Position numbers and translations under genes: made by a program | Assembly (NCBI GenBank): GCA_022482495.1 | Contig: JAKVPA010000004.1 | Coordinates: 124,001 to 188,000 of the forward strand | Source: Sphaerochaeta sp. | GTDB lineage: Bacteria; Spirochaetota; Spirochaetia; Sphaerochaetales; Sphaerochaetaceae | Direction: 5' to 3' | DNA: 64,000 nucleotides | The notes under the pieces: model-generated | Told to the model about the DNA's origin: nothing | The model's input: the letters and a program-made list of their open reading frames with translations, nothing else | Database searches by the model: none | Shown: piece after piece, positions 1 to 64,000 of the stretch | How the letters are laid out: each line of letters opens with the position of its first letter | Numbering within the stretch: position 1 is the first letter of the stretch

Positions 1-1764
1 TACAAGGAGCGTGGTGGAGTCGACCATCGTCGCCACCGTAATGTCTTCCAGACCGAGGAGTCCGTTGTGGAAGGTGGAGAGGGGTTGCAACAGAAGGGAG
101 AGGATTTCTTCGTACCGTTTGGAAACGATCACCAGGTCCTTGGAGGTGTCCACCGCGGTCAAAAAGTTGTTGTCCGCGGATACATTCACCTCATCAAAGG
201 ATGAAGGCCGCATCGTCTGGGTCTTGTCCACATTGGAAACGTCTTTTGCCCAATAGGCGGATGTATAGAACATCGTCTCTGTGGTCGTTGCGTCCGGATG
301 ATAGACGGTGGTGACATTGGGCTCTGCCGGGGTGGTGTTTGGTGTGGAAAGATAGACGAAACCATCTTTCCGGTCGATGGCGATGCGTCCCAGTTCCACA
401 ATCGTATCAAACGGTCCGGTACTGTTTGGATACTCCCATGCGTTGTTGTTGGACTCGCAGATTTTCGTCAGCGTGGACGAGGTTGGGGAATAGGAATACT
501 TGGTGACTTTGGGACCGTTGTTGTCGGCAATGTACACGTAATCCCGGTCGGTATCCACCGCGATGTCCACGATGTTGGTCAGTGTGAAGGTGCTGTTCGA
601 GGCGGAATAGGTGGTGACTACCTGGACATCATTGCGGTTGAGCTGGCAGAGCTGCAACGTGTTGGTGTCTTCAGACCAAACCAGGAACTTTCCGTCGGAG
701 AGGAATGCCGCTTGGGTTTTGCCGCCGATCTTCAGATTGTCTGTCCCATTGGCGATCTGCTTCATCAAGACCGGCGCTCCTGTGGTTCCCTGCAGTACGG
801 CGTTGAATTCAATGCCTGCCGAACCGGTGGATCCCAGCAAAGCACCCTTGGCCATCACGTCCAGCCGATGGGGGCCGAGTTCCGGGGTGAACGTATAGGT
901 GGAACCCGTTCCTACCGTCTCTCCGTCCAGAAACCAGGTGATGTCCAGCGGTTCGTCACCGGTGGCGTTGACGGTTGCCGTCACCGGAACGCCGGCTGCC
1001 ATCTCACTGTCGATGCCAGAGATGGTACATTCCACCGGCGTCCCCGCTTGGTTGACCAGCGTAATGGTTGATGGTACGTTGTTGGTCTTCTGCAGGTTGA
1101 CGGTGATTTCCGCGACGGCACTCACTCCATCCACCACTCTGACCGCTTCGGCGAACCCTGCGATCTTCTGGGTTCCCGAGTACAGTTTCCCTGATACCTG
1201 GTAGGAACCGGCTGCCAGCGTCGTGCTGAGGAAGCGAATGTATCCGCTCTCCAGCGTCGAGGTGTCCAGTGTCGGTACGGTGGTGGCGCCATTTTGGCTG
1301 GTGATGGTCAGTTCAAATCCCGGATTGCTGATCAACGAAGCGTCCCAACTGATCGTCAGGTCGATGGCTCCGGTACCTTTCAGTGTATCGAGCGTCAGCG
1401 TCGCCGTGGTCGCTTCCGGTTTGAGTTGCAACATGGTCGATCCTTCCACGATGTCCACACCATCTTCGTTCTGTCCCACGGCGGTGATCGTCCATTGGCC
1501 GATCAACAGGCCGCTGACCGTCACCGATGGTTTGGTGGTCGTGGTGGAGAAACGTGAATTGTCTGGTCCGTTTCCTCGTATTACAAACTGGGTGACTTCC
1601 AGCGGAACATCCAACGGAGCGATCGTTTTCGCTGAATACGCACTGGTTTCCATGTGCAGGGTCAGCGTCGAACGCTCCTCCACTTCGGATGAGCATCCAA
1701 AGAAGACGAGCAGGGTGAGGGCGAAAAGCGCCAAGGCTGTTCGCAAGCGTTTGTTTCGTGTCAT
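1..1764 (-). CDS. Large surface/periplasmic lipoprotein, C-terminus beyond the window
   Basis: An open frame of 588 codons runs from ATG at 1764 to the left edge without a stop, so the gene is partial at its 3' end. GGAGG lies 6 bases before the ATG. The first 24 residues form a lipoprotein signal (basic MTRNKRLR, hydrophobic stretch, VFFGC lipobox with Cys24). The mature protein is rich in Thr, Ser and Val. It has bacterial-Ig-like beta stretches, with a segment resembling a PKD/Ig-type domain (TWFLDGETVGTGSTYTFTP). From about residue 290 there are repeats of the type DIAVDTDRDYVYIADNNG and RIAIDRKDGFVYLST, which resemble NHL/beta-propeller blades. No enzyme motif is seen. The likely role is binding or surface structure. 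Forward-strand frames here are shadows. The Ig/propeller assignment is by eye and only moderately certain. Confidence 0.8.
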   Translation of the reverse strand, partial: MTRNKRLRTALALFALTLLVFFGCSSEVEERSTLTLHMETSAYSAKTIAPLDVPLEVTQFVIRGNGPDNSRFSTTTTKPSVTVSGLLIGQWTITAVGQNEDGVDIVEGSTMLQLKPEATTATLTLDTLKGTGAIDLTISWDASLISNPGFELTITSQNGATTVPTLDTSTLESGYIRFLSTTLAAGSYQVSGKLYSGTQKIAGFAEAVRVVDGVSAVAEITVNLQKTNNVPSTITLVNQAGTPVECTISGIDSEMAAGVPVTATVNATGDEPLDITWFLDGETVGTGSTYTFTPELGPHRLDVMAKGALLGSTGSAGIEFNAVLQGTTGAPVLMKQIANGTDNLKIGGKTQAAFLSDGKFLVWSEDTNTLQLCQLNRNDVQVVTTYSASNSTFTLTNIVDIAVDTDRDYVYIADNNGPKVTKYSYSPTSSTLTKICESNNNAWEYPNSTGPFDTIVELGRIAIDRKDGFVYLSTPNTTPAEPNVTTVYHPDATTTETMFYTSAYWAKDVSNVDKTQTMRPSSFDEVNVSADNNFLTAVDTSKDLVIVSKRYEEILSLLLQPLSTFHNGLLGLEDITVATMVDSTTLLV

Positions 1765-1806
1765 AGTGAGCCTCCGATCCCACTACCACCAAACCTGTGT
1801 GGATGC

Positions 1807-1835
1807 TTGAGATTTTTTACCGTCCATGATACAAG
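1807..1835 (+). promoter_or_regulatory. Sigma-70-like promoter for the 1848 gene
   Basis: TTGAGA (1807-1812) and TACAAG (1830-1835) are separated by 17 bases. The predicted start lies only a few bases before the AGGAAGG ribosome site of the gene at 1848. Confidence 0.45.
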
Positions 1836-1847
1836 AGGAAGGAACCC

Positions 1848-2420
1848 ATGAAAACTCTTGCCAAAGCGATCTTGTTGGTCTGCGTGTTCGCCGTTACGTT
1901 CTTCACTCCTGCGAAGATCGGGACGGTGCTGTATTTCAGTCTGTTTGGCGTGATGTTCCTTTGCGTCTGGGTGTGGTTTCATGTGGGATATGCCGTATCT
2001 GAAAAAATGGTGCGCGGCGTCTGTTCCCATCCTTTTTCGTTTTCCCTGCAGGTGGGGATGGTTCCCCGTTCCGGCAGTGGGGATCTGGTGCGTGGCAGAT
2101 TGGTCATTACCCCGGAGGCGTTGGAACTGTATCGGCGGGCGGAAGGTTCGGAAAAAGGATCCTGTGTGCTCGCCTGGCGCCTGGAAACATCCCAGGTGCG
2201 GAGCCTTGGCTTTGGCAAGGTGCTTTCCCGCTATTCCGGTTTGATCTTCTATCTGGATGACGGGGATGTCCGATTCGTAAGCTTCTCCGCGAAAAAACGG
2301 AAACAAGATATTCTCAAAGCGTTGGGCTGGTCGCAGATTCCACAGAAACCGATGGATGTGACGGTGGGCGGTCCCGCCGCAGATGCTCCATCGTTCAAAG
2401 ATCTTCCTTCAGAAAAATAA
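1848..2420 (+). CDS. Small two-helix membrane protein, unknown function
   Basis: 190 residues. GAGGAAGGAACCC precedes the ATG. Residues about 5-25 and 28-48 are hydrophobic and form two closely spaced membrane helices. A soluble domain of about 140 residues follows. It is beta-rich, with a pattern like a bacterial PH-type domain (a segment VRGRLVITPEALELYRR, then FYLDDGDVRFVSFS, ending in a KRKQDILKAL helix). The tail is Pro/Ala rich. No catalytic motif is visible. It diverges from the lipoprotein gene at 1764, and the next gene follows after 52 bases. I do not recognise the family. The PH-like reading is inference from the strand pattern. Confidence 0.7.
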   Translation: MKTLAKAILLVCVFAVTFFTPAKIGTVLYFSLFGVMFLCVWVWFHVGYAVSEKMVRGVCSHPFSFSLQVGMVPRSGSGDLVRGRLVITPEALELYRRAEGSEKGSCVLAWRLETSQVRSLGFGKVLSRYSGLIFYLDDGDVRFVSFSAKKRKQDILKALGWSQIPQKPMDVTVGGPAADAPSFKDLPSEK

Positions 2421-2449
2421 CTACTCTTTTCAGGGAATGGGAACCCGGT

Positions 2450-2481
2450 GCGTCTCATGGTAGCGTGATGCCATGAGACGC
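2450..2481. promoter_or_regulatory. Perfect 11-bp inverted repeat covering a start codon
   Basis: GCGTCTCATGG (2450-2460) and its exact complement CCATGAGACGC (2471-2481) flank a 10-base centre. The ATG of the 2473 gene lies inside the right arm. If transcribed from upstream, the hairpin would bury the start codon or end the 1848 transcript (TTTG follows). If the gene is transcribed from the weak TGGGAA-17-TAGCGT promoter at 2438-2466, the repeat would act as a DNA operator over the -10 and start. Confidence 0.6.
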
Positions 2482-3024
2482 TTTGTATGGATATGCCTGT
2501 GCTCCCTTGGTTTGTGTTTCCCGCTTGCTGCGGTGACGCCGTGGGTTGCCGTGGACAGCATGGCTATTGATGCGCTTTGGAGTGGCCAGTTGACTCTTCG
2601 CGCAGAGACGGGAGTGCGCTTAGACGATGGATTTGGCATACGGTTCCCGGTCTCCTGGGTACGGAGACTGGGGGCGTATGACGTCTCCATGCTCACGGCG
2701 GGACTGTCCCTGGACTATTATCCGTTCGGGGATGGACTCGTGGTGAGCTTTGGCGTTGTCGAAGGGGGCTGGTTCCTGGGTAAGGATCGCCCGGAAGAGG
2801 AAGGGTGTCTGCTCAACGGACTGGACGTCGGATACACCTGGCACGTCACACCCCACTGGTTCATCGAGCCAAAACTGCAGGTTCGGGATCCCAGCGGAGT
2901 GTTTTCCACGGAGTATGGCGTTCTGGAGGATGCGTTGGGGGACTATCCTGTGGTCCGTCTTTCCGTATTGGTAGGGTGGGAGTTCCTCGCCTCCGCTTCA
3001 CCGTCGGAACCACGGACGGAGTGA
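2473..3024 (+). CDS. Exported outer-membrane beta-barrel-like protein
   Basis: 183 residues. An in-frame stop at 2461 makes ATG 2473 the only reasonable start. There is no Shine-Dalgarno, and the start codon lies in an 11-bp inverted repeat. The N-terminus (MRRFVWICLCSLGLCFPLAA) is a signal peptide. The rest alternates polar and hydrophobic residues, with aromatic residues at strand ends (GLSLDYYPFGDGLVVSFGV; DVGYTWHVTPHWFIEPKLQV), the pattern of a small porin-like or OmpA-like barrel. It ends with a strand-like VVRLSVLVGWEF followed by a short polar tail. The next gene, a lipoprotein, starts 25 bases downstream, so the two may be co-transcribed. Function is unknown. The barrel call rests on pattern only. 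Confidence 0.65.
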   Translation: MRRFVWICLCSLGLCFPLAAVTPWVAVDSMAIDALWSGQLTLRAETGVRLDDGFGIRFPVSWVRRLGAYDVSMLTAGLSLDYYPFGDGLVVSFGVVEGGWFLGKDRPEEEGCLLNGLDVGYTWHVTPHWFIEPKLQVRDPSGVFSTEYGVLEDALGDYPVVRLSVLVGWEFLASASPSEPRTE

Positions 3025-3049
3025 TGGATGCGGGGAAGGGGTTGGGAAG

Positions 3050-3898
3050 ATGAACATGAGGAATGTGGCCAATGTCATGGTCGTCGGTGTGTTGGTGCTT
3101 GCGCTTTCCGGATGTGACCAGGCGCTGGCTGTCCGGAGACGGGAGATGATCAGCGACGAAGAGCTGTTGCCTGCCGTCACCGGCATCATCGACGCAGAGC
3201 GGGATGTCATCGCGTCGTATGTCGGAGATGATCTTGGGCTGAAAGGCGATCTTGATTTCCAAGGTTCCCAAGTGGTGGAGGGCGCGCTTTCTGAAGCAAA
3301 CGGCAGGGAATACCTGGAATTCTGCTACATGGTGCAGAACGGATCGACGGATGAAGACGCGTCGGCGGTGCTGGAGTATGCCCGTGATCTGCTCCCGGAA
3401 GCGGAGATGGAAGCATTGGAGGCGAAGCTTGCCGACAACAAGGCCTTGTTGCTCTCCCAGGCGGAGGATGTTGCCAAGGCGCTCCGACCCAGCCAGAGGG
3501 CGGCCTTCTGGAAAGACATGCAGAAACTGGTGGTCAAGAGCACCGTGCTGCTTGCCGCCGGGGTGGTGTACGCCATGGTCCCCTATGCCGTCTGGTGGGG
3601 AAAGATCGCCGCGGCGGCGGCTGTTTCCGTAGCTGCGGGAGTGGTTGCCTCCACTCTGATGAGCATCATCCGCTACTACCAGTACGGTGGTGACAAAGGG
3701 GAATCGTTCTCTGAATGGCTGACCAGTGTGACGACGGAGCCGAAGAGCGCCTATGCATTGGCTACCAGCATCATTTCCATCGGCACGGCGGCCAAGCGCA
3801 GTCCGGTGGTGACGGGGATCATCATCTGCGTGTTCGCCATCTATGAAGTCATCGATGACGTGAAACCGCTGTTGACCAAGTACGATTTCAGTTTCTGA
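3050..3898 (+). CDS. Lipoprotein with internal membrane segments, unknown
   Basis: 282 residues from ATG 3050 (ATG 3056 is an alternative). GGGGAAGGGG lies upstream. The N-terminus has a lipoprotein signal ending in LALSGC (Cys22). Residues about 40-160 are acidic and helical. Residues about 163-205 are strongly hydrophobic and Ala/Val rich, giving one or two membrane helices, and a further segment near 260-272 (VTGIIICVFAIYEVI) is also hydrophobic. A lipid anchor together with internal transmembrane helices is unusual. The hydrophobic part may insert into or permeabilise membrane, but nothing in the sequence proves that. No recognised domain. Confidence 0.65.
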   Translation: MNMRNVANVMVVGVLVLALSGCDQALAVRRREMISDEELLPAVTGIIDAERDVIASYVGDDLGLKGDLDFQGSQVVEGALSEANGREYLEFCYMVQNGSTDEDASAVLEYARDLLPEAEMEALEAKLADNKALLLSQAEDVAKALRPSQRAAFWKDMQKLVVKSTVLLAAGVVYAMVPYAVWWGKIAAAAAVSVAAGVVASTLMSIIRYYQYGGDKGESFSEWLTSVTTEPKSAYALATSIISIGTAAKRSPVVTGIIICVFAIYEVIDDVKPLLTKYDFSF

Positions 3899-3917
3899 TC
3901 GGCACGCCCGTCATTTC

Positions 3918-3946
3918 TTGCCCAGTTTCCCGCGGTGTGGTTTAAT
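3918..3946 (+). promoter_or_regulatory. Promoter of the peptidase T gene
   Basis: TTGCCC (3918-3923), a 17-base spacer and TTTAAT (3941-3946) lie 18 bases before ATG 3965, with a good ribosome site (GGGAGGA) between. Confidence 0.45.
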
Positions 3947-3964
3947 GGCAGGGAGGAGTACGAA

Positions 3965-5194
3965 ATGGCGGATGCATTACTGGACAGGTTCCTGCGGTAT
4001 GTGAAGGTGGATACGATGAGCGATGAAGCGCTCGCCGAAACAAACCATCCTTCGACGGAAATCCAATGGAATCTGCTCCGTTTGTTGGATACGGAACTTG
4101 CGGCGATGGGTGTGACCGACCGGGAGATGGACGAGCATGGAATTTTGATCGCCCGCATTCCGGCAAACACCACGAAGAAGGTGCCGACCATCGGTCTGAT
4201 GGCCCATGTTGATACGGCGGATGATTGCCAGGGCAATGGGGTGAAACCCCGGGTGATTCCTTCCTATGACGGGAAAGACATCCTGTTGAACAAAACGGTG
4301 ACGCTGAAGGTCTCTGACAACCCGGAACTTCCCAAGTACGTTGGCCAGACGTTGATCGTCACCGATGGAACGACGCTTCTGGGAAGTGATGACAAGGCGG
4401 GTGTCGCGGAGATCATGACGGTTGCGGACCGTCTGCTCCATGATCCATCCTGCATTCATGGACCGGTGGAGCTGTACTTCACCTCGGATGAAGAGACGGG
4501 ATGCGGCATGGATCATTTCCCCTATGACAAGATTCATTGCGACTATTGCTACACGGTGGATGGAGGAGAGCGGTACTGCATCGAGACGGAATGCTTCAAC
4601 GCCGCCGTGGTCCGGCTGGACATCCATGGGGTGAGTTATCATCTGGGTGCCGGACGGGGCAGACTGATCAACGCGGTGAAGGTGGCCGGCATGATCATCG
4701 ACGCGCTTCCCCAGGCGGAGAGCCCGGAGGCGACGGACGGCCGTTTCGGCTACTACTGCCCGCTGGAAGTCAGCGGCGCGTTGGCAGAGGTGAAGCTGAA
4801 CGTTGTGCTTCGTGACTTCGACCTGAAGAATCTGGAGAAACGGATCCAAGTGGTCAAGGGCATCGCCGGCGCGATGGAATCGGCCTATGGCTGCACCATC
4901 GACGTGGTGGTCAAACACCAGTACTACAACATGGTGGAGGAAGCGAACAAGCATCCCGCGGTGGTGCAATCCATCTGGCAGGCAGGGAAAGAACTGGGCA
5001 TGCCGCTGTTCGAGAATTTGATCCGTGGTGGTACGGATGGCGCGCGGATGGCCAATGAACGGCACATCCCTTGCCCGAACCTGTTCACCGGCGGGCATAA
5101 TCTCCACTCGGTGTATGAATGGGCTGCGTTGCCTGCGATGGAAGACAGCGTCAAGCTGGTCTCCCGGATCATTGAGATCGGAGCGCGTGGGTGA
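3965..5194 (+). CDS. pepT: Peptidase T (tripeptide aminopeptidase, M20B)
   Basis: 409 residues, the normal length for PepT (about 408). ATG 3965 is chosen over the upstream ATG 3935 because GGGAGGAG lies correctly before it and the extra residues match nothing in the family. It is a cytosolic di-zinc peptidase that removes the N-terminal residue from tripeptides. Visible motifs: GLMAHVDTAD with metal ligands His81 and Asp83, GSDDKAGVAEI with the bridging Asp, TSDEETGCG with the catalytic Glu pair, the VDGGERYCIE segment, and the C-terminal GGHNLHSVYEW with the last His ligand. The stop overlaps the GTG of the next gene by three bases. Assignment is firm. Confidence 0.95.
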   Translation: MADALLDRFLRYVKVDTMSDEALAETNHPSTEIQWNLLRLLDTELAAMGVTDREMDEHGILIARIPANTTKKVPTIGLMAHVDTADDCQGNGVKPRVIPSYDGKDILLNKTVTLKVSDNPELPKYVGQTLIVTDGTTLLGSDDKAGVAEIMTVADRLLHDPSCIHGPVELYFTSDEETGCGMDHFPYDKIHCDYCYTVDGGERYCIETECFNAAVVRLDIHGVSYHLGAGRGRLINAVKVAGMIIDALPQAESPEATDGRFGYYCPLEVSGALAEVKLNVVLRDFDLKNLEKRIQVVKGIAGAMESAYGCTIDVVVKHQYYNMVEEANKHPAVVQSIWQAGKELGMPLFENLIRGGTDGARMANERHIPCPNLFTGGHNLHSVYEWAALPAMEDSVKLVSRIIEIGARG

Positions 5195-6166
5195 AGCGTA
5201 CCCTCGCATCCATGTTGATCCTCCTGATGGTGCTGCCCATGTTCGGACAGGCGGTGGCGGTGCAGGCTGATGACATCGACCCGGAGACCACCAGCGCCAT
5301 CACCCGGACGGCGGTCCAGCGGCTTGGACGCCGCATCCGTCTGGATGATGAACCGGATGGAGCGTTTTCCTTGGCCATTTCCTCCTTTCAGGATGATGGA
5401 CAGGTGGCGACATTGGTGGTGTCCCTGTCGTATCAGGATCGTAGGATTGAGGAACAATTGGCGGTTTCCTCCGGAAAGGGATTGGGTCAACGTTTCGCCG
5501 ATCAACTGGGCCTCATGCTGGATCATGACCTTCTGACATTGCTCCCCCCCCTCAGGGAAGCGGGTGCTTGGCAGTGGGTATCGTGGCCAGTATGCCATGG
5601 AACGTGAGGATGGCCTTCGTACCGGGGATCTGTTCTTTGCCCACGGCGGGGATGGGGCTGTAGGGTTGCTTTCCGTGAATACCATCCTCTCTGATGTCGC
5701 GTTGTTGTCCGTGTACAGTAATCATGGCATCGCCACAGGACAATCGTTGGAGAAGGCGAAGGGCATCCAGGTGGAAGGGTTGCTGATGTACGGCGGCTCT
5801 TCGTATTGGGGTGGGGAGATCGCGGGATACCTCAACCATCCATCTCCGTTCCGCTTGGTTGGTGCGGTGAGCTGGCTTTCCAGTCGTCCGTTCCTTTCGT
5901 TGGGGATTGAAGGCGTACTGCCCCTCTCGCTTGTGGGGAAGGGCTGGTTTCTGCAGAACAGTTCCTTGTCTGTTTCGGCTCGCGCTTCGGTTGGCTTGTT
6001 GCCGGCGACCATCGGCGCGGACGCGACGGTGACATTCCGGTACATGCTCACGCCACGGATTCATCTGGCCATCGCCGGCAGGCGGATGTATCAGGCGACC
6101 CTTGCAGAAGGAGCCAAGATGGAAAGCGGCTATCTGCTGTTGGTGGGAGGAGGGTACACATGGTAG
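5191..6166 (+). pseudogene. Exported barrel-like protein split by a frameshift at a C8 tract
   Basis: The first part starts at GTG 5191 (GGAG upstream, overlapping the pepT stop). It has a signal peptide (MKRTLASMLILLMVLPMFGQAVA) and reads to a stop at 5607. The second part is open from before 5564 to 6166 in the +1 frame. The switch falls at eight C residues at 5544-5551. Removing one C joins HDLLTLLPP to SGKRVLGSGYRGQYAM and gives one protein of about 325 residues with no odd sequence at the join. The second half is Gly/aromatic rich with alternating strands and ends LLVGGGYTW, an outer-membrane barrel pattern. The next gene overlaps by 7 bases. The gene could be phase-variable, truly broken, or a base-call error. 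Function unknown. Confidence 0.7.
5544..5551. repeat. C8 homopolymer inside a coding region
   Basis: Eight consecutive C residues sit exactly where the reading frame of the exported protein changes. Seven would restore the full frame. Confidence 0.85.
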
Positions 6167-7509
6167 CGAAAAAAGCGGGTATTACGGTGCTTTGCCTCCT
6201 TTTGCTCTGTTCCTGCGTTGATTTCCAGACGTTGGTGAAGACGGGATTGCAGGGCGTACCGCTCTGGGTGTCCCAACCGGATGTCCGTTCCGGCAAGGAG
6301 ACGTTTGTCGGTCAGGGGACGGATTCCAATCCGTTCAATGCGCGCTTGGAAGCGATGCATTCCATTCTGGAACAGATTTCCAGTTCTGTTGGGGAGGATG
6401 TCCAGGAACGGTATTACCGTGAGTTCACCACCACGGATGCCATCGCGGAGCTGGGAGTGACGGTGGTCCGGGAAGCCAGGGTGGAGGAAATCACCTATCT
6501 GATGGCTGAAGGAGACGCCAAGGCTCTGGCCGCCCAACGAACCGATCTGGTCAACAAACGGAACGCCCAGGACGCCTTGATCGCATCCCTGCTCTCCCAG
6601 ACTGACCAGGCATACCGGGACAACCAGGACGTCCAGGCGATCCAGTACGGGCTGGATGCGTTGTATGCCGCCGTGACGGAGCCAAGTTCCTACGATGCCG
6701 ACACGTTGCTCAAACGCTCTCTCAAGTACATTGACGCGATACGGTTCCGGCTTTCCTCGGTGGATCCGGCCCATGCGACGGCGACAGTCCGTGTCGACCG
6801 CAAACGCCTGCTGTTCTCCCCCAAGGTGCGGAACGCCCCGATCGCGGCGCGATTCCTCAGCGAAAATCTGCAGGAAGGGCGGTTTGAGGACCGCCTGTTG
6901 TTCAACTCAGGGAGCGGTGGGATATTCCAATTCCATCCGTATATCTCCAGCATCATCAACGCAGGGGAGATATCATTCGTCATCGACATCCAGGACCGGT
7001 TGGAGAAACTCAAGCCGGTGCTTTCCGCTGATGTGTACCAAAGCCTGGTGGATGCGGTGGAAGCCCATTCCGTTTCATTCTCCTATGCGTTTGTTTCTCC
7101 CTATGCCTCTCATCCCATGGTGGTCAACATCCAGGAGTATTCCATTGACGGAACGTTGCTTGACCGCCATGAGGTTCAGGACAAGATGGTGTCGTATCTC
7201 ACGACGGAAGGCATCACTTCCCTCATTGACACCAGCGCGACCAACGATGGCGTGGATTTGGCAAAGGAAATACGTGCGCGCTATCCTGACAGTCCATACT
7301 TATTGTACGGAACGGTTGGGGTGGTGGAATACCCCATGGTCGGACAGACGAGGTTGGTGGTGGCCAGCGGACAGATGCGTCTGTATGATCTTGCCACCGG
7401 CAACGTGGTGATCGACACGACGGAGATCAAAGCGACGGGAGAGGACCAGGAATCGGCGTTCTCACAGATTGCCGCGGTAGCCGCTTCCTTCTTCTCTGAG
7501 TATCTGTAG
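6160..7509 (+). CDS. LPP20-like lipoprotein
   Basis: 449 residues. GGGAGGAGGGTACAC precedes ATG 6160, and the start overlaps the preceding stop, so the two are translationally coupled. The signal ends in a lipobox LLCSC (Cys19). The sequence PLWVSQP then a GQGTDSNPFNARLEAM-type helix is typical of LPP20-family lipoproteins (short strand, Ala-rich helix, FVGQG). The middle holds a tetratricopeptide-like helical stretch (AYRDNQDVQAIQYGLDALYAAV). The C-terminal part (residues about 270-449) has the alternating Rossmann-like look of CsgG/penicillin-binding-protein-activator domains. Probably outer-membrane associated, with function unknown. Its 3' end overlaps the convergent glycerophosphodiesterase gene by 48 bases. 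Confidence 0.7.
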   Translation: MVAKKAGITVLCLLLLCSCVDFQTLVKTGLQGVPLWVSQPDVRSGKETFVGQGTDSNPFNARLEAMHSILEQISSSVGEDVQERYYREFTTTDAIAELGVTVVREARVEEITYLMAEGDAKALAAQRTDLVNKRNAQDALIASLLSQTDQAYRDNQDVQAIQYGLDALYAAVTEPSSYDADTLLKRSLKYIDAIRFRLSSVDPAHATATVRVDRKRLLFSPKVRNAPIAARFLSENLQEGRFEDRLLFNSGSGGIFQFHPYISSIINAGEISFVIDIQDRLEKLKPVLSADVYQSLVDAVEAHSVSFSYAFVSPYASHPMVVNIQEYSIDGTLLDRHEVQDKMVSYLTTEGITSLIDTSATNDGVDLAKEIRARYPDSPYLLYGTVGVVEYPMVGQTRLVVASGQMRLYDLATGNVVIDTTEIKATGEDQESAFSQIAAVAASFFSEYL

Positions 7510-8214
7510 GATGCCAGGGGCGTCGTTGGAGATGATTCCCCGGACGCCCAGCGAAAGCATCGCCTGGAGGGAAGAACGGTCATCCACCGTCCACGCGACC
7601 ATCGGATAGCGATGGCACGGGCGTGCGTAACGCCAGTCCGGCTTCAGGTAGGTTGCCCGGGCGACGTGGCGGCATCTTCCGTTCCGGATGATCTTGGGGA
7701 TCCCTTTTTCTGAGCTGTAGATCACCGCGGTATCCAACTTGCCTTTTGACGCGTGGTTGAAACGCCGGACGGACAGCGGGTTGAACGAACTGACCAGGAC
7801 GGAATCGACCATGCCATGGGTCTGGATGGCTTTCCAGAGCAGGGGTTCCAGACCCCGGCCACGCAGGCTGTTGTCCTTGATCTCGATGTCGAAGTACAGC
7901 TTGCCTTTTCCCAGTTCCAGCACCTCATCCAACAGGGGAATGCGTTCCTGCCGGTCCTGGTAGGCGCCGACATTCACCTTCTGCAGGGTGGAAAGATCCT
8001 GTTCCTCGATGAGCAGCTCGGTATGCGCGGTGCGGGCGAGGGAGAAATCATGGGCGACGACCAGGTTTCCATCCCGGGTCAGGTGTACGTCCAGTTCGAC
8101 GCCGGGGATGTGGTGGTCGATGCACGCCTGGAACGACGGCAGCGTGTTTTCCGGATGCTCGTTCGGACATCCCCGGTGTCCGAACAGCAGAAAATGATCA
8201 GGCGTGATCCGCAT
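7462..8214 (-). CDS. Glycerophosphodiester phosphodiesterase
   Basis: 250 residues from ATG 8214; an upstream extension inside nfo (to 8262) has no family match. It hydrolyses glycerophosphodiesters to glycerol-3-phosphate and an alcohol. Motifs are clear: FGHRGCPNEHPENTLPSF with the catalytic His and Glu near residue 10-18, GVELDVHLTRDGNLVVAHD with the metal-binding Glu/Asp and second His, and FDIEIKD. The end (AWTVDDRSS, LGVRGIISNDAPG) is the normal GDPD barrel end. No signal peptide, so it is cytosolic. The start overlaps nfo by 17 bases, giving a two-gene operon. The product could feed GlpK or lipid turnover, but no link is shown here. Confidence 0.9.
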   Translation of the reverse strand: MRITPDHFLLFGHRGCPNEHPENTLPSFQACIDHHIPGVELDVHLTRDGNLVVAHDFSLARTAHTELLIEEQDLSTLQKVNVGAYQDRQERIPLLDEVLELGKGKLYFDIEIKDNSLRGRGLEPLLWKAIQTHGMVDSVLVSSFNPLSVRRFNHASKGKLDTAVIYSSEKGIPKIIRNGRCRHVARATYLKPDWRYARPCHRYPMVAWTVDDRSSLQAMLSLGVRGIISNDAPGILQILREEGSGYRGNL

Positions 8215-9052
8215 GGCAGGCGGAGAAGAGCAGGGCGATCTCTTCTTTCCATTTTGTTTCATCCGGGGTTTCCAGGATCAACGGGATGTCCTGGAAACGG
8301 GGATCCTGGACGATCCAGGAAAACGGTTCCTTTCCGATGGCTCCTTCCCCGATGCTTGCATGGCGGTCCACATGGCTGCCGAAGGCGCTTATCGCGTCAT
8401 TCAGATGCATGCCGGCAAGGCGGGGAAACCCGATGACCGCTCCGAATGTCTCAAACGTTTTCTCGTACGTTTCCCTGGTTCGGATATCATATCCCGCTGC
8501 GAAAATGTGGCAGGTGTCGATGCACACGCCGATCGCCTCAGGGTGGTTGCTGTATCCGATGATGTCCCGGATCTCCTGGAACGTCGATCCGACGTTGGTG
8601 CCTTGCCCCGCCGTCGTCTCGATGACCGGCATGACGGTCGGGACCTGCTCGATGGCAAGATCGATGGACTGGGCGACCAGGCGGAGACACTGGTCCACGC
8701 TGATCTGGTTCAGATGGGAACCCGGATGGAAGTTCAGCTTTTCCAGATGCAGGGCGTCGCACCGGCGCATCTCTTCAAGGAACGCCGCTTGGGCGGAACG
8801 CAGTTTCTCTTCCACCGGACTGCCCAGGTTGATCAGATAGCTGTCGTGGGGGAGGATCGCCTTGGGAGAGAAACCCAATTGCTCCACGGTGGAACGGAAC
8901 GCGGTGATCTGCCCTTCCGTAAGCGGGGGGACGGTCCACTGCCGTTGGTTCTTGGTGAACAGGGCGAACGCATTGGCCCCCAGATCATGCGCCTGGATGG
9001 CGGCGTTCTCCAACCCTCCCGCGATGTGGGTGTGACAACCGATGTATACCAT
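8198..9052 (-). CDS. nfo: Endonuclease IV (AP endonuclease)
   Basis: 284 residues, normal length. It cleaves 5' of abasic sites in base-excision repair and uses three zinc ions in a TIM barrel. Signature segments: YIGCHTHIAGGLENA at the start, GVCIDTCHIFAAGYDI, HLNDAISAFGSHVDRHASIGEG and the final LETPDE metal-ligand strand. There is no Shine-Dalgarno before ATG 9052. A good promoter ends 6 bases upstream, so the message is probably leaderless. It is the first gene of an operon with the glycerophosphodiesterase and is divergent from the M16 protease gene. Confidence 0.95.
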   Translation of the reverse strand: MVYIGCHTHIAGGLENAAIQAHDLGANAFALFTKNQRQWTVPPLTEGQITAFRSTVEQLGFSPKAILPHDSYLINLGSPVEEKLRSAQAAFLEEMRRCDALHLEKLNFHPGSHLNQISVDQCLRLVAQSIDLAIEQVPTVMPVIETTAGQGTNVGSTFQEIRDIIGYSNHPEAIGVCIDTCHIFAAGYDIRTRETYEKTFETFGAVIGFPRLAGMHLNDAISAFGSHVDRHASIGEGAIGKEPFSWIVQDPRFQDIPLILETPDETKWKEEIALLFSACHADHA

Positions 9053-9058
9053 GCCTGT

Positions 9059-9087
9059 ATGATACTGTCTCAGAAGGGAAAGGACAA
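9059..9087 (-). promoter_or_regulatory. Leaderless-type promoter of nfo
   Basis: Read on the minus strand: TTGTCC (9087-9082), 17 bases, TATCAT (9064-9059), then only 6 bases to ATG 9052. Transcription would start at or next to the A of the ATG. Confidence 0.6.
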
Positions 9088-9141
9088 CTTCTCACGGTAC
9101 GTTGTTCCTTCTTCCCGGGAAAAACGATATGCTGGATCGGT

Positions 9142-12048
9142 ATGAGTGACCAGCAGTTCAAAGAAGGGGATTCGGTTTCCCAGTTCACGTTGCGTCAGGT
9201 GTGCGACCTTCCCGATTACCAGGCGAAGGGATACCTGTTCGTCCATGATGTCACCGGTATGGAAGTCTGCTTTGTGGAGAACCAGGATTCCGAGCAGTTC
9301 TTCAGCTACATCGTCCGGACCATCCCCACCGATGACACCGGAGTGCCCCACATTCTGGAACACAGCACGCTTTCCGGAAGCAGGAAGTACCCGGTGCATG
9401 ATCCATTCATGGATTTGGAGAAAGGGTCGACCAACACCTATCTCAACGCGATGACCTATCCGGACAAGACGATCTATCTTGCCGCCTCCCCGCTCTCCAA
9501 GGATTTCTCCAACCTGTTTTCCGTGTACACCGACGCGGTGTTCCACCCGTTGCTTCGCAAGGAAGCGTTCCAGCAGGAGGGGATCCGTCTGGTCAAGGAT
9601 GCCAAAGGCGTCCGCTGGGAAGGGGTGGTGTTCAGCGAGATGCTGGGCTCGGCAGCCGATCATGACGAGGTGCTTGCCCGTCAGGTGATCAAAGCGCTGT
9701 ATCCGGATGACTGCTATCGCTTTGATTCCGGCGGGAACCCCTGTTCCATCATTCATCTGACCTACCAGGGGTATCTGGATTTTTATCGTTCCCATTACCA
9801 TCCTTCCAACTGCCGGCTTTTGGTCTACGGGGACAATGATATTCCCGCCCTGTTGTCCTTCCTGCAGGACGGTTATCTGAAAGACTACCAACGGGGGGTG
9901 ACGCTTCCTCCGGTTTCCTTGGATCCCGCCTGGCATGGCGCGAGCAAGGTCGTTCCCGGACCATTGGAAGGGAAAGGCAAGGAGAACGGCGCGTCGATCC
10001 TTGTGGCGTGGCGGACGACCGACGCGTCCGATCCCTTGGAAGTGACCACCTTGGACACGCTCTCCGACCTGCTTCTGGATGATCCCAGTTGCCCGTTGTA
10101 CAAAGCGTTGCTGGAATCCGGATTGGGGGAGGACATCTCCCCGGAGTCCGGCATGGTGGCCGATTTTCCCCAGATGCCGTTCATGGCCGGCTTCAAGGGC
10201 ATCAAACCGGGAAAGGAAGACGAAGTGGTGGAGCTGGTGGACCGGACGCTCCGCTCCATCGTCAAGGAAGGAATCGGGGAGGAAGCCATCCAAGGCAGGA
10301 TGAAGCGTTCCCGCTTCAAACAGCAGGAGATCGCGGGCTCCGTTCCCCAGGGACTGAGGATCATGGACCGCGCCATGGCAGGCTGGATGAACGGCAAAGG
10401 TCCGTTCTCCACCATGCAGGTGGGGCCGGCGTTGGACGCGTTGGATGCGCAATTGGCAAAAGATCCCCGGTATTTTGAGCATTGGATCGAACGAAACCTG
10501 CTGGACAATCCCCGACGGGTCGTCATCTCGCTGTACCCTGATGAAGCGTACCTGAAGCACCAGCAGGAGTATCTTGCCCAACAGGCGGAGAAAGCGGTGA
10601 CGGCCGACGCCACGTTGGACGAGGAAAGCCGCCATTTTCTGGAATACGAGAATACGCCGGATGGTGAAGAAGCCCACAGGAGCGTTCCCCGTCTGTCCAT
10701 CGCCGACCTGCCGGTGGACATCAAACCCAACCGGTATGAGACCCACCTCTGTCTGGATCGGCCGGTGTATACGATGCAGCAGTTCTGCAACGGCATCGTC
10801 TACCTCTCCATCGCCGTCCTGGTGGACGACCTGCCCGACGAGGAGTTCCGGTATCTTTCCCTGTACACACGGCTGTTGCTGGAGACCGGGGTGGGGAAAC
10901 TGAATGACCGAGAGGCGGCGCTGACGATGAAACGGCTGTTTGGGGGCGTGGCCATTCTGGTGGACAGTGACAGCGACATGCAGGACCATCAGTCTCATGC
11001 CACGGTGACGGTCCGGCTGAAGATGCTGAAGAAGGATCTGCCTGAGGCGTTGGCGTTCGCCACCGACCTGTGGCTTTCCGCCCATGTCACCGACAAGGCG
11101 CGGATCCATGTGGCGTTGGGGGATCTGAAAGGGGACTACCGTGACAGCGTCACCTATGGGGCGAGCAGTTTCGCCAGCCTGTACGCGTCCGCTCCGTTCA
11201 CCCAGGCAGGGTGGGAGAGCGAGGAGGTGGGTGGCGTGAGCCAGTGGGAGTTCCTCACCGGCCTGAAACACTTGGATGCCGTCTCCGCCATGATGGGCAG
11301 GCTCCAGGAGAAACTTGCATCCCGCAGCAGGATGGTCTTCCACCTCACCGGGGATGACCCCGTGTCATTGCTTCCCTCCATGGAGCGGTTCATTGGTTCC
11401 TTTCCGGACAGGCAGGTGCCGGCAGTCCGTCGCACCCAGCCGTTGATCGCTCCGGATGAAGTGCGGTACCGGGCGTTCTCGCTTCCCAGCAACGTCAGCT
11501 ACTGCGCCCTGGTGCATCGCAGTGATCCCCTCTCCAGCCCGCTCCAGGTTGCCGAAATGGTGCTGGGGCAGATCATGACGACCAATGACCTGTGGAGCAG
11601 CGTCCGTATGAAAGGCGGGGCGTACGGGGTGGATGCCCGTACCAATCTGTCCGACCAGCTGTTCCAGTTCATCACCTACCGGGATCCCCGCATCAGCGGC
11701 AGTTTCCAGGATTACCGGACGGTGTTGCAACGGTATGCGGCAGAGGAGCCTTCCCAGGAAGAGATCGAGAACGCCAAGATTTCGTTGATCGGCCTGGAAC
11801 TCAAGCCGCTGGGCCCCAGTCAGGCGGCGACGATTTCATTCAAGCGGATTTTGATGCGGTACGATGACGTGATGCGCGAGGCGCGGCGAAGACAGTTGCT
11901 TTCCGTGGACGGCGCGATGCTTCGTCAGGCGGCGGAAAGCCTGCTGGCGAAGTTGGACGCCGAGCGGAGTCTGGTGGTGTTCACCTCCCGCAAGATGCTG
12001 CAGAAGGATGGCGCGTTCCCCGCTCAGCTGACGTCGCTTCCGTTGTAA
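9142..12048 (+). CDS. M16C zinc metalloprotease (presequence-protease type)
   Basis: 968 residues, the length of PreP-like, single-chain insulinase-family proteases. The inverted zinc motif HILEH is present (His70, Glu73, His74) in TGVPHILEHSTLSG, followed by the distal Glu region (GVVFSEMLGSAADHDEVL). The KGSTNTYLNAMTYPDKTIY segment is diagnostic of the M16C family. The C-terminal half contains the catalytically silent second pair of M16 domains. These enzymes degrade free peptides inside a closed chamber. No signal peptide is seen, so it is cytosolic. No Shine-Dalgarno; a TATGCT hexamer (9128-9133) ends 8 bases before the ATG but has only a poor -35. The 3' end overlaps the convergent hydrogenase-like gene by 25 bases. 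Confidence 0.92.
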   Translation: MSDQQFKEGDSVSQFTLRQVCDLPDYQAKGYLFVHDVTGMEVCFVENQDSEQFFSYIVRTIPTDDTGVPHILEHSTLSGSRKYPVHDPFMDLEKGSTNTYLNAMTYPDKTIYLAASPLSKDFSNLFSVYTDAVFHPLLRKEAFQQEGIRLVKDAKGVRWEGVVFSEMLGSAADHDEVLARQVIKALYPDDCYRFDSGGNPCSIIHLTYQGYLDFYRSHYHPSNCRLLVYGDNDIPALLSFLQDGYLKDYQRGVTLPPVSLDPAWHGASKVVPGPLEGKGKENGASILVAWRTTDASDPLEVTTLDTLSDLLLDDPSCPLYKALLESGLGEDISPESGMVADFPQMPFMAGFKGIKPGKEDEVVELVDRTLRSIVKEGIGEEAIQGRMKRSRFKQQEIAGSVPQGLRIMDRAMAGWMNGKGPFSTMQVGPALDALDAQLAKDPRYFEHWIERNLLDNPRRVVISLYPDEAYLKHQQEYLAQQAEKAVTADATLDEESRHFLEYENTPDGEEAHRSVPRLSIADLPVDIKPNRYETHLCLDRPVYTMQQFCNGIVYLSIAVLVDDLPDEEFRYLSLYTRLLLETGVGKLNDREAALTMKRLFGGVAILVDSDSDMQDHQSHATVTVRLKMLKKDLPEALAFATDLWLSAHVTDKARIHVALGDLKGDYRDSVTYGASSFASLYASAPFTQAGWESEEVGGVSQWEFLTGLKHLDAVSAMMGRLQEKLASRSRMVFHLTGDDPVSLLPSMERFIGSFPDRQVPAVRRTQPLIAPDEVRYRAFSLPSNVSYCALVHRSDPLSSPLQVAEMVLGQIMTTNDLWSSVRMKGGAYGVDARTNLSDQLFQFITYRDPRISGSFQDYRTVLQRYAAEEPSQEEIENAKISLIGLELKPLGPSQAATISFKRILMRYDDVMREARRRQLLSVDGAMLRQAAESLLAKLDAERSLVVFTSRKMLQKDGAFPAQLTSLPL

Positions 12049-13361
12049 AGTCCTTTTCCCAAGGAACGATCGCCCCAGATTTTGGAGAGTTGGTTCATCA
12101 ACTTGGGATCTTTGAGCTTCAGGACGACGCACTGGCGGATGGATGCCTCGCTGCGGGCGATATCTTCGGCCAGCGTCCTGCAGGTCGGCGCGCCGCACAG
12201 TCCGCAGTCGATGCCGGGAAGCGCGTTCGCGATCATCCGGGAGTTCTCCATCTTGTGGATCGCCTTGGACGTGTCGGTGTCCCAGACCAGTGCCTCCGAG
12301 GGGATGGGGCGTTCCATCTCCATGTCGTTTCTGATGATGTCCTGGTACTGGTCGATCCGCTCCTGCAGCGCGTCATCCAGTTCGGACGGCAGGCTTTGCG
12401 CCCAGTGGCGGAGCCGTTCGTTGGCCAGGAACCGGTTGCGTACGGTAAGCACGCCGCCGGCGCATCCCTCGGCGCAGGCGTCCAGTTCCAGGAAATTCAG
12501 GTTGGTGTTCTCGTCTTCCTCCAGCTGTTCCAGGAAGTCGATGACGTTGTGCATTTCATCCACCGCCATGGCGCGCTCGGTGACGCCAATGCATTCCCCC
12601 TTGACGGTGGACCAGAGCAGTGCGGATGCCGTGCATCCGGGGAAGGTGAAGCCATCGGGAAGGGAAGGATCCGGGGTCTTGTGGGAAGAGAGGTATTCCC
12701 TGACCTTGTTGTACGCCGTATCCATGTTGATGGCTCCTTGGAACAGTCTGCTTTCATCGCTGCCGGTGGTCTTGATCTGGGCGATTTTCGCCGCGCAGGG
12801 GGTGAAATAAAATACCCCGATGGTCTGGGCGTCCACACCTTCGGCAAGGATCTCGGCACGGGCGAACATCGCCATGATCTGCGACGGGGGCCTGCGAAGG
12901 GTCAGATCCTCAAGCAACAGGGGATAGCGCATCTGGATCAGTTTCATCACCGCCGGACAGTAGTTGCTGATGGTCAGTCCTGTTTTGGGGATGATCCGGG
13001 GAGAGAGCTGGTTCAGGACATCCACGCCGCTTTCGGCCAGGTACAGGTCGGTGAATCCCAGTTGTCGGATCGCCTGGCAGATATGGGGGATGGTGTACGT
13101 GTCGGGAAACTGGGCGAAGAAGATGGCCGGGACGATGGCCACCCGGCGCGCGTAGCGGGTGACCTCTCCGAACGGTGTCTGTTCGATGCGGATCGCCCCA
13201 TGGGGGCAGGCGTGCAGGCATTGCCCGCAGTTGATGCACAGTCCGGAGAGCACGTGGGCATGGCCGTCATGGATCCTGATGGCTTGGGTGGGGCACTGCT
13301 TCATGCAGTGGGTGCATCCCCAACACACATCCTGGTCGATGGTCAGACTATGATGCATCAT
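12024..13361 (-). CDS. [FeFe]-hydrogenase-like iron-sulfur protein, probably sensory
   Basis: 445 residues, GAAGGAGGAA before the ATG. Order: two 4Fe-4S ferredoxin motifs (Cys13/16/19/23 and 42/45/48/52), a [FeFe]-hydrogenase large-subunit domain (about 70-320), and a C-terminal 4-Cys FeS domain (Cys386, 389, 394, 411; IDCGLCGAPTC). The four Cys that hold the H-cluster cubane in true enzymes appear retained (Cys135, 189, 296, 300), as is Lys192. The proton-transfer Cys of the first loop is Tyr134 (SNYCPAVM in place of TSCCPxW), the Met of the second loop is Thr187, and the third loop lacks the GGGQP ending. It is therefore unlikely to be a fast H2-producing enzyme and resembles sensory-type hydrogenase homologues. 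Its RsbW-like and DRTGG neighbours support signalling. No maturase or NuoE/NuoF gene lies in the window. Confidence 0.85.
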   Translation of the reverse strand: MMHHSLTIDQDVCWGCTHCMKQCPTQAIRIHDGHAHVLSGLCINCGQCLHACPHGAIRIEQTPFGEVTRYARRVAIVPAIFFAQFPDTYTIPHICQAIRQLGFTDLYLAESGVDVLNQLSPRIIPKTGLTISNYCPAVMKLIQMRYPLLLEDLTLRRPPSQIMAMFARAEILAEGVDAQTIGVFYFTPCAAKIAQIKTTGSDESRLFQGAINMDTAYNKVREYLSSHKTPDPSLPDGFTFPGCTASALLWSTVKGECIGVTERAMAVDEMHNVIDFLEQLEEDENTNLNFLELDACAEGCAGGVLTVRNRFLANERLRHWAQSLPSELDDALQERIDQYQDIIRNDMEMERPIPSEALVWDTDTSKAIHKMENSRMIANALPGIDCGLCGAPTCRTLAEDIARSEASIRQCVVLKLKDPKLMNQLSKIWGDRSLGKGLYNGSDVS

Positions 13362-13369
13362 TTCCTCCT

Positions 13370-13783
13370 TCAGGCAATCTTGAAGAACATCGTGATATGG
13401 GTATGGTCGCCCGCCTTGGTGACGATGTCCAGCTTGTCGGCGTTCTTCTTGATGTTGGGCAGCCCCATGCCAGCCCCGTATCCCAACGCCCTCACTTCAT
13501 CACTTGCCGTCGACCATCCCTCCTGCATGGCGAGGTTCAGGTCCGGAATTCCCGGTCCGGTGTCGATCACCTGGACCGTCACGCCGGACTCATCCACATC
13601 CAGCACCACCTTTCCCCCGTAACTGTGGGCGATGACATTCACCTCCGCCTCGAACGTGGCGACGACGATCCGTTTGATGACCAGGGGGTTGATGCCCAGT
13701 TTCTTCAGGATCTGCTTGATGGCGCTTGCCGCCGCACCTGCCACGGAGAAGTCTTTCGCCGGTACCGCATATTCCGCATGCAT
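13370..13783 (-). CDS. RsbW-like ATP-binding regulatory protein (HATPase)
   Basis: 137 residues, a stand-alone GHKL ATPase domain of the anti-sigma-factor/serine kinase kind. The N box is in FEAEVNVIAHSYGG, the G1 box is DTGPGIPD and the G2 box GYGAGMGLPNI. The long ATP lid of SpoIIAB is short, as in the versions found in hydrogenase gene clusters of Clostridia and Thermotogae. It may phosphorylate or bind a partner, with the DRTGG proteins or the hydrogenase-like protein as candidates. It is separated by one base from the upstream DRTGG gene and by 8 from the downstream FeS gene, so all are probably co-translated. No STAS (anti-anti-sigma) gene is in the window. Confidence 0.85.
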   Translation of the reverse strand: MHAEYAVPAKDFSVAGAAASAIKQILKKLGINPLVIKRIVVATFEAEVNVIAHSYGGKVVLDVDESGVTVQVIDTGPGIPDLNLAMQEGWSTASDEVRALGYGAGMGLPNIKKNADKLDIVTKAGDHTHITMFFKIA

Positions 13784-13784
13784 C

Positions 13785-14129
13785 TCAATACACCGGCTTC
13801 AATCCCGCATTGTACAGAAGCGCGCTGGACTTGAATGCCGAATACGGGGTGCAGGCAAGTGCGATGTCCAGCTCGTTGGCCATCGCGATCATCGTCTGGC
13901 TGGGGAACTTGTTCCTGACCAGAAGAATGTTGGCGATGTCACTCATTTCCGCCGTGCGGATGCTCTGGTTGTTGGACAACCCGGTGATGAGCAGGATGTC
14001 GTCCTCAAGAAGGGTCAGCACATCGCTCATCAGGTCGCTGGCGAACCCAAGCCGCACCTCCTGGTCAAGGTGGGACTGTCCGCACACCAGTTTCGCTCCG
14101 GTAACCTGGATGACTTCACGGAATTTCAT
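13785..14129 (-). CDS. DRTGG-domain protein (second copy)
   Basis: 114 residues, a single DRTGG-type domain: KFREVIQVTGAKLVCG, a central SDVLTLLEDDILLITGLSNN strand-turn, then RTAEMSDIANILLVRNKFPS and an Ala-rich helix. DRTGG domains also occur in phosphotransacetylases and CBS-pyrophosphatases, where they contribute to adenine-nucleotide binding; that property is assumed, not shown. It resembles the gene at 14178-14525 along its whole length, so the pair probably arose by duplication and may form a heterodimer. It lies one base before the RsbW-like gene. Confidence 0.8.
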   Translation of the reverse strand: MKFREVIQVTGAKLVCGQSHLDQEVRLGFASDLMSDVLTLLEDDILLITGLSNNQSIRTAEMSDIANILLVRNKFPSQTMIAMANELDIALACTPYSAFKSSALLYNAGLKPVY

Positions 14130-14177
14130 GGAAAGAAGTATAGCACGAAACAGAGATGATGTGAGAAAAACAACCGG

Positions 14178-14525
14178 TCAGTGATACAGGCTGTTCACAC
14201 CGTTCTTGGAGAGCAGGTCGGTGACGGAAGAGAGATCCATCGCCGTGGTGGCCAGGGAGATGGCGGAAGCCTTGGCCAGGGCGATCATCGCCGCGGTGGG
14301 CTGGTGCCCGTCGGTGATCAGAATATCCGGGATGTCGCTCATCAGGGCGGTGCGAACCACCAGAATGCCGCACAGATCGGTGACCATCAAGGCATCAAAG
14401 CGGGAAAGCACCAGCACGGAACTCATCATCGATGTGGTGTACTCCAAGGATATCTCCTTCTCAGCGTGGAGATCCCCGGTCAGGGAGGTGCCTTGGACAA
14501 GGCGAATGATATCCTTCAGCAACAT
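14178..14525 (-). CDS. DRTGG-domain protein (first copy)
   Basis: 115 residues, same fold as its downstream neighbour: LLKDIIRLVQGTSLTGDL, SSVLVLSRFDALMVTDLCG, RTALMSDIPDILITDGHQPT, then LAKASAISLATTAMDLSSV. It leads the four-gene minus-strand cluster that ends with the hydrogenase-like gene. No Shine-Dalgarno precedes ATG 14525, and a weak promoter ends 6 bases upstream. A 48-base gap separates it from the second DRTGG gene, enough for a new ribosome site. Its role is unknown; a regulatory nucleotide-binding role is inferred from family and context. Confidence 0.8.
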   Translation of the reverse strand: MLLKDIIRLVQGTSLTGDLHAEKEISLEYTTSMMSSVLVLSRFDALMVTDLCGILVVRTALMSDIPDILITDGHQPTAAMIALAKASAISLATTAMDLSSVTDLLSKNGVNSLYH

Positions 14526-14531
14526 GACTTC

Positions 14532-14560
14532 AGCGTATCGTGCATTGGGGTTTTTCGCAA
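14532..14560 (-). promoter_or_regulatory. Possible leaderless promoter of the DRTGG/hydrogenase-like cluster
   Basis: On the minus strand: TTGCGA (14560-14555), 17 bases, TACGCT (14537-14532), then 6 bases to ATG 14525. The -10 is poor, but the geometry matches other leaderless-type sites in the window. Confidence 0.35.
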
Positions 14561-14567
14561 CGGTTCC

Positions 14568-15515
14568 TCAGTGCTTGACGATCTCTTTGATGGCGTGCCC
14601 GATCAACATCTTGGTGTATTTCTTCAGCTTGAGTTCCGTGTCCAGTGGCTGGGATCCCCGCTCCCCGAGGAACAGTTCCCCGACGTTGTGGTATTTGGAG
14701 AAGATGGCAACGGCATCCGCCTCTCCTTGGCGCTCGTGCCCGTCAATCGCTTCCTGGTCGAAATTCAGCGTCCCGGAGAAGAAATCCCCCAGACTGACCG
14801 AAGGAACGATTTCGACGAAGTGGGCGCCGGGAAATGCCGATTTGTCCACGTAGTCCCGCTGCGCCAGATAGACGACGATGAAATTGCGGTAGCCCCGCTC
14901 ATACAGCGGCCGTACGGGGACGTTGTCCCCCAGGCCTCCATCGAAGAAACTCTCCCCTTCCATTTCCACCGGGGTGTAGACCAGCGGGATGGCACTGGTG
15001 GCCGTCAGGATCTGGACGCCGTCGGTGCGGGAAAGATGGTTCAGCAGAAACGTGTACGGCCGTTGGGTCCTGCTGCCCCAGCAGGTGGCGTAACACTTCA
15101 CCGGGCTGTGTTCCAGCACGGGGTCGGTCAGGGCGGTGAGGATCATCTTCTCCAGCCGCTGTCGGCTGAACAGGCTCATCTGCGTTCTCGTCGGTCCAAG
15201 CCATTTCCCTTCACCCTGTCTGCCCGGCCTGAGCGCGGGGAGTTCCACTTTGATCTGTTCCCGGAGTGTGCGGAGGGCTTCCTTGTCGAAATACAGGATG
15301 TCGTCCTTGGAGATATGTCCCCACATCTCGTTCGCCTTTTCCAGGCTTCCATAGCCATACAGACATCCGTTCATCGCGCCGATGGATGTTCCGCTCACCG
15401 CGGTGATGTAGGTTTCCAGACCGAATTCCCGGATTGCTTTCCATACGCCGATCTGGTAGGCGCCTTTGGCGCCACCCCCGGCAAACACCAATCCGATATC
15501 CCGCACCGTTTCCAT
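14568..15515 (-). CDS. Patatin-like phospholipase, cytoplasmic
   Basis: 315 residues from ATG 15515. The preceding AAGG can serve as ribosome site, and the upstream extension to 15551 does not fit the family. Ser-Asp dyad lipase: oxyanion loop GGGAKGAYQIG (13-23), nucleophile GTSIG with Ser44, and catalytic Asp192 in FFDGGLGDNVP. No signal peptide or barrel, unlike the patatin at 24602. It probably hydrolyses phospholipids or lysolipids at the inner face of the membrane. The middle contains two Cys (CYATC) with no clear role. It lies 42 bases upstream of the DRTGG cluster on the same strand, but that cluster seems to have its own promoter. Confidence 0.9.
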   Translation of the reverse strand: METVRDIGLVFAGGGAKGAYQIGVWKAIREFGLETYITAVSGTSIGAMNGCLYGYGSLEKANEMWGHISKDDILYFDKEALRTLREQIKVELPALRPGRQGEGKWLGPTRTQMSLFSRQRLEKMILTALTDPVLEHSPVKCYATCWGSRTQRPYTFLLNHLSRTDGVQILTATSAIPLVYTPVEMEGESFFDGGLGDNVPVRPLYERGYRNFIVVYLAQRDYVDKSAFPGAHFVEIVPSVSLGDFFSGTLNFDQEAIDGHERQGEADAVAIFSKYHNVGELFLGERGSQPLDTELKLKKYTKMLIGHAIKEIVKH

Positions 15516-15604
15516 GATTGTTACCTTAGCGAAAACAAAAAAGGAAAACAAGGTTGCCGGTCATTTCCTTTTTTCCTATCTTGGAAGAAGAAGGAGTAAC
15601 GAGC

Positions 15605-15766
15605 ATGATCTTTTTGCAAACGCTTGCATCGTATTATCTGACAAGATATTGTTACGTCACCGCTTCGATGAACAAATCAAAAGTGACCCGTTTCCTGTTG
15701 ATCCTTGCCAATGCGGCCGTCGTCTCGATGATCTGGTCCAAGCAGGTTCTTTCCCTGGTTTCATAA
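15605..15766 (+). CDS. Small membrane ORF, hypothetical
   Basis: 53 residues. A strong ribosome site (GAAGGAGTAACGAGC) stands before ATG 15605, which is the main reason to believe it. The sequence MIFLQTLASYYLTRYCYVTA then KVTRFLLILANAAVVSMIW suggests one membrane helix near residues 27-42 with a basic turn before it. The local base composition is more AT-rich than the neighbours. It is flanked by a 5' stretch of A/T runs and a perfect palindrome just after the stop. No family is recognised, and it could still be spurious. Confidence 0.4.
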   Translation: MIFLQTLASYYLTRYCYVTASMNKSKVTRFLLILANAAVVSMIWSKQVLSLVS

Positions 15767-15784
15767 TCCGTCAGATCTGACGGA
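15767..15784. terminator. Perfect 18-bp palindrome between convergent genes
   Basis: TCCGTCAGATCTGACGGA reads the same on both strands. As RNA it makes a 7-bp stem with a 4-base loop, one base after the stop of the small ORF and 15 before the 3' end of the opposing gene. There is no U tract, so it could be a weak bidirectional terminator or a protein site. Confidence 0.45.
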
Positions 15785-15798
15785 GGGAAGGAGCCGGC

Positions 15799-16368
15799 TC
15801 AGACGTCGGAATCCTCGTACGGTTCCTCTTCCTCGTCCTCATCAGGGCCATCTCCGTACGACGAATCGTCTTTTTCCCCATCATCGTCATCATCATCCAC
15901 CGGGTCGTCATCCACCGCGTCCCCGTCATCCTCACGGTTCATCTTCTGGAATGCCGAGTCCATCTGTTTCTCATGCTGGACTTCCCGGATGATCTCATCA
16001 ATGTTCGCCTCGGTGTACGTCTCCCAATTGCTCTCGTCCTCATCCAGCAGGTCATCGGTCAATTGGTCGACCACCATGTCGACGTATTTGGGATTCCCGT
16101 CGTAGGCAAGGGCGTCCTTTGTCCGTTTTTTTGCTGCTTCAATGATCTTCCAATAGGTCTCCGAGGCCATGACGTTCTGACGTTTCTTCTCTTTGTCCGA
16201 CAAGCCTTCTGGTTCCTGGTAATGGCAGTTCTCCTGTTTCATCACGGAAAGCGGGATGACGGAGTTTGATTGCCGGGCGCGATTGACCGTACAGAACGGT
16301 GTGCTTCCCAGCGTCACGTAGTATTTGCAAAGCCTTCCCTTGCAGAACGGTGGCAGTTTGATGCTCAT
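15799..16368 (-). CDS. Cys-containing protein with a very acidic tail
   Basis: 189 residues from ATG 16368 (GGGGAG upstream). The N-terminal 50 residues hold four Cys (9, 14, 26, 48) spaced like a small metal or FeS site: PPFCKGRLCKYYVTLGS, PFCTV, and NCHY. A charged helical middle follows (TYWKIIEAAKKRTKDALAY). The last about 55 residues are almost all Asp and Glu, with runs such as DDDPVDDDDDDGEKDD. Such tails mimic nucleic acid or bind cations or basic proteins. I do not recognise the family. It is divergent from glpK, with a consensus -35 inside an inverted repeat. Confidence 0.7.
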   Translation of the reverse strand: MSIKLPPFCKGRLCKYYVTLGSTPFCTVNRARQSNSVIPLSVMKQENCHYQEPEGLSDKEKKRQNVMASETYWKIIEAAKKRTKDALAYDGNPKYVDMVVDQLTDDLLDEDESNWETYTEANIDEIIREVQHEKQMDSAFQKMNREDDGDAVDDDPVDDDDDDGEKDDSSYGDGPDEDEEEEPYEDSDV

Positions 16369-16388
16369 ATGGTTCTCCCCACAAAATC

Positions 16389-16417
16389 GAAATACCATGC
16401 TTGGGGGTTGTTGTCAA
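16389..16417 (-). promoter_or_regulatory. Promoter of the acidic-tail protein gene
   Basis: On the minus strand: consensus TTGACA (16417-16412), 17 bases, TATTTC (16394-16389), then 20 bases including GGGGAG to ATG 16368. Confidence 0.55.
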
Positions 16418-16421
16418 CAAC
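16407..16421. promoter_or_regulatory. Operator-like inverted repeat over the -35
   Basis: GTTGTTG-T-CAACAAC, 7-bp arms about one central base, covers the -35 TTGACA of the minus-strand gene and lies 53 bases upstream of the glpK -10. It is the expected place for a repressor acting on either divergent gene. Confidence 0.4.
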
Positions 16422-16499
16422 GGACACGCGAATCCCTTACCGGTTTTTTCTGTTCGTTTGGACACTTTTGCTTTATACTGGGGGCATCCGGAGGTTCCC

Positions 16500-18008
16500 A
16501 TGGAGTACATCGGCGCATTGGACCAAGGTACGACCAGTACCCGTTTCATCCTGTTCGACCAGCAAGGAGAGATTGTCGCAAGCCACCAGGTGGAGCATCG
16601 GCAGATCTATCCACAGCCGGGATGGGTGGAGCACGATCCCTACGAGATCTGGGCCAACGCCTGTACCTGCATTTCTGCCACGCTTCAGTCGTCCGGAGTG
16701 CCCAAAAGCGCCCTGCGGGGCATCGGCATCACCAACCAGCGGGAGACGATCATCGCTTGGAACCCCCACAACGGCAACGTCTATCACAACGCCATCGTCT
16801 GGCAGGACCTTCGTGGCAGCCAGATCGTCAAGGACGTGGAGAAAAAGGTGTCCGTCGAGTGGATGCAGAAAAAGACAGGGCTGCGCATCAGCCCGTATTT
16901 CTCCGCGTCCAAGATTGTCTGGCTTCTGAGGAATGTGCCGGGTCTCAAGGTGGCGGCCCAGAAAGGGGAGGTGGTGTTCGGTACGGTGGACAGCTGGTTG
17001 ATCTGGAACCTCACCGGGGGAAAGACGTTGGTCACCGACGTGACCAACGCGTCCCGCACCATGCTGATGAACATTGATACGCTGGGTTGGGACGATGAAC
17101 TGCTGGACCTGTTCGGCGTTCCCCGCCGTGCGCTTCCCCAGATCGTGCCTTCCTGCGGAGTGGTGTACGGAAAAACCATTCTGGACGGGCCCTGCATGGG
17201 GGAAGTGCCGGTATGCGGGACGTTGGGGGACCAGCAGGCCGCGTTGTTCGGACAGGCCTGCTTCACCGAAGGGATGGGCAAGAGCACCTATGGGACAGGG
17301 TGCTTCCTGTTGGTGAACACCGGGGAGAAGAAAGTCACCTCCAAGATGGGGTTGATCACCACCGTCGCCTATCAGATGGCGGGACAGAAACCCCGCTATG
17401 CGTTGGAAGGCTCCATCGCCGTGGCCGGTTCGCTGGTGCAGTGGGCCCGGGACAATCTGAAGATCGTCTCCTCCCCCCAGGAGTTGGACCAGCTTGCCAT
17501 GTCCGTGCCGGATTGCGGCGGGGTGTACATCGTCCCGGCCTTCTCCGGTCTGTTCGCCCCGTACTGGCGCAGTGACGCCCGCGGTGTCATCGCCGGCCTT
17601 ACCGGATATGTGACCCGTGCCCACCTGTGCCGGGCAATCCTGGAGGCTACGGCATTCCAGGTCAACGACATCTTCGAGGCGATGGAAATGGACAGCGGCA
17701 TCAAGATGCGGACGCTGAAGGTGGATGGGGGGCTGACCAACAGTACTCCGTTGATGGAGTTCCAGTCCAACCTGTTGGCAATCCCTGTGATTCGTCCTAA
17801 GATAGTGGAAACTACGGCGCTGGGCGCTGCGTATGCCGCGGGCTTGTCCGTCGGGGTGTTCCAGGACTTCACCCAACTGCAGAAGCAATGGCAGGAAGAG
17901 CGGAGATGGGAACCGAAGATGGATGATGCGAACCGACAGCGGAAGATCCGGTTGTGGCGGAAAGCGGTGAGCCGGACGCTGGGCTGGAAGAGTGGAGACA
18001 CACCGTAA
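16500..18008 (+). CDS. glpK: Glycerol kinase
   Basis: 502 residues, normal length. ATG 16500 follows CCGGAGGTTCCC; an upstream extension to 16401 is non-homologous. It phosphorylates glycerol to glycerol-3-phosphate. FGGY-kinase motifs: DQGTTSTRFILFD (phosphate 1), GITNQRETIIAWN, AIVWQDLR, GDQQAALFGQ, GKSTYGTGCFLLVNTG and the C-terminal KVDGGLTNSTPLMEFQ. A TATACT -10 sits at 16474-16479 without a clear -35. No GlpF or GlpD gene is nearby. It is the first gene of a long forward train; cdaA starts 19 bases after its stop. Confidence 0.96.
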   Translation: MEYIGALDQGTTSTRFILFDQQGEIVASHQVEHRQIYPQPGWVEHDPYEIWANACTCISATLQSSGVPKSALRGIGITNQRETIIAWNPHNGNVYHNAIVWQDLRGSQIVKDVEKKVSVEWMQKKTGLRISPYFSASKIVWLLRNVPGLKVAAQKGEVVFGTVDSWLIWNLTGGKTLVTDVTNASRTMLMNIDTLGWDDELLDLFGVPRRALPQIVPSCGVVYGKTILDGPCMGEVPVCGTLGDQQAALFGQACFTEGMGKSTYGTGCFLLVNTGEKKVTSKMGLITTVAYQMAGQKPRYALEGSIAVAGSLVQWARDNLKIVSSPQELDQLAMSVPDCGGVYIVPAFSGLFAPYWRSDARGVIAGLTGYVTRAHLCRAILEATAFQVNDIFEAMEMDSGIKMRTLKVDGGLTNSTPLMEFQSNLLAIPVIRPKIVETTALGAAYAAGLSVGVFQDFTQLQKQWQEERRWEPKMDDANRQRKIRLWRKAVSRTLGWKSGDTP

Positions 18009-18027
18009 GGGAAGGGAGAGTGGCCCG

Positions 18028-18846
18028 ATGGGTTTGACGATGAGTTCGCCGATGGACTACGTGAAGATGGTGCTCCAGGTGGGATTCCTGGCATGGGTCT
18101 TCTACCAGTTCTATGAGGCGGTGGTGCAGACGAAAGCGCAGCAGATCGTCCGGGTGATCGTAACGTATGCGGCGCTGTATGCCGTCAGTTACACGCTCCG
18201 GCTTTCCGTCCTGACATGGGTGTTGCGGGGCGTTTTCATTCCGTTGTGGGTGTTCATCTGCATTATCTACCAACCGGAAATCCGCCGTGCGTTCTCCCAG
18301 CTGTGGAGCGGGCACGGACGGCTTTTCCACCTTGGTGGCCAGACGACCACCAGCGACCAGCTGGACAGCGTGCTGAACGCCTGCAACGTGCTGGTCAACA
18401 AGAAACGAGGCGCGTTGATCGTCTTCCCCCGGAGAATGGGCATCAAGAACATCATTGATACCGGCACACGGATGGACGCGGATATCTCCACCTCTTTGAT
18501 CCTCACCGTGTTTGACCATGACACGCCGCTTCATGACGGTGCCATGGTGATCGAGGATGGACGGATCGTCGCTTCCGGGTGTTATCTGCCCCTCTCCGAG
18601 CAGACGGACATCCGCAAGTCGTTCGGTACCCGGCACCGTGCCGCCTTGGGCTTGGCGGAGGAATCGGATGCCGTGGTGATCGTCGTCTCCGAGGAGACCG
18701 GCGCCATTTCCTTGGCGTACAACGCGAACCTGTACTACGACATGGATGATGCGACGATCAAACGGCTGGTGATGGCGCTGTTCAGCTATCATGACATCAC
18801 GCCGGATGAACTGCAGCAGGAGGGTGGCGATGATCAGGCGGAATAA
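18028..18846 (+). CDS. cdaA: Diadenylate cyclase (CdaA type)
   Basis: 272 residues from ATG 18028 (GGGAAGGGAGAG upstream). It makes cyclic di-AMP from two ATP. The N-terminal about 85 residues carry three membrane helices (LQVGFLAWVFYQFYEAVV; VIVTYAALYAVSYTL; LRGVFIPLWVFICIIY), and the DAC domain follows. The catalytic pair is visible: DGA at residues 170-172 (HDTPLHDGAMVIEDG) and RHR at 202-204 (FGTRHRAALG). The next gene encodes a YbbR-domain protein, the usual CdaA regulator, and overlaps by 17 bases. No c-di-AMP phosphodiesterase (GdpP, PgpH) is in the window. Confidence 0.95.
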   Translation: MGLTMSSPMDYVKMVLQVGFLAWVFYQFYEAVVQTKAQQIVRVIVTYAALYAVSYTLRLSVLTWVLRGVFIPLWVFICIIYQPEIRRAFSQLWSGHGRLFHLGGQTTTSDQLDSVLNACNVLVNKKRGALIVFPRRMGIKNIIDTGTRMDADISTSLILTVFDHDTPLHDGAMVIEDGRIVASGCYLPLSEQTDIRKSFGTRHRAALGLAEESDAVVIVVSEETGAISLAYNANLYYDMDDATIKRLVMALFSYHDITPDELQQEGGDDQAE

Positions 18847-19243
18847 GGTGCTTCAGACCATCACGTACAACTGGGCGGCGAAAATCTGCGCCCTGATCCT
18901 TGCGTTGCTCCTGTATCTGTTCGGCGCGTATTCCAATCTGGATACCCGGATCGTCAACATCCCGGTGGATGTGAAACTTCCGACCAATGTGCTGGCGGGT
19001 TCCACGCTCCCCAGCACCGTGCAGGTCAGTATCCGCGGGGATGACGATGTGATTTATCTGGTCGACCCGACCTACATTACGGCGACCGTTGACTTCTCCT
19101 ACGTCCAGGGGCCGGGAATCGCCATTTCCTCGGTCAAGCTGGGGTATAACCAAGAGGTGTTCATCAACGGTGGCATCACCCTTGAGGCGGAGCCGTCCAG
19201 TTTCCGTGTGTTGTTCGTAGAGGCGAACGGGGAGGGAACATGA
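18830..19243 (+). CDS. YbbR-domain protein (CdaR-like), short form
   Basis: 137 residues from ATG 18830 (GGAGGGTGGCG upstream, inside cdaA). One N-terminal membrane helix (AAKICALILALLLYLFGAY) follows a basic start with the typical NWAAKI opening. One and part of a second YbbR-like beta domain follow (LPSTVQVSIRGDDDVIYLVDPTYITATVD). Firmicute CdaR has about four such repeats, so this is a short version. By family knowledge, it binds and adjusts CdaA at the membrane. The stop overlaps acpS by 4 bases. Confidence 0.85.
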   Translation: MIRRNKVLQTITYNWAAKICALILALLLYLFGAYSNLDTRIVNIPVDVKLPTNVLAGSTLPSTVQVSIRGDDDVIYLVDPTYITATVDFSYVQGPGIAISSVKLGYNQEVFINGGITLEAEPSSFRVLFVEANGEGT

Positions 19244-19626
19244 TTGAGGGAATCGGTATTGATGTGGTGAACATCGACCGGATGGCCAAGCTGTCCAGCG
19301 GGGCGCTCTCCCGGCTGTTCCATTCGGATGAATTGGCTACGGCACTCTCCATCTCGTCCGGGGTGTCCTCGGCGCGTAACCAGTACCTTGCCGGGCGGTA
19401 CGCCGCCAAGGAAGCGTTGGGAAAGGCGTTGGGATGTGGCTTGCTCGGCCTCTCTCCGGTGGATATCAACACGGCCAATGACGCCAACGGAAGACCGTAC
19501 ATCACCGTGTACGGGGAAGTGAAACACATGGTAGGGGAAAAGAAGATTCTTCTTTCCATCTCCCACGACAATCCGGTGGCCATCGCCGTTGTCCTGCTCC
19601 AGGACGGCTCTGATGGCCCGCAGTGA
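19240..19626 (+). CDS. acpS: Holo-[acyl-carrier-protein] synthase
   Basis: 128 residues, normal length. It transfers the 4'-phosphopantetheine arm from CoA to ACP. Motifs: IEGIGIDVVNIDRM with the Mg-binding Asp, and YLAGRYAAKEALGKALG with the Glu/Lys pair. The C-terminal LSISHDNPVAIAVVLL strand is also typical. Its ATGA start overlaps the YbbR stop, and its own end is overlapped by truA (14 bases). Confidence 0.95.
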   Translation: MIEGIGIDVVNIDRMAKLSSGALSRLFHSDELATALSISSGVSSARNQYLAGRYAAKEALGKALGCGLLGLSPVDINTANDANGRPYITVYGEVKHMVGEKKILLSISHDNPVAIAVVLLQDGSDGPQ

Positions 19627-20458
19627 CTGGAAGCGTCCGGCGTTGCAGCCGCTTCCTCCGGGGATGCGGCGGATCCGGATGACGGTAAGCTATGATGGCG
19701 CTCATTACCAGGGGTGGCAGACCCAGCACAATGGGGTGAGCGTCCAGCAGAAGCTGGAGGAAGCGCTCCTTGCCATGCTGGGAACCCCTGTCTCCGTCCA
19801 AGGGAGCGGCCGGACGGACAGCGGAGTGCATGCCATCGGGCAGGTGTGCCATGTGGACATCACCTCCGCCGTTCCGGCCAAGGCGTTCCGTCCTCGGTTG
19901 AACAGCCTGCTGCCTGCGGATATCCGGGTGATGGATGCCGCGGAAGTGGATGGTACATTCCATGCCCGGTTCACCACGATGGCGCGGGAGTACACCTATT
20001 TCATCAAGCGGATCGATCAGATGACGGCGTTCGATGGCGGTCATGTCTGGGCGCTGAAGGAACTTCCCCCGCTTGGGCTGTTGCAAGAGTACGCCGGGTG
20101 TATCGCGGGGACGCATGATTTCACCACGTTCTGCAGCAGCAAGGACGAGTGTCCTTCCAAGGCGCGGGACATCTATGAAAGCGGGTGGACGATGATGAAG
20201 GATCCCTTCGGCTATGACCTCCTCCGCTACCGCATCACCGGCAACGCGTTCTTGTACCACATGGTGCGGTCCCTGGTCGGTACAATGGTGGAGTTTGCCC
20301 TGCAACAACGGCCGGTGGAAGCGTTTCAGGCGGCGTTGGATGCCAAGGACCGCTCGCAATGCGGCAGGACGGCCAGCCCGCATGGCCTGTACCTGACCAG
20401 GATCAGTTATGATCCTGAGGAATACCAATGGTTTGAGGATGCTCATGGAAACGAATGA
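19613..20458 (+). CDS. truA: tRNA pseudouridine(38-40) synthase
   Basis: 281 residues from ATG 19613 (AGGA upstream, inside the acpS end). The body starts at MRRIRMTVSYDGAHYQGWQ; the N-terminal 17 residues are an extension that may be trimmed by starting at a later Met. The catalytic Asp lies in GSGRTDSGVHAIGQ. The second-domain signature FLYHMVRSLVGTMVEF and the final RTASPHGLYLTRISY are clear. It modifies U38-U40 in the anticodon arm. The end overlaps the uracil-DNA glycosylase gene by 14 bases. Confidence 0.95.
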   Translation: MARSDWKRPALQPLPPGMRRIRMTVSYDGAHYQGWQTQHNGVSVQQKLEEALLAMLGTPVSVQGSGRTDSGVHAIGQVCHVDITSAVPAKAFRPRLNSLLPADIRVMDAAEVDGTFHARFTTMAREYTYFIKRIDQMTAFDGGHVWALKELPPLGLLQEYAGCIAGTHDFTTFCSSKDECPSKARDIYESGWTMMKDPFGYDLLRYRITGNAFLYHMVRSLVGTMVEFALQQRPVEAFQAALDAKDRSQCGRTASPHGLYLTRISYDPEEYQWFEDAHGNE

Positions 20459-21155
20459 ACGGGAAGCATTGATGCGGCAGTTCTCTGATCTGTGCGACCA
20501 GGCGAAAGCGGTGGTCGGCGGAGGGCCGTACGTCCACACCGAGCTGGATTTCCACCAGGCGGCGGTCCGCCTGTCTTCGCCTCCGGCCGATCCATGGAAG
20601 GAAGTGCAGGAACAGGTTGCTGTTTGCAGAAAATGCCGCCTCTGTGAAGAGCGGCACCATACCGTCTTCGGGGAAGGGGTGCTCCATCCGCTGGTGATGG
20701 TCATCGGGGAAGGGCCGGGAGCGGAGGAAGATGCAAGCGGACGCCCGTTTGTCGGGCGTGGGGGACAGTATCTGGACAAATGGCTGGCGCCCATCGGCTT
20801 GTCCCGGGATACCAACGTCTACATCGCTAATGTGGTCAAATGCAGGCCTCCGCAGAACCGTACGCCGGAACCGGATGAGATTGAGGCGTGCCTGCCGTAC
20901 CTGAAACGGCAAATCGAACTGGTCCAGCCGAAACTGATTCTTCTCTCCGGATCCACGGCAGCCCATGCCATACTTCGTCGTCCTGAAGGCGTTGGAAAAC
21001 TGCGTGGGCAGACGTTTGACTATGAAGGGATTCCTGTCGTGGTGACCTATCATCCCGCAGGGGTGCTGCGCAATCCTGAGTATCGCAGGCCGGTATGGGA
21101 GGATATGAAGCGGATCGCCCATATGCTGGATCTTCCGATTTTAGGGAAGAAGTGA
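20445..21155 (+). CDS. Uracil-DNA glycosylase, 4Fe-4S family (type 4)
   Basis: 236 residues from ATG 20445 (GAGGATGCTC upstream). It removes uracil from DNA. The FeS site is formed by CRKCRLC near residue 59-65 and later Cys (VVKCRPPQNR; EIEACLPYL). The uracil-binding motif GEGPGAEEDASGRPFVG and the C-terminal TYHPAGVLRNPEYR are diagnostic of family 4. The first about 50 residues are extra. The stop overlaps the priA ATG by one base (TGATG). Confidence 0.93.
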   Translation: METNEREALMRQFSDLCDQAKAVVGGGPYVHTELDFHQAAVRLSSPPADPWKEVQEQVAVCRKCRLCEERHHTVFGEGVLHPLVMVIGEGPGAEEDASGRPFVGRGGQYLDKWLAPIGLSRDTNVYIANVVKCRPPQNRTPEPDEIEACLPYLKRQIELVQPKLILLSGSTAAHAILRRPEGVGKLRGQTFDYEGIPVVVTYHPAGVLRNPEYRRPVWEDMKRIAHMLDLPILGKK

Positions 21156-23116
21156 TGTACGCCACGGTACTGTTGGACAGACCCTTGAAGCAGGGGTTTC
21201 TCTATGCCATTGCGGATGACCAGACGGTGGAGGTCGGCATGCGTGTCCGTGTGCCATTCAGCCACACCGAATTGACCGGGTACGTGGTGGAGGTGCAAGA
21301 GCAGGCTGATCCCACACTGAAAATCCTTCCCATCAAGCGGGTCATCGACAAGGAGCCGGTGTTCGGACAGAACGAGATCGACCTTGCCCAGTGGATGAGC
21401 AGGTTTTACCTCTGCAGCGCCGGTGAGGCCATCAGCCTGATGATCCCCGGAGGAAAACGGGACAGCGGCATGCCGCCTTTGGATGTCGAGGAAGATCCAT
21501 TGACCGACCGGGTGGAGACGCTGACGACGGAACAGGAAGCGGCGGTGGAGCGGATCAATTCGCATGACGCGCCGATGTACTACCTGTACGGCGTGACGGG
21601 TAGCGGCAAGAGCGAGGTGTTCCTCCGTGCCGCCGAGGCGGTGATCGCCCAGGGGCGTCAGGTGATCTACCTGGTTCCGGAGATCACGCTGACCCACCAG
21701 CTTGCCAGGCTGGTGACCCGTCGGTTCCATGACCGGGTGGCCATTTTGCACAGCGCGTTGACGGAGAGTCAGCGGATGACCCAGTGGAGACGGATCAAAA
21801 GCGGCGAAGTGGATCTGGTCATCGGGGCACGGAGCGCCGTCTTCGCCCCGGCGGACAAGCTGGGGATGATCATCATTGATGAGGAACATGAGAACAGCTA
21901 CAAGGCTGACCAGACGCCGCGCTATCACGCCCGTCAGGTTGCCCAGTGGCGGTGCCATCATCAGAAGGCGACGTTGGTGATGGGGTCGGCCACCCCTTCC
22001 CTGGAGGCGTGGAAGCTTGCCCAGGATGGAAAAATGCCACTGCTCATTTTGCCGCGCCGGGTGGCGGGAGGAACGCTGCCCCGCATCCAGGTGGTGGACA
22101 TGAAGGGAAAGGAAGGGGTGCTCAGCGATGAGCTGAAAGACCAGATGCGCCAGGTGCTCGGGGAAGGAAAGCAGGTGGTGTTGTTCCTCAACCGGCGTGG
22201 GTTCTCCTACTATTTCCACTGCCGCAGTTGCGGCTATGAAATGCGCTGTCCCCACTGTTCCGTCTCCCTTACCTATCACAAGGACAAGAACGAGATGGTT
22301 TGCCATTACTGCGGCTACCATACCCGGCCGATTCATGTCTGCCCGGAATGCCACTCACTGGATGTCGGCTACAGCGGTTTCGGAACAGAGATGGTGGAGG
22401 ACGCGGTGAAGGCGCAGTTTCCGATGGCGTCGATCTCCCGGCTGGATGCCGACACCGTGGTGGACAAGAAAACGATGGGGCCGGTGCTGGAGGCGTTCCG
22501 GCAGGGACAGACGGATATTCTGTTGGGGACACAGATGGTGGCCAAAGGATTGAACTTTCCTGGGGTGGAGCTGGTGGGCATCGTACTCGCTGACAGCGGG
22601 ATGAACATCCCTGATTTCCGGAGCCAGGAGCGGACGTTTTCCTTATTGACCCAGGTCTCCGGACGGGCCGGGCGGTACAACGACAAAGGACGGGTGGTCA
22701 TCCAGACGTATCATCCGGACAACGCCGCCATCATCGCCGCCCAAAAGGGGGATCTGGAAGGATTTTACCGGATGGAGCTGGAGAACCGGGAGATGACGGG
22801 GTTCCCACCGTACAGCAGACTGGTCAACCTGGTGGTGCGGGGACACCGCGAGGCGACGGTGATTCATGCCTGTGACGAGCTTGCCCAGGTGATCGAATCT
22901 CTGATCCCCACCATCCCGTCCAAGGGGTCGCTCCAGCTGATGTGCAACGGGGAGTGCCCCATCGAGAAGAAACGGGAGTATTTCCGCTACCACCTGCTTC
23001 TGGAGAGCCAGGATCCCTCGGCGGTGCAGGTGCTTGCCGCCCGGGCCCTTTCCCAATACAAGCCTCCCCGTGGCATTTACATCGAGGTGGACATCGATCC
23101 CCTGCAGATGCTGTAG
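21155..23116 (+). CDS. priA: Primosomal replication helicase PriA
   Basis: 653 residues; ATG 21155 overlaps the preceding stop. It reloads the replisome at stalled forks. The N-terminal DNA-binding part is short. The Walker A motif is GVTGSGKSEVF, the DEAH-type box is IIDEEHENSYKADQTPRY, and the GSATPSLEAW motif follows. The zinc-binding insert has the four CxxC pairs (CRSCGYEMRCPHC, then CHYCGYHTRPIHVCPEC). FLGTQM-like segment ILLGTQMVAKGLNFPGV and QVSGRAGR close the helicase core. The gene is complete. Confidence 0.96.
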   Translation: MYATVLLDRPLKQGFLYAIADDQTVEVGMRVRVPFSHTELTGYVVEVQEQADPTLKILPIKRVIDKEPVFGQNEIDLAQWMSRFYLCSAGEAISLMIPGGKRDSGMPPLDVEEDPLTDRVETLTTEQEAAVERINSHDAPMYYLYGVTGSGKSEVFLRAAEAVIAQGRQVIYLVPEITLTHQLARLVTRRFHDRVAILHSALTESQRMTQWRRIKSGEVDLVIGARSAVFAPADKLGMIIIDEEHENSYKADQTPRYHARQVAQWRCHHQKATLVMGSATPSLEAWKLAQDGKMPLLILPRRVAGGTLPRIQVVDMKGKEGVLSDELKDQMRQVLGEGKQVVLFLNRRGFSYYFHCRSCGYEMRCPHCSVSLTYHKDKNEMVCHYCGYHTRPIHVCPECHSLDVGYSGFGTEMVEDAVKAQFPMASISRLDADTVVDKKTMGPVLEAFRQGQTDILLGTQMVAKGLNFPGVELVGIVLADSGMNIPDFRSQERTFSLLTQVSGRAGRYNDKGRVVIQTYHPDNAAIIAAQKGDLEGFYRMELENREMTGFPPYSRLVNLVVRGHREATVIHACDELAQVIESLIPTIPSKGSLQLMCNGECPIEKKREYFRYHLLLESQDPSAVQVLAARALSQYKPPRGIYIEVDIDPLQML

Positions 23117-23125
23117 GGCGTTCCG

Positions 23126-23154
23126 TTGACCGCCTGATTCTCTCTTGGTATCAT
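23126..23154 (+). promoter_or_regulatory. Leaderless-type promoter of def
   Basis: TTGACC (23126-23131), a 17-base spacer and TATCAT (23149-23154) are followed by just 7 bases before ATG 23162. It gives def/fmt a promoter of their own inside the gene train. Confidence 0.65.
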
Positions 23155-23161
23155 TGATGGC

Positions 23162-23671
23162 ATGTTGGATATCATTACCTTAGGCGATGAGGTGCTGAAA
23201 GAGAAATGCACCCCGGTGGAAACGTTCGACAATGCCCTGCGCATGTTGGTGGACGCCATGTTCGAGACGCTGGTTGAAGCGGACGGCGTGGGATTGGCCG
23301 CCCCGCAGGTCGGCGTGCTGAAACGGCTGTTCGTCATTGAAATACGGGACGAGGTGAAACAGGTGTTCATCAATCCCCAGATCATCCAGACGTCGGTGGA
23401 GACCTGCGTGATGGAGGAGGGATGCCTCTCCATTCCGGGAATCTGGCACGACATCACCCGGCCGGAGAAGATCACCGTGCAGGCGCAGGATGTGGACGGC
23501 AAACCGTTCACCGTCACGGCCGGCGGGCTGTATGCCCGGGCCATCCAGCATGAGTATGACCACCTCAACGGGGTGTTGTTCATCGACCATCTGGACAAGG
23601 CGGAGGAAGAGAAGGTCGTCGAAAGCTATCAGCGCAAGCATCGCAAGGACAAGAAGAAAAGAAAGGTGTGA
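23162..23671 (+). CDS. def: Peptide deformylase
   Basis: 169 residues. It removes the formyl group from new proteins. All three motifs are present: GVGLAAPQVG, EGCLSIPG with the metal Cys, and QHEYDHLNG with the two metal His and catalytic Glu. The basic tail (KHRKDKKKRKV) is slightly long. There is no Shine-Dalgarno; a strong promoter abuts the ATG. fmt follows after one base, so formylation and deformylation enzymes are co-expressed. Confidence 0.96.
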   Translation: MLDIITLGDEVLKEKCTPVETFDNALRMLVDAMFETLVEADGVGLAAPQVGVLKRLFVIEIRDEVKQVFINPQIIQTSVETCVMEEGCLSIPGIWHDITRPEKITVQAQDVDGKPFTVTAGGLYARAIQHEYDHLNGVLFIDHLDKAEEEKVVESYQRKHRKDKKKRKV

Positions 23672-23672
23672 C

Positions 23673-24605
23673 GTGAGAATATTGTTCGCAGGCACTCCTC
23701 AGATCGCCGTCCCCACGCTGGCCGCCCTGGCCGCACGGTATACCGTGGCCGGGGTGCTGACCAGCCCGGACAAACCAGGCAAACGTGGGAAGACGTTGGT
23801 GCCTTCGGCGGTCAAACAGGAGGCGCTGGCGTTGGGGCTTCCCGTGTTCCAGCCGGAACATCTCAGGGGGGAGGAGCGGCGTGTCATCTCATCGTGGGGA
23901 TGCGACACGTTGGTCTGTTTCGCCTACGGCAAGCTGTTCGGCCCCAAATTTCTTTCGTTGTTCCCCTACGCCGCGCTGAACATCCATCCGTCCCTGCTTC
24001 CCGCGCTCCGCGGTCCCGCGCCGATCCAGAACGCCATTCTCCGGATGTTGCCGGAAACCGGCATCACCATCCAGACGCTGGCGTTGGAGATGGATGCCGG
24101 GGATATCGTGGCGCAGACGCATATTCCGCTTCAGGGGGATGAGACGACCGAGTCGTTGTCCCAAGCCGTATCCCGGCTGGCGGCGGATCTGGCCGTCACC
24201 ACGCTGGCTTCCCCGCTGCACCCCCACCCCCAGGAAGGACCGGTGAGCGTCACCCGTCTGGTGGAACGGGAGGATGGCCTGATCGATTGGAACAACAGCG
24301 CCCGGGCGATCAACGCACAGGTGCGGGCCTTGTTTCCGTGGCCCAAAGCATATACCAGCTATCAGGGACGCACGCTGTTTCTTTGTGGAGTGTATCCCGA
24401 CTGGATGATGCCCGTCCCCCAAGGCGTTGCTCCGGGAACGGTGTTCGCAAAAGACAAAACCAAAGGACTGGGTATCGCCACCGGGGAAGGAATCCTCTGG
24501 GTGACCCGGCTGCAGCGGCAGCAGAAAAACGAAATGGACGCCGCTTCGTTCGTCAACGGGGATGCCGCGATCGTGGGATCCCGTCTGGGAGGTCCTACCG
24601 AATGA
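23673..24605 (+). CDS. fmt: Methionyl-tRNA formyltransferase
   Basis: 310 residues from GTG 23673, with AAGAAAGG upstream. This gives the standard start RILFAGTPQIAVPTL. It formylates Met-tRNAi using 10-formyl-tetrahydrofolate. The signature NIHPSLLPALRGPAPIQ holds the catalytic Asn and His, and ALEMDAGDIVAQ supplies the catalytic Asp region. The C-terminal tRNA-binding domain has the standard NAQVRALFPWPKAY motif. The stop overlaps the next ATG (ATGA). Confidence 0.95.
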   Translation: MRILFAGTPQIAVPTLAALAARYTVAGVLTSPDKPGKRGKTLVPSAVKQEALALGLPVFQPEHLRGEERRVISSWGCDTLVCFAYGKLFGPKFLSLFPYAALNIHPSLLPALRGPAPIQNAILRMLPETGITIQTLALEMDAGDIVAQTHIPLQGDETTESLSQAVSRLAADLAVTTLASPLHPHPQEGPVSVTRLVEREDGLIDWNNSARAINAQVRALFPWPKAYTSYQGRTLFLCGVYPDWMMPVPQGVAPGTVFAKDKTKGLGIATGEGILWVTRLQRQQKNEMDAASFVNGDAAIVGSRLGGPTE

Positions 24606-26839
24606 AACGCGCCCTTGTGACGCTTCTTGTTCTGCTGTTGGCCGCTTCCGTGTTCGGAGCGGGAGGAAAAGTGGCGGTGGTGCTCTCCGGTGGAGGAGCC
24701 CGAGGATTCGCCGAGCTTGCCGTCTTCGAAAAGATGGAGGAATATGGCATCCCGGTGGACATGGTGCTGGGTACCAGCATGGGTGCTTTGCTGGGGAGTC
24801 TGTACAGCGTGGGCTACACGCCAGGGGAGATTGATGCGCTGGTGAGGAGCTACGACCTTACCAATATCCTGCTGCAGGCGCCGGTTGAGGATCCCTTTCC
24901 GTTGCCCTCGGCGTTCGCCCCTCGCCGTGACAACATCTTCACGTTGGGCTTTTCCAAGGATGGGATCGGAAGCTCCCCCGGAGTGCTGGGGGACCAGAAA
25001 CTGCTCGCCCTGCTCAATGAATTATATGCCAATGTGGAAGGCATCACCAATTTCGACCAGCTTCCCGTACCGTTCCGCGCTGTGGCGACGGACGCCATCT
25101 CCGGAGAGCGGATCGTCTATGACCATGGCTCGCTGGTGACGGCGGTGCGTTCTTCCATTTCGCTTCCCATGGTGTTTGCGCCATATCCTCAGGATGACGG
25201 AAGCCTGGCGATGGATGGTGGTCTGACGGACAATCTTCCCATTGAGCTGGCCAAGGAGCTTGGCGCGGACTTCATCGTCGCCATGGACGTCAACGCGTTG
25301 CAACGGCTAACGCCCAAAGAGATGAATACGTTCAGCGCCGTCGCCATCCAAAGTCTGGTGTTGGTTACCCAGACCAATTCGCTTTCCCAGTACGAATACG
25401 CCGACATCCTGTTGTTCCCCGAGGTAGGGGATGTCGGGACGCTTGCCTTTGACCGGTACGAGTACATCCTGCAGAAAGGCCGTGATATCTGCGATGCCCA
25501 TGACGAGGCGTTCCGCAATCTTGCCAAGGAGGTGGAGGCGGCAGGGAGAACGCTGGAGGTCAAGGATCCGCAACGTACCGGTTCGTACGTCACCATCGCT
25601 CCCCGGACGGTGGAAAAGGTGGTGGTGCGGAATCGTTCCACTACGACAACAGAACAAGCCCCGACCGAAGCGAACTTCCAGAACTTCATCGGAAAATCGT
25701 TTGATGACCAGGAGCGGAAGGAATTGACCGCCTATCTGGACCGGATACGGGTCAGCTACCAACTCTCTTCCATCACGTACAACGTGACGATGGGGTCGGA
25801 TTCCCAGCATATCGTCCTGAACATCGAATACCACACCTTTGAGGTGCCGCAATATCGGTTGACCTTGGGAAGCTGGTCCAGCGCAGGAGTTTCCAACAAT
25901 ACCCCGGGCGGGGTGGGGTGGTTCCTGTTTGACGCCATGCTCAATCTGGATCTCACCAGCCTGACTGAAAAGGGACTGAATGTGCGATTGTGGTTCCACC
26001 AGGAGAATGCAAGTGCGTTGGGAGCGAGCGTCACCCTGCCGTTCTTCTCCAAGGGCGGACAGTCGTTTGGAATGCATTCTTCCGTGGAGCTGAAGTACGG
26101 CGGCCTTTCCTTGAAGACAAACTATGCCTATGGAAATCGGTATGCGTCGTTGGACCAAGGGGTGGACATCAAAACCGGTGCCAATTACCGGTATGCGGAT
26201 ATTCTTGGGGTTGATCTGGACGGCGGGCTCCAGTGGGTGTATGTCAACCAAAGTGGATCGCATCTGTTCATGCCGTATCTGTCCGTCGGTATGGTGATGG
26301 ATACTGCCAGAGAGAAAGCGTTCACCCGTAAAGGCATCCGTTTGGATGTCTTGGCTTCTTATGGGTGGGGTGGAGAAGGAACCAATCGGTATCAGTCACG
26401 CGTCTCCATCCGTCAAGACGTCGTCCTGAAGCCGGAACACCAAGGGCTTCGGTGGGCCCTGTCGGCAAACCATATGCGGATGCAACCGGAATTAAGCGCT
26501 TCGTACGTGGATATTGGCGGTCTGTGCGGCATCCCCGGCTACAGTCTGGCGACGTTCCGGCAGGATTCGTTGACAGCTTCCGTTTCCTGGCATCTTCGCC
26601 TGGGGACGATATTCGGCAGTCCGTTCTTCATTGTCGAATCCCTTTCCGGTGGTCTGTTCAATCCGGAGGATCCGTTCCAGGATTCCGTGCTTTCTTCCGG
26701 AGTGTTTTCGTCAGGAATCGATTGGGATGTTGGAGCGTTCAGCGGGGTGGCGTTCGAGACGCCGCTGGGCAACTACGGCGTTGGACTGGGGCTTTCCGTG
26801 AAAGGCAAGTTCTCCCTGGTCATTGGAGTGTATGATTGA
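24602..26839 (+). CDS. Patatin-barrel fusion, type Vd autotransporter-like phospholipase
   Basis: 745 residues. Signal peptide (MKRALVTLLVLLLAASVFGA), then a patatin lipase domain: oxyanion loop SGGGARGFAEL (30-39), nucleophile GTSMG with Ser59, catalytic Asp205 in AMDGGLTDN. After about residue 355 a POTRA-like segment appears (TAYLDRIRVSYQLSSITY), and residues about 420-745 form a BamA/TpsB-type barrel with alternating strands. This is the PlpD/FplA (type Vd) architecture, where the barrel secretes or displays the lipase on the cell surface. It overlaps fmt by 4 bases and the radical SAM gene by 4. Confidence 0.88.
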   Translation: MKRALVTLLVLLLAASVFGAGGKVAVVLSGGGARGFAELAVFEKMEEYGIPVDMVLGTSMGALLGSLYSVGYTPGEIDALVRSYDLTNILLQAPVEDPFPLPSAFAPRRDNIFTLGFSKDGIGSSPGVLGDQKLLALLNELYANVEGITNFDQLPVPFRAVATDAISGERIVYDHGSLVTAVRSSISLPMVFAPYPQDDGSLAMDGGLTDNLPIELAKELGADFIVAMDVNALQRLTPKEMNTFSAVAIQSLVLVTQTNSLSQYEYADILLFPEVGDVGTLAFDRYEYILQKGRDICDAHDEAFRNLAKEVEAAGRTLEVKDPQRTGSYVTIAPRTVEKVVVRNRSTTTTEQAPTEANFQNFIGKSFDDQERKELTAYLDRIRVSYQLSSITYNVTMGSDSQHIVLNIEYHTFEVPQYRLTLGSWSSAGVSNNTPGGVGWFLFDAMLNLDLTSLTEKGLNVRLWFHQENASALGASVTLPFFSKGGQSFGMHSSVELKYGGLSLKTNYAYGNRYASLDQGVDIKTGANYRYADILGVDLDGGLQWVYVNQSGSHLFMPYLSVGMVMDTAREKAFTRKGIRLDVLASYGWGGEGTNRYQSRVSIRQDVVLKPEHQGLRWALSANHMRMQPELSASYVDIGGLCGIPGYSLATFRQDSLTASVSWHLRLGTIFGSPFFIVESLSGGLFNPEDPFQDSVLSSGVFSSGIDWDVGAFSGVAFETPLGNYGVGLGLSVKGKFSLVIGVYD

Positions 26840-27834
26840 GCGACGGTCCGTTCTCCTCGTATGGCTCCTGGTTGGAGGAGACCTACGGATGCCGGGTGTA
26901 CCGGATCGGTGTGGATGGACTGTTCTCTTGTCCGAACCGCAATCCGGATGGAAGCGGGGGCTGCATCTACTGCGATGGGACGGGAAGCAAGGCGGCGTAT
27001 CTCCGTCCGGAAGGAAAGCTGGCCCACAGCGACGCGTTTGACGCGTCGGCAAGCACGGTGGTGTTGTGGCGTCGCGTCCCGCTTGAAGAGCGGATCGCTT
27101 CCATCCGAAGCCAGATCCTCAGGGGAAACGCGTTTGTCCGCCGCCGCTACCATGCAGAGAACGTATCATTGTACTTCCAGGCATGGACCAATACCTACGG
27201 GACGGTGGACGAATTGAAGGCGGTGTACGATGCGGCGCTGGATGTCATGCCGTTCTGTGAACTTATCGTATCCACCCGCCCGGATCAGATCGATGACGAA
27301 AAGGCGGCGCTTCTCGCTTCGTATCGGAACAAGGTTTCCCGCGTCTGGGTGGAGTTGGGACTGCAGAGCGGAAATGACGCGACGCTTTCCCGGATCCATC
27401 GGGGGCACACCGTCGCCCAGTATCTGCAGGCGGCCCGGCTCCTCCATTCCTATGGTCTTTCCGTCTGCACCCATGTGATCCTCGGGCTTCCCGGAGAAGG
27501 GTTCCCGGAGTATCTGAAGACGGCGCGCGTTGTCAGCCAGGCTGACAGTGAGGCGGTGAAGATCCATAACCTGGATATCTGTGGGGGCACAATGCTGTAC
27601 GACCAGTTTCTTCAGGGGGAGGTTGCCGTGGCTTCGGCGGCCCGGCACTTGGAGGCGACGGAACTTTTTCTTCGCCATATCCCTCCCCAAATGGTGGTGG
27701 AACGCTTCGTCTGCGAGACGCCGTCCCATCGCCTGGCTGCGCCACGGCAGTTCATCAGCAAGAATGCGTTTGTCGACGCGCTTCGCGCCAAAATGGAGGA
27801 AGATCATACCGTCCAAGGAGATTGTTGTGGATAA
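26836..27834 (+). CDS. Radical SAM protein of the YhcC/TIGR01212 type
   Basis: 332 residues from TTG 26836, which overlaps the preceding stop; TTGGAGTG supplies a ribosome site and no in-frame ATG fits the family start. The cluster Cys are in LFSCPNRNPDGSGGCIYC (C, then CxxC), the widely spaced arrangement of this family. SAM-binding segments follow: AYLRPEGKL, LYFQAWTNTYG, LIVSTRPDQIDDE, GLQSGNDATLSRI and VCTHVILGLPGE. The biochemical role of the family is unclear. The next gene begins 8 bases before its stop. Confidence 0.9.
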   Translation: MSDGPFSSYGSWLEETYGCRVYRIGVDGLFSCPNRNPDGSGGCIYCDGTGSKAAYLRPEGKLAHSDAFDASASTVVLWRRVPLEERIASIRSQILRGNAFVRRRYHAENVSLYFQAWTNTYGTVDELKAVYDAALDVMPFCELIVSTRPDQIDDEKAALLASYRNKVSRVWVELGLQSGNDATLSRIHRGHTVAQYLQAARLLHSYGLSVCTHVILGLPGEGFPEYLKTARVVSQADSEAVKIHNLDICGGTMLYDQFLQGEVAVASAARHLEATELFLRHIPPQMVVERFVCETPSHRLAAPRQFISKNAFVDALRAKMEEDHTVQGDCCG

Positions 27835-28192
27835 GGTCGTCAGGAGTGTCGGAATCGGTTTGACGGTCATCGTCGTCCTGTTGATCATCCTGTTTTCATT
27901 GGAGGATTCCTCCTCCGTGCCGTCCATTTCCTGGATTCCGTTCGCTGACAAAGGCTCCCATGCCGTGGCGTACTGCGCCTTGGGCTTTTCCATTGGTATG
28001 TGGAGGACGCGGGGATGGAAGGGCTTTGCGGTTTCCTTGGTGTGCGTCGTGGCGTTTGGGGTGTTGCTTGAGTTGGTGCAGCCTCAGTTTGGCCGGTATC
28101 TGGAACTGGCCGATGTGGCCGCCGATGCGATCGGAGGGGCCACCGGGCTGGGCTTGATGGCTGCCGTACGGCGGTTGTTCCTTCATTTCTGA
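27827..28192 (+). CDS. VanZ-like membrane protein
   Basis: 121 residues from GTG 27827 (AAGGAG at proper spacing). Four hydrophobic segments, with the VanZ-type motifs DKGSHAVAYCALGF (acidic Asp, Lys and His before helix 2), ELVQPQFGRYLELADVAADAIGGATG. The ADVAADAIGG pattern is conserved in the family. Function is unknown; VanZ proteins affect envelope or teicoplanin sensitivity in Gram-positives, which cannot be carried over here. It is the last gene of the forward train. Confidence 0.85.
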   Translation: MDKVVRSVGIGLTVIVVLLIILFSLEDSSSVPSISWIPFADKGSHAVAYCALGFSIGMWRTRGWKGFAVSLVCVVAFGVLLELVQPQFGRYLELADVAADAIGGATGLGLMAAVRRLFLHF

Positions 28193-28303
28193 TCTTTTTA
28201 CTGGACGTTCGTGCGTTTCAGCGATACCATGACCAATGAAACAACCGATCAACGTCCGCGTGGCATGGGGTGACGCCGGACCGTAGCGGATTGATGGAGA
28301 CGT

Positions 28304-29146
28304 ATGCGAAGATTGTTTGCGTATGGGTTGCTGTACCCCATGTGTTTGTTGGCGTTGCTTGCATCCTGCCACAAACAGGAAACAAAAACGAGTGCTGCCG
28401 TTACGGTGGAGAAAACCACCATCACGCAGGTGACGACGCCGGCTGCCCCCGCCCCGTCGGATGACGCGGCAACGGGCTTCAACGCCATCTCACAGTTGCA
28501 GAAACCGACCACACTCACCGATGAGTTCAGCTACACCTATGGATACATGTTGTTCCTCACGTTGAAGAACCAGTTCTCCAATCTGGATGGTTCCTATTTT
28601 GCCCGAGGCGCGGTGGATGCCGTAAGTGGCTCTGCGTTCTTCACCCAGGAAGAGATGACGGCGATCCTCAAGCAGGTGCAGGAACGGATGCTCGCCCAGG
28701 CCAACGAGGAACAGAAACAACAGGCAGAAAAGAATCTTGCCGCGTCCACGGCATTCCTGGAGTCCAACAAAACGGCTGATGGGGTGGTCGCATTGGACAA
28801 CGGGGTGCAGTACAAAGTGATTTCCCCGGGTGATGCCAGTTGCCCGTTGATTACGGAAGATGATGTGGTGACGGTCAACTATTCCGTCTCGTTGATCGAT
28901 GGATCGGTGGTGGAAAGCACCTGGAGACGGGGACACACCGAAACGGTCAAAGTGTCGGACATCACGGAGGACATCGTCAAACAGGGATTGGAGATGATGC
29001 GGCCAGGCGGGCACTACCTGCTATGGATTCCTCCGGAATTGGCGTATGGCGCGCAGGGCAATGGGGTGATCGGTCCCAATCAAGCATTGGTCATTGAGAT
29101 TGAGATCGTGGCGGTAGCAATGCCAATACCTCCGTCAAATTCTTGA
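28304..29146 (+). CDS. FKBP-type peptidyl-prolyl isomerase lipoprotein
   Basis: 280 residues, GGAGACGT before the ATG. The signal ends in LLASC (Cys22), so it is a lipoprotein. A Thr/Ala/Pro linker follows, then an FkpA/MIP-type N-terminal dimerisation helix region (TDEFSYTYGYMLFLTLK; AILKQVQERMLAQANEEQK). The FKBP domain is at about 160-275: VTVNYSVSLIDGSVVEST, PGGHYLLWIPPELAYGAQG. It is likely an envelope folding helper. The active-site Asp of FKBPs (usually FDSS) is replaced in VVESTW, so activity may be reduced. The 3' end overlaps the opposing HAD gene by 56 bases. Confidence 0.9.
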   Translation: MRRLFAYGLLYPMCLLALLASCHKQETKTSAAVTVEKTTITQVTTPAAPAPSDDAATGFNAISQLQKPTTLTDEFSYTYGYMLFLTLKNQFSNLDGSYFARGAVDAVSGSAFFTQEEMTAILKQVQERMLAQANEEQKQQAEKNLAASTAFLESNKTADGVVALDNGVQYKVISPGDASCPLITEDDVVTVNYSVSLIDGSVVESTWRRGHTETVKVSDITEDIVKQGLEMMRPGGHYLLWIPPELAYGAQGNGVIGPNQALVIEIEIVAVAMPIPPSNS

Positions 29147-29786
29147 TCACGTAGGTCGGTCGCTGAACTTTCGGAATGGTTTCTCCCTCCTGATTCAGCC
29201 AGACGGTGTCAATGCCAGCGGCATTCCCGCCTGCGATGTCGCTGGAAAGGCTGTCACCGATCATCAGGCAGGATTTTCGGTCGGGGCCGCCGATGCGGCG
29301 GAGCATTTCATCAAAGAATCTCCGGTCCGGTTTCTGGAAACCCAGATCCTCGCTGACGAAGGCACCGTCCAGATAGGAGAGCAGATCACACGCCTGGTAC
29401 CGTCCCCTCTGGACGAAGGCGATGCCGTTGGAAGCAAGGTACAGCACGTATCCGCGCTTCCGGAGTTCCGTAAGCAAAGGCTTCGTCTGGGGGTACGGGA
29501 TCCCTTGGCGCGACAGTTCCTGGAGAAACCGGTCGCTTGCTGCCTGAGGCGAGACGGCGCATCCTACCAACGGAAGAAATCTTCGGAACCGCTCGGCACG
29601 GAGTTCCTGCTGGTCGAGCTTTCCCTGCTCCAGTTCTTTCCAACATTGCTGATTGAGGGTATGATACAGGGGATACGAACCGGCGTCGATGCCAAAATCC
29701 TGACAGAGCGCTTGGAACGCCAAGAGTTCGCCTTGGTCAAAATCAAGCAGGGTGTTGTCGCAGTCGAACAGCAGATAGGTGTACAT
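29091..29786 (-). CDS. HAD-family phosphatase, YjjG-like
   Basis: 231 residues from ATG 29786 (a TTG at 29804 is the alternative). Motif I FDCDNTLLDFD holds the nucleophile Asp8 and acid/base Asp10. Motif II is LYLASNGIAFVQRG. Motif III/IV is GFQKPDRRFFDEML and SCLMIGDSLSSDIAGG. The C1-type helical cap is typical of YjjG/2-haloacid dehalogenase relatives, most often pyrimidine nucleotidases that clean up non-standard nucleotides. Substrate is not readable from sequence. There is no ribosome site. Confidence 0.85.
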   Translation of the reverse strand: MYTYLLFDCDNTLLDFDQGELLAFQALCQDFGIDAGSYPLYHTLNQQCWKELEQGKLDQQELRAERFRRFLPLVGCAVSPQAASDRFLQELSRQGIPYPQTKPLLTELRKRGYVLYLASNGIAFVQRGRYQACDLLSYLDGAFVSEDLGFQKPDRRFFDEMLRRIGGPDRKSCLMIGDSLSSDIAGGNAAGIDTVWLNQEGETIPKVQRPTYVIKNLTEVLALLPPRSQSQ

Positions 29787-29851
29787 AGAGGATAGTTTCG
29801 CCAAAAGAGCTCATCCTGTACAGTACCGGTTTCGTAGCGAAGGAGAGATTC

Positions 29852-30457
29852 ATGTCGGAACGGTCATTTTTGAAGAAACATTTGGTGGTAACCATGACTC
29901 TTGGCGTCTTGTTGGTGATCTTCGGCATCGCCATGCTGACGACCGGAGGCCGGTTGTTCGTCATTCTGATGGGTATCGGCTTGGTGTTCAGCGGTCTGTC
30001 CACCTTGGAGGTGCTCTTCTCCCTCAGCCGGGATCTGAAGGAATCCCAGGTGAAATTCGCCGGCAAGGCACGGACGCTGGCCATCGTCAAATCCTTGGTC
30101 TCCATCCTGTTGGGCATCGTCGCCATCCTGTACAGCAAGGAAAGCCTGAAGGTGTTGATGTATCTGATGGGTGCCCAAATGGCGGTCTCCGCCCTGATTG
30201 GATTGTACGATGCCATCATCGTCAAACGGACGACCGGGTTCCCCGTTTCCAGTCTGGTGACGGATGCCGTCTTCGCGCTGATCATCGCCGTCGTCCTGTT
30301 TGTCTTCCCTTCCGGAACCGGAAAATTGATCGCAGCGGTCATCGCCTGCATTTTGGTCGTCTCCGGGCTGGCGCTGTTCTTCTGGGCGTTCCGTGTCCGG
30401 AAGCTGGACAAAGAGTTTTTGGCGACCAACGTCGAAGTGCTTGACGAGAAGAAGTGA
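29852..30457 (+). CDS. DUF308/HdeD-like membrane protein
   Basis: 201 residues, GAAGGAGAGATTC before the ATG. Six hydrophobic segments arranged in pairs (LGVLLVIFGIAMLTTGG; VSILLGIVAILYS; VFALIIAVVLFVFPSG; ILVVSGLALFFW) fit the DUF308 repeat of HdeD-like proteins. These are linked to acid stress in enterobacteria, but the role here is unknown. The gene is flanked by oppositely oriented genes and stands alone. Confidence 0.8.
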   Translation: MSERSFLKKHLVVTMTLGVLLVIFGIAMLTTGGRLFVILMGIGLVFSGLSTLEVLFSLSRDLKESQVKFAGKARTLAIVKSLVSILLGIVAILYSKESLKVLMYLMGAQMAVSALIGLYDAIIVKRTTGFPVSSLVTDAVFALIIAVVLFVFPSGTGKLIAAVIACILVVSGLALFFWAFRVRKLDKEFLATNVEVLDEKK

Positions 30458-31270
30458 TCAGGCCTGTTCCATCCTCAGCCCGTCATTGATGACGTTCAGC
30501 GTCATGATGGCGGCGCTCCGGACGGAATCATCCGAGGCTTTTGCGACCAGGTAATCCACGGCAAGTGGCTGGATCGTCTTGAACGGAACACCGCAGCCGG
30601 AAAGGAACGCCGACACCTCGTCTTTCTCTTTCCCTGCGACCATCATGGAGAATGCCGTTTCGATGGCTTGGTTGGGGGAGATCACCGGTGTCGCTGGTGA
30701 AGCATCCTTGGCCTGTTCCTGCTCCTCCACGTGTACCGGATGGTGTTCCCGGTAGTGACCGAATAAATCTTTGGCTTTTTCAATGGCAGTGATGTGTGAG
30801 GTGTGTCCTGCAAACGTCACCGAATCCCCGACTTTCTTTCCCAGGATTTCCTTTCCCAGCGGGGAAGCGATGCTGATGATGTTCGCTTCCGGCATGTCAT
30901 CCCACTCTCCGGCCAACGTAATGCCGCTCTTCGATCCATCCTCAGCCTGAAGCGTCACATGGGTGCCGAAACCTGCCACGTCGGTGTGGATCGCTTCCTC
31001 AAACACTACGGCGACGTTCTTGATCCGTTCGGCGATTTCCCGTTGACGGGCGTACAGCTGGGCCAGTTTTAGTTTGGCTGCGTCGTATTCGCTGTTCTCC
31101 CGAAGGTCGCCTTTCTCCCGTGCGATGCTCTTCTCCCGGGTTGTCTCGGGAATCTGTTTGTCCGTGATGTCCCTCAGCTCCGCCCGGTTGGCGTCAAACG
31201 CTTCCTTCGTGCAGTACAGCGTCCCCGTGTAGTGGGTCCGTGTGTCTTTCCGTACCATTCCCATGCGCAT
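30458..31270 (-). CDS. GreA-like transcript cleavage factor with a C-terminal extension
   Basis: 270 residues from ATG 31270 (AGAGG at 8 bases). Residues about 8-85 are the antiparallel coiled coil of GreA, with the tip motif EKGDLRENSEYDAAK that carries the acidic residues that reach into the RNA polymerase channel. Residues about 90-165 are the FKBP-like C-terminal domain (ISIASPLGKEILGKKVGDSVTF). A further about 95 residues are absent from standard GreA (about 158 residues) and form a helical domain of unknown role. By family it rescues backtracked RNA polymerase. No second gre gene is in the window. Confidence 0.8.
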   Translation of the reverse strand: MRMGMVRKDTRTHYTGTLYCTKEAFDANRAELRDITDKQIPETTREKSIAREKGDLRENSEYDAAKLKLAQLYARQREIAERIKNVAVVFEEAIHTDVAGFGTHVTLQAEDGSKSGITLAGEWDDMPEANIISIASPLGKEILGKKVGDSVTFAGHTSHITAIEKAKDLFGHYREHHPVHVEEQEQAKDASPATPVISPNQAIETAFSMMVAGKEKDEVSAFLSGCGVPFKTIQPLAVDYLVAKASDDSVRSAAIMTLNVINDGLRMEQA

Positions 31271-31327
31271 ACCGTACACCTCTGAAGGGGTAGTATCATA
31301 TTTGGAACATCCCTGTACAGAGGGGGC

Positions 31328-32650
31328 TCAGGGGATCAGATAGCTTGCCAGCACTCCCATACGGGCGTATCCGTCTTTTTCTACGGAAGCCGGTCCCAGC
31401 GTGATGACGCTGGAAGAAAGCGGCAGCACCCGTTTGGCGAACAGGTAGTCGGTGCGTTCCTTCAGGGTCTGTTCGATCAAGGTATCCCCCGCGTCGGTGG
31501 CTTCACTGAAATGAGTCTGGCGGTAGGTGTCCAGGTACCCGCCGTTCAGTACGGCATCGGCCAACGGCCAGCTGTAGTCAAGCCTGCGGTAATCCACCGG
31601 GCTTAACGTGCTCCAGTCGCTGGTCGCAGGTTCATACAGCGACGCGCCTACGACGGACGCTTCCGAAGGACTGTCTTTGGAAAGCAGGTCCTTGATGGTG
31701 GAGAGTCGCTTCTCCTTGTCCGCGTTGACGCTGGCTTTCCAGTCTCCGCCGGCAAGGAAGGTCTTGAAAACGGTATATTCCGGCATTTCGGCCACGGCGA
31801 GCCGGACGGTACGCTGGGAATCGATCTTCAGGCGCACGCCCCAGGCGTCTGGATCCCCGGAAAGCTCGTAGTCGCTGATCACCGCGCCCATTTCCGTAAA
31901 CACCGCGCTGCGGTTGATCGTTTTGGCCAGCAGGTAGACGTTCTCCTTGCTGCCGGTCACCAGCAAGATCTGGGCGTTGATGTCCGCCACCGAGCCGGCA
32001 ATCTCGGAGATTTCGTTTTCCGAGTAGGAGACCTTGGCCGAGGGGGATGAGCAGCACGTTGATTCTGTCCGTAATACCGCTTTGCAGGGGCGTTCCTGTC
32101 CGATACACCTTGGGATACGAAAGGGACGCAAGAGGGTGGCAGGGTGGCGCGTTCCGCCTGAGCCTGAGTCTGGGCTTCCTTCTCCTTGGTTTCTTTGGAT
32201 GTGTAGGAAGCGAGAGCGTGCCTGCAGGGTGACCAGATCGTTGGTCATCGTGGCGATCCTGCTTTCGTAGAAGGCGATGCGTGAGGCTTGGTCTCCGTTC
32301 GTGGCGGTAAGCTGTTCGTTCTGCGTTTTCAGGGCGGCATTCTCTTCGGTAAGGGACGCGTTTGTCGTCCGGAGGGTGGAGACCTCCTTGGCCGTGGCGG
32401 AGAGGTCGGTGTTCAACGCCTTCAGCGTGGTGTTTTCATTCTTCAGCGAGGTGTTCTCCGTCTGGAGGGTGGTGATCACCTTGTCCTTGTCCACCGGAAC
32501 TTCCGGCTCACGGGTGAGGATGGTGTAGTTGGTCACCGTGGTGGACGGCGCTTCCGGTTGGATTCTCTTCAGCCCCTCCTGCCCGGTGTAATGGGCGCAG
32601 GAGAACAAAAAGAGGGTGCAGAGGAGGAACAGGACAATGTGCTTCTTCAT
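31328..32650 (-). CDS. Coiled-coil lipoprotein, apparently frame-damaged in the middle
   Basis: The open frame gives 440 residues from ATG 32650 (AGGAGTTGT upstream). Signal and lipobox FLFSC are clear (Cys17). Residues about 55-140 are a strong coiled coil (TTLQTENTSLKNENTTLKA). The next about 60 residues (near 32230 to 32040) are unlike a real protein: Cys/Arg/Pro rich. Other frames there carry better sequence: the +1 frame continues the coil (SYTSKETKEKEAQTQAQAE), the +2 frame gives PKVYRTGTPLQSGITDRINV, and the main frame resumes at KVSYSENEISEIAGSV. Three same-direction shifts would restore it. The C-terminal domain (VTGSKENVYLLAKTINRSAV onward) is intact. Function unknown. Third gene after HIT and zinc-ribbon genes. 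Confidence 0.65.
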   Translation of the reverse strand: MKKHIVLFLLCTLFLFSCAHYTGQEGLKRIQPEAPSTTVTNYTILTREPEVPVDKDKVITTLQTENTSLKNENTTLKALNTDLSATAKEVSTLRTTNASLTEENAALKTQNEQLTATNGDQASRIAFYESRIATMTNDLVTLQARSRFLHIQRNQGEGSPDSGSGGTRHPATLLRPFRIPRCIGQERPCKAVLRTESTCCSSPSAKVSYSENEISEIAGSVADINAQILLVTGSKENVYLLAKTINRSAVFTEMGAVISDYELSGDPDAWGVRLKIDSQRTVRLAVAEMPEYTVFKTFLAGGDWKASVNADKEKRLSTIKDLLSKDSPSEASVVGASLYEPATSDWSTLSPVDYRRLDYSWPLADAVLNGGYLDTYRQTHFSEATDAGDTLIEQTLKERTDYLFAKRVLPLSSSVITLGPASVEKDGYARMGVLASYLIP

Positions 32651-32657
32651 ACAACTC

Positions 32658-32939
32658 CTAAAACTTGAACAAGGCTTCCGCCTTCGCTTTGGCGGCTTTG
32701 GGATCTTTCCGGCTTTGGGACCCGCCGTCCCCGAACTGGAAACTGTCGCAGTAGTTCTCTTCTTCCTTGTCCGGCTGCTCTTCCTCCACACCTTCATGGC
32801 AATCGTGGTATGCCCCGGGTTCATAGTAGGTGCAGTTCACGCAGGAATGCAGCGGCATGTGGCATTTCTCACATAATGTTTCCGGGCCGATGAACAGGTC
32901 GTCATCGATCGGAGCATGGCAGAAATGACAGGTTCTCAT
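32658..32939 (-). CDS. Small zinc-ribbon protein
   Basis: 93 residues from ATG 32939, four bases after the HIT gene stop. The N-terminal half is full of paired Cys: RTCHFCHAPIDDD, LCEKCHMPLHSCVNCTYY, and a later HDCHEG. Three CxxC pairs with extra His/Cys make a zinc-ribbon or two-site zinc finger likely. The C-terminal half is charged (DKEEENYCDSF; KAAKAKAEALFKF). Such small proteins often bind nucleic acid or act as adaptors, but nothing here tells which. It ends 7 bases before the lipoprotein ATG. Confidence 0.75.
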   Translation of the reverse strand: MRTCHFCHAPIDDDLFIGPETLCEKCHMPLHSCVNCTYYEPGAYHDCHEGVEEEQPDKEEENYCDSFQFGDGGSQSRKDPKAAKAKAEALFKF

Positions 32940-32943
32940 GGTA

Positions 32944-33348
32944 TCAGAAGGAAAGCTTCCCCCCCAGTTCGGCCATTTCGCCGTCTTGATACGTCTGTTT
33001 GTGAAATCCAAAGCTCTGCCCGTCATTGAAGTAACGGGGGATCACATGGATGTGCAGGTGGGGTACTTCCTGGCCGCTTGCCTTGCCGTTGTTGATCAAA
33101 ATATTGGTGCCGTCGCACTTCAGTATCTTTCGTTCCATCGCGTCCACCTGCTTGGCGACTTCCATCATGTGGGAAAGTGTTGCGGCAGGACAGTCGGAGA
33201 AAGTCGGATACGGATGTTTCGCGATGACCAACGCGTGGCCCTTTTCAACCGGGTTGATGTCCAGGATGACGATGCACTGGTCATCCTCATGGAGTTTGAC
33301 CGATGGGATCTCCCCATCGATGATGCGGGAAAACACCGTTTTTTCCAT
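32944..33348 (-). CDS. HIT-family nucleotide hydrolase
   Basis: 134 residues, GAGGTGAACGT before the ATG. The histidine triad HLHIHVIPR is near residue 97, and the N-terminal TVFSRIIDGEIPSVKLHEDD is the standard HinT/HIT opening. These enzymes hydrolyse adenosine 5'-phosphoramidates or dinucleoside polyphosphates. It is the first gene of a three-gene minus-strand unit with the zinc-ribbon and lipoprotein genes. Confidence 0.92.
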   Translation of the reverse strand: MEKTVFSRIIDGEIPSVKLHEDDQCIVILDINPVEKGHALVIAKHPYPTFSDCPAATLSHMMEVAKQVDAMERKILKCDGTNILINNGKASGQEVPHLHIHVIPRYFNDGQSFGFHKQTYQDGEMAELGGKLSF

Positions 33349-33366
33349 ACGTTCACCTCAGTTTGT

Positions 33367-33395
33367 ATTCTATAACCAATGGCGGGGAACCTCAA
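33367..33395 (-). promoter_or_regulatory. Promoter of the HIT gene
   Basis: On the minus strand: TTGAGG (33395-33390), 17 bases, TAGAAT (33372-33367), then 18 bases with a ribosome site to ATG 33348. Confidence 0.5.
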
Positions 33396-33509
33396 GCGGA
33401 AACCTCTCTTTGCGGAGAGCGATGGAAGGCGCAGATGCGAAAAAAACAGGAAACCTTGGGGGATTGTGCGTCAAGTGTTTATCACGCATACAGTTTGCAG
33501 CTCCACGTC

Positions 33510-33539
33510 TTGCATAAACCGACCAAATTGTTCTATTAT
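33510..33539 (+). promoter_or_regulatory. Promoter of the EF-G1 gene
   Basis: TTGCAT (33510-33515), 18 bases and TATTAT (33534-33539) would give a leader of about 100 bases. The whole 301-base gap 33349-33649 otherwise holds only the HIT promoter and the stem-loop at 33550; no convincing ORF or structured RNA gene was seen. Confidence 0.5.
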
Positions 33540-33549
33540 CACTTCGGTT

Positions 33550-33571
33550 CACCCGCTGGGTGGCATTTTTT
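33550..33571 (+). terminator. Attenuator-like stem with T6 in the EF-G1 leader
   Basis: CACCC-GCT-GGGTG followed by GCA and six T. The stem is only 5 bp, so termination would be weak. It sits about 10 bases after the expected transcription start. Confidence 0.3.
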
Positions 33572-33649
33572 GCAGTCGGCCGCACCCACGGCGGCACGCA
33601 ATCAAGGAAATGAGCTTTTGTATTCTATATTTTGAGAGAGGAAAACAGT

Positions 33650-35764
33650 ATGGTTGACCTGCAACACATGAGGAACATTGGTATTTCAGCCCACATTGAC
33701 TCGGGCAAAACTACGCTTTCGGAACGTATCCTCTACTACTGCAATAAGATTCATGCGATCCACGATGTCCATGGCAAAGACGGTGTCGGCGCCACGATGG
33801 ACTTCATGGATCTGGAACGGGAACGGGGCATCACCATCCAGAGCGCCGCGACGAACGTGCAATGGAAGAGCGATGAGATCAACATCATCGACACTCCGGG
33901 ACACGTCGACTTCACCATTGAGGTGGAACGCGCCCTTCGTGTGCTTGACGGCGCCATTCTGGTGCTGGATTCCGTCGCTGGTGTGCAGAGTCAGTCCATC
34001 ACCGTCGACCGTCAGATGAAGCGGTACCACGTACCCCGGCTTGCGTTCGTCAACAAGTGTGACCGTGCCGGTGCGAACCCGTACCGTGTCAAGCAGCATT
34101 TGATCGAGAAACTCGGCTTGAACGCCGTGTTGATGCAGATCCCCATCGGGCTTGAGGACAAGCTGGAAGGCGTGGTCGACCTGGTGGAGATGAAAGCCTA
34201 TTACTTCGATTCCGGTGCCGATGGCATTCATGCCCGTGCGGCGGAGATTCCCGCCGAACTGGTGGATGAGGCGCAGAAGAAGCGTGAGGAGATGCTGGAT
34301 GGCGTCTCGTTGTGCAGCGATGAGCTGATGGAAGCGATGCTGGAAGAGAAGGTTACGCCGGAGATCATCAAAAAGGCGGTCCGCAAGGCGACCATCGCCC
34401 TGCAGCTCTGCCCTGTCTTCATGGGTTCCGCGTACAAGAACAAAGGCATCGAGCCGCTTCTCGACGCTGTAGTGGATTACCTGCCGGATCCCACCCAGGT
34501 CACCAACAAGGCTCTTGATCTTGATAACCACGAGCAGGAAGTGATTCTGAAGGCGGACGAGGATATGCCGCCGGTCGCTCTGGCGTTCAAGCTGGAAGAC
34601 GGGCAGTATGGCCAGCTGACCTACATCCGTGTGTACCAGGGGAAGATCAAGAAGGGCGATGAGTTGTACAACAGCCGCGCCAAGCGGAAGTTCCGCATCG
34701 GCCGTCTGATCAAGATGCACGCCGACAAGATGGAAGATCTGGACGAAGCCGGTTGTGGTGAGATCGCCGCGTTGTTTGGTATCGAATGTGCCAGTGGTGA
34801 TACGTTCTGCGATCCGAAGCTGAACTACTCCATGACCAGTATGTACGTTCCTGATCCGGTCATCGAGCTGGCCATCACGCCGGTGGACAAGAAGTCCGGC
34901 GACAACATGGGCAAGGCGCTGAACCGCTTCCTCAAGGAAGACCCGACGTTCCACAGCTATGTGGATCCGGAGAGTGGCCAGACGATCATCGCCGGTATGG
35001 GTGAGTTGCACTTGGACGTGTACATCGAACGGATGAAACGTGAGTACAACGCCATCGTCACCACCGGGCAGCCTCAGGTTGCCTATCGTGAGGCGATCAC
35101 CCAGCGGGCTGAGTTCAACTACACGCACAAGAAGCAGACCGGTGGTAGCGGCCAGTATGCCCGGGTTGCCGGATACATGGAGCCGATCCCTGATCCCGCC
35201 GAAGGTGAGGAGCGGAAGGATTACGAGTTCGTCGATGAGATCAAGGGCGGCGCGATTCCCAACGAATACATCCCGTCCTGCGACAAAGGTTTCCAGAAGG
35301 CCATGGAGAAGGGCACGCAGATCGGATTCCCCATCATGGGAGTGCGCTGTGTGATCAACGATGGTGCCTGGCACCCGGTCGACTCTTCCGACATCGCGTT
35401 CCAGACCGCTGCGATCGGCGCGTTCCGTGAAGGATACGAGAAAGCCAAACCGTGCATCATGGAACCGATCATGAAGGTTGAGATGACCGCGCCGACGGAG
35501 TATCAGGGCAACATGTTCGCCGCCATCAACCAGCGCCGTGGCGTGATCATCAGTTCCACTGAGGATCACAACATGAGCACCGTTGACGCCGAAGTGCCGC
35601 TCGCCGAAATGTTCGGCTTCTCCACTGTGCTTCGCTCCCTTACCCAAGGGAAAGGAGAGTTCACCATGGAGCTCGCCAAGTACGGCAAGGTGCCTGTCAG
35701 TGTCGCGGAAGAGCTGAAGAAAAAGTTCCAGGACGAGAAGAAAGCCGCCCAGAAACAGAAATAA
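33650..35764 (+). CDS. fusA: Elongation factor G, spirochaete/mitochondrial EF-G1 type
   Basis: 704 residues from ATG 33650 (GAGAGAGGAAAACAGT upstream); the frame's earlier ATG 33632 is too long. It catalyses ribosome translocation. GTPase motifs: [10 protein letters not shown] (G1), [15 protein letters not shown] (G2), DTPGHVDFT (G3), VNKCDRAG (G4). The Ser in AHIDSGKTT and the [18 protein letters not shown] segment match mitochondrial EF-G1 and the spdEFG1 group of spirochaetes, planctomycetes and delta-proteobacteria, rather than ordinary bacterial EF-G (AHIDAGKTT). The C-terminal domain IV (GGSGQYARV) and domain V are complete. A strong terminator follows. Confidence 0.95.
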
Positions 35765-35783
35765 GCAGTTCTCTGATGGTCAA

Positions 35784-35820
35784 AAAGCCGCATTGGATCT
35801 TCCAGTGCGGCTTTCCTTTT
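35784..35820 (+). terminator. Rho-independent terminator after the EF-G1 gene
   Basis: AAAGCCGCATTGGA and TCCAGTGCGGCTTT (35784-35797, 35801-35814) pair over 14 bp with one G-U-type pair and a 3-base loop, followed by CCTTTT. Confidence 0.85.
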
Positions 35821-35840
35821 GTCCAGACGTACGCTTTTAT

Positions 35841-35869
35841 TTGGAAGAGCTGAGCAATCATGGTATACT
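35841..35869 (+). promoter_or_regulatory. Strong sigma-70-like promoter of the P-loop protein gene
   Basis: TTGGAA (35841-35846), exactly 17 bases and TATACT (35864-35869). The ATG follows after 43 bases with GGAGG in front. Confidence 0.65.
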
Positions 35870-35912
35870 AGAGGTGTAACAGGTTCTATCCATTGAATGG
35901 AGGTAAGCGCAC

Positions 35913-36620
35913 ATGGAGATCCAAGAGTTGAACGCATTGAGCCCACTGAGAGTCTTCGACGAGTCAATCGGAGGAGGTCTCGGACGTGGGAATCTCGGAG
36001 TTCTGGTTTCACGGAGGGGCGTCGGAAAGACGGCGTGCCTGGTGCATTTGGCCACCGACAAGTTGCTTCGCGGGGAGCATGTGATTCATGTTTCCTTCAA
36101 CGGCAACGTCGAACATGTGATCAACTGGTACAAGGAAGTGTTCCGTGAAGTGTCGGAAGGCAGAAGCCTTGATGACGCTGCAGCGGTATACAACAACATT
36201 CTTTCCAATCGTGTGGTGATGAACTTCAGTCAGGACGATGTTCCGGTCGCAAAGGTACTGTCCAGTCTGGAGACGTTGATCAAACACGGTTCGTTCAAGG
36301 CTGATGCGGTCCTGTTTGATGGATACAAGCTGACCATCGCCGCGGAAGAGGATGTGCAGGCGATCAAACAATTCGCCAAGGATATGAATCTGGAAGTGTG
36401 GTTCAGTGTCTCGCCGGTTCGCCCGGATGTGGTGATCGACGAATATGGCATTCCCAGCACCATGCAGAAGTACGTCAGGCTGATCGACGTCCTGATCGGT
36501 CTGAAGTATGATGACAAGAAAGACAAAGTCATCATGACCTGCGTGCGCAAGGGCGGGGAGGATCTGTCCAAGCCAATGGGTGTGGACCTGGATCCCAAGA
36601 CAATGCTTATCTCGCAGTAA
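35913..36620 (+). CDS. KaiC/RecA-like P-loop protein, unknown role
   Basis: 235 residues, AATGGAGGTAAGCGCAC before the ATG. A RecA/KaiC-type ATPase opening, with a leading GGGLGRGNLGVLVSRRGVGKT (Walker A 33-40, Lys39). A beta strand then VIHVSFNGNVEHVINWYKEVF, as in KaiC/DnaB-like folds. A Walker-B-like strand is ADAVLFDGYKL with Asp136. Later strands (LEVWFSVSP; VDVLIGL-like) complete the sheet. No sensor or DNA-binding extension is visible. The gene has its own strong promoter and terminator, so it is monocistronic. I cannot name a function. A housekeeping role is suggested only by the strong signals around it. Confidence 0.75.
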   Translation: MEIQELNALSPLRVFDESIGGGLGRGNLGVLVSRRGVGKTACLVHLATDKLLRGEHVIHVSFNGNVEHVINWYKEVFREVSEGRSLDDAAAVYNNILSNRVVMNFSQDDVPVAKVLSSLETLIKHGSFKADAVLFDGYKLTIAAEEDVQAIKQFAKDMNLEVWFSVSPVRPDVVIDEYGIPSTMQKYVRLIDVLIGLKYDDKKDKVIMTCVRKGGEDLSKPMGVDLDPKTMLISQ

Positions 36621-36656
36621 CGGAAACCGGGGGCCGCAGTGATGCGGCCCTTTCCG
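36621..36656 (+). terminator. Rho-independent terminator
   Basis: GGGCCGCA-GTGA-TGCGGCCC (36631-36650) is followed by TTT, with an outer CGGAAA/TTTCCG pairing (36621-36626 with 36651-36656). It ends 7 bases before the next ATG. Confidence 0.85.
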
Positions 36657-36663
36657 TATCAGC

Positions 36664-37770
36664 ATGAACCGTTCTTTTTTGATCAAACCGGCTTCAAGCG
36701 CATGCAATCTTGCCTGCGATTACTGCTTTTATCGCGATGAAGCGGAACACCGGGACGTCCCGTGCCATCCGATGATGGATGGGATGGTGGTGGACGCGCT
36801 TCTGGAGAAAAGCCTCTCGGATTCCGATGCCGTGGCGTATGCGTTCCAGGGGGGGGAGCCGACGTTGGTTGGCCTTCCCTGGTTCGAGCGTTTCGTCGCC
36901 TCGGTGGAACAGAAAAATACCCGCCATATCCCGGTATCCTATGCCCTGCAGACCAACGGGACGCTGCTGGATGACGCATGGGGGGATTTCTTCGCCACGA
37001 ACCACTTCCTTGTCGGCGTATCGTTGGATGGGTTTCCCCGGCTCCACAACCTGCATCGGCGAACCCAAAACGGGGAGCGGAGCGCCGATGCCACCATGAA
37101 GGGCGTCGATATCCTGCGACGTCATCATGTCCCGTTCAATGTCCTGACCGTCGTCACGCGGGACGTGGCGAACAATCTGGACCGAATCTGGGAATTCTAC
37201 CGGACGGAAGGATTCCTGTACCAGCAGTACATTCCCTGCATCGATCCCATCGGAGAGGAGGACACCTATCTGGACGCTGACGCCTATGGGGAGTTTCTGG
37301 TCAATCTTGGCAGGAAATGGATTACCTCATTCTCAACCGGGCAACCTGTCTCCATCCGGCTCTTCGACAATTTCATGGCAATGCTCTGCGGTTTTCCGGT
37401 GGAGGAATGCGACATGCGTGGCGTCTGTTCCGTCCAATACGTCATCGAAGGGGGCGGGGCGGCCTATCCCTGTGATTTCTACAGCACCGATCCCTGGTAT
37501 CTCGGATCCATCACCACGACATCGTTGGCGGCGATTGATGCCCAGCGGGATGAGCTTTCCTTCATCACTGCCAGTAAGAATACATCTGAGTCATGTATTA
37601 CCTGCCGATATCGGAATCTCTGTCGGGGTGGATGCAAACGGTTCCGTGGCAAAGACGGGACGTTCCGCTTCTGCAAAAGCTACCAGCGCCTGTTTGACGA
37701 ACTGCTTCCCGACATGGAAACATTGGCGTCAAGGCTGATGAAACAGCAGGGGAAAAGCCAAGACGCTTGA
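36664..37770 (+). CDS. Radical SAM/SPASM protein of the anaerobic sulfatase-maturase type
   Basis: 368 residues. The radical SAM cluster is CNLACDYCFYRD (Cys14, 18, 21) and the family hallmark FQGGEPTLVGLPWF follows. The C-terminal SPASM region carries the two auxiliary clusters: CDMRGVCSVQYVIEGGGAAYPCDFY, then CITCRYRNLCRGGCKRF and CKSY. In anSMEs these Cys and Asp convert a sulfatase Cys/Ser to formylglycine. No sulfatase gene is in the window, so its partner is elsewhere or it acts on another peptide. No clear ribosome site: a terminator ends 7 bases before the ATG. Confidence 0.9.
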   Translation: MNRSFLIKPASSACNLACDYCFYRDEAEHRDVPCHPMMDGMVVDALLEKSLSDSDAVAYAFQGGEPTLVGLPWFERFVASVEQKNTRHIPVSYALQTNGTLLDDAWGDFFATNHFLVGVSLDGFPRLHNLHRRTQNGERSADATMKGVDILRRHHVPFNVLTVVTRDVANNLDRIWEFYRTEGFLYQQYIPCIDPIGEEDTYLDADAYGEFLVNLGRKWITSFSTGQPVSIRLFDNFMAMLCGFPVEECDMRGVCSVQYVIEGGGAAYPCDFYSTDPWYLGSITTTSLAAIDAQRDELSFITASKNTSESCITCRYRNLCRGGCKRFRGKDGTFRFCKSYQRLFDELLPDMETLASRLMKQQGKSQDA

Positions 37771-37845
37771 TATCACGACCCACTTCTGCGAGTTTCGTCA
37801 TCCCGTGACGTGGGAAAATCGGGGAAAAGGGTGTAGGATGGATGC

Positions 37846-40209
37846 ATGGGCATCCGCAAACAAGCATCCCTGATCCGTGTCTATTTCACCTCGTTTTTCG
37901 GCCTGGTCGTCCTCCCCATTTTGGCGGTGTTCGTCATCTCGTTGCCGGTCATCCATTCCATCGTGAAGAAGCAGGCGATTGAGAACATCACGTTGGCCCA
38001 GTCCAACATCATCGCCAACCTCTCCGGAGAGGTCGCCGAGATGTCGATGCGCCTGTCCCATTTGATCTACACCAACGACAACGAGATCCTCAATCTCGCC
38101 GCGGGGACGGATACGGATGACGCGGATGAGCGATACCGGTACACCAGCCGGCTGAATGAAGCCTCCCGGCTTGCGCTGGTCCCTCTGTCCGACATCGTCT
38201 CCGTCGGGTTCTACATGAAATCGGGACGTACCGTCATGTACAAAAGCGAGGTGAACATCGCATGGAAGGACCTTACCAAAACAGCGATGTACCAGTACGC
38301 GACGCAACATCCCAACATCGTTGGCGTCGGAGGCTTCAACACGGACCAGTACCACAACATCTACACCGGCTCGGCGGGCGGGGCGTTGATGTTGGTGGCG
38401 GGCTTTGTTCCGGATGTGCGGGCGGACCGTTCAGAGCGCATCGGGTTGATCACCCTGTACGAGCTTTCCACCATTTCACGGATCATCCAACGCAACGACG
38501 AAGCGTACCTTGCGGGAAAGAACAGCCTCGGGTGTACTGCCTTGGTGGACAAGACAAGCGGGGCTGTCCAGTATGCCAGTGAAATTGACCGGGATTTGCT
38601 GCGTTCCGCCCTCTCCGGTTCCATTCCGGCAGGATATACGTTCCTGACCTCTCCGGTGAGTTTTCCTGGAGCGGATTGGGAGCTTGCCACGTTGGTCCGA
38701 ACAGGGGATCTGACCCGTGATTTCAATACCGTCGCTCTGGTCATCGTCCTGGTGGTGTTCGCCATCCTGCTGTTCTTCTTCCTGTTCTCCCTGTTCTTCC
38801 TGAAGAACATCATCAACCCCATCGCCCGGATGCGGGAAGGGATGAAACAGGTGGAGGACGGAGATCTGGAGACGCACATCGCCCCGGAAGGAAACGGGGA
38901 GATCCGGGCGATGATCCATTCGTTCAACGCCATGGTGCGGCGGATCAAGGCGTTGATCACCGATTACCAGCACCAGGTAAGGATGCGGGAGAGGGCCCGC
39001 ACCCCGGAAATGGTCCTGCAGGATCTGGTGGATGGCAAGGATGACCCGAAGGAAGCATGTGAACGGGGAGTTGATTTCTTCCACGACCCGTATGTGTTGA
39101 TCGGCTTTGTGATCACCGTCCCTGAAGGCGGAAAAGCCACTTGGGAAGGAAAGCCTCCAATATCCCAAAGCTTTGATCGCATCCCTCGTTTTGCGCTTCG
39201 CTGTACGCTTGCGACCATCGAGCCGGGATTCTTGGTTGCCTACTATCGGATCGATCGCGCCTTGCGTCGGGACAAGCTTCAGGAAATGTTGGAGATGGTG
39301 GTGAAGACGGGAAACGAGGAGTACGGTGTGGATGTCTCGGTGATCATCTCCGCTCCGACAGAGGGATGGGAGACGTTCCGTCCGGTGTTGGCTGATCTGT
39401 CCCGCAAACGGGTGTTGCTTCCGCTGTATGGCCAGGATTCCATCCTTTCGTTAGACAGCAGGCCGGATTTTGATCTCATTCTGTCCCAGTCGGACGCGTT
39501 CCACGCGGCTGCCGCCGCCCTGTACATCGCCGATGAGAAAACGGTCGCCCAGACAAGAGAGGCGCTTTCCGCCCAGCTTCGGGATGGTTCTTTGGCACAG
39601 GGGAAGGTGGTGGTGTTGGGGTTCGTGCTGGCGTGTTCCCGTCGCTTCCATGAGAATCTCGCTGATCTTTCCGATGCCTTCGGCCGGTACGTGCCGTTTG
39701 TCCAGCGGATCGAATCCTGTGCCGACGTGCGTTCTCTGGCGCTCTGGCTGAACAACTTCATCACCAAAGTGTTCGAGTACGCGGTGGGGACGCTGGATCT
39801 CGGACAACAGGACGTGGTCACCAAGGCGAAACGGTACATCGCCGACAACTACATGCGGCCGGATCTCTCCCTGGGGGATGTTGCCGGGTATGTCGGACTG
39901 AATGAGAAATACTTCACCACCAAATTCTCCGCCTTGGCCGGGGAGACGTTCCAGTCGTACGTCACCGAGCTGCGTATCGCGAAGGCGAAGGAATTGATCC
40001 GCACCACGACGTTCAAGATGTATGAGGTGGCACAGATGGTAGGGTACGCCAATGCGGAGCACTTCAACCGCATCTTCCGAAAAGAGGTGGGGATGAGTCC
40101 CCATCACTATCGAAATGACCAGATTTCTGAAGATACAACAACAAAAAGCGTGGATAAATCGGGAGAATCTCCGGGAGAAACTGACGAAACATCAAGAATT
40201 GTGACGTAA
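37846..40209 (+). CDS. Membrane-anchored AraC-family regulator with HAMP
   Basis: 787 residues. One helix near 14-35, an extracytoplasmic sensor of about 250 residues, a second helix near 294-320 (VALVIVLVVFAILLFFFLF), a HAMP domain (NIINPIARMREGMKQVEDGD), a middle region of about 280 residues without a clear name, and a C-terminal AraC DNA-binding domain from about 654 (VTKAKRYIADNYMRPDLSL; LNEKYFTTKFSALAGETF; GYANAEHFNRIFRKEVG). It should sense a sugar outside the cell and act directly on DNA without a phosphorelay. It lies just upstream of the galactoside genes and is the obvious regulator. A TAGGAT hexamer ends 6 bases before the ATG. Confidence 0.9.
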   Translation: MGIRKQASLIRVYFTSFFGLVVLPILAVFVISLPVIHSIVKKQAIENITLAQSNIIANLSGEVAEMSMRLSHLIYTNDNEILNLAAGTDTDDADERYRYTSRLNEASRLALVPLSDIVSVGFYMKSGRTVMYKSEVNIAWKDLTKTAMYQYATQHPNIVGVGGFNTDQYHNIYTGSAGGALMLVAGFVPDVRADRSERIGLITLYELSTISRIIQRNDEAYLAGKNSLGCTALVDKTSGAVQYASEIDRDLLRSALSGSIPAGYTFLTSPVSFPGADWELATLVRTGDLTRDFNTVALVIVLVVFAILLFFFLFSLFFLKNIINPIARMREGMKQVEDGDLETHIAPEGNGEIRAMIHSFNAMVRRIKALITDYQHQVRMRERARTPEMVLQDLVDGKDDPKEACERGVDFFHDPYVLIGFVITVPEGGKATWEGKPPISQSFDRIPRFALRCTLATIEPGFLVAYYRIDRALRRDKLQEMLEMVVKTGNEEYGVDVSVIISAPTEGWETFRPVLADLSRKRVLLPLYGQDSILSLDSRPDFDLILSQSDAFHAAAAALYIADEKTVAQTREALSAQLRDGSLAQGKVVVLGFVLACSRRFHENLADLSDAFGRYVPFVQRIESCADVRSLALWLNNFITKVFEYAVGTLDLGQQDVVTKAKRYIADNYMRPDLSLGDVAGYVGLNEKYFTTKFSALAGETFQSYVTELRIAKAKELIRTTTFKMYEVAQMVGYANAEHFNRIFRKEVGMSPHHYRNDQISEDTTTKSVDKSGESPGETDETSRIVT

Positions 40210-40271
40210 TAGCTATAGCGCGTTTTGCGAAACGACCCCTAAGCTGATGGTATCGAAAGGGAGGTGCTCTG

Positions 40272-41583
40272 ATGAAAAAGAGACATTTCACAGTTGCTTT
40301 GGTCGTGTTGCTGGCATGCAGCCTCACCGCTGCGTTCTCAGCCGGAACCAAAGAAGAGAAGGCGTCTGATGGCCTGTCCGGGACCATCACGTTCACCATT
40401 TGGGACAACAACCTCAATGATTTCATCGAATCCAACGACATGGTGGGGAAATTCCGCAAAGCGTATCCCAACGCCACCGTCGAAGTGGAGAAGATCAAGG
40501 ACGACAGCGAGTACTGGAACTCGATGAAGATGCGTGCGTCGGCGAACCAATTGCCGGACGTCATGTTCAACAAGCCGTTCACCCTCTCCCGCTTCAAGGA
40601 TTTCCTGATTGATCTGTCCGACACCCAGGCGGCGAAGAACAACATGCTCGCTTCCGGCTATGCCATCGACGGCAAGATTCTTGGCGTTCCGATGACCTCC
40701 GGGTACGAGTACGTGTACTACTGGAAGGATCTGTTCGCCAAAGCAGGGGTGGAAGTTCCCACCACATGGCCTGATTTTCGTCGCCGCGGCGAAGAAACTC
40801 CAGGCGTTCTACGGAAAGGACAATCCCGATTTCATCGCCCTGGGCGTTGGCTTGAAGGACGAGTGGCCTGATTATCCGTTCATGGAATTCATGCCTGCCT
40901 TGATCTCCGGCAACGGCCAGAACTGGAACACCATGGCCACGCAGGATGCGCCGTTCTCCAAGGGAACCGACGTGTACACCGCCTACAAGAAGGTGTATGA
41001 CCTGTTCACCAGTGGCGTTCTCGGCAAAGATCCGCTTGGTCTGGGCAATGACCAGATCACCTCGTTGTTCGCCGTCAAGGATGTGGCGATCTTCGCTTCC
41101 GGCGACTGGTCGTTGCAGAACATCTCCAACGGTACGGATGATCTTTCCCAGCTGGGGACGTTCTATCTGCCGGTCCGTGAGACCACCAGTGATCCGTACA
41201 ACGTCATCGTGCAGGGTGACAGCTTCATGGGCGTGACGACCCACTCGAAGAATCCTGCGCTGGCCAAGGCGTTCGTTGAATGGTTCTATTCCGACGCTTG
41301 GTATCCTGACTACATCAACTACGTTTCCTCCGCCTCTTCCATGTCGACCTTCCCCAAGGAGAAGAACCCCATTCTGGCAGAGTCGGACACCAACAATCCT
41401 GGCAAGAAACTGGTGATGTACGATGGTGGCGGCGACGCGTTTACGGCGATCCAGAACGAGACCTCGTTCGATTACAAGAAGCTCGGTGCGCAGATGTTGA
41501 CTCCGGGATTCAACCTTGACAAGACCCTTTCCGATCTGAATGCGAAATGGGCCGCGGCTCGGGCGAAGCTTGGTATCAAATAA
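40272..41583 (+). pseudogene. Sugar ABC substrate-binding protein, one-base frameshift
   Basis: GGGAGGTGCTCTG precedes ATG 40272. The first part (signal peptide MKKRHFTVALVVLLACSLTAAFSA, then TFTIWDNNLNDFIESND) is a family-1 type binding protein. The frame fails near residue 168 in WPDFRRRGEET. In the +1 frame the reading continues DFVAAAKKLQAFYGKDNPDFIALG to DEWPDYPFMEFM and on to 41583. Dropping one T from TTTT at 40775-40778 restores a normal protein of about 436 residues. The first ORF ends at 40871, while the second is usable only from 40852. Upstream of two permeases and LacLM, so the ligand is probably a beta-galactoside, by context. Broken gene or base error. Confidence 0.85.
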
Positions 41584-41600
41584 GTTCCGTTTCTTTCATA

Positions 41601-41632
41601 CGGCAAGGTGTGCCTGTCGGCATGCCTTGCCG
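41601..41632 (+). promoter_or_regulatory. Intercistronic stem-loop after the binding protein gene
   Basis: CGGCAAGG (41601-41608) pairs with CCTTGCCG (41625-41632), with inner TGC/GCA pairs. There is no U tract. Its place between binding-protein and permease genes fits an mRNA-stabilising or attenuating element that keeps binding-protein levels higher. Confidence 0.6.
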
Positions 41633-41659
41633 GCTCTTTGAAGCCAAAAGGGGGAATGC

Positions 41660-42550
41660 ATGGGGTTGTTGGAGAAACAGAAAACCCAGTTCATCGTCAT
41701 CTCGCTTCTCGTTCCGATGGTGTTGCTGGTCGCCTTCGTCGTCGTGCCAGGTCTGGATTTGTTCCGGCTGAGCGCCACCGATTGGGATGGCTTGTCCAAA
41801 CACATGAAATTCATCGGATGGGACAACTACGTGTCGATGTTCCATGACAAGGATCTCTGGTTGTCTCTGAAGAACAACTCGGTGTATTTCTTCATCCACC
41901 TGTTGATGATCCCCGTCGAACTTGCCTTCGCCGTGCTGCTGACCAGCAAACTGAGAGGCGCCCGGTTCTACAAGACGATGGTCTTCATGCCGTACATCAT
42001 CAACGGCGTAGCCATCAGCTACGCGTTCTCCTACTTCTATTCGCCGATCAACGGCGCGTTTGACGCCATCCTGAAGGCGTTGCACATGCAGCGGTTCATC
42101 CGCAGCTGGCTCTCCGACGCCAGCATCGTCAACTATGTGCTCACTTCCGTGTCCCTCTGGCGGTTCAGTGGCTATCATGTCATCCTGTTCATGGCGGCGT
42201 TGCAGTCCGTTCCCCAGGACATCTACGAAGCTGCGTTGGTCGACGGCGCCAATACGTGGCAACGGTTCCGATACATCCAGATCCCATCCATCATGCTGAT
42301 GGTCGATTTCGTCCTGTTCGACAACATTCGTGGCGCGCTTCAGGTGTTCGACATCCCGTTCGTCATGACCAACGGCGGTCCGGGATACGCATCCTCCACG
42401 TTTACGTTGTATACCATCAACACAGCGTTCAAGTTCTCCCGTTTTGGTCTGGCAGCGACGATGGCAGTGGCCATCATGTTCATGATCATCATCATCTATT
42501 TCATCCAGAATTTCCTGATCCACCGGGTGATCCTCCGGGAGGGCAGATGA
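41660..42550 (+). CDS. Sugar ABC transporter permease 1 (MalF/UgpA type)
   Basis: 296 residues, AAAAGGGGGAATGC before the ATG. Six membrane helices, and the cytoplasmic EAA loop EAALVDGANTWQRFRYIQIP that contacts the ATPase. N-terminal loop SATDWDGLSKHMKFIGWDNY is typical of family-1 permeases. The partner ATPase is not encoded here, so a shared (MsiK/UgpC-like) ATPase elsewhere is likely. The end overlaps the second permease by 4 bases. Confidence 0.92.
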   Translation: MGLLEKQKTQFIVISLLVPMVLLVAFVVVPGLDLFRLSATDWDGLSKHMKFIGWDNYVSMFHDKDLWLSLKNNSVYFFIHLLMIPVELAFAVLLTSKLRGARFYKTMVFMPYIINGVAISYAFSYFYSPINGAFDAILKALHMQRFIRSWLSDASIVNYVLTSVSLWRFSGYHVILFMAALQSVPQDIYEAALVDGANTWQRFRYIQIPSIMLMVDFVLFDNIRGALQVFDIPFVMTNGGPGYASSTFTLYTINTAFKFSRFGLAATMAVAIMFMIIIIYFIQNFLIHRVILREGR

Positions 42551-43389
42551 TGAAACATCCCCGCGCGTTCTTCACCCAGCTCCTCAAACAGATCCTCTGT
42601 CTGGGGATGGTGGCGCTGGTGCTCGCCCCGATCCTCCTGACGTTGTTCGCCGCCTTCAAGACCAAGGCGGACATGGTGCGGACATCCCCGTTGTGGCTTC
42701 CGCCCGCCTCGCGCATCACCTTCGCGAACTTCTCCGCTGTCTGGAAGGACAAGTACCTGTTCATCGGTTTCCGCAATACGTTCGTCATTTTGATCGTCAG
42801 CCTGTTCTTCAACGTGCTGTTCGGCACGGTGACGGCGTTCGTCGTCGAACGCTTCCAGTTCCGTCTGAAGAAACTGGTCGTTGGCCTGTTCTTCATGGGG
42901 ATGTTGATCCCCAGCTTCGTTACGGAAATCGCCCGGTTCAAGATCATCTCCGGACTGCACCTGTACAACACGCTGGGTGCCCCGATCGTCATCTACATCG
43001 CCAGCGACCTGATGCAGTTGTACATCTACCGCCAGTTCATCTCCCGCATCCCCGTCTCTCTGGATGAATCTGCGATCCTGGATGGCTGTTCATACTTTGG
43101 TTTGTTCCAGAAGATCATCTTTCCGCTGCTGACCCCCGCCACGGCGACGGTGTGCATCATCAAGTCGATCAACATCATCAACGACATGTACATCCCGTAC
43201 CTGTACATGCCCCGCAATCAGCTCAGGACGTTGACCACCTTCTTGATGAACTTCGCCAATTCCCAGCAGGGCTCTTGGCAGAAACTCTCCGCAGGGATTA
43301 TCATCGTGATGCTCCCGACCATCTTGCTGTACGTGTTCTTCCAAAAATACATTCTCGCCGGTGTGGTCGCGGGAGCGGTGAAGGAATGA
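42547..43389 (+). CDS. Sugar ABC transporter permease 2 (MalG/UgpE type)
   Basis: 280 residues from ATG 42547 (a second ATG at 42550 is better spaced from GGGAGG). Six helices; the EAA-loop is DESAILDGCSYFGLFQKIIFP, where DE/A replaces the usual EAA, a common variant. The C-terminus (FFQKYILAGVVAGAVKE) is the classic end of this subunit. lacL follows after 11 bases. Confidence 0.92.
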   Translation: MMKHPRAFFTQLLKQILCLGMVALVLAPILLTLFAAFKTKADMVRTSPLWLPPASRITFANFSAVWKDKYLFIGFRNTFVILIVSLFFNVLFGTVTAFVVERFQFRLKKLVVGLFFMGMLIPSFVTEIARFKIISGLHLYNTLGAPIVIYIASDLMQLYIYRQFISRIPVSLDESAILDGCSYFGLFQKIIFPLLTPATATVCIIKSINIINDMYIPYLYMPRNQLRTLTTFLMNFANSQQGSWQKLSAGIIIVMLPTILLYVFFQKYILAGVVAGAVKE

Positions 43390-43400
43390 GAGGAGGTGCC

Positions 43401-45260
43401 ATGACACCACGTTTGTCTTGGTTGACCGATCCCGCGGTGTTCCGGGTGAACCAGATGCCTGCCCGGTCGGACCATTTCCACTACGAGGACATGGAGGATT
43501 ATCAGGCGGATTCCCGAAAGCTGTACCAGTCACTCGACGGCCAGTGGGATTTCCTGTGGGCTCCCAATCCCAAACAACGGGAGAAGGATTTTTATCGAAT
43601 GGACTATCCCCAGGATCGGTTCGGGAAGATTCCCGTACCGGCCCATGCCGAGCTGTGCGGATACGGAAAGATCCAGTACATCAACACGATGTATCCGTGG
43701 GAAGGCCATGAGACGCTCCGGCCGCCGATGATCAGCACGGTGGACAATCCGGTACTGGGCTACGTGAAATGGTTTGACCTGGATGAGCATCTTCGGGGCA
43801 AACGGGTGGCCATCCGGTTCGAAGGTGTTGAGGAGGCGATGTACCTGTACCTCAACGGTTCTTTTGTCGGTTACGCCGAAGACAGCTTCACCCCCTCGGA
43901 GTTCGACCTGACACCGTGGATCAAACCGACGGGGAACAAACTTGCCGTCGAGGTGTACAAACGGTCCAAAGCCGCCTATGTGGAGGACCAGGATTTCTTC
44001 CGGTTCTCCGGCATCTTCCGGCCGGTGACGCTGTACGCCATGCCCGAAGCCCATGTGGAGGACTTCTGGGCTCATCCGGGGCTCTCCGGAAACAAAGGGA
44101 CGTTCCGTCTGGAGCTCAAGCTGAGCTACCAGCATCCTTTCTCCGGTGAGATTTCCTTCGCCCTGCGTGACGCCTCGGGTGATACGATTTGCCTGGATCA
44201 GGCAAGAATCGACCAATCCGTCGCTACCCTGGAGTTTGCCCAGCGGTCCGTCGGAGAGGTCCATCCCTGGTCCCATCAGGATCCGTATCGGTACACGCTT
44301 CTCATCACCCTGACCGGAGCGGATGGCAAGGTGGTGGAGGTGGTGCCCTATCGGATCGGCTTCCGGAACATCGAGATCAAGAACAACGTGATCCGCCTGA
44401 ACGGCAAGCGCCTGTTGATCGCCGGGGTGAACCGGCATGAGTGGAGCGCCACCTCCGGCAGGGCCATCACGTTGGAGGAGATGCGTTCCGACATCCAGAC
44501 GCTGAAGCGCAACCACATCAACGCGGTGCGCACCTGCCATTACCCCGACCAGATCCCCTGGTATTACCTGTGTGACGAAGCGGGCATTTATCTGATGGCG
44601 GAGACCAACATGGAATCCCATGGGTCGTGGCAGAAGATGGGTGCCGTGGAGCCCAGCTGGAACGTCCCCGGTTCCGATCTCGCATGGCGGGACCTGGTGG
44701 TTGACCGTGCCCGCACCAACTTCGAGACATTCAAGAACCATCCGTCCATCCTGTTCTGGTCTCTGGGCAACGAATCGTACGCCGGGGAGTGCATCCGGGC
44801 GATGAACGATTACTTCAAGGAAGTGGATGATTCCCGTCTGGTTCACTATGAAGGAGTGTTCCAGAGGCCGGAGTACAAAGCGACGATCTCCGATGTGGAG
44901 AGCCGGATGTACGCTACGCCGGAAGATATCAAGGCGTATCTGCGTCACAATCCCGACAAACCATTTTTGCTTTGTGAGTACATGCATTCCATGGGAAACT
45001 CGGTGGGCGGGATGGGGGCGTACGATGCCTTGTTCGACCAATTCCCCGGCTACCAGGGCGGATTCATCTGGGATTTCATCGACCAGGCGCTCTGGGTCAA
45101 GGATCCGGTGACCGGAAAGATGGTGCTCCGCTACGGCGGTGACTTTGACGACCGTCCCTCTGATTATGCGTTTTCCGGAGACGGAATTCTGTTCGCCACC
45201 AGGGAAGAGAAACCCTGCGCGCAGGAAGTGAGGCATTATTATGAACGTCGTATTCGGTGA
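43401..45260 (+). CDS. lacL: Beta-galactosidase large subunit (LacL type, GH2)
   Basis: 619 residues, AGGAGGTGCC before the ATG. It corresponds to domains 1-3 of E. coli LacZ. The N-terminal sugar-binding domain is WEGHETLRPPMIS...VGYVKWFDL, then the Ig-like domain and a GH2 catalytic barrel. Acid/base Glu458 is in SLGNESYAG and nucleophile Glu526 in LLCEYMHSMGNSVGG. It hydrolyses beta-galactosides such as lactose. The chain stops after the barrel (REEKPCAQEVRHYYERRIR); domains 4-5 are encoded by the next gene, overlapping by 20 bases. This LacL/LacM split is known from lactobacilli, with similar sizes. An intact split, not a frameshift, because the next gene has its own ribosome site. Confidence 0.93.
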   Translation: MTPRLSWLTDPAVFRVNQMPARSDHFHYEDMEDYQADSRKLYQSLDGQWDFLWAPNPKQREKDFYRMDYPQDRFGKIPVPAHAELCGYGKIQYINTMYPWEGHETLRPPMISTVDNPVLGYVKWFDLDEHLRGKRVAIRFEGVEEAMYLYLNGSFVGYAEDSFTPSEFDLTPWIKPTGNKLAVEVYKRSKAAYVEDQDFFRFSGIFRPVTLYAMPEAHVEDFWAHPGLSGNKGTFRLELKLSYQHPFSGEISFALRDASGDTICLDQARIDQSVATLEFAQRSVGEVHPWSHQDPYRYTLLITLTGADGKVVEVVPYRIGFRNIEIKNNVIRLNGKRLLIAGVNRHEWSATSGRAITLEEMRSDIQTLKRNHINAVRTCHYPDQIPWYYLCDEAGIYLMAETNMESHGSWQKMGAVEPSWNVPGSDLAWRDLVVDRARTNFETFKNHPSILFWSLGNESYAGECIRAMNDYFKEVDDSRLVHYEGVFQRPEYKATISDVESRMYATPEDIKAYLRHNPDKPFLLCEYMHSMGNSVGGMGAYDALFDQFPGYQGGFIWDFIDQALWVKDPVTGKMVLRYGGDFDDRPSDYAFSGDGILFATREEKPCAQEVRHYYERRIR

Positions 45261-46173
45261 TGTCGTCCTGGGCGTCCATGGCAAGGGGTTCGATTACCTC
45301 TTCTCGTACCAGGAAGGAGGCCCGGTGTCGTTCGTCGTCGGTGGGATGGAGTGGCTGTATCGTGCTCCCAAGCCGACGTTCTGGCGGGCGACGACCTGCA
45401 ATGACCGGGGAAATCATTTCCCGGAGAGAAGCAGCATGTGGATGGGCGCCGACCTGTTCATCGGTACGAAGCAGGTGGAGGTTTTCGCCGATGGGGAGCC
45501 GGTGGAGGGATTTCTTGCCCCGGACAACAACCGTTTGGTCGATTCCCCGCTTCGGCATCCGCGTACCGTGGAAGCGCGGTACACCTATGCTACGTGTACC
45601 ACGCCATCCACCGATGTGGTGGTGGGGTATCTGGTGCGTTCCAATGGCACGATTGAGGTGTCGGTGAGCTACCAGGGGAAACGGGGACTGCCGGAACTGC
45701 CGGTCTTCGGGATCAGGTTCATCATGCCGACAGTGGCGGATGGATTCACCTACCAAGGCTTGAGCGGAGAAACCTATCCTGACCGTATGGCAGGTGGGGT
45801 TCGTGGAACGTACCATGTGGACAGCCTTCCGGTCACTCCATATTTGGTGCCCCAGGAATGCGGTATGCATATGGAAACCGATAGACTTCAGGTGTTTCGT
45901 ACCATCGATGGGAAACGTGCCGCGTTGGAGTTCCGTAAGCATGGCCCACGGTTCGCCTTCAGCGCCCTGCCGTATACGGCATTGGAGCTGGAGAGCGCAA
46001 CCCATCAGGAGGAACTGCCTCCGGCTCGCCGGACGGTGCTCTGTCTGCTGGGCGCGGTGCGTGGCGTCGGGGGCATCAACAGCTGGGGAGCAGATGTCGA
46101 ACCGCAGTATCACATCCCGTCGGACAAGGACATCAGCTATAGCTTTCTCATCACGCCGTCTTCGCTGTCATAA
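45241..46173 (+). CDS. lacM: Beta-galactosidase small subunit (LacM type)
   Basis: 310 residues from ATG 45241, with AGGAAGTGAGG upstream inside lacL. It equals the C-terminal GH2 N/C domain of LacZ (domain 5): FDYLFSYQEGGPVSFVVGG at the start, then APKPTFWRATTCNDRGN, a loop that contributes to the active site in LacZ, and DVEPQYHIPSDKDISYSF near the end. It should form a heterodimer with LacL. The stop overlaps the convergent nuclease gene by 6 bases. Confidence 0.92.
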   Translation: MNVVFGDVVLGVHGKGFDYLFSYQEGGPVSFVVGGMEWLYRAPKPTFWRATTCNDRGNHFPERSSMWMGADLFIGTKQVEVFADGEPVEGFLAPDNNRLVDSPLRHPRTVEARYTYATCTTPSTDVVVGYLVRSNGTIEVSVSYQGKRGLPELPVFGIRFIMPTVADGFTYQGLSGETYPDRMAGGVRGTYHVDSLPVTPYLVPQECGMHMETDRLQVFRTIDGKRAALEFRKHGPRFAFSALPYTALELESATHQEELPPARRTVLCLLGAVRGVGGINSWGADVEPQYHIPSDKDISYSFLITPSSLS

Positions 46174-47142
46174 CGAGCGTACCAGGCGAAGCACCTGGGT
46201 ACGGAACGCATCGACCATCAGGTACAGCGTCTCCCGGATGATGGCCGTCTGAGGGCGCTCTATCGTGCCTTCCACCACCATCTTCGGGCCATCCCCGGCG
46301 GTGAACTCGCGCCAATCCCAGGCGTTCTGGTCCCACGTTGCCTCGACGGTGTTTTCAAGATCGTCCGGGAGAGCGGGGAAGAAATCCAGGCCGGTGACCT
46401 GCTCCACCTGGTCGACCGGGACGGCGAAGGAACGTACCGGTTTCTGGGATCCTTCGTTGGGAAGCAGGAACCCCACCGCTTTCGCTTTGGTCCCATCATA
46501 GAACAACACCACTTTGTAGAACTGTTTGGGTACGGCGACCTTGTTTTTTCCGATGGTCTGGTACGGACCGTCCGTCAGGACCGGACCGGTGACGACGTAG
46601 ACGGCCCCATTGTCGTTGGCGAAGGTGCGCACCATGGCTTCCAGGCTGGACCAGATGCCCCGGTTGAACGATCCGACCTGCGGGGTCATGTTGCTCATGT
46701 AGAAGGAATCGCTCATTGCCTGGGCGCTCCATTTCTGGTCCGCCGCGGGGATCAAATGGCCGCGGTCATAGCCGCTGCCACGGTAATCATCCAACGTGGC
46801 GCTGCCGGTGGTGACGGCAGGGTCGGGACGGAAATCATCCGTCCGGTCCAGCGCGCCGTTGACCTCGTCCCGGGTCAATTGGTAGGCGACGTACGAAGCC
46901 ACTTCGTACGGTTCATCGTAGCTCAGTGTGTACCCGGTGTGCTGGATGATCTGTTCTCCGGAAACCGGGGTGGGCAGTTCGATCCCCACCGGCCAGCCTG
47001 CCGAGTCGGTGGTGGCCGTTGGCTCCGGCGGTGGCGTGAGCAACACCAGGACCAGCCAGAGGGCCAGGATGACCAAGACGATGATCAGGAGTTTCTTTCC
47101 GATCGTTTTCCGTTTCTGTGATGTACGTGTTCGCTTCGCCAT
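46168..47142 (-). CDS. DNA/RNA non-specific endonuclease (NucA/Serratia type), membrane-anchored
   Basis: 324 residues from ATG 47142; a TTG two codons upstream is possible. A basic N-terminus (MAKRTRTSQKRKTIGKK) is followed by one membrane helix (LLIIVLVILALWLVLVLL), so the domain is outside the cytoplasm. The beta-beta-alpha metal motif is DRGHLIPAAD with the catalytic His, and the conserved Asn is in YMSNMTPQVGSFNRGIW. It cleaves DNA and RNA with Mg and may provide nucleotides or clear external DNA. No ribosome site: TATACT ends 7 bases before the ATG. Confidence 0.92.
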   Translation of the reverse strand: MAKRTRTSQKRKTIGKKLLIIVLVILALWLVLVLLTPPPEPTATTDSAGWPVGIELPTPVSGEQIIQHTGYTLSYDEPYEVASYVAYQLTRDEVNGALDRTDDFRPDPAVTTGSATLDDYRGSGYDRGHLIPAADQKWSAQAMSDSFYMSNMTPQVGSFNRGIWSSLEAMVRTFANDNGAVYVVTGPVLTDGPYQTIGKNKVAVPKQFYKVVLFYDGTKAKAVGFLLPNEGSQKPVRSFAVPVDQVEQVTGLDFFPALPDDLENTVEATWDQNAWDWREFTAGDGPKMVVEGTIERPQTAIIRETLYLMVDAFRTQVLRLVRSL

Positions 47143-47149
47143 AGGCAAA

Positions 47150-47178
47150 AGTATAGGGGGAACCGGGGCTCTTGCACA
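47150..47178 (-). promoter_or_regulatory. Leaderless-type promoter of the nuclease gene
   Basis: On the minus strand: TGTGCA (47178-47173, poor), 17 bases, TATACT (47155-47150), then 7 bases to ATG 47142. Confidence 0.5.
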
Positions 47179-47184
47179 GAGGGG

Positions 47185-47985
47185 TCAGCGGCGCGCGGCC
47201 TTTCGTGCCACAAGGTAGGAGAGCGCGAGGGCGGTGGCAAGAACGGCAAGGTCCTTCCATCCTCCCACCTTTTCCAACGAAAGATAGGGGGCCGCCGTCT
47301 GCATCGGGGTGACGGGATAGTTGCAGACCAGGGCGATGAACAGGTTGTTGGCGATGTGGATGCCCAGGGAGAATTCAAAGCCTCCCAAATCCAGACTGGC
47401 CCAAGTGCCGAAGAATCCAAAGAGGGCGTAGTACAGGAGGACCAGCGCGACGCTGGCCCCTTGGGTAACCTCATTGTTTCCCAGATGCGGGATGACGAAC
47501 AATGCCATGCACAGCAGGGAGGAGATGAGGTGGCTGGTGACGGTGTGGCTGGGGATGATCCGCATCATGAACTCCTCTGCGGAACATTGGATCGTCGTCA
47601 ACGGGATGATGAGCACCAGCATCAGGAGGTACGTGGCAGGTTCGGGATGGGTGGCTTGGTACAATGATGGGGTTGTCGCTTTGAAGGCAAGAAAGAAAAG
47701 CAGGGCAACGAGGAAATAGGAAGCCAAGGGAACAAACAGCAGGGATGGGCGCGGACCATCCGTCCGGATCAAACCGGAGAGGGGGGCGCGGAGAAACCAT
47801 CGGGAGACGCCCCAGACGCCCAATGCCATCACCAGGGACGGAACCATGGATGCCAGGTACGTGTGGTAGGGTTCCGGCAGGGGAAGGGCGCGCATCAGGC
47901 GTGCGACTCCTGGGGCGAACAGGTACCACAGGAGGAAGACCAGAAAAGAAGCGAGGAGATAGCGGATGCGTCCCGGTTTTTCCAT
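47185..47985 (-). CDS. CPBP-family intramembrane metalloprotease
   Basis: 266 residues, seven or eight membrane helices. Abi/CaaX protease motifs: SAEEFMMRIIP (EExxxR), HLGNNE and HIANN with the metal-binding His. These proteases cleave or bind membrane-anchored proteins; substrate unknown. No Shine-Dalgarno; TACAAT ends 8 bases before the ATG. A 42-base gap separates it from the nuclease gene downstream on the same strand. Confidence 0.85.
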   Translation of the reverse strand: MEKPGRIRYLLASFLVFLLWYLFAPGVARLMRALPLPEPYHTYLASMVPSLVMALGVWGVSRWFLRAPLSGLIRTDGPRPSLLFVPLASYFLVALLFFLAFKATTPSLYQATHPEPATYLLMLVLIIPLTTIQCSAEEFMMRIIPSHTVTSHLISSLLCMALFVIPHLGNNEVTQGASVALVLLYYALFGFFGTWASLDLGGFEFSLGIHIANNLFIALVCNYPVTPMQTAAPYLSLEKVGGWKDLAVLATALALSYLVARKAARR

Positions 47986-47993
47986 ACGGGGAT

Positions 47994-48022
47994 ATTGTAG
48001 CGGTTCTTTTGCTCTTTGGAAA
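47994..48022 (-). promoter_or_regulatory. Leaderless-type promoter of the CPBP protease gene
   Basis: On the minus strand: TTTCCA (48022-48017), 17 bases, TACAAT (47999-47994), then 8 bases to ATG 47985. The -35 overlaps that of the divergent addB-like promoter. Confidence 0.5.
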
Positions 48023-48043
48023 ATGGTGGCTCTGGTGTATGAT
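48016..48043 (+). promoter_or_regulatory. Promoter of the addB-like gene
   Basis: TTGGAA (48016-48021), 16 bases and TATGAT (48038-48043), then GGGGAAG (7 bases) and ATG 48051. The GGGGAAG could also serve as a weak ribosome site. Confidence 0.45.
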
Positions 48044-48050
48044 GGGGAAG

Positions 48051-50630
48051 ATGACGGAAAAACGATCGTATGTGTTTGGAAACCTGAAGAGCGGAGATGT
48101 CTGCGTCTTCCCCAGCGAGGTTGCCGCGCGGTACTGGGCGCAGCAGTACGTGCTCCAGACGGAGGATGGCGCCTTGCGCTCTGACCATGCGATCAGCTGG
48201 GATACGTTTGTCAGTCTGCTTCAAAGTGATCCTCAGGGCAGGAAAGAGGCCGATGATCTGGTTCGTCTCCTGTTCGTCGAGCTGTGGGGGAAAGCCCATG
48301 CGTTTTCCTACTATCATGCGGGCGCGGAGGAGTCTTTGCCCCGGCTGGAACGATACCTCGCCACCATTCTTCCCCAACTGGCTGATGTCACTGCAAGTGA
48401 GGCGTTCCTTCAGCTTGACCCGGCCATGCAGCAGGATCTCCGGTCGTTGCATCAAGGGTATGTGGCGTTCCTTCAGGAGAAAGGGATGTATGAACCATCC
48501 TACCAGAAGCCGGTCAACCAGACAGGCCTGCGGTATCGCGTCTTGTTCGCCGATTGCCTTCCCGGAGCGAGCCGCATCCTCTGTGGCGTGCAACCGGAGG
48601 GATCCGTACGGGTCATTCCGTCCCCTCCAGGGAAACCGGAAGGGATTGTCGTGTATGACAACCATGTCCAGGAAATCCGGAGTACGCTTCGCGCCGTCCG
48701 CGCGTTGCTGGACGAGGGAGTTCCGGTGGATTCCATCATCATCGCCACGGCCAACTCTTCCCAGATGATGCCGGTGCTCCAGCTGCAGGCGCCTCAGTTT
48801 GACGTACCACTTTCCCTCCGCTACGGACAGAACCCGCTGGAGCATCCGGCAGGACGGTTCCTTCTCTCGTTGGGACAGGTGTACACCAGCCAGTTCCTGC
48901 TGGACGATCTGAAAGGGCTGCTCCTCGATCCCGCGCTTCCGTGGTCGGATGAACAGCTTGCCGTTTTCCATCGGTTTCTCGCCCAGGCGGTGGAGGATTC
49001 CGTCGACCGGGGGTCGACCGGAACGGATGACCTGTGGATCAAAAACCTGAAGGATTCCTCGCTGGTGGCATGGTACAAGAAGTTCAAGACGGATCTCAAG
49101 GAACTGAACGACGCGGATACCGTCGACCGGCTTACCCGTCTTCTCCACGGTTTCCAGGACCGCTATTTCCGACCGGGTGGGTGGAAAGGGTTCCCCGGGG
49201 AGGAACGGTACACGTTCTGCATGGATACGCTGGAAGCGATCGGGGACTCGATGCAGGCGTGCGGGGTGGAAACGCATCCGGGGATGCTGTCTCTGTTGGT
49301 GTCCGTGCTGGGCAAGAGGCGGTACGTGGCGCAATCTTCCGGTGAGGAAGGGGTCCACGTGTACCGTTGGACGGATGCCAACGCGTTGGATGTCCCCCAT
49401 GCGTTCTATCTTGCCATGGATTGGAAGGGAACCCAGGTGGTGGACAAACCGTTGGACTGTCTTCCCGATACCATCGCGGAAGAAGCGCGGCAGGAAGAGA
49501 ACCTGACGGACGCCAATATCCGGCTGGTGGCGATGGATGGCGCGGTGATCAGCTACAACCGCCGGGATTACGGAGGTGATCATCGCGCGCCCTCAGCTTT
49601 CTCCCGGGAACTGGAGCCTCCGGTTCTGCCCGATGTATGGAAGGCGGAACTCAGCCTGTGGGAAGGGGAGACGGTCCCCATGAAGGGAAGCATGTACCAG
49701 CAGGCTTCCCGAAATGCGTATCTTTCCAAGGATCCCCATGCAGCCCGTTTTAGTCTGGAAGGCAATCCGTTCCCTGATGATCTTGCCTCCCTCAACGTGG
49801 ATCATTGGAACGTCTCGCCCACCGCGCTGGACCAGTTCGTCAAGTGTCCGTTCGCCTGGTGTTGCCAGTATCTGTTCGGCGTGACGGAGATGCGGTTTTT
49901 GGTCAATCTGGTCGACGAGGGGACGATCGGGTCGATGCTCCACCTGGCCTACCGCAAGTTCTTTTCTTCGGTGGGTCGGTTCGATCGCAGGAACATCCCC
50001 CAGTATCGCACCCGGCTGGAGACGTGTTTCGACGAGAGCATGGTGGAAACGTACAAGGAGGAGGGGCCTGATCCCGCGGGACGCGCCTGGATCGTCACCC
50101 GGTTCCGGGACGCCGCCGTCGGTATTCTGGAAAAGGAAGCGGAACTGTTTGACGGAAAGACAACCGTCGAGACGGAGGGTTCCCACAAGATATCCTGGGA
50201 AGACGGAATTTCCTTGTCCGGACGGATCGACCGGGTGGTCGACATGGGGGACGGGACGATGGCGGTGATCGACTACAAGAAAAGCAAGGCTCCGCTTTCC
50301 ATATCCGCTACCGCCCGAAACAAACCGGAAAGCCTCCCAGAGAAGTTCACCACGCTGCAGCTTCCCCTGTACCGCGCGTTGATCGAACAGTCGCTGGGCA
50401 AGGATGTGTCCTGGGCGGGATACTATGTCATCCAGGATGGGAAATATGTCGCCATCTGGAGCGGCGGGGATGATCCGGCCAAGGAGGCCGGTTCCAAACG
50501 ACTGGAAAACGAGCTCCAGGCGTTCCGCGATGCGTTGCGTCACCGTTCCTTTCCCGCCACCCCCAGTGATGACGCGTGCAAGCAGTGTGCCTACCGCCCG
50601 GTGTGCCGAAGGAGGTTTTCCGCCCAATGA
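48051..50630 (+). CDS. addB: AddB-like nuclease subunit of a recombination complex
   Basis: 859 residues from ATG 48051; the open frame extends far upstream but without homology. Together with the next gene it makes an AddAB-type helicase-nuclease that resects double-strand breaks. The N-terminal two-thirds is a divergent helicase-like fold with no readable Walker A, as in many AddB proteins. The C-terminal PD-(D/E)XK nuclease motif has GRIDRVVDMGDGTMAVIDYKKSK in two parts, with Asp741 and Lys743/744. The Cys of an FeS clamp are visible: KCPFAWCCQY (near 600) and ACKQCAYRPVCRRRF at the end. The gene symbol is by context. addA overlaps by 4 bases. Confidence 0.8.
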   Translation: MTEKRSYVFGNLKSGDVCVFPSEVAARYWAQQYVLQTEDGALRSDHAISWDTFVSLLQSDPQGRKEADDLVRLLFVELWGKAHAFSYYHAGAEESLPRLERYLATILPQLADVTASEAFLQLDPAMQQDLRSLHQGYVAFLQEKGMYEPSYQKPVNQTGLRYRVLFADCLPGASRILCGVQPEGSVRVIPSPPGKPEGIVVYDNHVQEIRSTLRAVRALLDEGVPVDSIIIATANSSQMMPVLQLQAPQFDVPLSLRYGQNPLEHPAGRFLLSLGQVYTSQFLLDDLKGLLLDPALPWSDEQLAVFHRFLAQAVEDSVDRGSTGTDDLWIKNLKDSSLVAWYKKFKTDLKELNDADTVDRLTRLLHGFQDRYFRPGGWKGFPGEERYTFCMDTLEAIGDSMQACGVETHPGMLSLLVSVLGKRRYVAQSSGEEGVHVYRWTDANALDVPHAFYLAMDWKGTQVVDKPLDCLPDTIAEEARQEENLTDANIRLVAMDGAVISYNRRDYGGDHRAPSAFSRELEPPVLPDVWKAELSLWEGETVPMKGSMYQQASRNAYLSKDPHAARFSLEGNPFPDDLASLNVDHWNVSPTALDQFVKCPFAWCCQYLFGVTEMRFLVNLVDEGTIGSMLHLAYRKFFSSVGRFDRRNIPQYRTRLETCFDESMVETYKEEGPDPAGRAWIVTRFRDAAVGILEKEAELFDGKTTVETEGSHKISWEDGISLSGRIDRVVDMGDGTMAVIDYKKSKAPLSISATARNKPESLPEKFTTLQLPLYRALIEQSLGKDVSWAGYYVIQDGKYVAIWSGGDDPAKEAGSKRLENELQAFRDALRHRSFPATPSDDACKQCAYRPVCRRRFSAQ

Positions 50631-53600
50631 ACACCATTGAGGAACTTGCCGGTTTGATCGGCAAACGACTGGACCCCGACCAGATGCGCGCCGTCACCAC
50701 CTTGGGGGGGAACCTGGTGGTCAGCGCCGGCGCCGGTTCGGGGAAGACCACCGTCCTGTCGTTCCGATACTTGAATTTGTTGTTGCATGGCGTCCATGCC
50801 GATGAGATCCTGGCGTTGACGTTTACCGAGAAGGCGACGTTGGAGATGCAGAGCCGCATCGGGGCCTTGGTCAAACGGTTCAGTACGGATACGCGGTTGG
50901 ACGAAGAGACCCGCCGCCTGTTTCTGACGGAATGGAACGACCATTTTCCCAAAGCGTCCATTTCCACGCTGGACGGGTTCTCTTCAAAGATCCTTCGCAG
51001 CGACCCGTATCGCTATGGCTTGACGGCGGACTACGTTCCGGAGGCGGAATGGGGAGGACAGAACGAACAGGAAGCGCGGCTTCTGGCCCGCTCGATGCTC
51101 TCTGCCGTCGCCACGGATGCCGGGGCGCGCCTGTTTGCCTCACGATACAAGCCGCAGGCCGCGGTTGACCTGTTGGTTACGTTGGCGCTCCGCTCGTTCC
51201 ATCTTCCCCACCGTATCCCACAAGACTTGACGCTCCAGGTCAAAACTGCCGTTGAAGGAATGCGGGATGATGCCCGGCGGCAGATGGATCAGGCGTCGTC
51301 CCAAATCGTGAAGATTGCGGAAGAAGGGGCTGCCGTGGGCAAGACCGCTTCCGATGTCATTTCCCTGATGCAGGATCTGGAGAAAAAGCGGGAAGCATCT
51401 GGGGACGACGCGGCATGGGAGCAAATCCTCAGGCAGGTCTCCTGGCCTCGCAAGCCCTCCGGAAAAGGCGCAAACCAGGAAATCGGGGAAGCGTACACGG
51501 AATTCCGGACGGCGTGCGCCCAATTCCTTACCGCAGGAGAAGGGTTGCAGCATCAAGCCGATCTTGAGATGATGGTGGATTTCCTTTCCCGCTACGAAGA
51601 GGCGTTCCAACGCACCAAGCGGAGTACGGGAGTGCTGACGTTCCGGGATGTCGCAGCCCTTGCCATCGAACTGCTCACGACCCAACCGGCGTTGCGGCGT
51701 TCCTACGTCCACCGGTTCAAGGCCATCATGATCGATGAGTTCCAGGATGACAACGAACAGCAGAAACAGTTGTTGTACCTGCTCTCCGCGAAAGACTCGT
51801 TCGACGGGGTGGGGATTCCCTCCGCGGCGGATATTCTGGACGACCGCTTGTTCTTCGTCGGGGATGAGAAGCAGTCCATCTACCAGTTCCGGGGCGCCGA
51901 TGTGGCGGTGTTCAAGCGATTGTCCGAGGAACTCGGGTCGGGACCGGCCATCCAATTGTCCACCAACTACCGCACCGAGCCAGGGTTGATCGACCTGTTC
52001 TCCACATTGTTCTCCCAGGTGATGCGTCCCAGTGAAAACCTGTATGAGGCGGCCTTCTCCTCCCTGAAGGGAAGAGCTCCGACGCCAGGGGTGCAGGGAA
52101 GCCTTACCGTGATGATCAAACCGGAGGATTCGGGAGAGAAGAATGATGACGAGGAAGCGCAGAACGCTGACTGTGAGGCGTATGCCGTGGCAGAGCGGAT
52201 CCACCAGATGCTCACTACCGACCTTGCCTTGATCCCTGATGGGAACGGAGGTGTTCGGCGTCCGCTTCCCCATGACATCGCCCTGCTGCTTCGGACCGGC
52301 ACCCACCAGATGAGTTTCGAGCGGGCGTTCAAGGCATGGAACATTCCGTACACCATGTCCAAGGTGTCCCGTTCGTTGATGTTGGAGGCGCCGTCCAATG
52401 ACATGTATGCATTGCTGCAGTGTCTCGTCTATCCGGAGGACCGCATCGCGTTCCTCTCCGTGCTCCGCAGCCCGTTCTGCCCGCTTTCCGATCATGAGGT
52501 GTTCCAGGTGATGGATGATCCGAAGATGGCGTTCGACGCGACGGTCCTGCCGGACAACCCGGGCTACCAGGAGTGTTGCCGGCGGTACCAGGAAACAAAG
52601 GAGTTCGCCCGATCTTCGACGCTTCCCGCGTTGATCCAGCATCTGTGGTTCGATCTCGGCTATCGATCCTACTATCTGGAGCATCCTGGCTACCACGCCT
52701 ATCTGGATCATTACGACTATCTGTACCGTCTTGCGGAACAGGCTCAGGCCAACGGAGAGTCGCTGGCGACGTTCCTGGATGATCTCAGGCCGTTTTTGGG
52801 GACGTCTGACGCGATGAATACGGATGGCAGCGAGGTGCTCACCGAGGGGAAGGAAGGAGTCCAGATCATGACGGTCCACGGGGCGAAGGGACTGGAATTC
52901 CCCATCGTCTTCGTCTCCTGTTTCTCCGATGGCGCCAATCGGAAGGAGGGGGATTACTTTACCGTGGGATCGGAATGTGTGCCGTACTATGATGCCATTC
53001 CGGAGCGGTATGAAGGTGTGGGGACGCTGTTCCGGGACAAGGAGCAGGAAGAAGCGGAGCGGACCGCGGAGACCAAGCGTATCCTGTACGTGGCGATGAC
53101 TCGTGCCGAGTATCATCTGGTCTGCAGTGGTTTTCATGGGAACCGGGCACAGAAAGGAAACACGTTGGAGTGGTTGGAAGCGGGATACGGCATCACCTAC
53201 GATGAACAGGCCAAGGCCTATCGGTGCGCAACCTCCGGGGTGAACGTCCAGGTGATCTCCCCGGTGACCCCGCAGCAGTTGTTCGTCGACCGGAACGTAG
53301 CGCCTTTGCGTCCGGAGATTGCGGCGTTCTACCAAGGATCGCATCCGGATCTCGTTCCCGCCCGCCAGTACGTCGCGGCGACCCAGTTCGCGCCGGAAGC
53401 CCCCCATACGGCATCCGCCGTGCCGTTCCCGCCGTTGGCAAGCGATAGCGTCCTGCAGGATGCGTTGGAGCGGCATCCCGATGCCATCACGTTGTGGGGG
53501 ACATTCGTCCATAATCTGGTGGAGGCGCGGATGCGGGACCCTTCCGCTCCTGCACTTCCGTTATTGCCTCCCGGTCTTGCGGAGTTGGATGAGAAGTCAT

Positions 53601-53959
53601 GGAACCTCTTGGTCTCCGATGGGGAGCGGCTCTGTGGAGCGTTCCTTGCCCAACCGTGGTATCTGTCTGAGGTCGCGCCGTATCCGGTGGAGACGGAGGT
53701 GCGGTTCTTCTCCCATGAAACGATGGATGGGGAGGCTGTGGTGGTGGAGGGCGCGGTGGATGTACTGGTGCATCGGCCGGACCATCTGCTGGTGCTGGAT
53801 TTCAAAACGGACCGGTTGGATGACGCGGTTGTCCATGCCGGGCAATTAGGGTTGTACCGGAGGGCGATGGAGCGGGTGTATCACCAGAAGGTGCGTACCG
53901 CAATCGTGTACCTCAGGGATTCCGCATCCCCCCGGTGGATCGAAGGAGAGGCGGAATGA
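50627..53959 (+). CDS. addA: AddA-like UvrD-family helicase/nuclease
   Basis: 1110 residues from ATG 50627 (AAGGAGG upstream; overlaps the addB stop). SF1A helicase motifs: Q motif LDPDQMRAV, Walker A SAGAGSGKTTVL near 32-43, TFTEKAT, IMIDEFQDDNEQQ, GDEKQSIYQFRGADV, TVHGAKGLEFPIVF and VAMTRAEYHL. The C-terminal RecB-type nuclease domain ends LLVLDFKTDRLDDAVVHAGQ, with the catalytic Asp near 1058. By family it unwinds and cuts DNA ends, loading RecA. The next gene overlaps by 4 bases. Confidence 0.9.
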   Translation: MNTIEELAGLIGKRLDPDQMRAVTTLGGNLVVSAGAGSGKTTVLSFRYLNLLLHGVHADEILALTFTEKATLEMQSRIGALVKRFSTDTRLDEETRRLFLTEWNDHFPKASISTLDGFSSKILRSDPYRYGLTADYVPEAEWGGQNEQEARLLARSMLSAVATDAGARLFASRYKPQAAVDLLVTLALRSFHLPHRIPQDLTLQVKTAVEGMRDDARRQMDQASSQIVKIAEEGAAVGKTASDVISLMQDLEKKREASGDDAAWEQILRQVSWPRKPSGKGANQEIGEAYTEFRTACAQFLTAGEGLQHQADLEMMVDFLSRYEEAFQRTKRSTGVLTFRDVAALAIELLTTQPALRRSYVHRFKAIMIDEFQDDNEQQKQLLYLLSAKDSFDGVGIPSAADILDDRLFFVGDEKQSIYQFRGADVAVFKRLSEELGSGPAIQLSTNYRTEPGLIDLFSTLFSQVMRPSENLYEAAFSSLKGRAPTPGVQGSLTVMIKPEDSGEKNDDEEAQNADCEAYAVAERIHQMLTTDLALIPDGNGGVRRPLPHDIALLLRTGTHQMSFERAFKAWNIPYTMSKVSRSLMLEAPSNDMYALLQCLVYPEDRIAFLSVLRSPFCPLSDHEVFQVMDDPKMAFDATVLPDNPGYQECCRRYQETKEFARSSTLPALIQHLWFDLGYRSYYLEHPGYHAYLDHYDYLYRLAEQAQANGESLATFLDDLRPFLGTSDAMNTDGSEVLTEGKEGVQIMTVHGAKGLEFPIVFVSCFSDGANRKEGDYFTVGSECVPYYDAIPERYEGVGTLFRDKEQEEAERTAETKRILYVAMTRAEYHLVCSGFHGNRAQKGNTLEWLEAGYGITYDEQAKAYRCATSGVNVQVISPVTPQQLFVDRNVAPLRPEIAAFYQGSHPDLVPARQYVAATQFAPEAPHTASAVPFPPLASDSVLQDALERHPDAITLWGTFVHNLVEARMRDPSAPALPLLPPGLAELDEKSWNLLVSDGERLCGAFLAQPWYLSEVAPYPVETEVRFFSHETMDGEAVVVEGAVDVLVHRPDHLLVLDFKTDRLDDAVVHAGQLGLYRRAMERVYHQKVRTAIVYLRDSASPRWIEGEAE

Positions 53960-54651
53960 CCAAGCAGGCGGTGGAGGCGTGTCTGCTCCGGGGTGTCTGT
54001 GGCGGGCTGGTCGTCCATCAATGGGATGGGAAGGCGGAGATGGTTCTCTCCGATCGTCCGCTCAATCGTTCCTCCGTTCCCTTATGGCACGAGGAGATGG
54101 CATCACGCTGTTCCCAGAGCCTGTTGTATCCCGCCACGGTGGGGTTCTCTGATGGATCAGCCTTTTCACTGGGGACCAACTACGATGAGGCGTGTTCCGC
54201 TCTGGGCGTCTCCTCAATCTTTGATCTTCCTCCCAGCGACGCGATGGAAGACGTGGTGCGGGACAAGGTGGCCATTTTGTTCGGGTGTCCTGCAACACTT
54301 GTCCGGCTTCTGCACGAGATGGGAGCGTTTCTGGTTCTGGTCGGAGAGGGTTCCCAGGAGCTTTCTTTCTCGTTGAACGAGGAGGCGTGCATCACCGTGT
54401 CGCTTGCCCATCCGGATGATGGGGCGTTGGTCGACTGGCTTGCATCCCAGACGGGTGGCGCCGACTTCGTGGTCCGGCATGGATCCCCTGTCGATGCCGA
54501 TCTCCCTTCGATGATGGAGCTGTGCGGAGGAATCACATTCTCTCTGATGGGAGAGGAAGACCATACCGCACCATCAGGTGTGGTACGGATTCCCTTGGGG
54601 GATCCCAAACGGATGATGCGGGATATCTGCGGAGTGTTCCGAAGAATCTGA
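53956..54651 (+). CDS. Unknown third gene of the addBA operon
   Basis: 231 residues from ATG 53956 (ATGA overlap with the addA stop; GGAGAGGCGGA upstream). It has no recognisable catalytic motif. The pattern of strands and helices in the second half (FLVLVGEGSQELSFSL; ITVSLAHPDDGALVDWLA; GITFSLMGEEDH; APSGVVRIPLGDPKRMM) resembles the topology of YrdC/Sua5 proteins, but the basic ATP/tRNA-binding residues (KxR, SxN) are missing. That likeness is weak and only inferred. Tight coupling suggests a role in the AddAB complex or its control. It converges with the aminotransferase gene 2 bases away. Confidence 0.65.
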   Translation: MTKQAVEACLLRGVCGGLVVHQWDGKAEMVLSDRPLNRSSVPLWHEEMASRCSQSLLYPATVGFSDGSAFSLGTNYDEACSALGVSSIFDLPPSDAMEDVVRDKVAILFGCPATLVRLLHEMGAFLVLVGEGSQELSFSLNEEACITVSLAHPDDGALVDWLASQTGGADFVVRHGSPVDADLPSMMELCGGITFSLMGEEDHTAPSGVVRIPLGDPKRMMRDICGVFRRI

Positions 54652-54653
54652 TT

Positions 54654-55886
54654 TCAGCCAAGGGCCTTCACGGCCCGTTCCATCCGTTTCAAGGCTCCGA
54701 TGATGTTCTCTCTCCGTACTCCGTAGTTGAACCGGACGAACTGCCGGTAGGAGTTTCCGCCAAACCAGGTTCCGTCATTGACGGCCACCGAAGCTCGTTG
54801 TCCGAAGAACCGGCTGAGAAGACCTCCCGCCGGGGATTTCTCGGGATCGTACAGGTCGGGGTTTGCCATGGCGTCCTGCTCGACCATCGGAAGGATTGGC
54901 GCGCAGTCAATGAATCCGATGAACGATGCCTGGGGGCGGATGAACGTCAGAGAGGGAAGGTGCTGGCGGAAGTACGATTCGATGGTATCGCAGTTGCCTT
55001 CCAGGTAAGGGATCAACTCCATCAGCCAGGGATAGCCGGAACGATAGGCGGCGATGGCGGCTGTGGTGGAGAAGAACGAAGTCTCGCCGCTGAACAGCTG
55101 GGACATCCTTCTCCGGAGTGTCTTGCGGATCATCTCGTCATGGGTCACGACGACGGAGAAATGCTCGCCGGCGATGTTGAACGTCTTGGATGGCGCCATG
55201 CAGGTGACGGCGCGCACATCATAGTTGTCCGCCACTTCCAGAAGCGGAACGTGGTGCCCAAAGGCCAGGTCTGCGTGGATCTCGTCACAGATGATCATCG
55301 TGTGGTGCTTCTTGGCGATCTCGCAGAGCCTCTGGAGATCCGCTTCGGGAAAGTCCACGCCGGAGGGATTCTGTGGGTTGCAGAAGATGATCATCTTGGC
55401 ATTCTGGCAAAGAAGGTCCAACGCCTCCCAATCCAAGGAGAACCGGTGGGTGGGGGAATCATAGGTCAACGGCCAGCCGACGAGGGTGCGCTCCAGATTC
55501 TTCACGATGCGGATGAACGGCTGGTAGGCGGGCATCGGCACGATGACTCCGTCTCCCGGCTGGGTCAGCGTCTCCACCATCATGGCGATGCTGGTCAGCA
55601 TTCCCTGGCAGATGACCACCTCTTCTTGTGGAACGGTCCAGCCGTGACGCCGCTGGGCCCAGGCGCAGAAGGTCTCACGGTTCCCATCGAAGTGGGGGTA
55701 TCCGTAGGTGCCGCTTTCCGCCGCCTTGACCATTTCCTGCTGGATCTCCGGCGCGACACGGAAATCCATGTCTGCCACCCAGAAGGGTTCCGCGTTTCGG
55801 TTCCCCGCGATGGACGCGATGGCGTCCTCGTTCCATTTGACGGAAAGCGTGCCTTTCCGGTTCACTGCTTGATCAAAATCATACAT
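54654..55886 (-). CDS. PLP-dependent C-S lyase/aminotransferase (MalY/PatB type)
   Basis: 410 residues from ATG 55886 (AGGAAGTGAAC upstream); the GTG at 55892 lies too close to the ribosome site. Fold-type I aminotransferase: WVADMDFRVAPEI and YGYPHFDG near the start (MalY/PatB hallmarks), FCNPQNPSGV, CDEIHADL, the PLP Lys in APSKTFNIAG, and FVRFNYGVRREN with the carboxylate Arg. It probably cleaves cystathionine or cysteine to a thiol, pyruvate and ammonia; transaminase activity cannot be excluded. Just downstream (2 bases) of a flavodoxin/ferredoxin gene in a unit led by aroA. Confidence 0.9.
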   Translation of the reverse strand: MYDFDQAVNRKGTLSVKWNEDAIASIAGNRNAEPFWVADMDFRVAPEIQQEMVKAAESGTYGYPHFDGNRETFCAWAQRRHGWTVPQEEVVICQGMLTSIAMMVETLTQPGDGVIVPMPAYQPFIRIVKNLERTLVGWPLTYDSPTHRFSLDWEALDLLCQNAKMIIFCNPQNPSGVDFPEADLQRLCEIAKKHHTMIICDEIHADLAFGHHVPLLEVADNYDVRAVTCMAPSKTFNIAGEHFSVVVTHDEMIRKTLRRRMSQLFSGETSFFSTTAAIAAYRSGYPWLMELIPYLEGNCDTIESYFRQHLPSLTFIRPQASFIGFIDCAPILPMVEQDAMANPDLYDPEKSPAGGLLSRFFGQRASVAVNDGTWFGGNSYRQFVRFNYGVRRENIIGALKRMERAVKALG

Positions 55887-55888
55887 GT

Positions 55889-56665
55889 TCACTTCCTGAT
55901 GGCATCAAACCCGCTGCGTGGGTTGGGATAGCTTGCCGTCTTGTGGTGCGGTCCGTATCCGATGGCGGATACCGGACAACCAAGAAGACAGGCGAAACAG
56001 GCCAGACAATCCGGTCCGAACTGGGGCTTCCCTCCATCCGTCTGGGTGATGTTCTTGTTCGGGCATAATCGTACGCACTTGCCGCACCTGATGCAAGCGT
56101 CACTTGCCGAAAGACGTTCTCCATAAGAACGGTATTCCTCGTAGGAGATGTGGGCCAGTACATTCTTGAGGGATTTGCCCAACGGCAGTTTCATCGATGG
56201 TCGGATCTTCTCTGCTTTGATGTCCTGGATGATCCGCTGGATCTTCCGGTCCGCCTTGTCGTAGATGGCCTCATACTTCGCTCCTGTGGCGATGGAGAAC
56301 AGTGGGACGTACGTGTCAGGGAGCTTGACGGTGTTCTGGTAGCTGGACAGGCATCCGATGTTCTGCAGGAGCATCTCCGTGCCCATCGGGGCATAGCCGG
56401 AGAGTCCTCCGTAGGTGTGAATGCAAAAGAGGTATCCGATATCCTTAAGGTTGGTCTGGGAAAGCTGGCTGGTGATGAACTCGCTGGTCACCCGCGGGGT
56501 GACCCAGGAGTAGATCGGGCTGATGATGCCGATCCGTTCGGTGATCTCCACCGGGCCGGAATGGGGAAGCAGGACGATGGTGGTCTCCCCCAATGCGTCG
56601 GCGATCTTCCTGGCGACGTAGTAGCTGTTTCCCGTTGCGCTGTAGACGAACAAGGTGGTCTGCAT
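55889..56665 (-). CDS. EFR1-type flavodoxin/ferredoxin fusion protein
   Basis: 258 residues, GAAGGAGGCGTGAG before the ATG, overlapping the end region of aroA. The N-terminal half is flavodoxin-like (LFVYSATGNSYYVARKIADAL, an FMN-phosphate loop of the SATGNS type). The C-terminal 75 residues hold two 4Fe-4S sites: CIRCGKCVRLCPNKNI and CLACFACLLGCPVSAIGYG. These proteins carry electrons between flavin and FeS partners in anaerobes. The partner is unknown. It lies 2 bases before the C-S lyase gene start. Confidence 0.9.
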   Translation of the reverse strand: MQTTLFVYSATGNSYYVARKIADALGETTIVLLPHSGPVEITERIGIISPIYSWVTPRVTSEFITSQLSQTNLKDIGYLFCIHTYGGLSGYAPMGTEMLLQNIGCLSSYQNTVKLPDTYVPLFSIATGAKYEAIYDKADRKIQRIIQDIKAEKIRPSMKLPLGKSLKNVLAHISYEEYRSYGERLSASDACIRCGKCVRLCPNKNITQTDGGKPQFGPDCLACFACLLGCPVSAIGYGPHHKTASYPNPRSGFDAIRK

Positions 56666-56666
56666 C

Positions 56667-57929
56667 TCACGCCTCCTTCAGGGAGTCCATCAGGGTGAAG
56701 AACGTGGGGAATGTGACGCCGGCGGCGTCGGTCCCCCTGATGGTCACCGCTTCCGGAACGCCGATGCTGCAGACGGCGAGCGCCATGATCACGCGATGAT
56801 CCCCGTGTCCGTCACAAATTCCTCCGTGAAGCGGATGCCCGTGATGGATCGTCATGCCATCCGGCCTCTCCGTGATGGAGGCGCCAAGCTTTTCCAGCTC
56901 CTCCCGCATCACGGCGATCCGGTCGGTCTCCTTGATTCTTGCCTGGGCGACGTTGGAGAAGGTCACATCTTCGGATGCGTAGCATGCCGTAACCGCAAGG
57001 ACAGGAAGTGCGTCGGGCATGTCATTCAGGTCGAAGACGCCCCCTGCAAGCGGTCCTTTTCTGCTGACCGTCACGGCGTGTTGGTTCCATTGGATGGCGC
57101 ATCCCATCTGGGAGAGGATATCCAGGATCCGTTTGTCACCCTGGATGTCGTTGGGATCCAAGCCATCCACCGTGATGGGGCCGCCTGCGATGGCCGCCAT
57201 GCAGAGGAAGAATGACGCGCTGCTCCAGTCTCCCGGGATGGAAGCACCCACCAGGGGAATGAACCGCTGGCCGCCGGGAATGACGGCGTGTTGCCAGTCG
57301 GTGCGGATGGACAGTTTGATGCCCTGGTGTTCCAACCAGCCCAATGTGAGGCCGACGTACGGCTTCTCGTACAGGAGCGGGACGTCGATCATGCTCTCGC
57401 CCTGGGCGAGCGGACAGGAGAGGAGCAGGCTGGACAGATACTGGCTGGTCGGGCAGGAGATGGAACAGGATCCACCTGTCAGCGGCCCTTTGATGGAAAA
57501 AGGCGGATACGCTCCGTTCTGCCGGGTGATCGTCGCCCCAAGGCTTTCGTAGGCATCAAGCAGTGGTCCGACCGGCCGTTTTTTCAATTGCTCGTCTCCG
57601 GTGATCGTCATACGTACTCCCAGAGACGCAACCAGTCCGGTTGCCAGGTACAGGGTGGTGCCGCTGTTCTGGGCGTCAAGCACCATTCCTTCCTGGGGAT
57701 GGAGATGGGTGCTGTCGATGGTCAGACGCTCTCCGTGGGAGGAGAATTCGGCCCCCAACGTTTCGCAGATCTGGCGGCAGGCCAGCGTGTCGTTGCTTTC
57801 CAACGCACCGGTCACCGTGCTGATGCCTTGAGAGAAGGTTGCAATGAGGTATGCCCTGATCGTCTGGCTTTTGGAGCCGGGAACCAATACGCGGCCCCGT
57901 GGTACACATGGGTGAAAAGTTCTGTCCAT
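56667..57929 (-). CDS. aroA: 5-enolpyruvylshikimate-3-phosphate synthase
   Basis: 420 residues from ATG 57929; a frame extension to 58085 lies in the lipoprotein gene and is spurious. It condenses shikimate-3-phosphate with PEP in aromatic amino-acid synthesis. Motifs: GSKSQTIRAYLIA (GSKS), LDAQNSGTTLYLATGLV (NSGT), the Arg segment KKRPVGPLLDAYESLGA, SISCPTSQYLSSLLLSCP, GDWSSASFF, and RIKETDRIAVM. No Shine-Dalgarno: TATAGT ends 7 bases before the ATG. It heads a minus-strand unit with the flavodoxin and C-S lyase genes. Confidence 0.95.
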   Translation of the reverse strand: MDRTFHPCVPRGRVLVPGSKSQTIRAYLIATFSQGISTVTGALESNDTLACRQICETLGAEFSSHGERLTIDSTHLHPQEGMVLDAQNSGTTLYLATGLVASLGVRMTITGDEQLKKRPVGPLLDAYESLGATITRQNGAYPPFSIKGPLTGGSCSISCPTSQYLSSLLLSCPLAQGESMIDVPLLYEKPYVGLTLGWLEHQGIKLSIRTDWQHAVIPGGQRFIPLVGASIPGDWSSASFFLCMAAIAGGPITVDGLDPNDIQGDKRILDILSQMGCAIQWNQHAVTVSRKGPLAGGVFDLNDMPDALPVLAVTACYASEDVTFSNVAQARIKETDRIAVMREELEKLGASITERPDGMTIHHGHPLHGGICDGHGDHRVIMALAVCSIGVPEAVTIRGTDAAGVTFPTFFTLMDSLKEA

Positions 57930-57936
57930 AGCAAAG

Positions 57937-57965
57937 ACTATACCGGAAAACGGGATGCTAGTTAA
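57937..57965 (-). promoter_or_regulatory. Leaderless-type promoter of aroA
   Basis: On the minus strand: TTAACT (57965-57960), 17 bases, TATAGT (57942-57937), then 7 bases to ATG 57929. It overlaps the 3' end of the secreted-protein gene. Confidence 0.6.
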
Positions 57966-58548
57966 GCGAGAGAGAGACGGAAATCTTGCCGGTGTAGTCG
58001 TCTTTCGGCGCATTGGCCAATGCCTCAGCGTCTGGGCCGAACGAAACGGCATAACTGCCGTACTTTGGGTTCGCTTCCGAACCACCCGCGGTAATGGTGA
58101 AGCTGATGGGCGTTGAGGTGGTGGATGCCGTGTCGTAGGTTTTGTCGCCGATGGTCAGGACGTAGTTGATCGTATAGGAATTGGCCTTTGCGTTCTCCGC
58201 GGAGGCAAGCGGTTGCGCGGAGACGTTGATGGTGTATGCTGAAGGGGTGGTGGAATAGTAGGAGAAATACCCTTTGACATCATCCTTGGTGGTTTCTTCC
58301 GTCAACGAGAAGGCCGTGAGATCGGCAAAGGCCGCTTTCAGGCCATCCTTGATGTTTCCACCGCGAGACATCAGGGAATCTTTCATCGTGGAGATGTCTT
58401 TGGAGGTGAACCCGATCAATACAGAATCAGAGCTGGTCGAAGGCGCGGTGAAACGCAAGGTAAGTGTCGCTGACGTATCGTCTCCCGCCATGATGGGGGA
58501 GAGGGATGCCAGCAACAGGCAGATGAGGATGATCAGGTTGCGTTTCAT
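57958..58548 (-). CDS. Secreted Ser/Thr-rich protein, unknown
   Basis: 196 residues from ATG 58548 (AGAGGTACT upstream). Signal peptide MKRNLIILICLLLASLSPIMA, cleaved by signal peptidase I before GDDTSA. The mature part is rich in Ser, Thr, Ala and Tyr with alternating strands (ATLTLRFTAPSTSSDSVLIGF; SYTINYVLTIGDKTYDTAST; GSYAVSFGPDAEAL) and looks like an all-beta domain. No Cys, no enzyme motif. Its strong promoter and AT-rich upstream region suggest high or regulated expression. Function unknown. Confidence 0.75.
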   Translation of the reverse strand: MKRNLIILICLLLASLSPIMAGDDTSATLTLRFTAPSTSSDSVLIGFTSKDISTMKDSLMSRGGNIKDGLKAAFADLTAFSLTEETTKDDVKGYFSYYSTTPSAYTINVSAQPLASAENAKANSYTINYVLTIGDKTYDTASTTSTPISFTITAGGSEANPKYGSYAVSFGPDAEALANAPKDDYTGKISVSLSLN

Positions 58549-58557
58549 AGTACCTCT

Positions 58558-58586
58558 ACAATAGCGGAGCGGCATACTTGTGTCAA
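58558..58586 (-). promoter_or_regulatory. Strong promoter of the secreted-protein gene
   Basis: On the minus strand: consensus TTGACA (58586-58581), 17 bases, TATTGT (58563-58558), then 9 bases (with AGAGG) to ATG 58548. Just upstream lies TGGCA-AGAG-TGCCA (58592-58605), a perfect 5-bp inverted repeat placed like an activator or repressor site. Confidence 0.65.
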
Positions 58587-58620
58587 GCGAGTGGCAAGAG
58601 TGCCAAATGAAAGAAAGCAG

Positions 58621-58676
58621 ATCGATAGATAGTAGAAAATAAGTACTTTATATATAAATAATAAAATAATTTTAAC
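58621..58676. other. AT-rich stretch in a GC-rich setting
   Basis: Nearly all A/T for about 55 bases (for example TTTATATATAAATAATAAAA), about 35-90 bases upstream of the secreted gene's -35 and directly after the ApbE stop codon (58677). It may act as a UP-type promoter element, a curved DNA or nucleoid-protein site, or simply as spacer. Confidence 0.5.
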
Positions 58677-59675
58677 TTATGTCAGATAATTGGTGGTGTA
58701 CGGGAAGTTGTCGGAGAACAGAATGGTGCCGTCTGTTTTCATCAGCACGCAGTCGAATCCGTCCAGGCTGTTGATCAACGCAAGCCCTTTTTCACTTCCC
58801 AGCACATACACCGCGGTGGAAAGCGCGTCGCAGACGGTACTGTCCGTACCGATGATGGAGGAGGAGAGCAAGTCGCTTTCCGCAGGCCATCCTGTTTTGG
58901 GATCGAGGATGTGCTGGTACGTCTTGCCATCCTGGACGAAGAACCGTTCATAGCCACCGCTGGTGACCACCGCGCGGTCTGCCAGGTGGACGACGATGAA
59001 CACGCTGCCTTCCTCCCCATTGGGGTCGCGCAGCCCGATCTTCCACAGATCTCCGTTCTCTTTGGATCCGATGGCGTAGACGTTGCCGCCCAGGTTGATG
59101 ATTCCCCGGACCACACCCCGCTTCTCCATGATCTCATGGGCCCGGTCCGCGGCGTATCCTTTGGCGATGCCGCCCAGGTCGACGTCCATGTTTTTCGGGA
59201 TGGTGATGCGCCGCTTTGCGGGATCCATCACGATTTCCTGCCAGGAGCGGTCCACCTGGTCAATCTCTTCCTGGCTGGGGACGCGGGGATGGTCAGTGGC
59301 GATGTTCCACAGTGCGGTGATGCCACCGATGGCGGGATCGAACGCCCCGTCGGACAGCTTCGCCATGGAGACCGCCTTTTCCACCAATGCATAAAACTCT
59401 TCGCTGGCGATGATGGTTTTGTCTCGGTTCAGCGCGTACAGCTCACTGCCTTCCGCCGTTCGGCTGAAGACGTCGTTGATCCTGAGAATTTCCTGTTTGA
59501 TCTCATCGTACACCGACTGGCTTGTTCCCGCGGGAAGCGTCACGGCACAGACCGTCCCCAATGAGAGGAAACTCTGACGTTCCCCATTGGTTTTCCGGTC
59601 ACATCCTGTCACGAGCAACAGGGTGCACAGGAGGAGCAGAATACCGGCGCGATGGATGCGGCGTGTGCCGCTCAC
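58677..59675 (-). CDS. apbE: FAD:protein FMN transferase lipoprotein (ApbE)
   Basis: 332 residues from GTG 59675 (GAAGGAAGACGA upstream), overlapping the previous stop. Lipobox LLVTGC (Cys25). The N-terminal FLSLGTVCAVTL, GAFDPAIGGI, DLGGIAKGYAADRA (FAD-binding) and INLGGNVYAIG, and the C-terminal SGGYERFF and DPKTGWPAES are ApbE signatures, with metal ligands in the last Asp/Thr region. It flavinylates Thr of membrane redox proteins (Rnf or Nqr type) outside the cytoplasm. No such acceptor gene is in the window. Translationally coupled to the DUF2188 gene. Confidence 0.93.
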   Translation of the reverse strand: MSGTRRIHRAGILLLLCTLLLVTGCDRKTNGERQSFLSLGTVCAVTLPAGTSQSVYDEIKQEILRINDVFSRTAEGSELYALNRDKTIIASEEFYALVEKAVSMAKLSDGAFDPAIGGITALWNIATDHPRVPSQEEIDQVDRSWQEIVMDPAKRRITIPKNMDVDLGGIAKGYAADRAHEIMEKRGVVRGIINLGGNVYAIGSKENGDLWKIGLRDPNGEEGSVFIVVHLADRAVVTSGGYERFFVQDGKTYQHILDPKTGWPAESDLLSSSIIGTDSTVCDALSTAVYVLGSEKGLALINSLDGFDCVLMKTDGTILFSDNFPYTTNYLT

Positions 59676-59962
59676 TCGTCTTCCTTCGCTGTCTTGGCGT
59701 AGTTCAAGGCACGCACTGCGTTGTCAAACTTCTGGAACTTGCCGTTCTTCAGCTTGATGACGACGGAGGTCTTCTGGTTGCCGCTGACTTGGACGATGTA
59801 TTCGGTGGCTTCAATCTTCGTCTTGAAGTATTTGATCACCTTGTCGCTGCCCTGGCGTTTGACCGCCCAGCCTTTTCCCTGGACGAATGACAGTTCATGC
59901 ACGTCCCTCGCTTCTTTCTTTTCTTCGGAGGGGGCTACCGGTTTTTCTTTGTTGGTTGCCAT
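59672..59962 (-). CDS. DUF2188-like small protein
   Basis: 96 residues from ATG 59962 (CAAGGAGTCTGTG upstream); the ORF extension to 59992 lacks a ribosome site. A charged N-terminus (KEKPVAPSEEKKEARDV) precedes two similar halves of a beta-beta-alpha repeat: LSFVQGKGWAVKRQGSDKVI and KTSVVIKLKNGKFQKFDN, each followed by an Ala/Tyr-rich helix (TEYIVQVSG; VRALNYAKTA). This is the DUF2188 fold. The family is often fused to stress or DNA-associated proteins. Role unknown. apbE follows with a GTGA overlap. Confidence 0.8.
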   Translation of the reverse strand: MATNKEKPVAPSEEKKEARDVHELSFVQGKGWAVKRQGSDKVIKYFKTKIEATEYIVQVSGNQKTSVVIKLKNGKFQKFDNAVRALNYAKTAKEDE

Positions 59963-59978
59963 CACAGACTCCTTGCAC

Positions 59979-60001
59979 GTGGTATGTGTCAACTATACCA
60001 C
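59979..60001. promoter_or_regulatory. Operator-like inverted repeat upstream of DUF2188/apbE
   Basis: GTGGTAT-9 bases-ATACCAC, perfect 7-bp arms, 16 bases upstream of the DUF2188 ATG. A TATAGT -10-like hexamer (minus strand, 59997-59992) overlaps the right arm; no good -35 was found. Confidence 0.45.
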
Positions 60002-60035
60002 TGCAGGGAGATTTTTTTCCAGTTCCCAGAGAGCG

Positions 60036-60980
60036 TTACGTCCTGATTTCCCGATTGAATGGGATTCCCAGTGAGGTTGGCCCGAGGCGTTGGCTTTCCC
60101 GGTCGAACGCAAGGACGACGATGACCAGCACGTACGGCAGCATGACGGCGAATTCGTACGGGAAGTTGATGCCGTAACTCTGGATGACCGTCTGGAAGGT
60201 CTGGGCAAGGGAGAACAGCAACGCCCCCCACATGATCTTCACCGGCTGCCAGTGTCCGAAGTAGACCAGGGCGACGGCGATGAAGCCGCGGCCGCTGACG
60301 ATGGAATCGCTGAACATCTTCGCCTGGCAGAGGGAGAGGTAGGCTCCGGCAAGGCCGGCAAGCGCGCCTCCCACGGCCAATGACTGGTAGCGTATCCGGG
60401 TGACATTGATGCCGATGGAATCGGCCGCGCGGGGATGGGTGCCTACGGCGCGGACCGCCAGTCCCCATGGGGTCTTGAACAGGACGTACCCGCTGAGCGG
60501 CACCAACAGGAACGCCACATATACCAGAATGTTCTGGGAGAAAAAGATTGGGCCGATGACCGGAATGCGGGAGAGAAGCGGGATGGGTGGTGTGGTGATG
60601 CCGGGAATGCTCTGCGTGCCGCCTACGAAGTGGCGGAACAGCGTGCCGGCTGCACCGGTTCCGAACATCTGCAGTCCGATGCCGGCGATTCCCTGCGGGG
60701 CCCGGAATGTGATGACGACCAGGCCGAAGAACATCCCGAGAAGCGCTCCCATCACCGTGGCGGAAAGCAGTCCGAGAACGTTGTACACCTGGGACGTGGC
60801 TTGTCCATGCCCGATGGCATAGGGGAGCAGCATGCCGAGGAACGCGCCCATCGACATGATGCCTTCACAGCCCAGGTTGAAGATGCCAGCCCGTTGGTTG
60901 ATCATCTCCCCCAGCGAGGCAAGGAGCAACGCGACGGACGAGGTGATGGCCAAGGAAAGTACGGTGACGATGACGTTCAT
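60036..60980 (-). CDS. Nucleoside ABC transporter permease 2 (BmpA/NupQ type)
   Basis: 314 residues, eight to nine membrane helices. Branched-chain/ribose-type permease fold, with NQRAGIFNLGCEGIMSMGAF at the start and GIAGIGLQMFGTG, VRAVGTHPRAADSIGINV, and IAVALVYFGHWQP. These features are shared with NupQ/YufQ-type guanosine importers. The start overlaps the end of the first permease by 4 bases. Last gene of the unit. Confidence 0.9.
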   Translation of the reverse strand: MNVIVTVLSLAITSSVALLLASLGEMINQRAGIFNLGCEGIMSMGAFLGMLLPYAIGHGQATSQVYNVLGLLSATVMGALLGMFFGLVVITFRAPQGIAGIGLQMFGTGAAGTLFRHFVGGTQSIPGITTPPIPLLSRIPVIGPIFFSQNILVYVAFLLVPLSGYVLFKTPWGLAVRAVGTHPRAADSIGINVTRIRYQSLAVGGALAGLAGAYLSLCQAKMFSDSIVSGRGFIAVALVYFGHWQPVKIMWGALLFSLAQTFQTVIQSYGINFPYEFAVMLPYVLVIVVLAFDRESQRLGPTSLGIPFNREIRT

Positions 60981-62065
60981 GCTGCGACCTCCTTTCTCCG
61001 GGTCTTTTTCCAGACCCGTTCCATCAAATAGGCGTTGGAGAGCACCATCTGCGTGGCGACGATGACGAGGATGATCACACCCTGGAGCACCTGCACCATG
61101 TTGGCGGGCACTCCCACGGCGTTCTGCGTCATGTTGCCGCCGACAAGGAGCAGTCCGAAGAAGAACGCGGCGGGGATGATGCCGGCGGGATGCAGCCCTC
61201 CGAAGAGCGCCACGACGATGCCGGAGAACCCATAGCCGCTGGTGATTCCCTGGATGGCCCTATGATGCACGCCACAGATCTCCACCGCTCCGGCAAGACC
61301 TGCGAAACCGCCGCTGAACAGCATTGCGATGACCAGGTACTTGGCCACGTTGATGCCTCCGTACCGTGCGGCCCGCTCGCTGGAACCAGCCGCCCGCATC
61401 TTGTAGCCGAACGGGGTCTTCCACAACAGCAGGTAGATCAAAATCGCAAAGCCGATGGCGATGAAGATGCCGGTATGCAGGCGGGTGCCCGGAATGAACC
61501 GGGTCAGCCAGATGTTCTTTGTCAGCCGCATGGATTGCGGAGTGCCGCTTCCCGTGGTCATTTCGGCGGGATCCAGCATCGGTTTGCGAAGGCAGAACGT
61601 GTAGAACTGCTCGGCGATGTAGTTCAGCATGACGGTGGACAGAAGCTCGCTTACCTGGAGTTTCGCCTTCAGCAGGCCGGGGATGGCGCCCCAGAGCGCG
61701 CCACCGGCAATACCTGCAAGGAGCACCAACGGGAGTAAGATCACTTTGGGAAGGGTGGGGACGGCCAGGGCCACCGCCGTGGTGGCAAGGATTCCCATCG
61801 CCATCTGTCCCTCTGCGCCGATGTTGATGATGCCGCTGCGGTAGGCGACGGCGATGCCCAGCGCGATAATCGTCAGCGGGATGGTACGGATCAACACTTC
61901 GCTGATCAAGCCGATATTCTGAAGTGGTTGGAAGATGATGACGGCGTACGTCTTCATCACCGGAGCCCCGATGGCGATCAAAATGACCGCACCCATCGCC
62001 ATGGTGGCCAGGACGGCAAGCAGTACGATGCAGATTTTGTAAAGGATTTTGAATTGGTTGGTCAT
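60977..62065 (-). CDS. Nucleoside ABC transporter permease 1 (NupP type)
   Basis: 362 residues, CAGGAGTGTGAG before the ATG, one base after the ATPase stop. About nine membrane helices. Permease signatures: AVAYRSGIINIGAEGQMAMG, LPLVLLAGIAGGALWG, GYKMRAAGSSERAARYGGIN, and GYGFSGIVVALFGGLHP. It pairs with the second permease to form the channel for nucleosides or related purines. Confidence 0.92.
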   Translation of the reverse strand: MTNQFKILYKICIVLLAVLATMAMGAVILIAIGAPVMKTYAVIIFQPLQNIGLISEVLIRTIPLTIIALGIAVAYRSGIINIGAEGQMAMGILATTAVALAVPTLPKVILLPLVLLAGIAGGALWGAIPGLLKAKLQVSELLSTVMLNYIAEQFYTFCLRKPMLDPAEMTTGSGTPQSMRLTKNIWLTRFIPGTRLHTGIFIAIGFAILIYLLLWKTPFGYKMRAAGSSERAARYGGINVAKYLVIAMLFSGGFAGLAGAVEICGVHHRAIQGITSGYGFSGIVVALFGGLHPAGIIPAAFFFGLLLVGGNMTQNAVGVPANMVQVLQGVIILVIVATQMVLSNAYLMERVWKKTRRKEVAA

Positions 62066-62066
62066 C

Positions 62067-63584
62067 TCACACTCCTGCCATCAGCATGCCCAGCTTTCTG
62101 CTGTCCGCGTCGGCGCGGGGAAGAACCTGCTGGATATGTCCTTTGAAAATGACGGCGACCCGGTCGGAGAGGGCGAGGATCTCATCCAGTTCCTCGCTGA
62201 TCAACAGGATCCCCAGTCCTTCCTTCCGTTTGGCGAGCAACTGTTCATGGATGAACTGGGCTGCTCCCAGATCCAAGCCGCGGATCGGATAGACGGCCAC
62301 CAGGAACTTCGGCTTCCGGGTGATCTCCCGCGCCAGGATCACCTTCTGGATGTTGCCGCCGGAGAGCGTTCCCGCTGCGGTATCCGTGTTGGGACAGCGG
62401 ATATCGAAGTCTTTTTTCAGCGTGGTCGCGTTCTGGGCGATGGACGCCCTGTTCTGGAAGATTCCGTTGGTGAACCGCTTTGCGGTGGAATCCTTCAGGA
62501 TGAAATTCTCTTTCAACGAGAACGGAGGGACGATGCCTTCGGTGTTCCGCTCTTCCGGGATGTACCCCATCCCTTCCTTGATGATTTCTTCCGTACTCTT
62601 GTTGGTGATGTCTTTTCCGAAGAACGTGATGGTCCCGCTCTCCACCGGTCTGAGGCCGTTGATCACCTCGGCGAGTTCCCGCTGCCCATTGCCGGACACG
62701 CCGGCAAGGCCGACGATCTCCCCGCTGTGGATGGTCAGGTTCAGGTCGTTCAACGCAAGGTACCCGCGGTCACTGCGGGCGTTCACATGCTGGATCTCCA
62801 GCGCGTGGATGTTGGAGCATTCGGTTTCCTTGTTTTCCGGCATGATGATCTCACGTCCGGTCATCAAGGAAGCAATCTCCGCGGAGGAATGCTCTTTGGT
62901 GTTTCCATTGAACACGACCGCTCCGTGACGAAGAATCGTCACTTTGTCGGAAAGGTCGGACACTTCCTGCAGTTTATGGCTGATGAAGATGATGGACAAG
63001 TTGGCGGTCATTTTCCGAAGGAGGACGATCAACTCGTCGGTCTCCTGCGGGGTCAGCGCGCTGGTCGGTTCGTCCAGGATCAGGAAGCGGGCTCCCAGGC
63101 AGAGCGTCTTGACCAATTCGACCCGTTGCTGCTCCCCGACGGACAGTTGCCAGACAAACGCGTCAGGATCTACGGCCAGGCCGTAGGTCTGAGAGACTTC
63201 CTCGATGCGGTCGCGGACCATCTTCATATCCAACTTCCATCCCTTCCATGCTTTTTTGTAGCCCAGAGCGATGTTTTCGGTGACCGTCATGTTGGGGACG
63301 AGCATGTACTGCTGGTGTACCATCCCAAGGCCTGCGGCGAACGCGTCGTTGGGGGAGTGGAAGTGTACTTCCTTTTCATTGATGAACATCTTTCCCTCAT
63401 CCGGCTGGTACAAACCCATCAGGATGTTCATCAACGTCGTTTTGCCCGCTCCGTTTTCTCCGACCAAGGCGAGTACTTCCCCCTCTCCGACGGATAGGGA
63501 AATATCATCACTTGCCAGCACACCCGGAAACCGCTTGGTGATGTGTTCCATCCTGAGACTGGTGATCTTGGTGTTCGGATCCAT
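62067..63584 (-). CDS. Nucleoside ABC transporter ATP-binding protein (NupO type)
   Basis: 505 residues with two nucleotide-binding domains, as in the simple-sugar/nucleoside subfamily. First domain: Walker A GENGAGKTTLMNILMG, signature LSVGEQQRVELVK, Walker B FLILDEPTSAL. Second domain: LAGVSGNGQREL (no GKT, so the second Walker A is degenerate), signature LSGGNIQKVILARE, and a Walker B of the form LVAVYPIRGLDLGA, where the catalytic Glu is replaced. AGGAAGTTTTTCTC precedes the ATG. A 67-base gap with a large palindrome separates it from the binding-protein gene. Confidence 0.93.
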   Translation of the reverse strand: MDPNTKITSLRMEHITKRFPGVLASDDISLSVGEGEVLALVGENGAGKTTLMNILMGLYQPDEGKMFINEKEVHFHSPNDAFAAGLGMVHQQYMLVPNMTVTENIALGYKKAWKGWKLDMKMVRDRIEEVSQTYGLAVDPDAFVWQLSVGEQQRVELVKTLCLGARFLILDEPTSALTPQETDELIVLLRKMTANLSIIFISHKLQEVSDLSDKVTILRHGAVVFNGNTKEHSSAEIASLMTGREIIMPENKETECSNIHALEIQHVNARSDRGYLALNDLNLTIHSGEIVGLAGVSGNGQRELAEVINGLRPVESGTITFFGKDITNKSTEEIIKEGMGYIPEERNTEGIVPPFSLKENFILKDSTAKRFTNGIFQNRASIAQNATTLKKDFDIRCPNTDTAAGTLSGGNIQKVILAREITRKPKFLVAVYPIRGLDLGAAQFIHEQLLAKRKEGLGILLISEELDEILALSDRVAVIFKGHIQQVLPRADADSRKLGMLMAGV

Positions 63585-63608
63585 GAGAAAAACTTCCTTT
63601 TTTTACCA

Positions 63609-63638
63609 AATCATCCCGCAGGATCCTGCGGGATGATT
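63609..63638. promoter_or_regulatory. Perfect 30-bp palindrome between binding-protein and ATPase genes
   Basis: The arms AATCATCCCGCAGGA and TCCTGCGGGATGATT are exact complements with no central gap. The hairpin lies 13 bases after the binding-protein stop and 24 before the ATPase ATG on the minus strand, without a following U tract. A partial terminator or 3'-stabilising element giving more binding protein than transporter is the likely role. Confidence 0.7.
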
Positions 63639-63651
63639 GGATGATGATGCG

Positions 63652-64000
63652 TTACAGTTTGGAATAATCGACGGACTGCCAGTTGATCGTATCCGGAGCC
63701 GCCTTGAACTTGGCCAGCGCCTCGTCAACCTTCGCGGCGACTTCCGGTTTCTTCAGCGAGTCGTTCCAGCCGAAGACGAATCCGCCGTTGTGGAAGTTCA
63801 TCGGGATGCATTCTCCTCCGCGGATACCGGCATCCAGCTTCTCCACCATGCCGACGATGACCGCCGCATAGTTGTAGGAAGAGGCGGCAATGCACTTGTA
63901 CCCTTCCGGAATGGTCAGCTGAGCCATATCCTGGCCAACCCACCAGATGTCCTTGTCCTTGTATTCGGCGACGGCGCGAAGCGCTCCGAGCGCCTGCTGG
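63652..64000 (-). CDS. BMP-family nucleoside-binding lipoprotein, N-terminus beyond the window
   Basis: The frame is open from the right edge (LGALRAVAEYKDKDIWWVG, then QDMAQLTIPEGYKCIAAS) to a stop at 63652, giving the last about 116 residues. The features SYNYAAVIVGMVEKLDAGI, FHNGGFVFGWNDSL and the C-terminal INWQSVDYSKL match BMP/Med-type periplasmic binding proteins for purine nucleosides. The signal and lipobox lie outside the window. It is the first gene of the minus-strand importer unit. Confidence 0.9.
   Translation of the reverse strand, partial: QQALGALRAVAEYKDKDIWWVGQDMAQLTIPEGYKCIAASSYNYAAVIVGMVEKLDAGIRGGECIPMNFHNGGFVFGWNDSLKKPEVAAKVDEALAKFKAAPDTINWQSVDYSKL

Follow-up and report, generated by a model that had tools for sequence, protein, structure and literature searches.

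A divergent group D [FeFe]-hydrogenase-like protein of Sphaerochaeta, with a rebuilt diiron pocket and conserved ATPase and DRTGG partners

What does a hydrogenase-like iron-sulfur (FeS) protein do when it is encoded in one operon with a SpoIIAB/RsbW-like ATPase and small DRTGG-type proteins? The question arises from a locus of Sphaerochaeta sp., which we analyzed as part of a stretch of 64,000 nucleotides of contig JAKVPA010000004.1 (the window). The first-pass annotation had proposed an operon of four compact genes with gaps of 48, 1 and 8 bases. The ORF list confirms the coordinates and spacing and places the genes on the minus strand (Table 1), and the operon is borne out by the recurrence of the D1-ATPase-FeS order in other genomes. 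The same annotation regarded a sensory role for such a set as little described; however, PMC8163306 had already reported group D/M2e proteins with an ATPase neighbour and a proposed sensory role. The closest characterised relative, TamHydS of Thermoanaerobacter mathranii (group D/M2e), shows H2-sensor-like properties and is likewise encoded beside an ATPase; how group D sensory hydrogenases transmit their signal was left there as an open question (PMC8163306).

Table 1. Genes of the locus, with positions in the window.
Feature	Position	Strand	Description
FeS protein, 445 aa	12024..13361	-	group D/M2e-lineage [FeFe]-hydrogenase-like
SpoIIAB/RsbW-like GHKL ATPase, 137 aa	13370..13783	-	Pfam and NCBIfam matches, N box, Gly-rich boxes
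DRTGG-domain protein D1 (family D1), 114 aa	13785..14129	-	conserved partner upstream of the ATPase
Second DRTGG-like protein, 115 aa	14178..14525	-	divergent tandem copy of D1
M16/PreP-type peptidase gene	9142..12048	+	convergent with the FeS gene, 25 bp overlap

The FeS protein consists of two N-terminal [4Fe-4S] motifs, an H-domain (residues 86-303, Pfam Fe_hyd_lg_C) and, at the C-terminus, an FeS domain (residues 381-412, PF04060) with the motif Cx2Cx4Cx16C (C386, C389, C394, C411). It has no PAS domain, as is the case in group D (M2e). Its AF2 model (pLDDT 91.5) has the H-domain fold, with Z-scores of 27-30 against CpI, CbA5H, DdH and TmHydA. The residues read from the sequence at the outset are as described: the cubane cysteines 135, 189, 296 and 300 are present together with Lys192, the equivalent of CpI K358, which contacts a cyanide of the diiron site; Tyr134 occupies the CpI C299 site and Thr187 the M353 site, and the GGGQP ending is lost. 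The four cysteines and the lysine are invariant across all 95 proteins compared. The proton path of group D is largely retained, with E256, E292 and D268 as equivalents of E252, E289 and D265 (PMC10407848); the S249 site is Val, a position only moderately conserved within group D itself.

In our tree, the protein falls into a joint clade with TamHydS-type proteins (99% SH-aLRT), apart from groups A, B and C. It has the Ser/Thr in place of M353 that is typical of group D (Thr187) and departs from the group at the C299 site, which is mostly Ala there. Judged by its sequence and position in the tree, it belongs, as a divergent branch, to the group D (M2e, TamHydS-type) lineage of putative sensory [FeFe]-hydrogenases, and tree placement, residues and fold all agree with the sensory-hydrogenase type first proposed for it. 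For detailed comparison we used the T. wiegelii protein as a proxy for TamHydS; it has every TamHydS residue number cited (PMC8163306, PMC10407848, PMC11803613, PMC13104023). TamHydS and the FeS protein share domain order, lack of a PAS domain, Ser/Thr at the M353 site, the E252-E289-D265 set and a HATPase neighbour. They differ in that the FeS protein is ~32% identical to the proxy, has Tyr for Ala137, Asp for Leu291 and Val for Ser249 and a replaced P231/S232 loop, belongs to a subclade of its own with a long stem, and is encoded 12 kb from HydABC rather than directly upstream of it. Phosphatase-linked HydS proteins of group C3 (PMC5037454) also combine a sensor-type H-domain lacking the proton-transfer Cys with a C-terminal FeS domain; a partner-switching-type phosphatase adjoins them, and the Sphaerochaeta genome has a member, in a HydS(PAS)-SpoIIE pair on contig C13. 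In contrast to the FeS protein, however, group C HydS proteins have a PAS domain, Gly at the M353 site and, instead of a kinase-like ATPase, a SpoIIE phosphatase as neighbour (PMC5037454).

The 137-aa ATPase matches Pfam HATPase_c_2 and the NCBIfam SpoIIAB family, although its scores stay below the equivalog cut-offs (SpoIIAB 45 bits vs 135, RsbW 21.7 vs 145). It has the GHKL fold, can be aligned along its length with SpoIIAB structures and retains the catalytic Glu, Asn and His (E45, N49 and H53 in the N box) as well as both Gly-rich boxes (D74-G76-P77-G78 and G103-G105-G107), in support of its initial assignment to the SpoIIAB/RsbW type. D1 scores above the gathering threshold of Pfam DRTGG (PF07085; 30.4 vs 25.2 bits), and its model (pLDDT 95.8) shares the fold of the DRTGG domains of AF1212 (2ioj, the best match) and of the CBS-pyrophosphatase regulatory region (3l31). 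Unlike these, D1 stands alone, without a CBS or catalytic domain, and has its own signature, M-S-[DE]-V-L ... T-G-L-x-N-x-Q ... R-T-A-E. Its Ser35, Thr49 and Thr59, all invariant, are possible phosphoacceptors.

The 115-aa protein matches no Pfam family, yet scores 75.6 bits against the D1 profile. It is 32% identical to D1, of which it has lost D32, G50, N53, Q55, R72 and K74. Among the genomes examined, its gene occurs only in this one. From these comparisons, it is a copy of the adjoining D1 gene that has degenerated and is specific to this genome. Its identification with D2, the downstream DRTGG protein of Clostridia, was rejected (31 bits with D2), as was a fused double-DRTGG protein encoded by L040, which proved to be only an over-extended start.

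For the conservation counts, we selected non-redundant loci by the FeS protein alone. The core DRTGG–ATPase–FeS unit was kept in 88 of 91 such loci from Spirochaetota, Bacteroidota and Clostridia, including Thermoanaerobacter. The order D1-ATPase-FeS was found in all 31 Bacteroidota and all 33 Clostridia loci and in 21 of 22 from the Sphaerochaetales clade, where a contig edge truncates the one exception. Since this order repeats over three phyla, the gene set is far beyond chance. The M16 peptidase gene also adjoins the module in 21 of the 22 Sphaerochaetales-clade loci; we do not think it a member of the module, but a syntenic neighbour. Eight Bacteroidota loci have, divergently oriented beside the module, genes for a SpoIIE phosphatase and a HydS/PAS-like protein. 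A first scan of the genome contigs with a single protein gave no match.

The module had been described as stand-alone. Within the window there is indeed no HydA or NuoE/NuoF-type gene beside it, but the genes for HydC, an ATPase, HydB and HydA form, in that order, an intact operon that ends 424 bp beyond the window, 12.4 kb from the module. This linkage is conserved in relatives: six of them have HydA facing the module at a distance of 12-16 kb, and in a seventh the distance is about 31 kb. In Clostridia and Bacteroidota, HydCBA follows directly downstream, with a second HATPase within the hydrogenase operon; the order in Thermoanaerobacter wiegelii is D1-ATPase-FeS-D2-PHP-HydC-HATPase-HydB-HydA. 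The loci compared thus confirm that the same set adjoins trimeric hydrogenases in Clostridia.

That the FeS protein is encoded beside the same two signalling-type partners in three phyla suggests a role as sensor in a small unit regulating hydrogen or redox metabolism. We put the probability that D1, the ATPase and the FeS protein (14129-12024) act as one sensor-transducer unit at about 0.5. In such a unit, the FeS protein would be the input, its cubane, possibly with a ligand in the rebuilt diiron pocket, responding to the redox state of the cell or to H2. The kinase-like ATPase would read the state of the FeS protein and then either act on the DRTGG protein or be gated by it, a step resembling SpoIIAB/RsbW partner switching, with a counter-acting phosphatase that is probably of the SpoIIE type. 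The 115-aa copy may compete with D1 or tune it. The output would most likely be control of hydrogenase or fermentative redox metabolism, because HydABC is near the module here and directly downstream of it in Clostridia and Bacteroidota. The likeness to SpoIIAB/SpoIIAA/SpoIIE and RsbW/RsbV/RsbU extends to the ATPase fold, its catalytic residues and, in some Bacteroidota, a phosphatase of the SpoIIE type next to the module. The module differs from these switches by having a DRTGG protein in the partner position. It also has neither a STAS antagonist nor a sigma-factor gene beside it, which we counted against the sensor-transducer reading. We also counted against it the absence of the module from two genomes of the same genus, the position of this FeS protein on a fast branch, matches to the Rex operator in the window and at the HydABC locus that were not above chance, a promoter and terminator scan that stayed at chance level and gave no convincing promoter, and an uninformative mirror-tree analysis, in which FeS, ATPase and DRTGG trees correlate, but no better than with the unrelated M16 neighbour.

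The nature of the signal depends on the diiron site. The CpI diiron contacts C299, P231, S232, M353 and M497 correspond to Tyr134, Ala79, Ile80, Thr187 and Asp294 in the FeS protein. This is the pattern of a Sphaerochaetales and Bacteroidota subclade (100% support) in which all 57 proteins have Tyr/Phe at the C299 site, a charged residue at the M497 site and replacements of Pro231 and Ser232; the C299 site is Ala in 31 of 33 Clostridia proteins. From alignment and tree, we recognise this as a new subclade with a rebuilt diiron pocket. HydE, HydF and HydG are all missing in 16 of the 21 spirochaete genomes of the subclade. In the Sphaerochaeta genome, whose assembly is 95.8% complete and has frame breaks at these genes, hydE is split over frames, hydF is truncated in frame, and HydG was found neither by profile nor by BLAST. 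The first-pass annotation had looked to structure and to HydEFG for evidence against an H-cluster; the outcome was mixed, as the fold and its loops turned out to be those of an H-domain, but no HydG was recovered and hydE and hydF are broken in this assembly. With the pocket rebuilt and the maturases missing or broken, an H-cluster in the FeS protein is doubtful.

It is quite possible, if short of probable, that the diiron subsite has been lost and that the FeS protein senses redox state or a small ligand with a [4Fe-4S] cluster on a hydrogenase scaffold. The concerted replacement of the diiron contacts next to intact cubane ligands, on a stem of 1.17 changes per site, fits this, as does the persistence of the protein in complete genomes without maturases. 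The invariance of Lys192 and of Ser/Thr at position 187 would, however, be odd for an empty pocket, and missing maturases are no proof of missing H-clusters, because the same genomes retain canonical hydrogenases of groups A-C. Somewhat less likely is a reading in which the protein carries a full H-cluster and works as an ordinary sensory [FeFe]-hydrogenase of group D, with Tyr134 and Asp294 only retuning the affinity and H2 as the signal. The fold, the cubane cysteines, Lys192, Thr187 and the proton-path residues speak for this, as do the maturases that accompany subclade proteins in four spirochaete genomes checked for all three and, in the case of HydF, in most of the Bacteroidota checked for it. 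Against it stand the uniformly rebuilt pocket and the maturase-less genomes.

An accessory, non-signalling role for the module, as assembly, activation or electron-transfer partner of HydABC, seems improbable: the place of the module directly upstream of HydCBA and the second HATPase inside the hydrogenase operon are consistent with this, but SpoIIAB-type ATPases and DRTGG domains are regulatory folds, and HydA occurs without the module in several members of the family. A role as substitute for the missing maturases, through an alternative route of H-cluster assembly, would account for its presence in genomes that lack HydE, HydF and HydG and keep canonical hydrogenases, but is rejected as very improbable on its distribution, as it also occurs alongside all three maturases, and genomes such as G005, G008, G012, G014 and G023 keep HydA with neither HydG nor the module.

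Returning to the sensor-transducer unit, we offer as a speculation, more doubtful than the unit as such, that the Sphaerochaetales and Bacteroidota subclade has dropped both the diiron subsite and the need for HydEFG, and that a cubane-based redox or ligand sensor drives an undescribed partner switch between a SpoIIAB-like kinase and a DRTGG protein. The near-universal DRTGG-ATPase-FeS order provides two candidate signalling partners for group D sensors, only one of which was noted in PMC8163306, and maturase-less genomes with the rebuilt pocket supply natural proteins for asking what a hydrogenase scaffold does when its diiron site is altered or gone.

The first-pass annotation had described four tightly packed genes, and the minus-strand ORF coordinates bear this out: the operon runs from 14525 to 12024 with gaps of 48, 1 and 8 bases. 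The gene that converges on it is itself conserved as a convergent neighbour of the FeS gene, at 21 of 22 loci of the Sphaerochaetales clade.

Genes of the operon and its convergent neighbour (window coordinates)
Product	Place	Coordinates	Strand	Domain match
115-aa protein	first gene of operon	14178-14525	minus	no Pfam match
114-aa DRTGG protein	second gene		minus	PF07085 (Pfam)
137-aa GHKL ATPase	third gene		minus	SpoIIAB (top NCBIfam match)
445-aa FeS protein	fourth gene		minus	Fe_hyd_lg_C and C-terminal PF04060
M16/PreP-type peptidase	convergent with FeS gene, overlapping the final 25 bases of the operon	9142-12048	plus	

The last three genes of the operon form a module whose order is highly conserved. 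Among non-redundant loci picked by the FeS protein alone, we found DRTGG-ATPase-FeS in 21 of 22 from the Sphaerochaetales clade, 31 of 31 from Bacteroidota and 33 of 33 from Clostridia, and in 88 of 91 once the window and four more spirochaete loci were added (gene order at one locus, L114, was assigned by eye). The exceptions are a locus interrupted by a contig end (L048) and two that have the ATPase but no DRTGG gene (L049, L050). Downstream of the module, Clostridia and Bacteroidota usually have another DRTGG gene, a PHP gene, a further HATPase and HydABC. At eight Bacteroidota loci (L071, L076, L078, L081, L087, L088, L090, L092), genes for a SpoIIE phosphatase and for a shortened HydS/PAS-like protein lie divergently beside the module; this phosphatase would be a natural counterpart of a SpoIIAB-like kinase. 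Co-variation among the FeS, ATPase and DRTGG proteins was no stronger than with the unrelated M16 neighbour.

The module had been called stand-alone, which holds within the window and fails in the genome (assembly of 2.25 Mb, 95.8% complete; window at contig C4:124001-188000). A genome-wide search with PF02906 matched four proteins. One is a group A HydA in a HydC-HATPase-HydB-HydA operon at about 117.7-123.6 kb of C4, with a divergent rex gene. This operon ends 424 bp before the window start, so that it lies 12.4 kb from the module, and the two face each other. Relatives with known names are Sphaerochaeta and other Sphaerochaetaceae. Among the relatives compared, G004, G010, G021 and G024 repeat the facing arrangement at about 12-16 kb, domain coordinates place G042 and G045 in the same range, and the spacing widens to about 31 kb in G041. 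A single cluster on contig C13 (L006, G000:C13:10000-29000) comprises a group B HydA, a SpoIIE phosphatase and a PAS-type HydS, and this phosphatase could act as counter-player to the kinase-like ATPase.

The ATPase aligns over its full length with SpoIIAB structures, and E45, N49, H53 and both glycine boxes are kept in about 94 of 95 sequences; its score is well under the NCBIfam equivalog cut-offs for SpoIIAB and RsbW. The monomer model of the 114-aa DRTGG protein (pLDDT 95.8) matches 2ioj and 3l31, and Ser35, Thr49 and Thr59 are invariant in its family. A tandem copy of it, the 115-aa protein, was seen in this genome only and no longer has most of the signature residues.

Group D (M2e) [FeFe]-hydrogenases are marked by an N-terminal dicluster ferredoxin domain, an H-domain with four cubane cysteines and a lysine, a C-terminal Cx2Cx4Cx16C motif, no PAS domain, and threonine at the M353 site (CpI numbering; PMC8163306). 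The FeS protein shows all of these, its lysine being Lys192. Its AF2 monomer model (pLDDT 91.5, pTM 0.89) matches solved [FeFe]-hydrogenases with Z-scores of 27-30 over about 345 residues. In our tree, all 93 group-D-like proteins split from groups A, B and C (99% SH-aLRT), and those of Sphaerochaetales and Bacteroidota form one subclade (100% support, stem 1.17 changes per site). As a proxy for TamHydS we used the T. wiegelii Rt8.B1 protein (L120), because it matches all residue numbers that the TamHydS papers cite. Relative to this proxy, the group D proton path keeps E252, E289 and D265 (as E256, E292 and D268), and R30, D378, E392 and D393 are likewise kept, whereas A137, S249 and L291 are replaced by Tyr134, Val253 and Asp294, and R32 and D403 are not kept.

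The pocket around the diiron site differs throughout the subclade. In its 57 other members, a few of them mutual duplicates, the C299 site is always Tyr or Phe (Ala in 31 of 33 Clostridia), the M497 site is always charged (Arg, Lys, Asp or Glu; in Clostridia it is mostly Leu or Asn), and at the P231 site Ala, Ser, Thr or Gly takes the place of the Pro present in all 33 Clostridia. The S232 site is almost always hydrophobic; in the numbering of the window's protein, position 157 is Lys or Arg in 56 and position 310 Arg in 54. The corresponding residues in the window's protein are Tyr134, Asp294, Ala79, Ile80, Arg157 and Arg310. The cubane cysteines, Lys192, Ser/Thr187 and Glu292 are unchanged throughout. 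The differences are a concerted change around the diiron site, as opposed to random decay.

A genome check for the H-cluster maturases and HydABC, proposed in the first-pass annotation, recovers HydABC just outside the window and an incomplete maturase set, although the assembly is itself incomplete and reading frames are broken around the maturase genes: HydG was not found by profile or BLAST, HydE is divided among reading frames, and the HydF frame aligns to positions 2-352 of 392 before continuing into AspA-like sequence. At this locus (L131, G000:C4:221000-232000), where the truncated hydF runs in frame into the ammonia-lyase sequence, a NifH-like and a nitrogenase-component-like gene adjoin the hydE fragments; the broken frames may stem from assembly errors or from decay.

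Searching module-bearing genomes with NCBIfam models, we found none of HydE, HydF and HydG in 16 of the 21 tested spirochaete genomes of the clade, including single-contig G004 and G024; all three are present in G022, G027, G043 and G047. Within family f1, we found HydG in G017, G019 and G022 only, and members without the module also mostly lack it. Canonical HydA (TSCCPAW, IMPCTAKK, ACRGGC...GGGQP) is encoded in maturase-less genomes; maturase absence is therefore no proof against a diiron site in the FeS protein. It does take away the usual reason for assuming one.

HydG is missing from most tested Sphaerochaetaceae (single-contig G004, G024 and G023; G010, G016, G018, G021 and other f1 members), and HydE and HydF are mostly missing too where all three were tested. 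These HydG-less genomes retain group A, B and C [FeFe]-hydrogenases, and the group A motifs, read in several of them, are intact. Two genomes of the same genus (G001, G002) lack the module, keep HydF as sole maturase and have hydrogenases of all three groups. The hydrogenases of maturase-less Sphaerochaetaceae either follow an unknown maturation route or function without a diiron site.

The group D class, the sensory function proposed for it and the neighbouring ATPase were already known (PMC8163306). A full-text search of one literature collection gave no paper linking DRTGG to this hydrogenase type, an unrelated Desulfovibrio match aside. As far as can be told, the near-universal DRTGG-ATPase-FeS core is new, as is a subclade with an aromatic/charged pocket that persists in maturase-less genomes. 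The operon, how widely it is conserved, the folds, the residues and the linkage are what the data show. The best-supported reading, to which we give roughly an even chance, is a sensor-transducer unit tied to hydrogenase metabolism, in which sensing by the FeS protein would be relayed, through presumed contact between the products and putative phosphotransfer, to the kinase-like ATPase and on to the DRTGG protein and a target.
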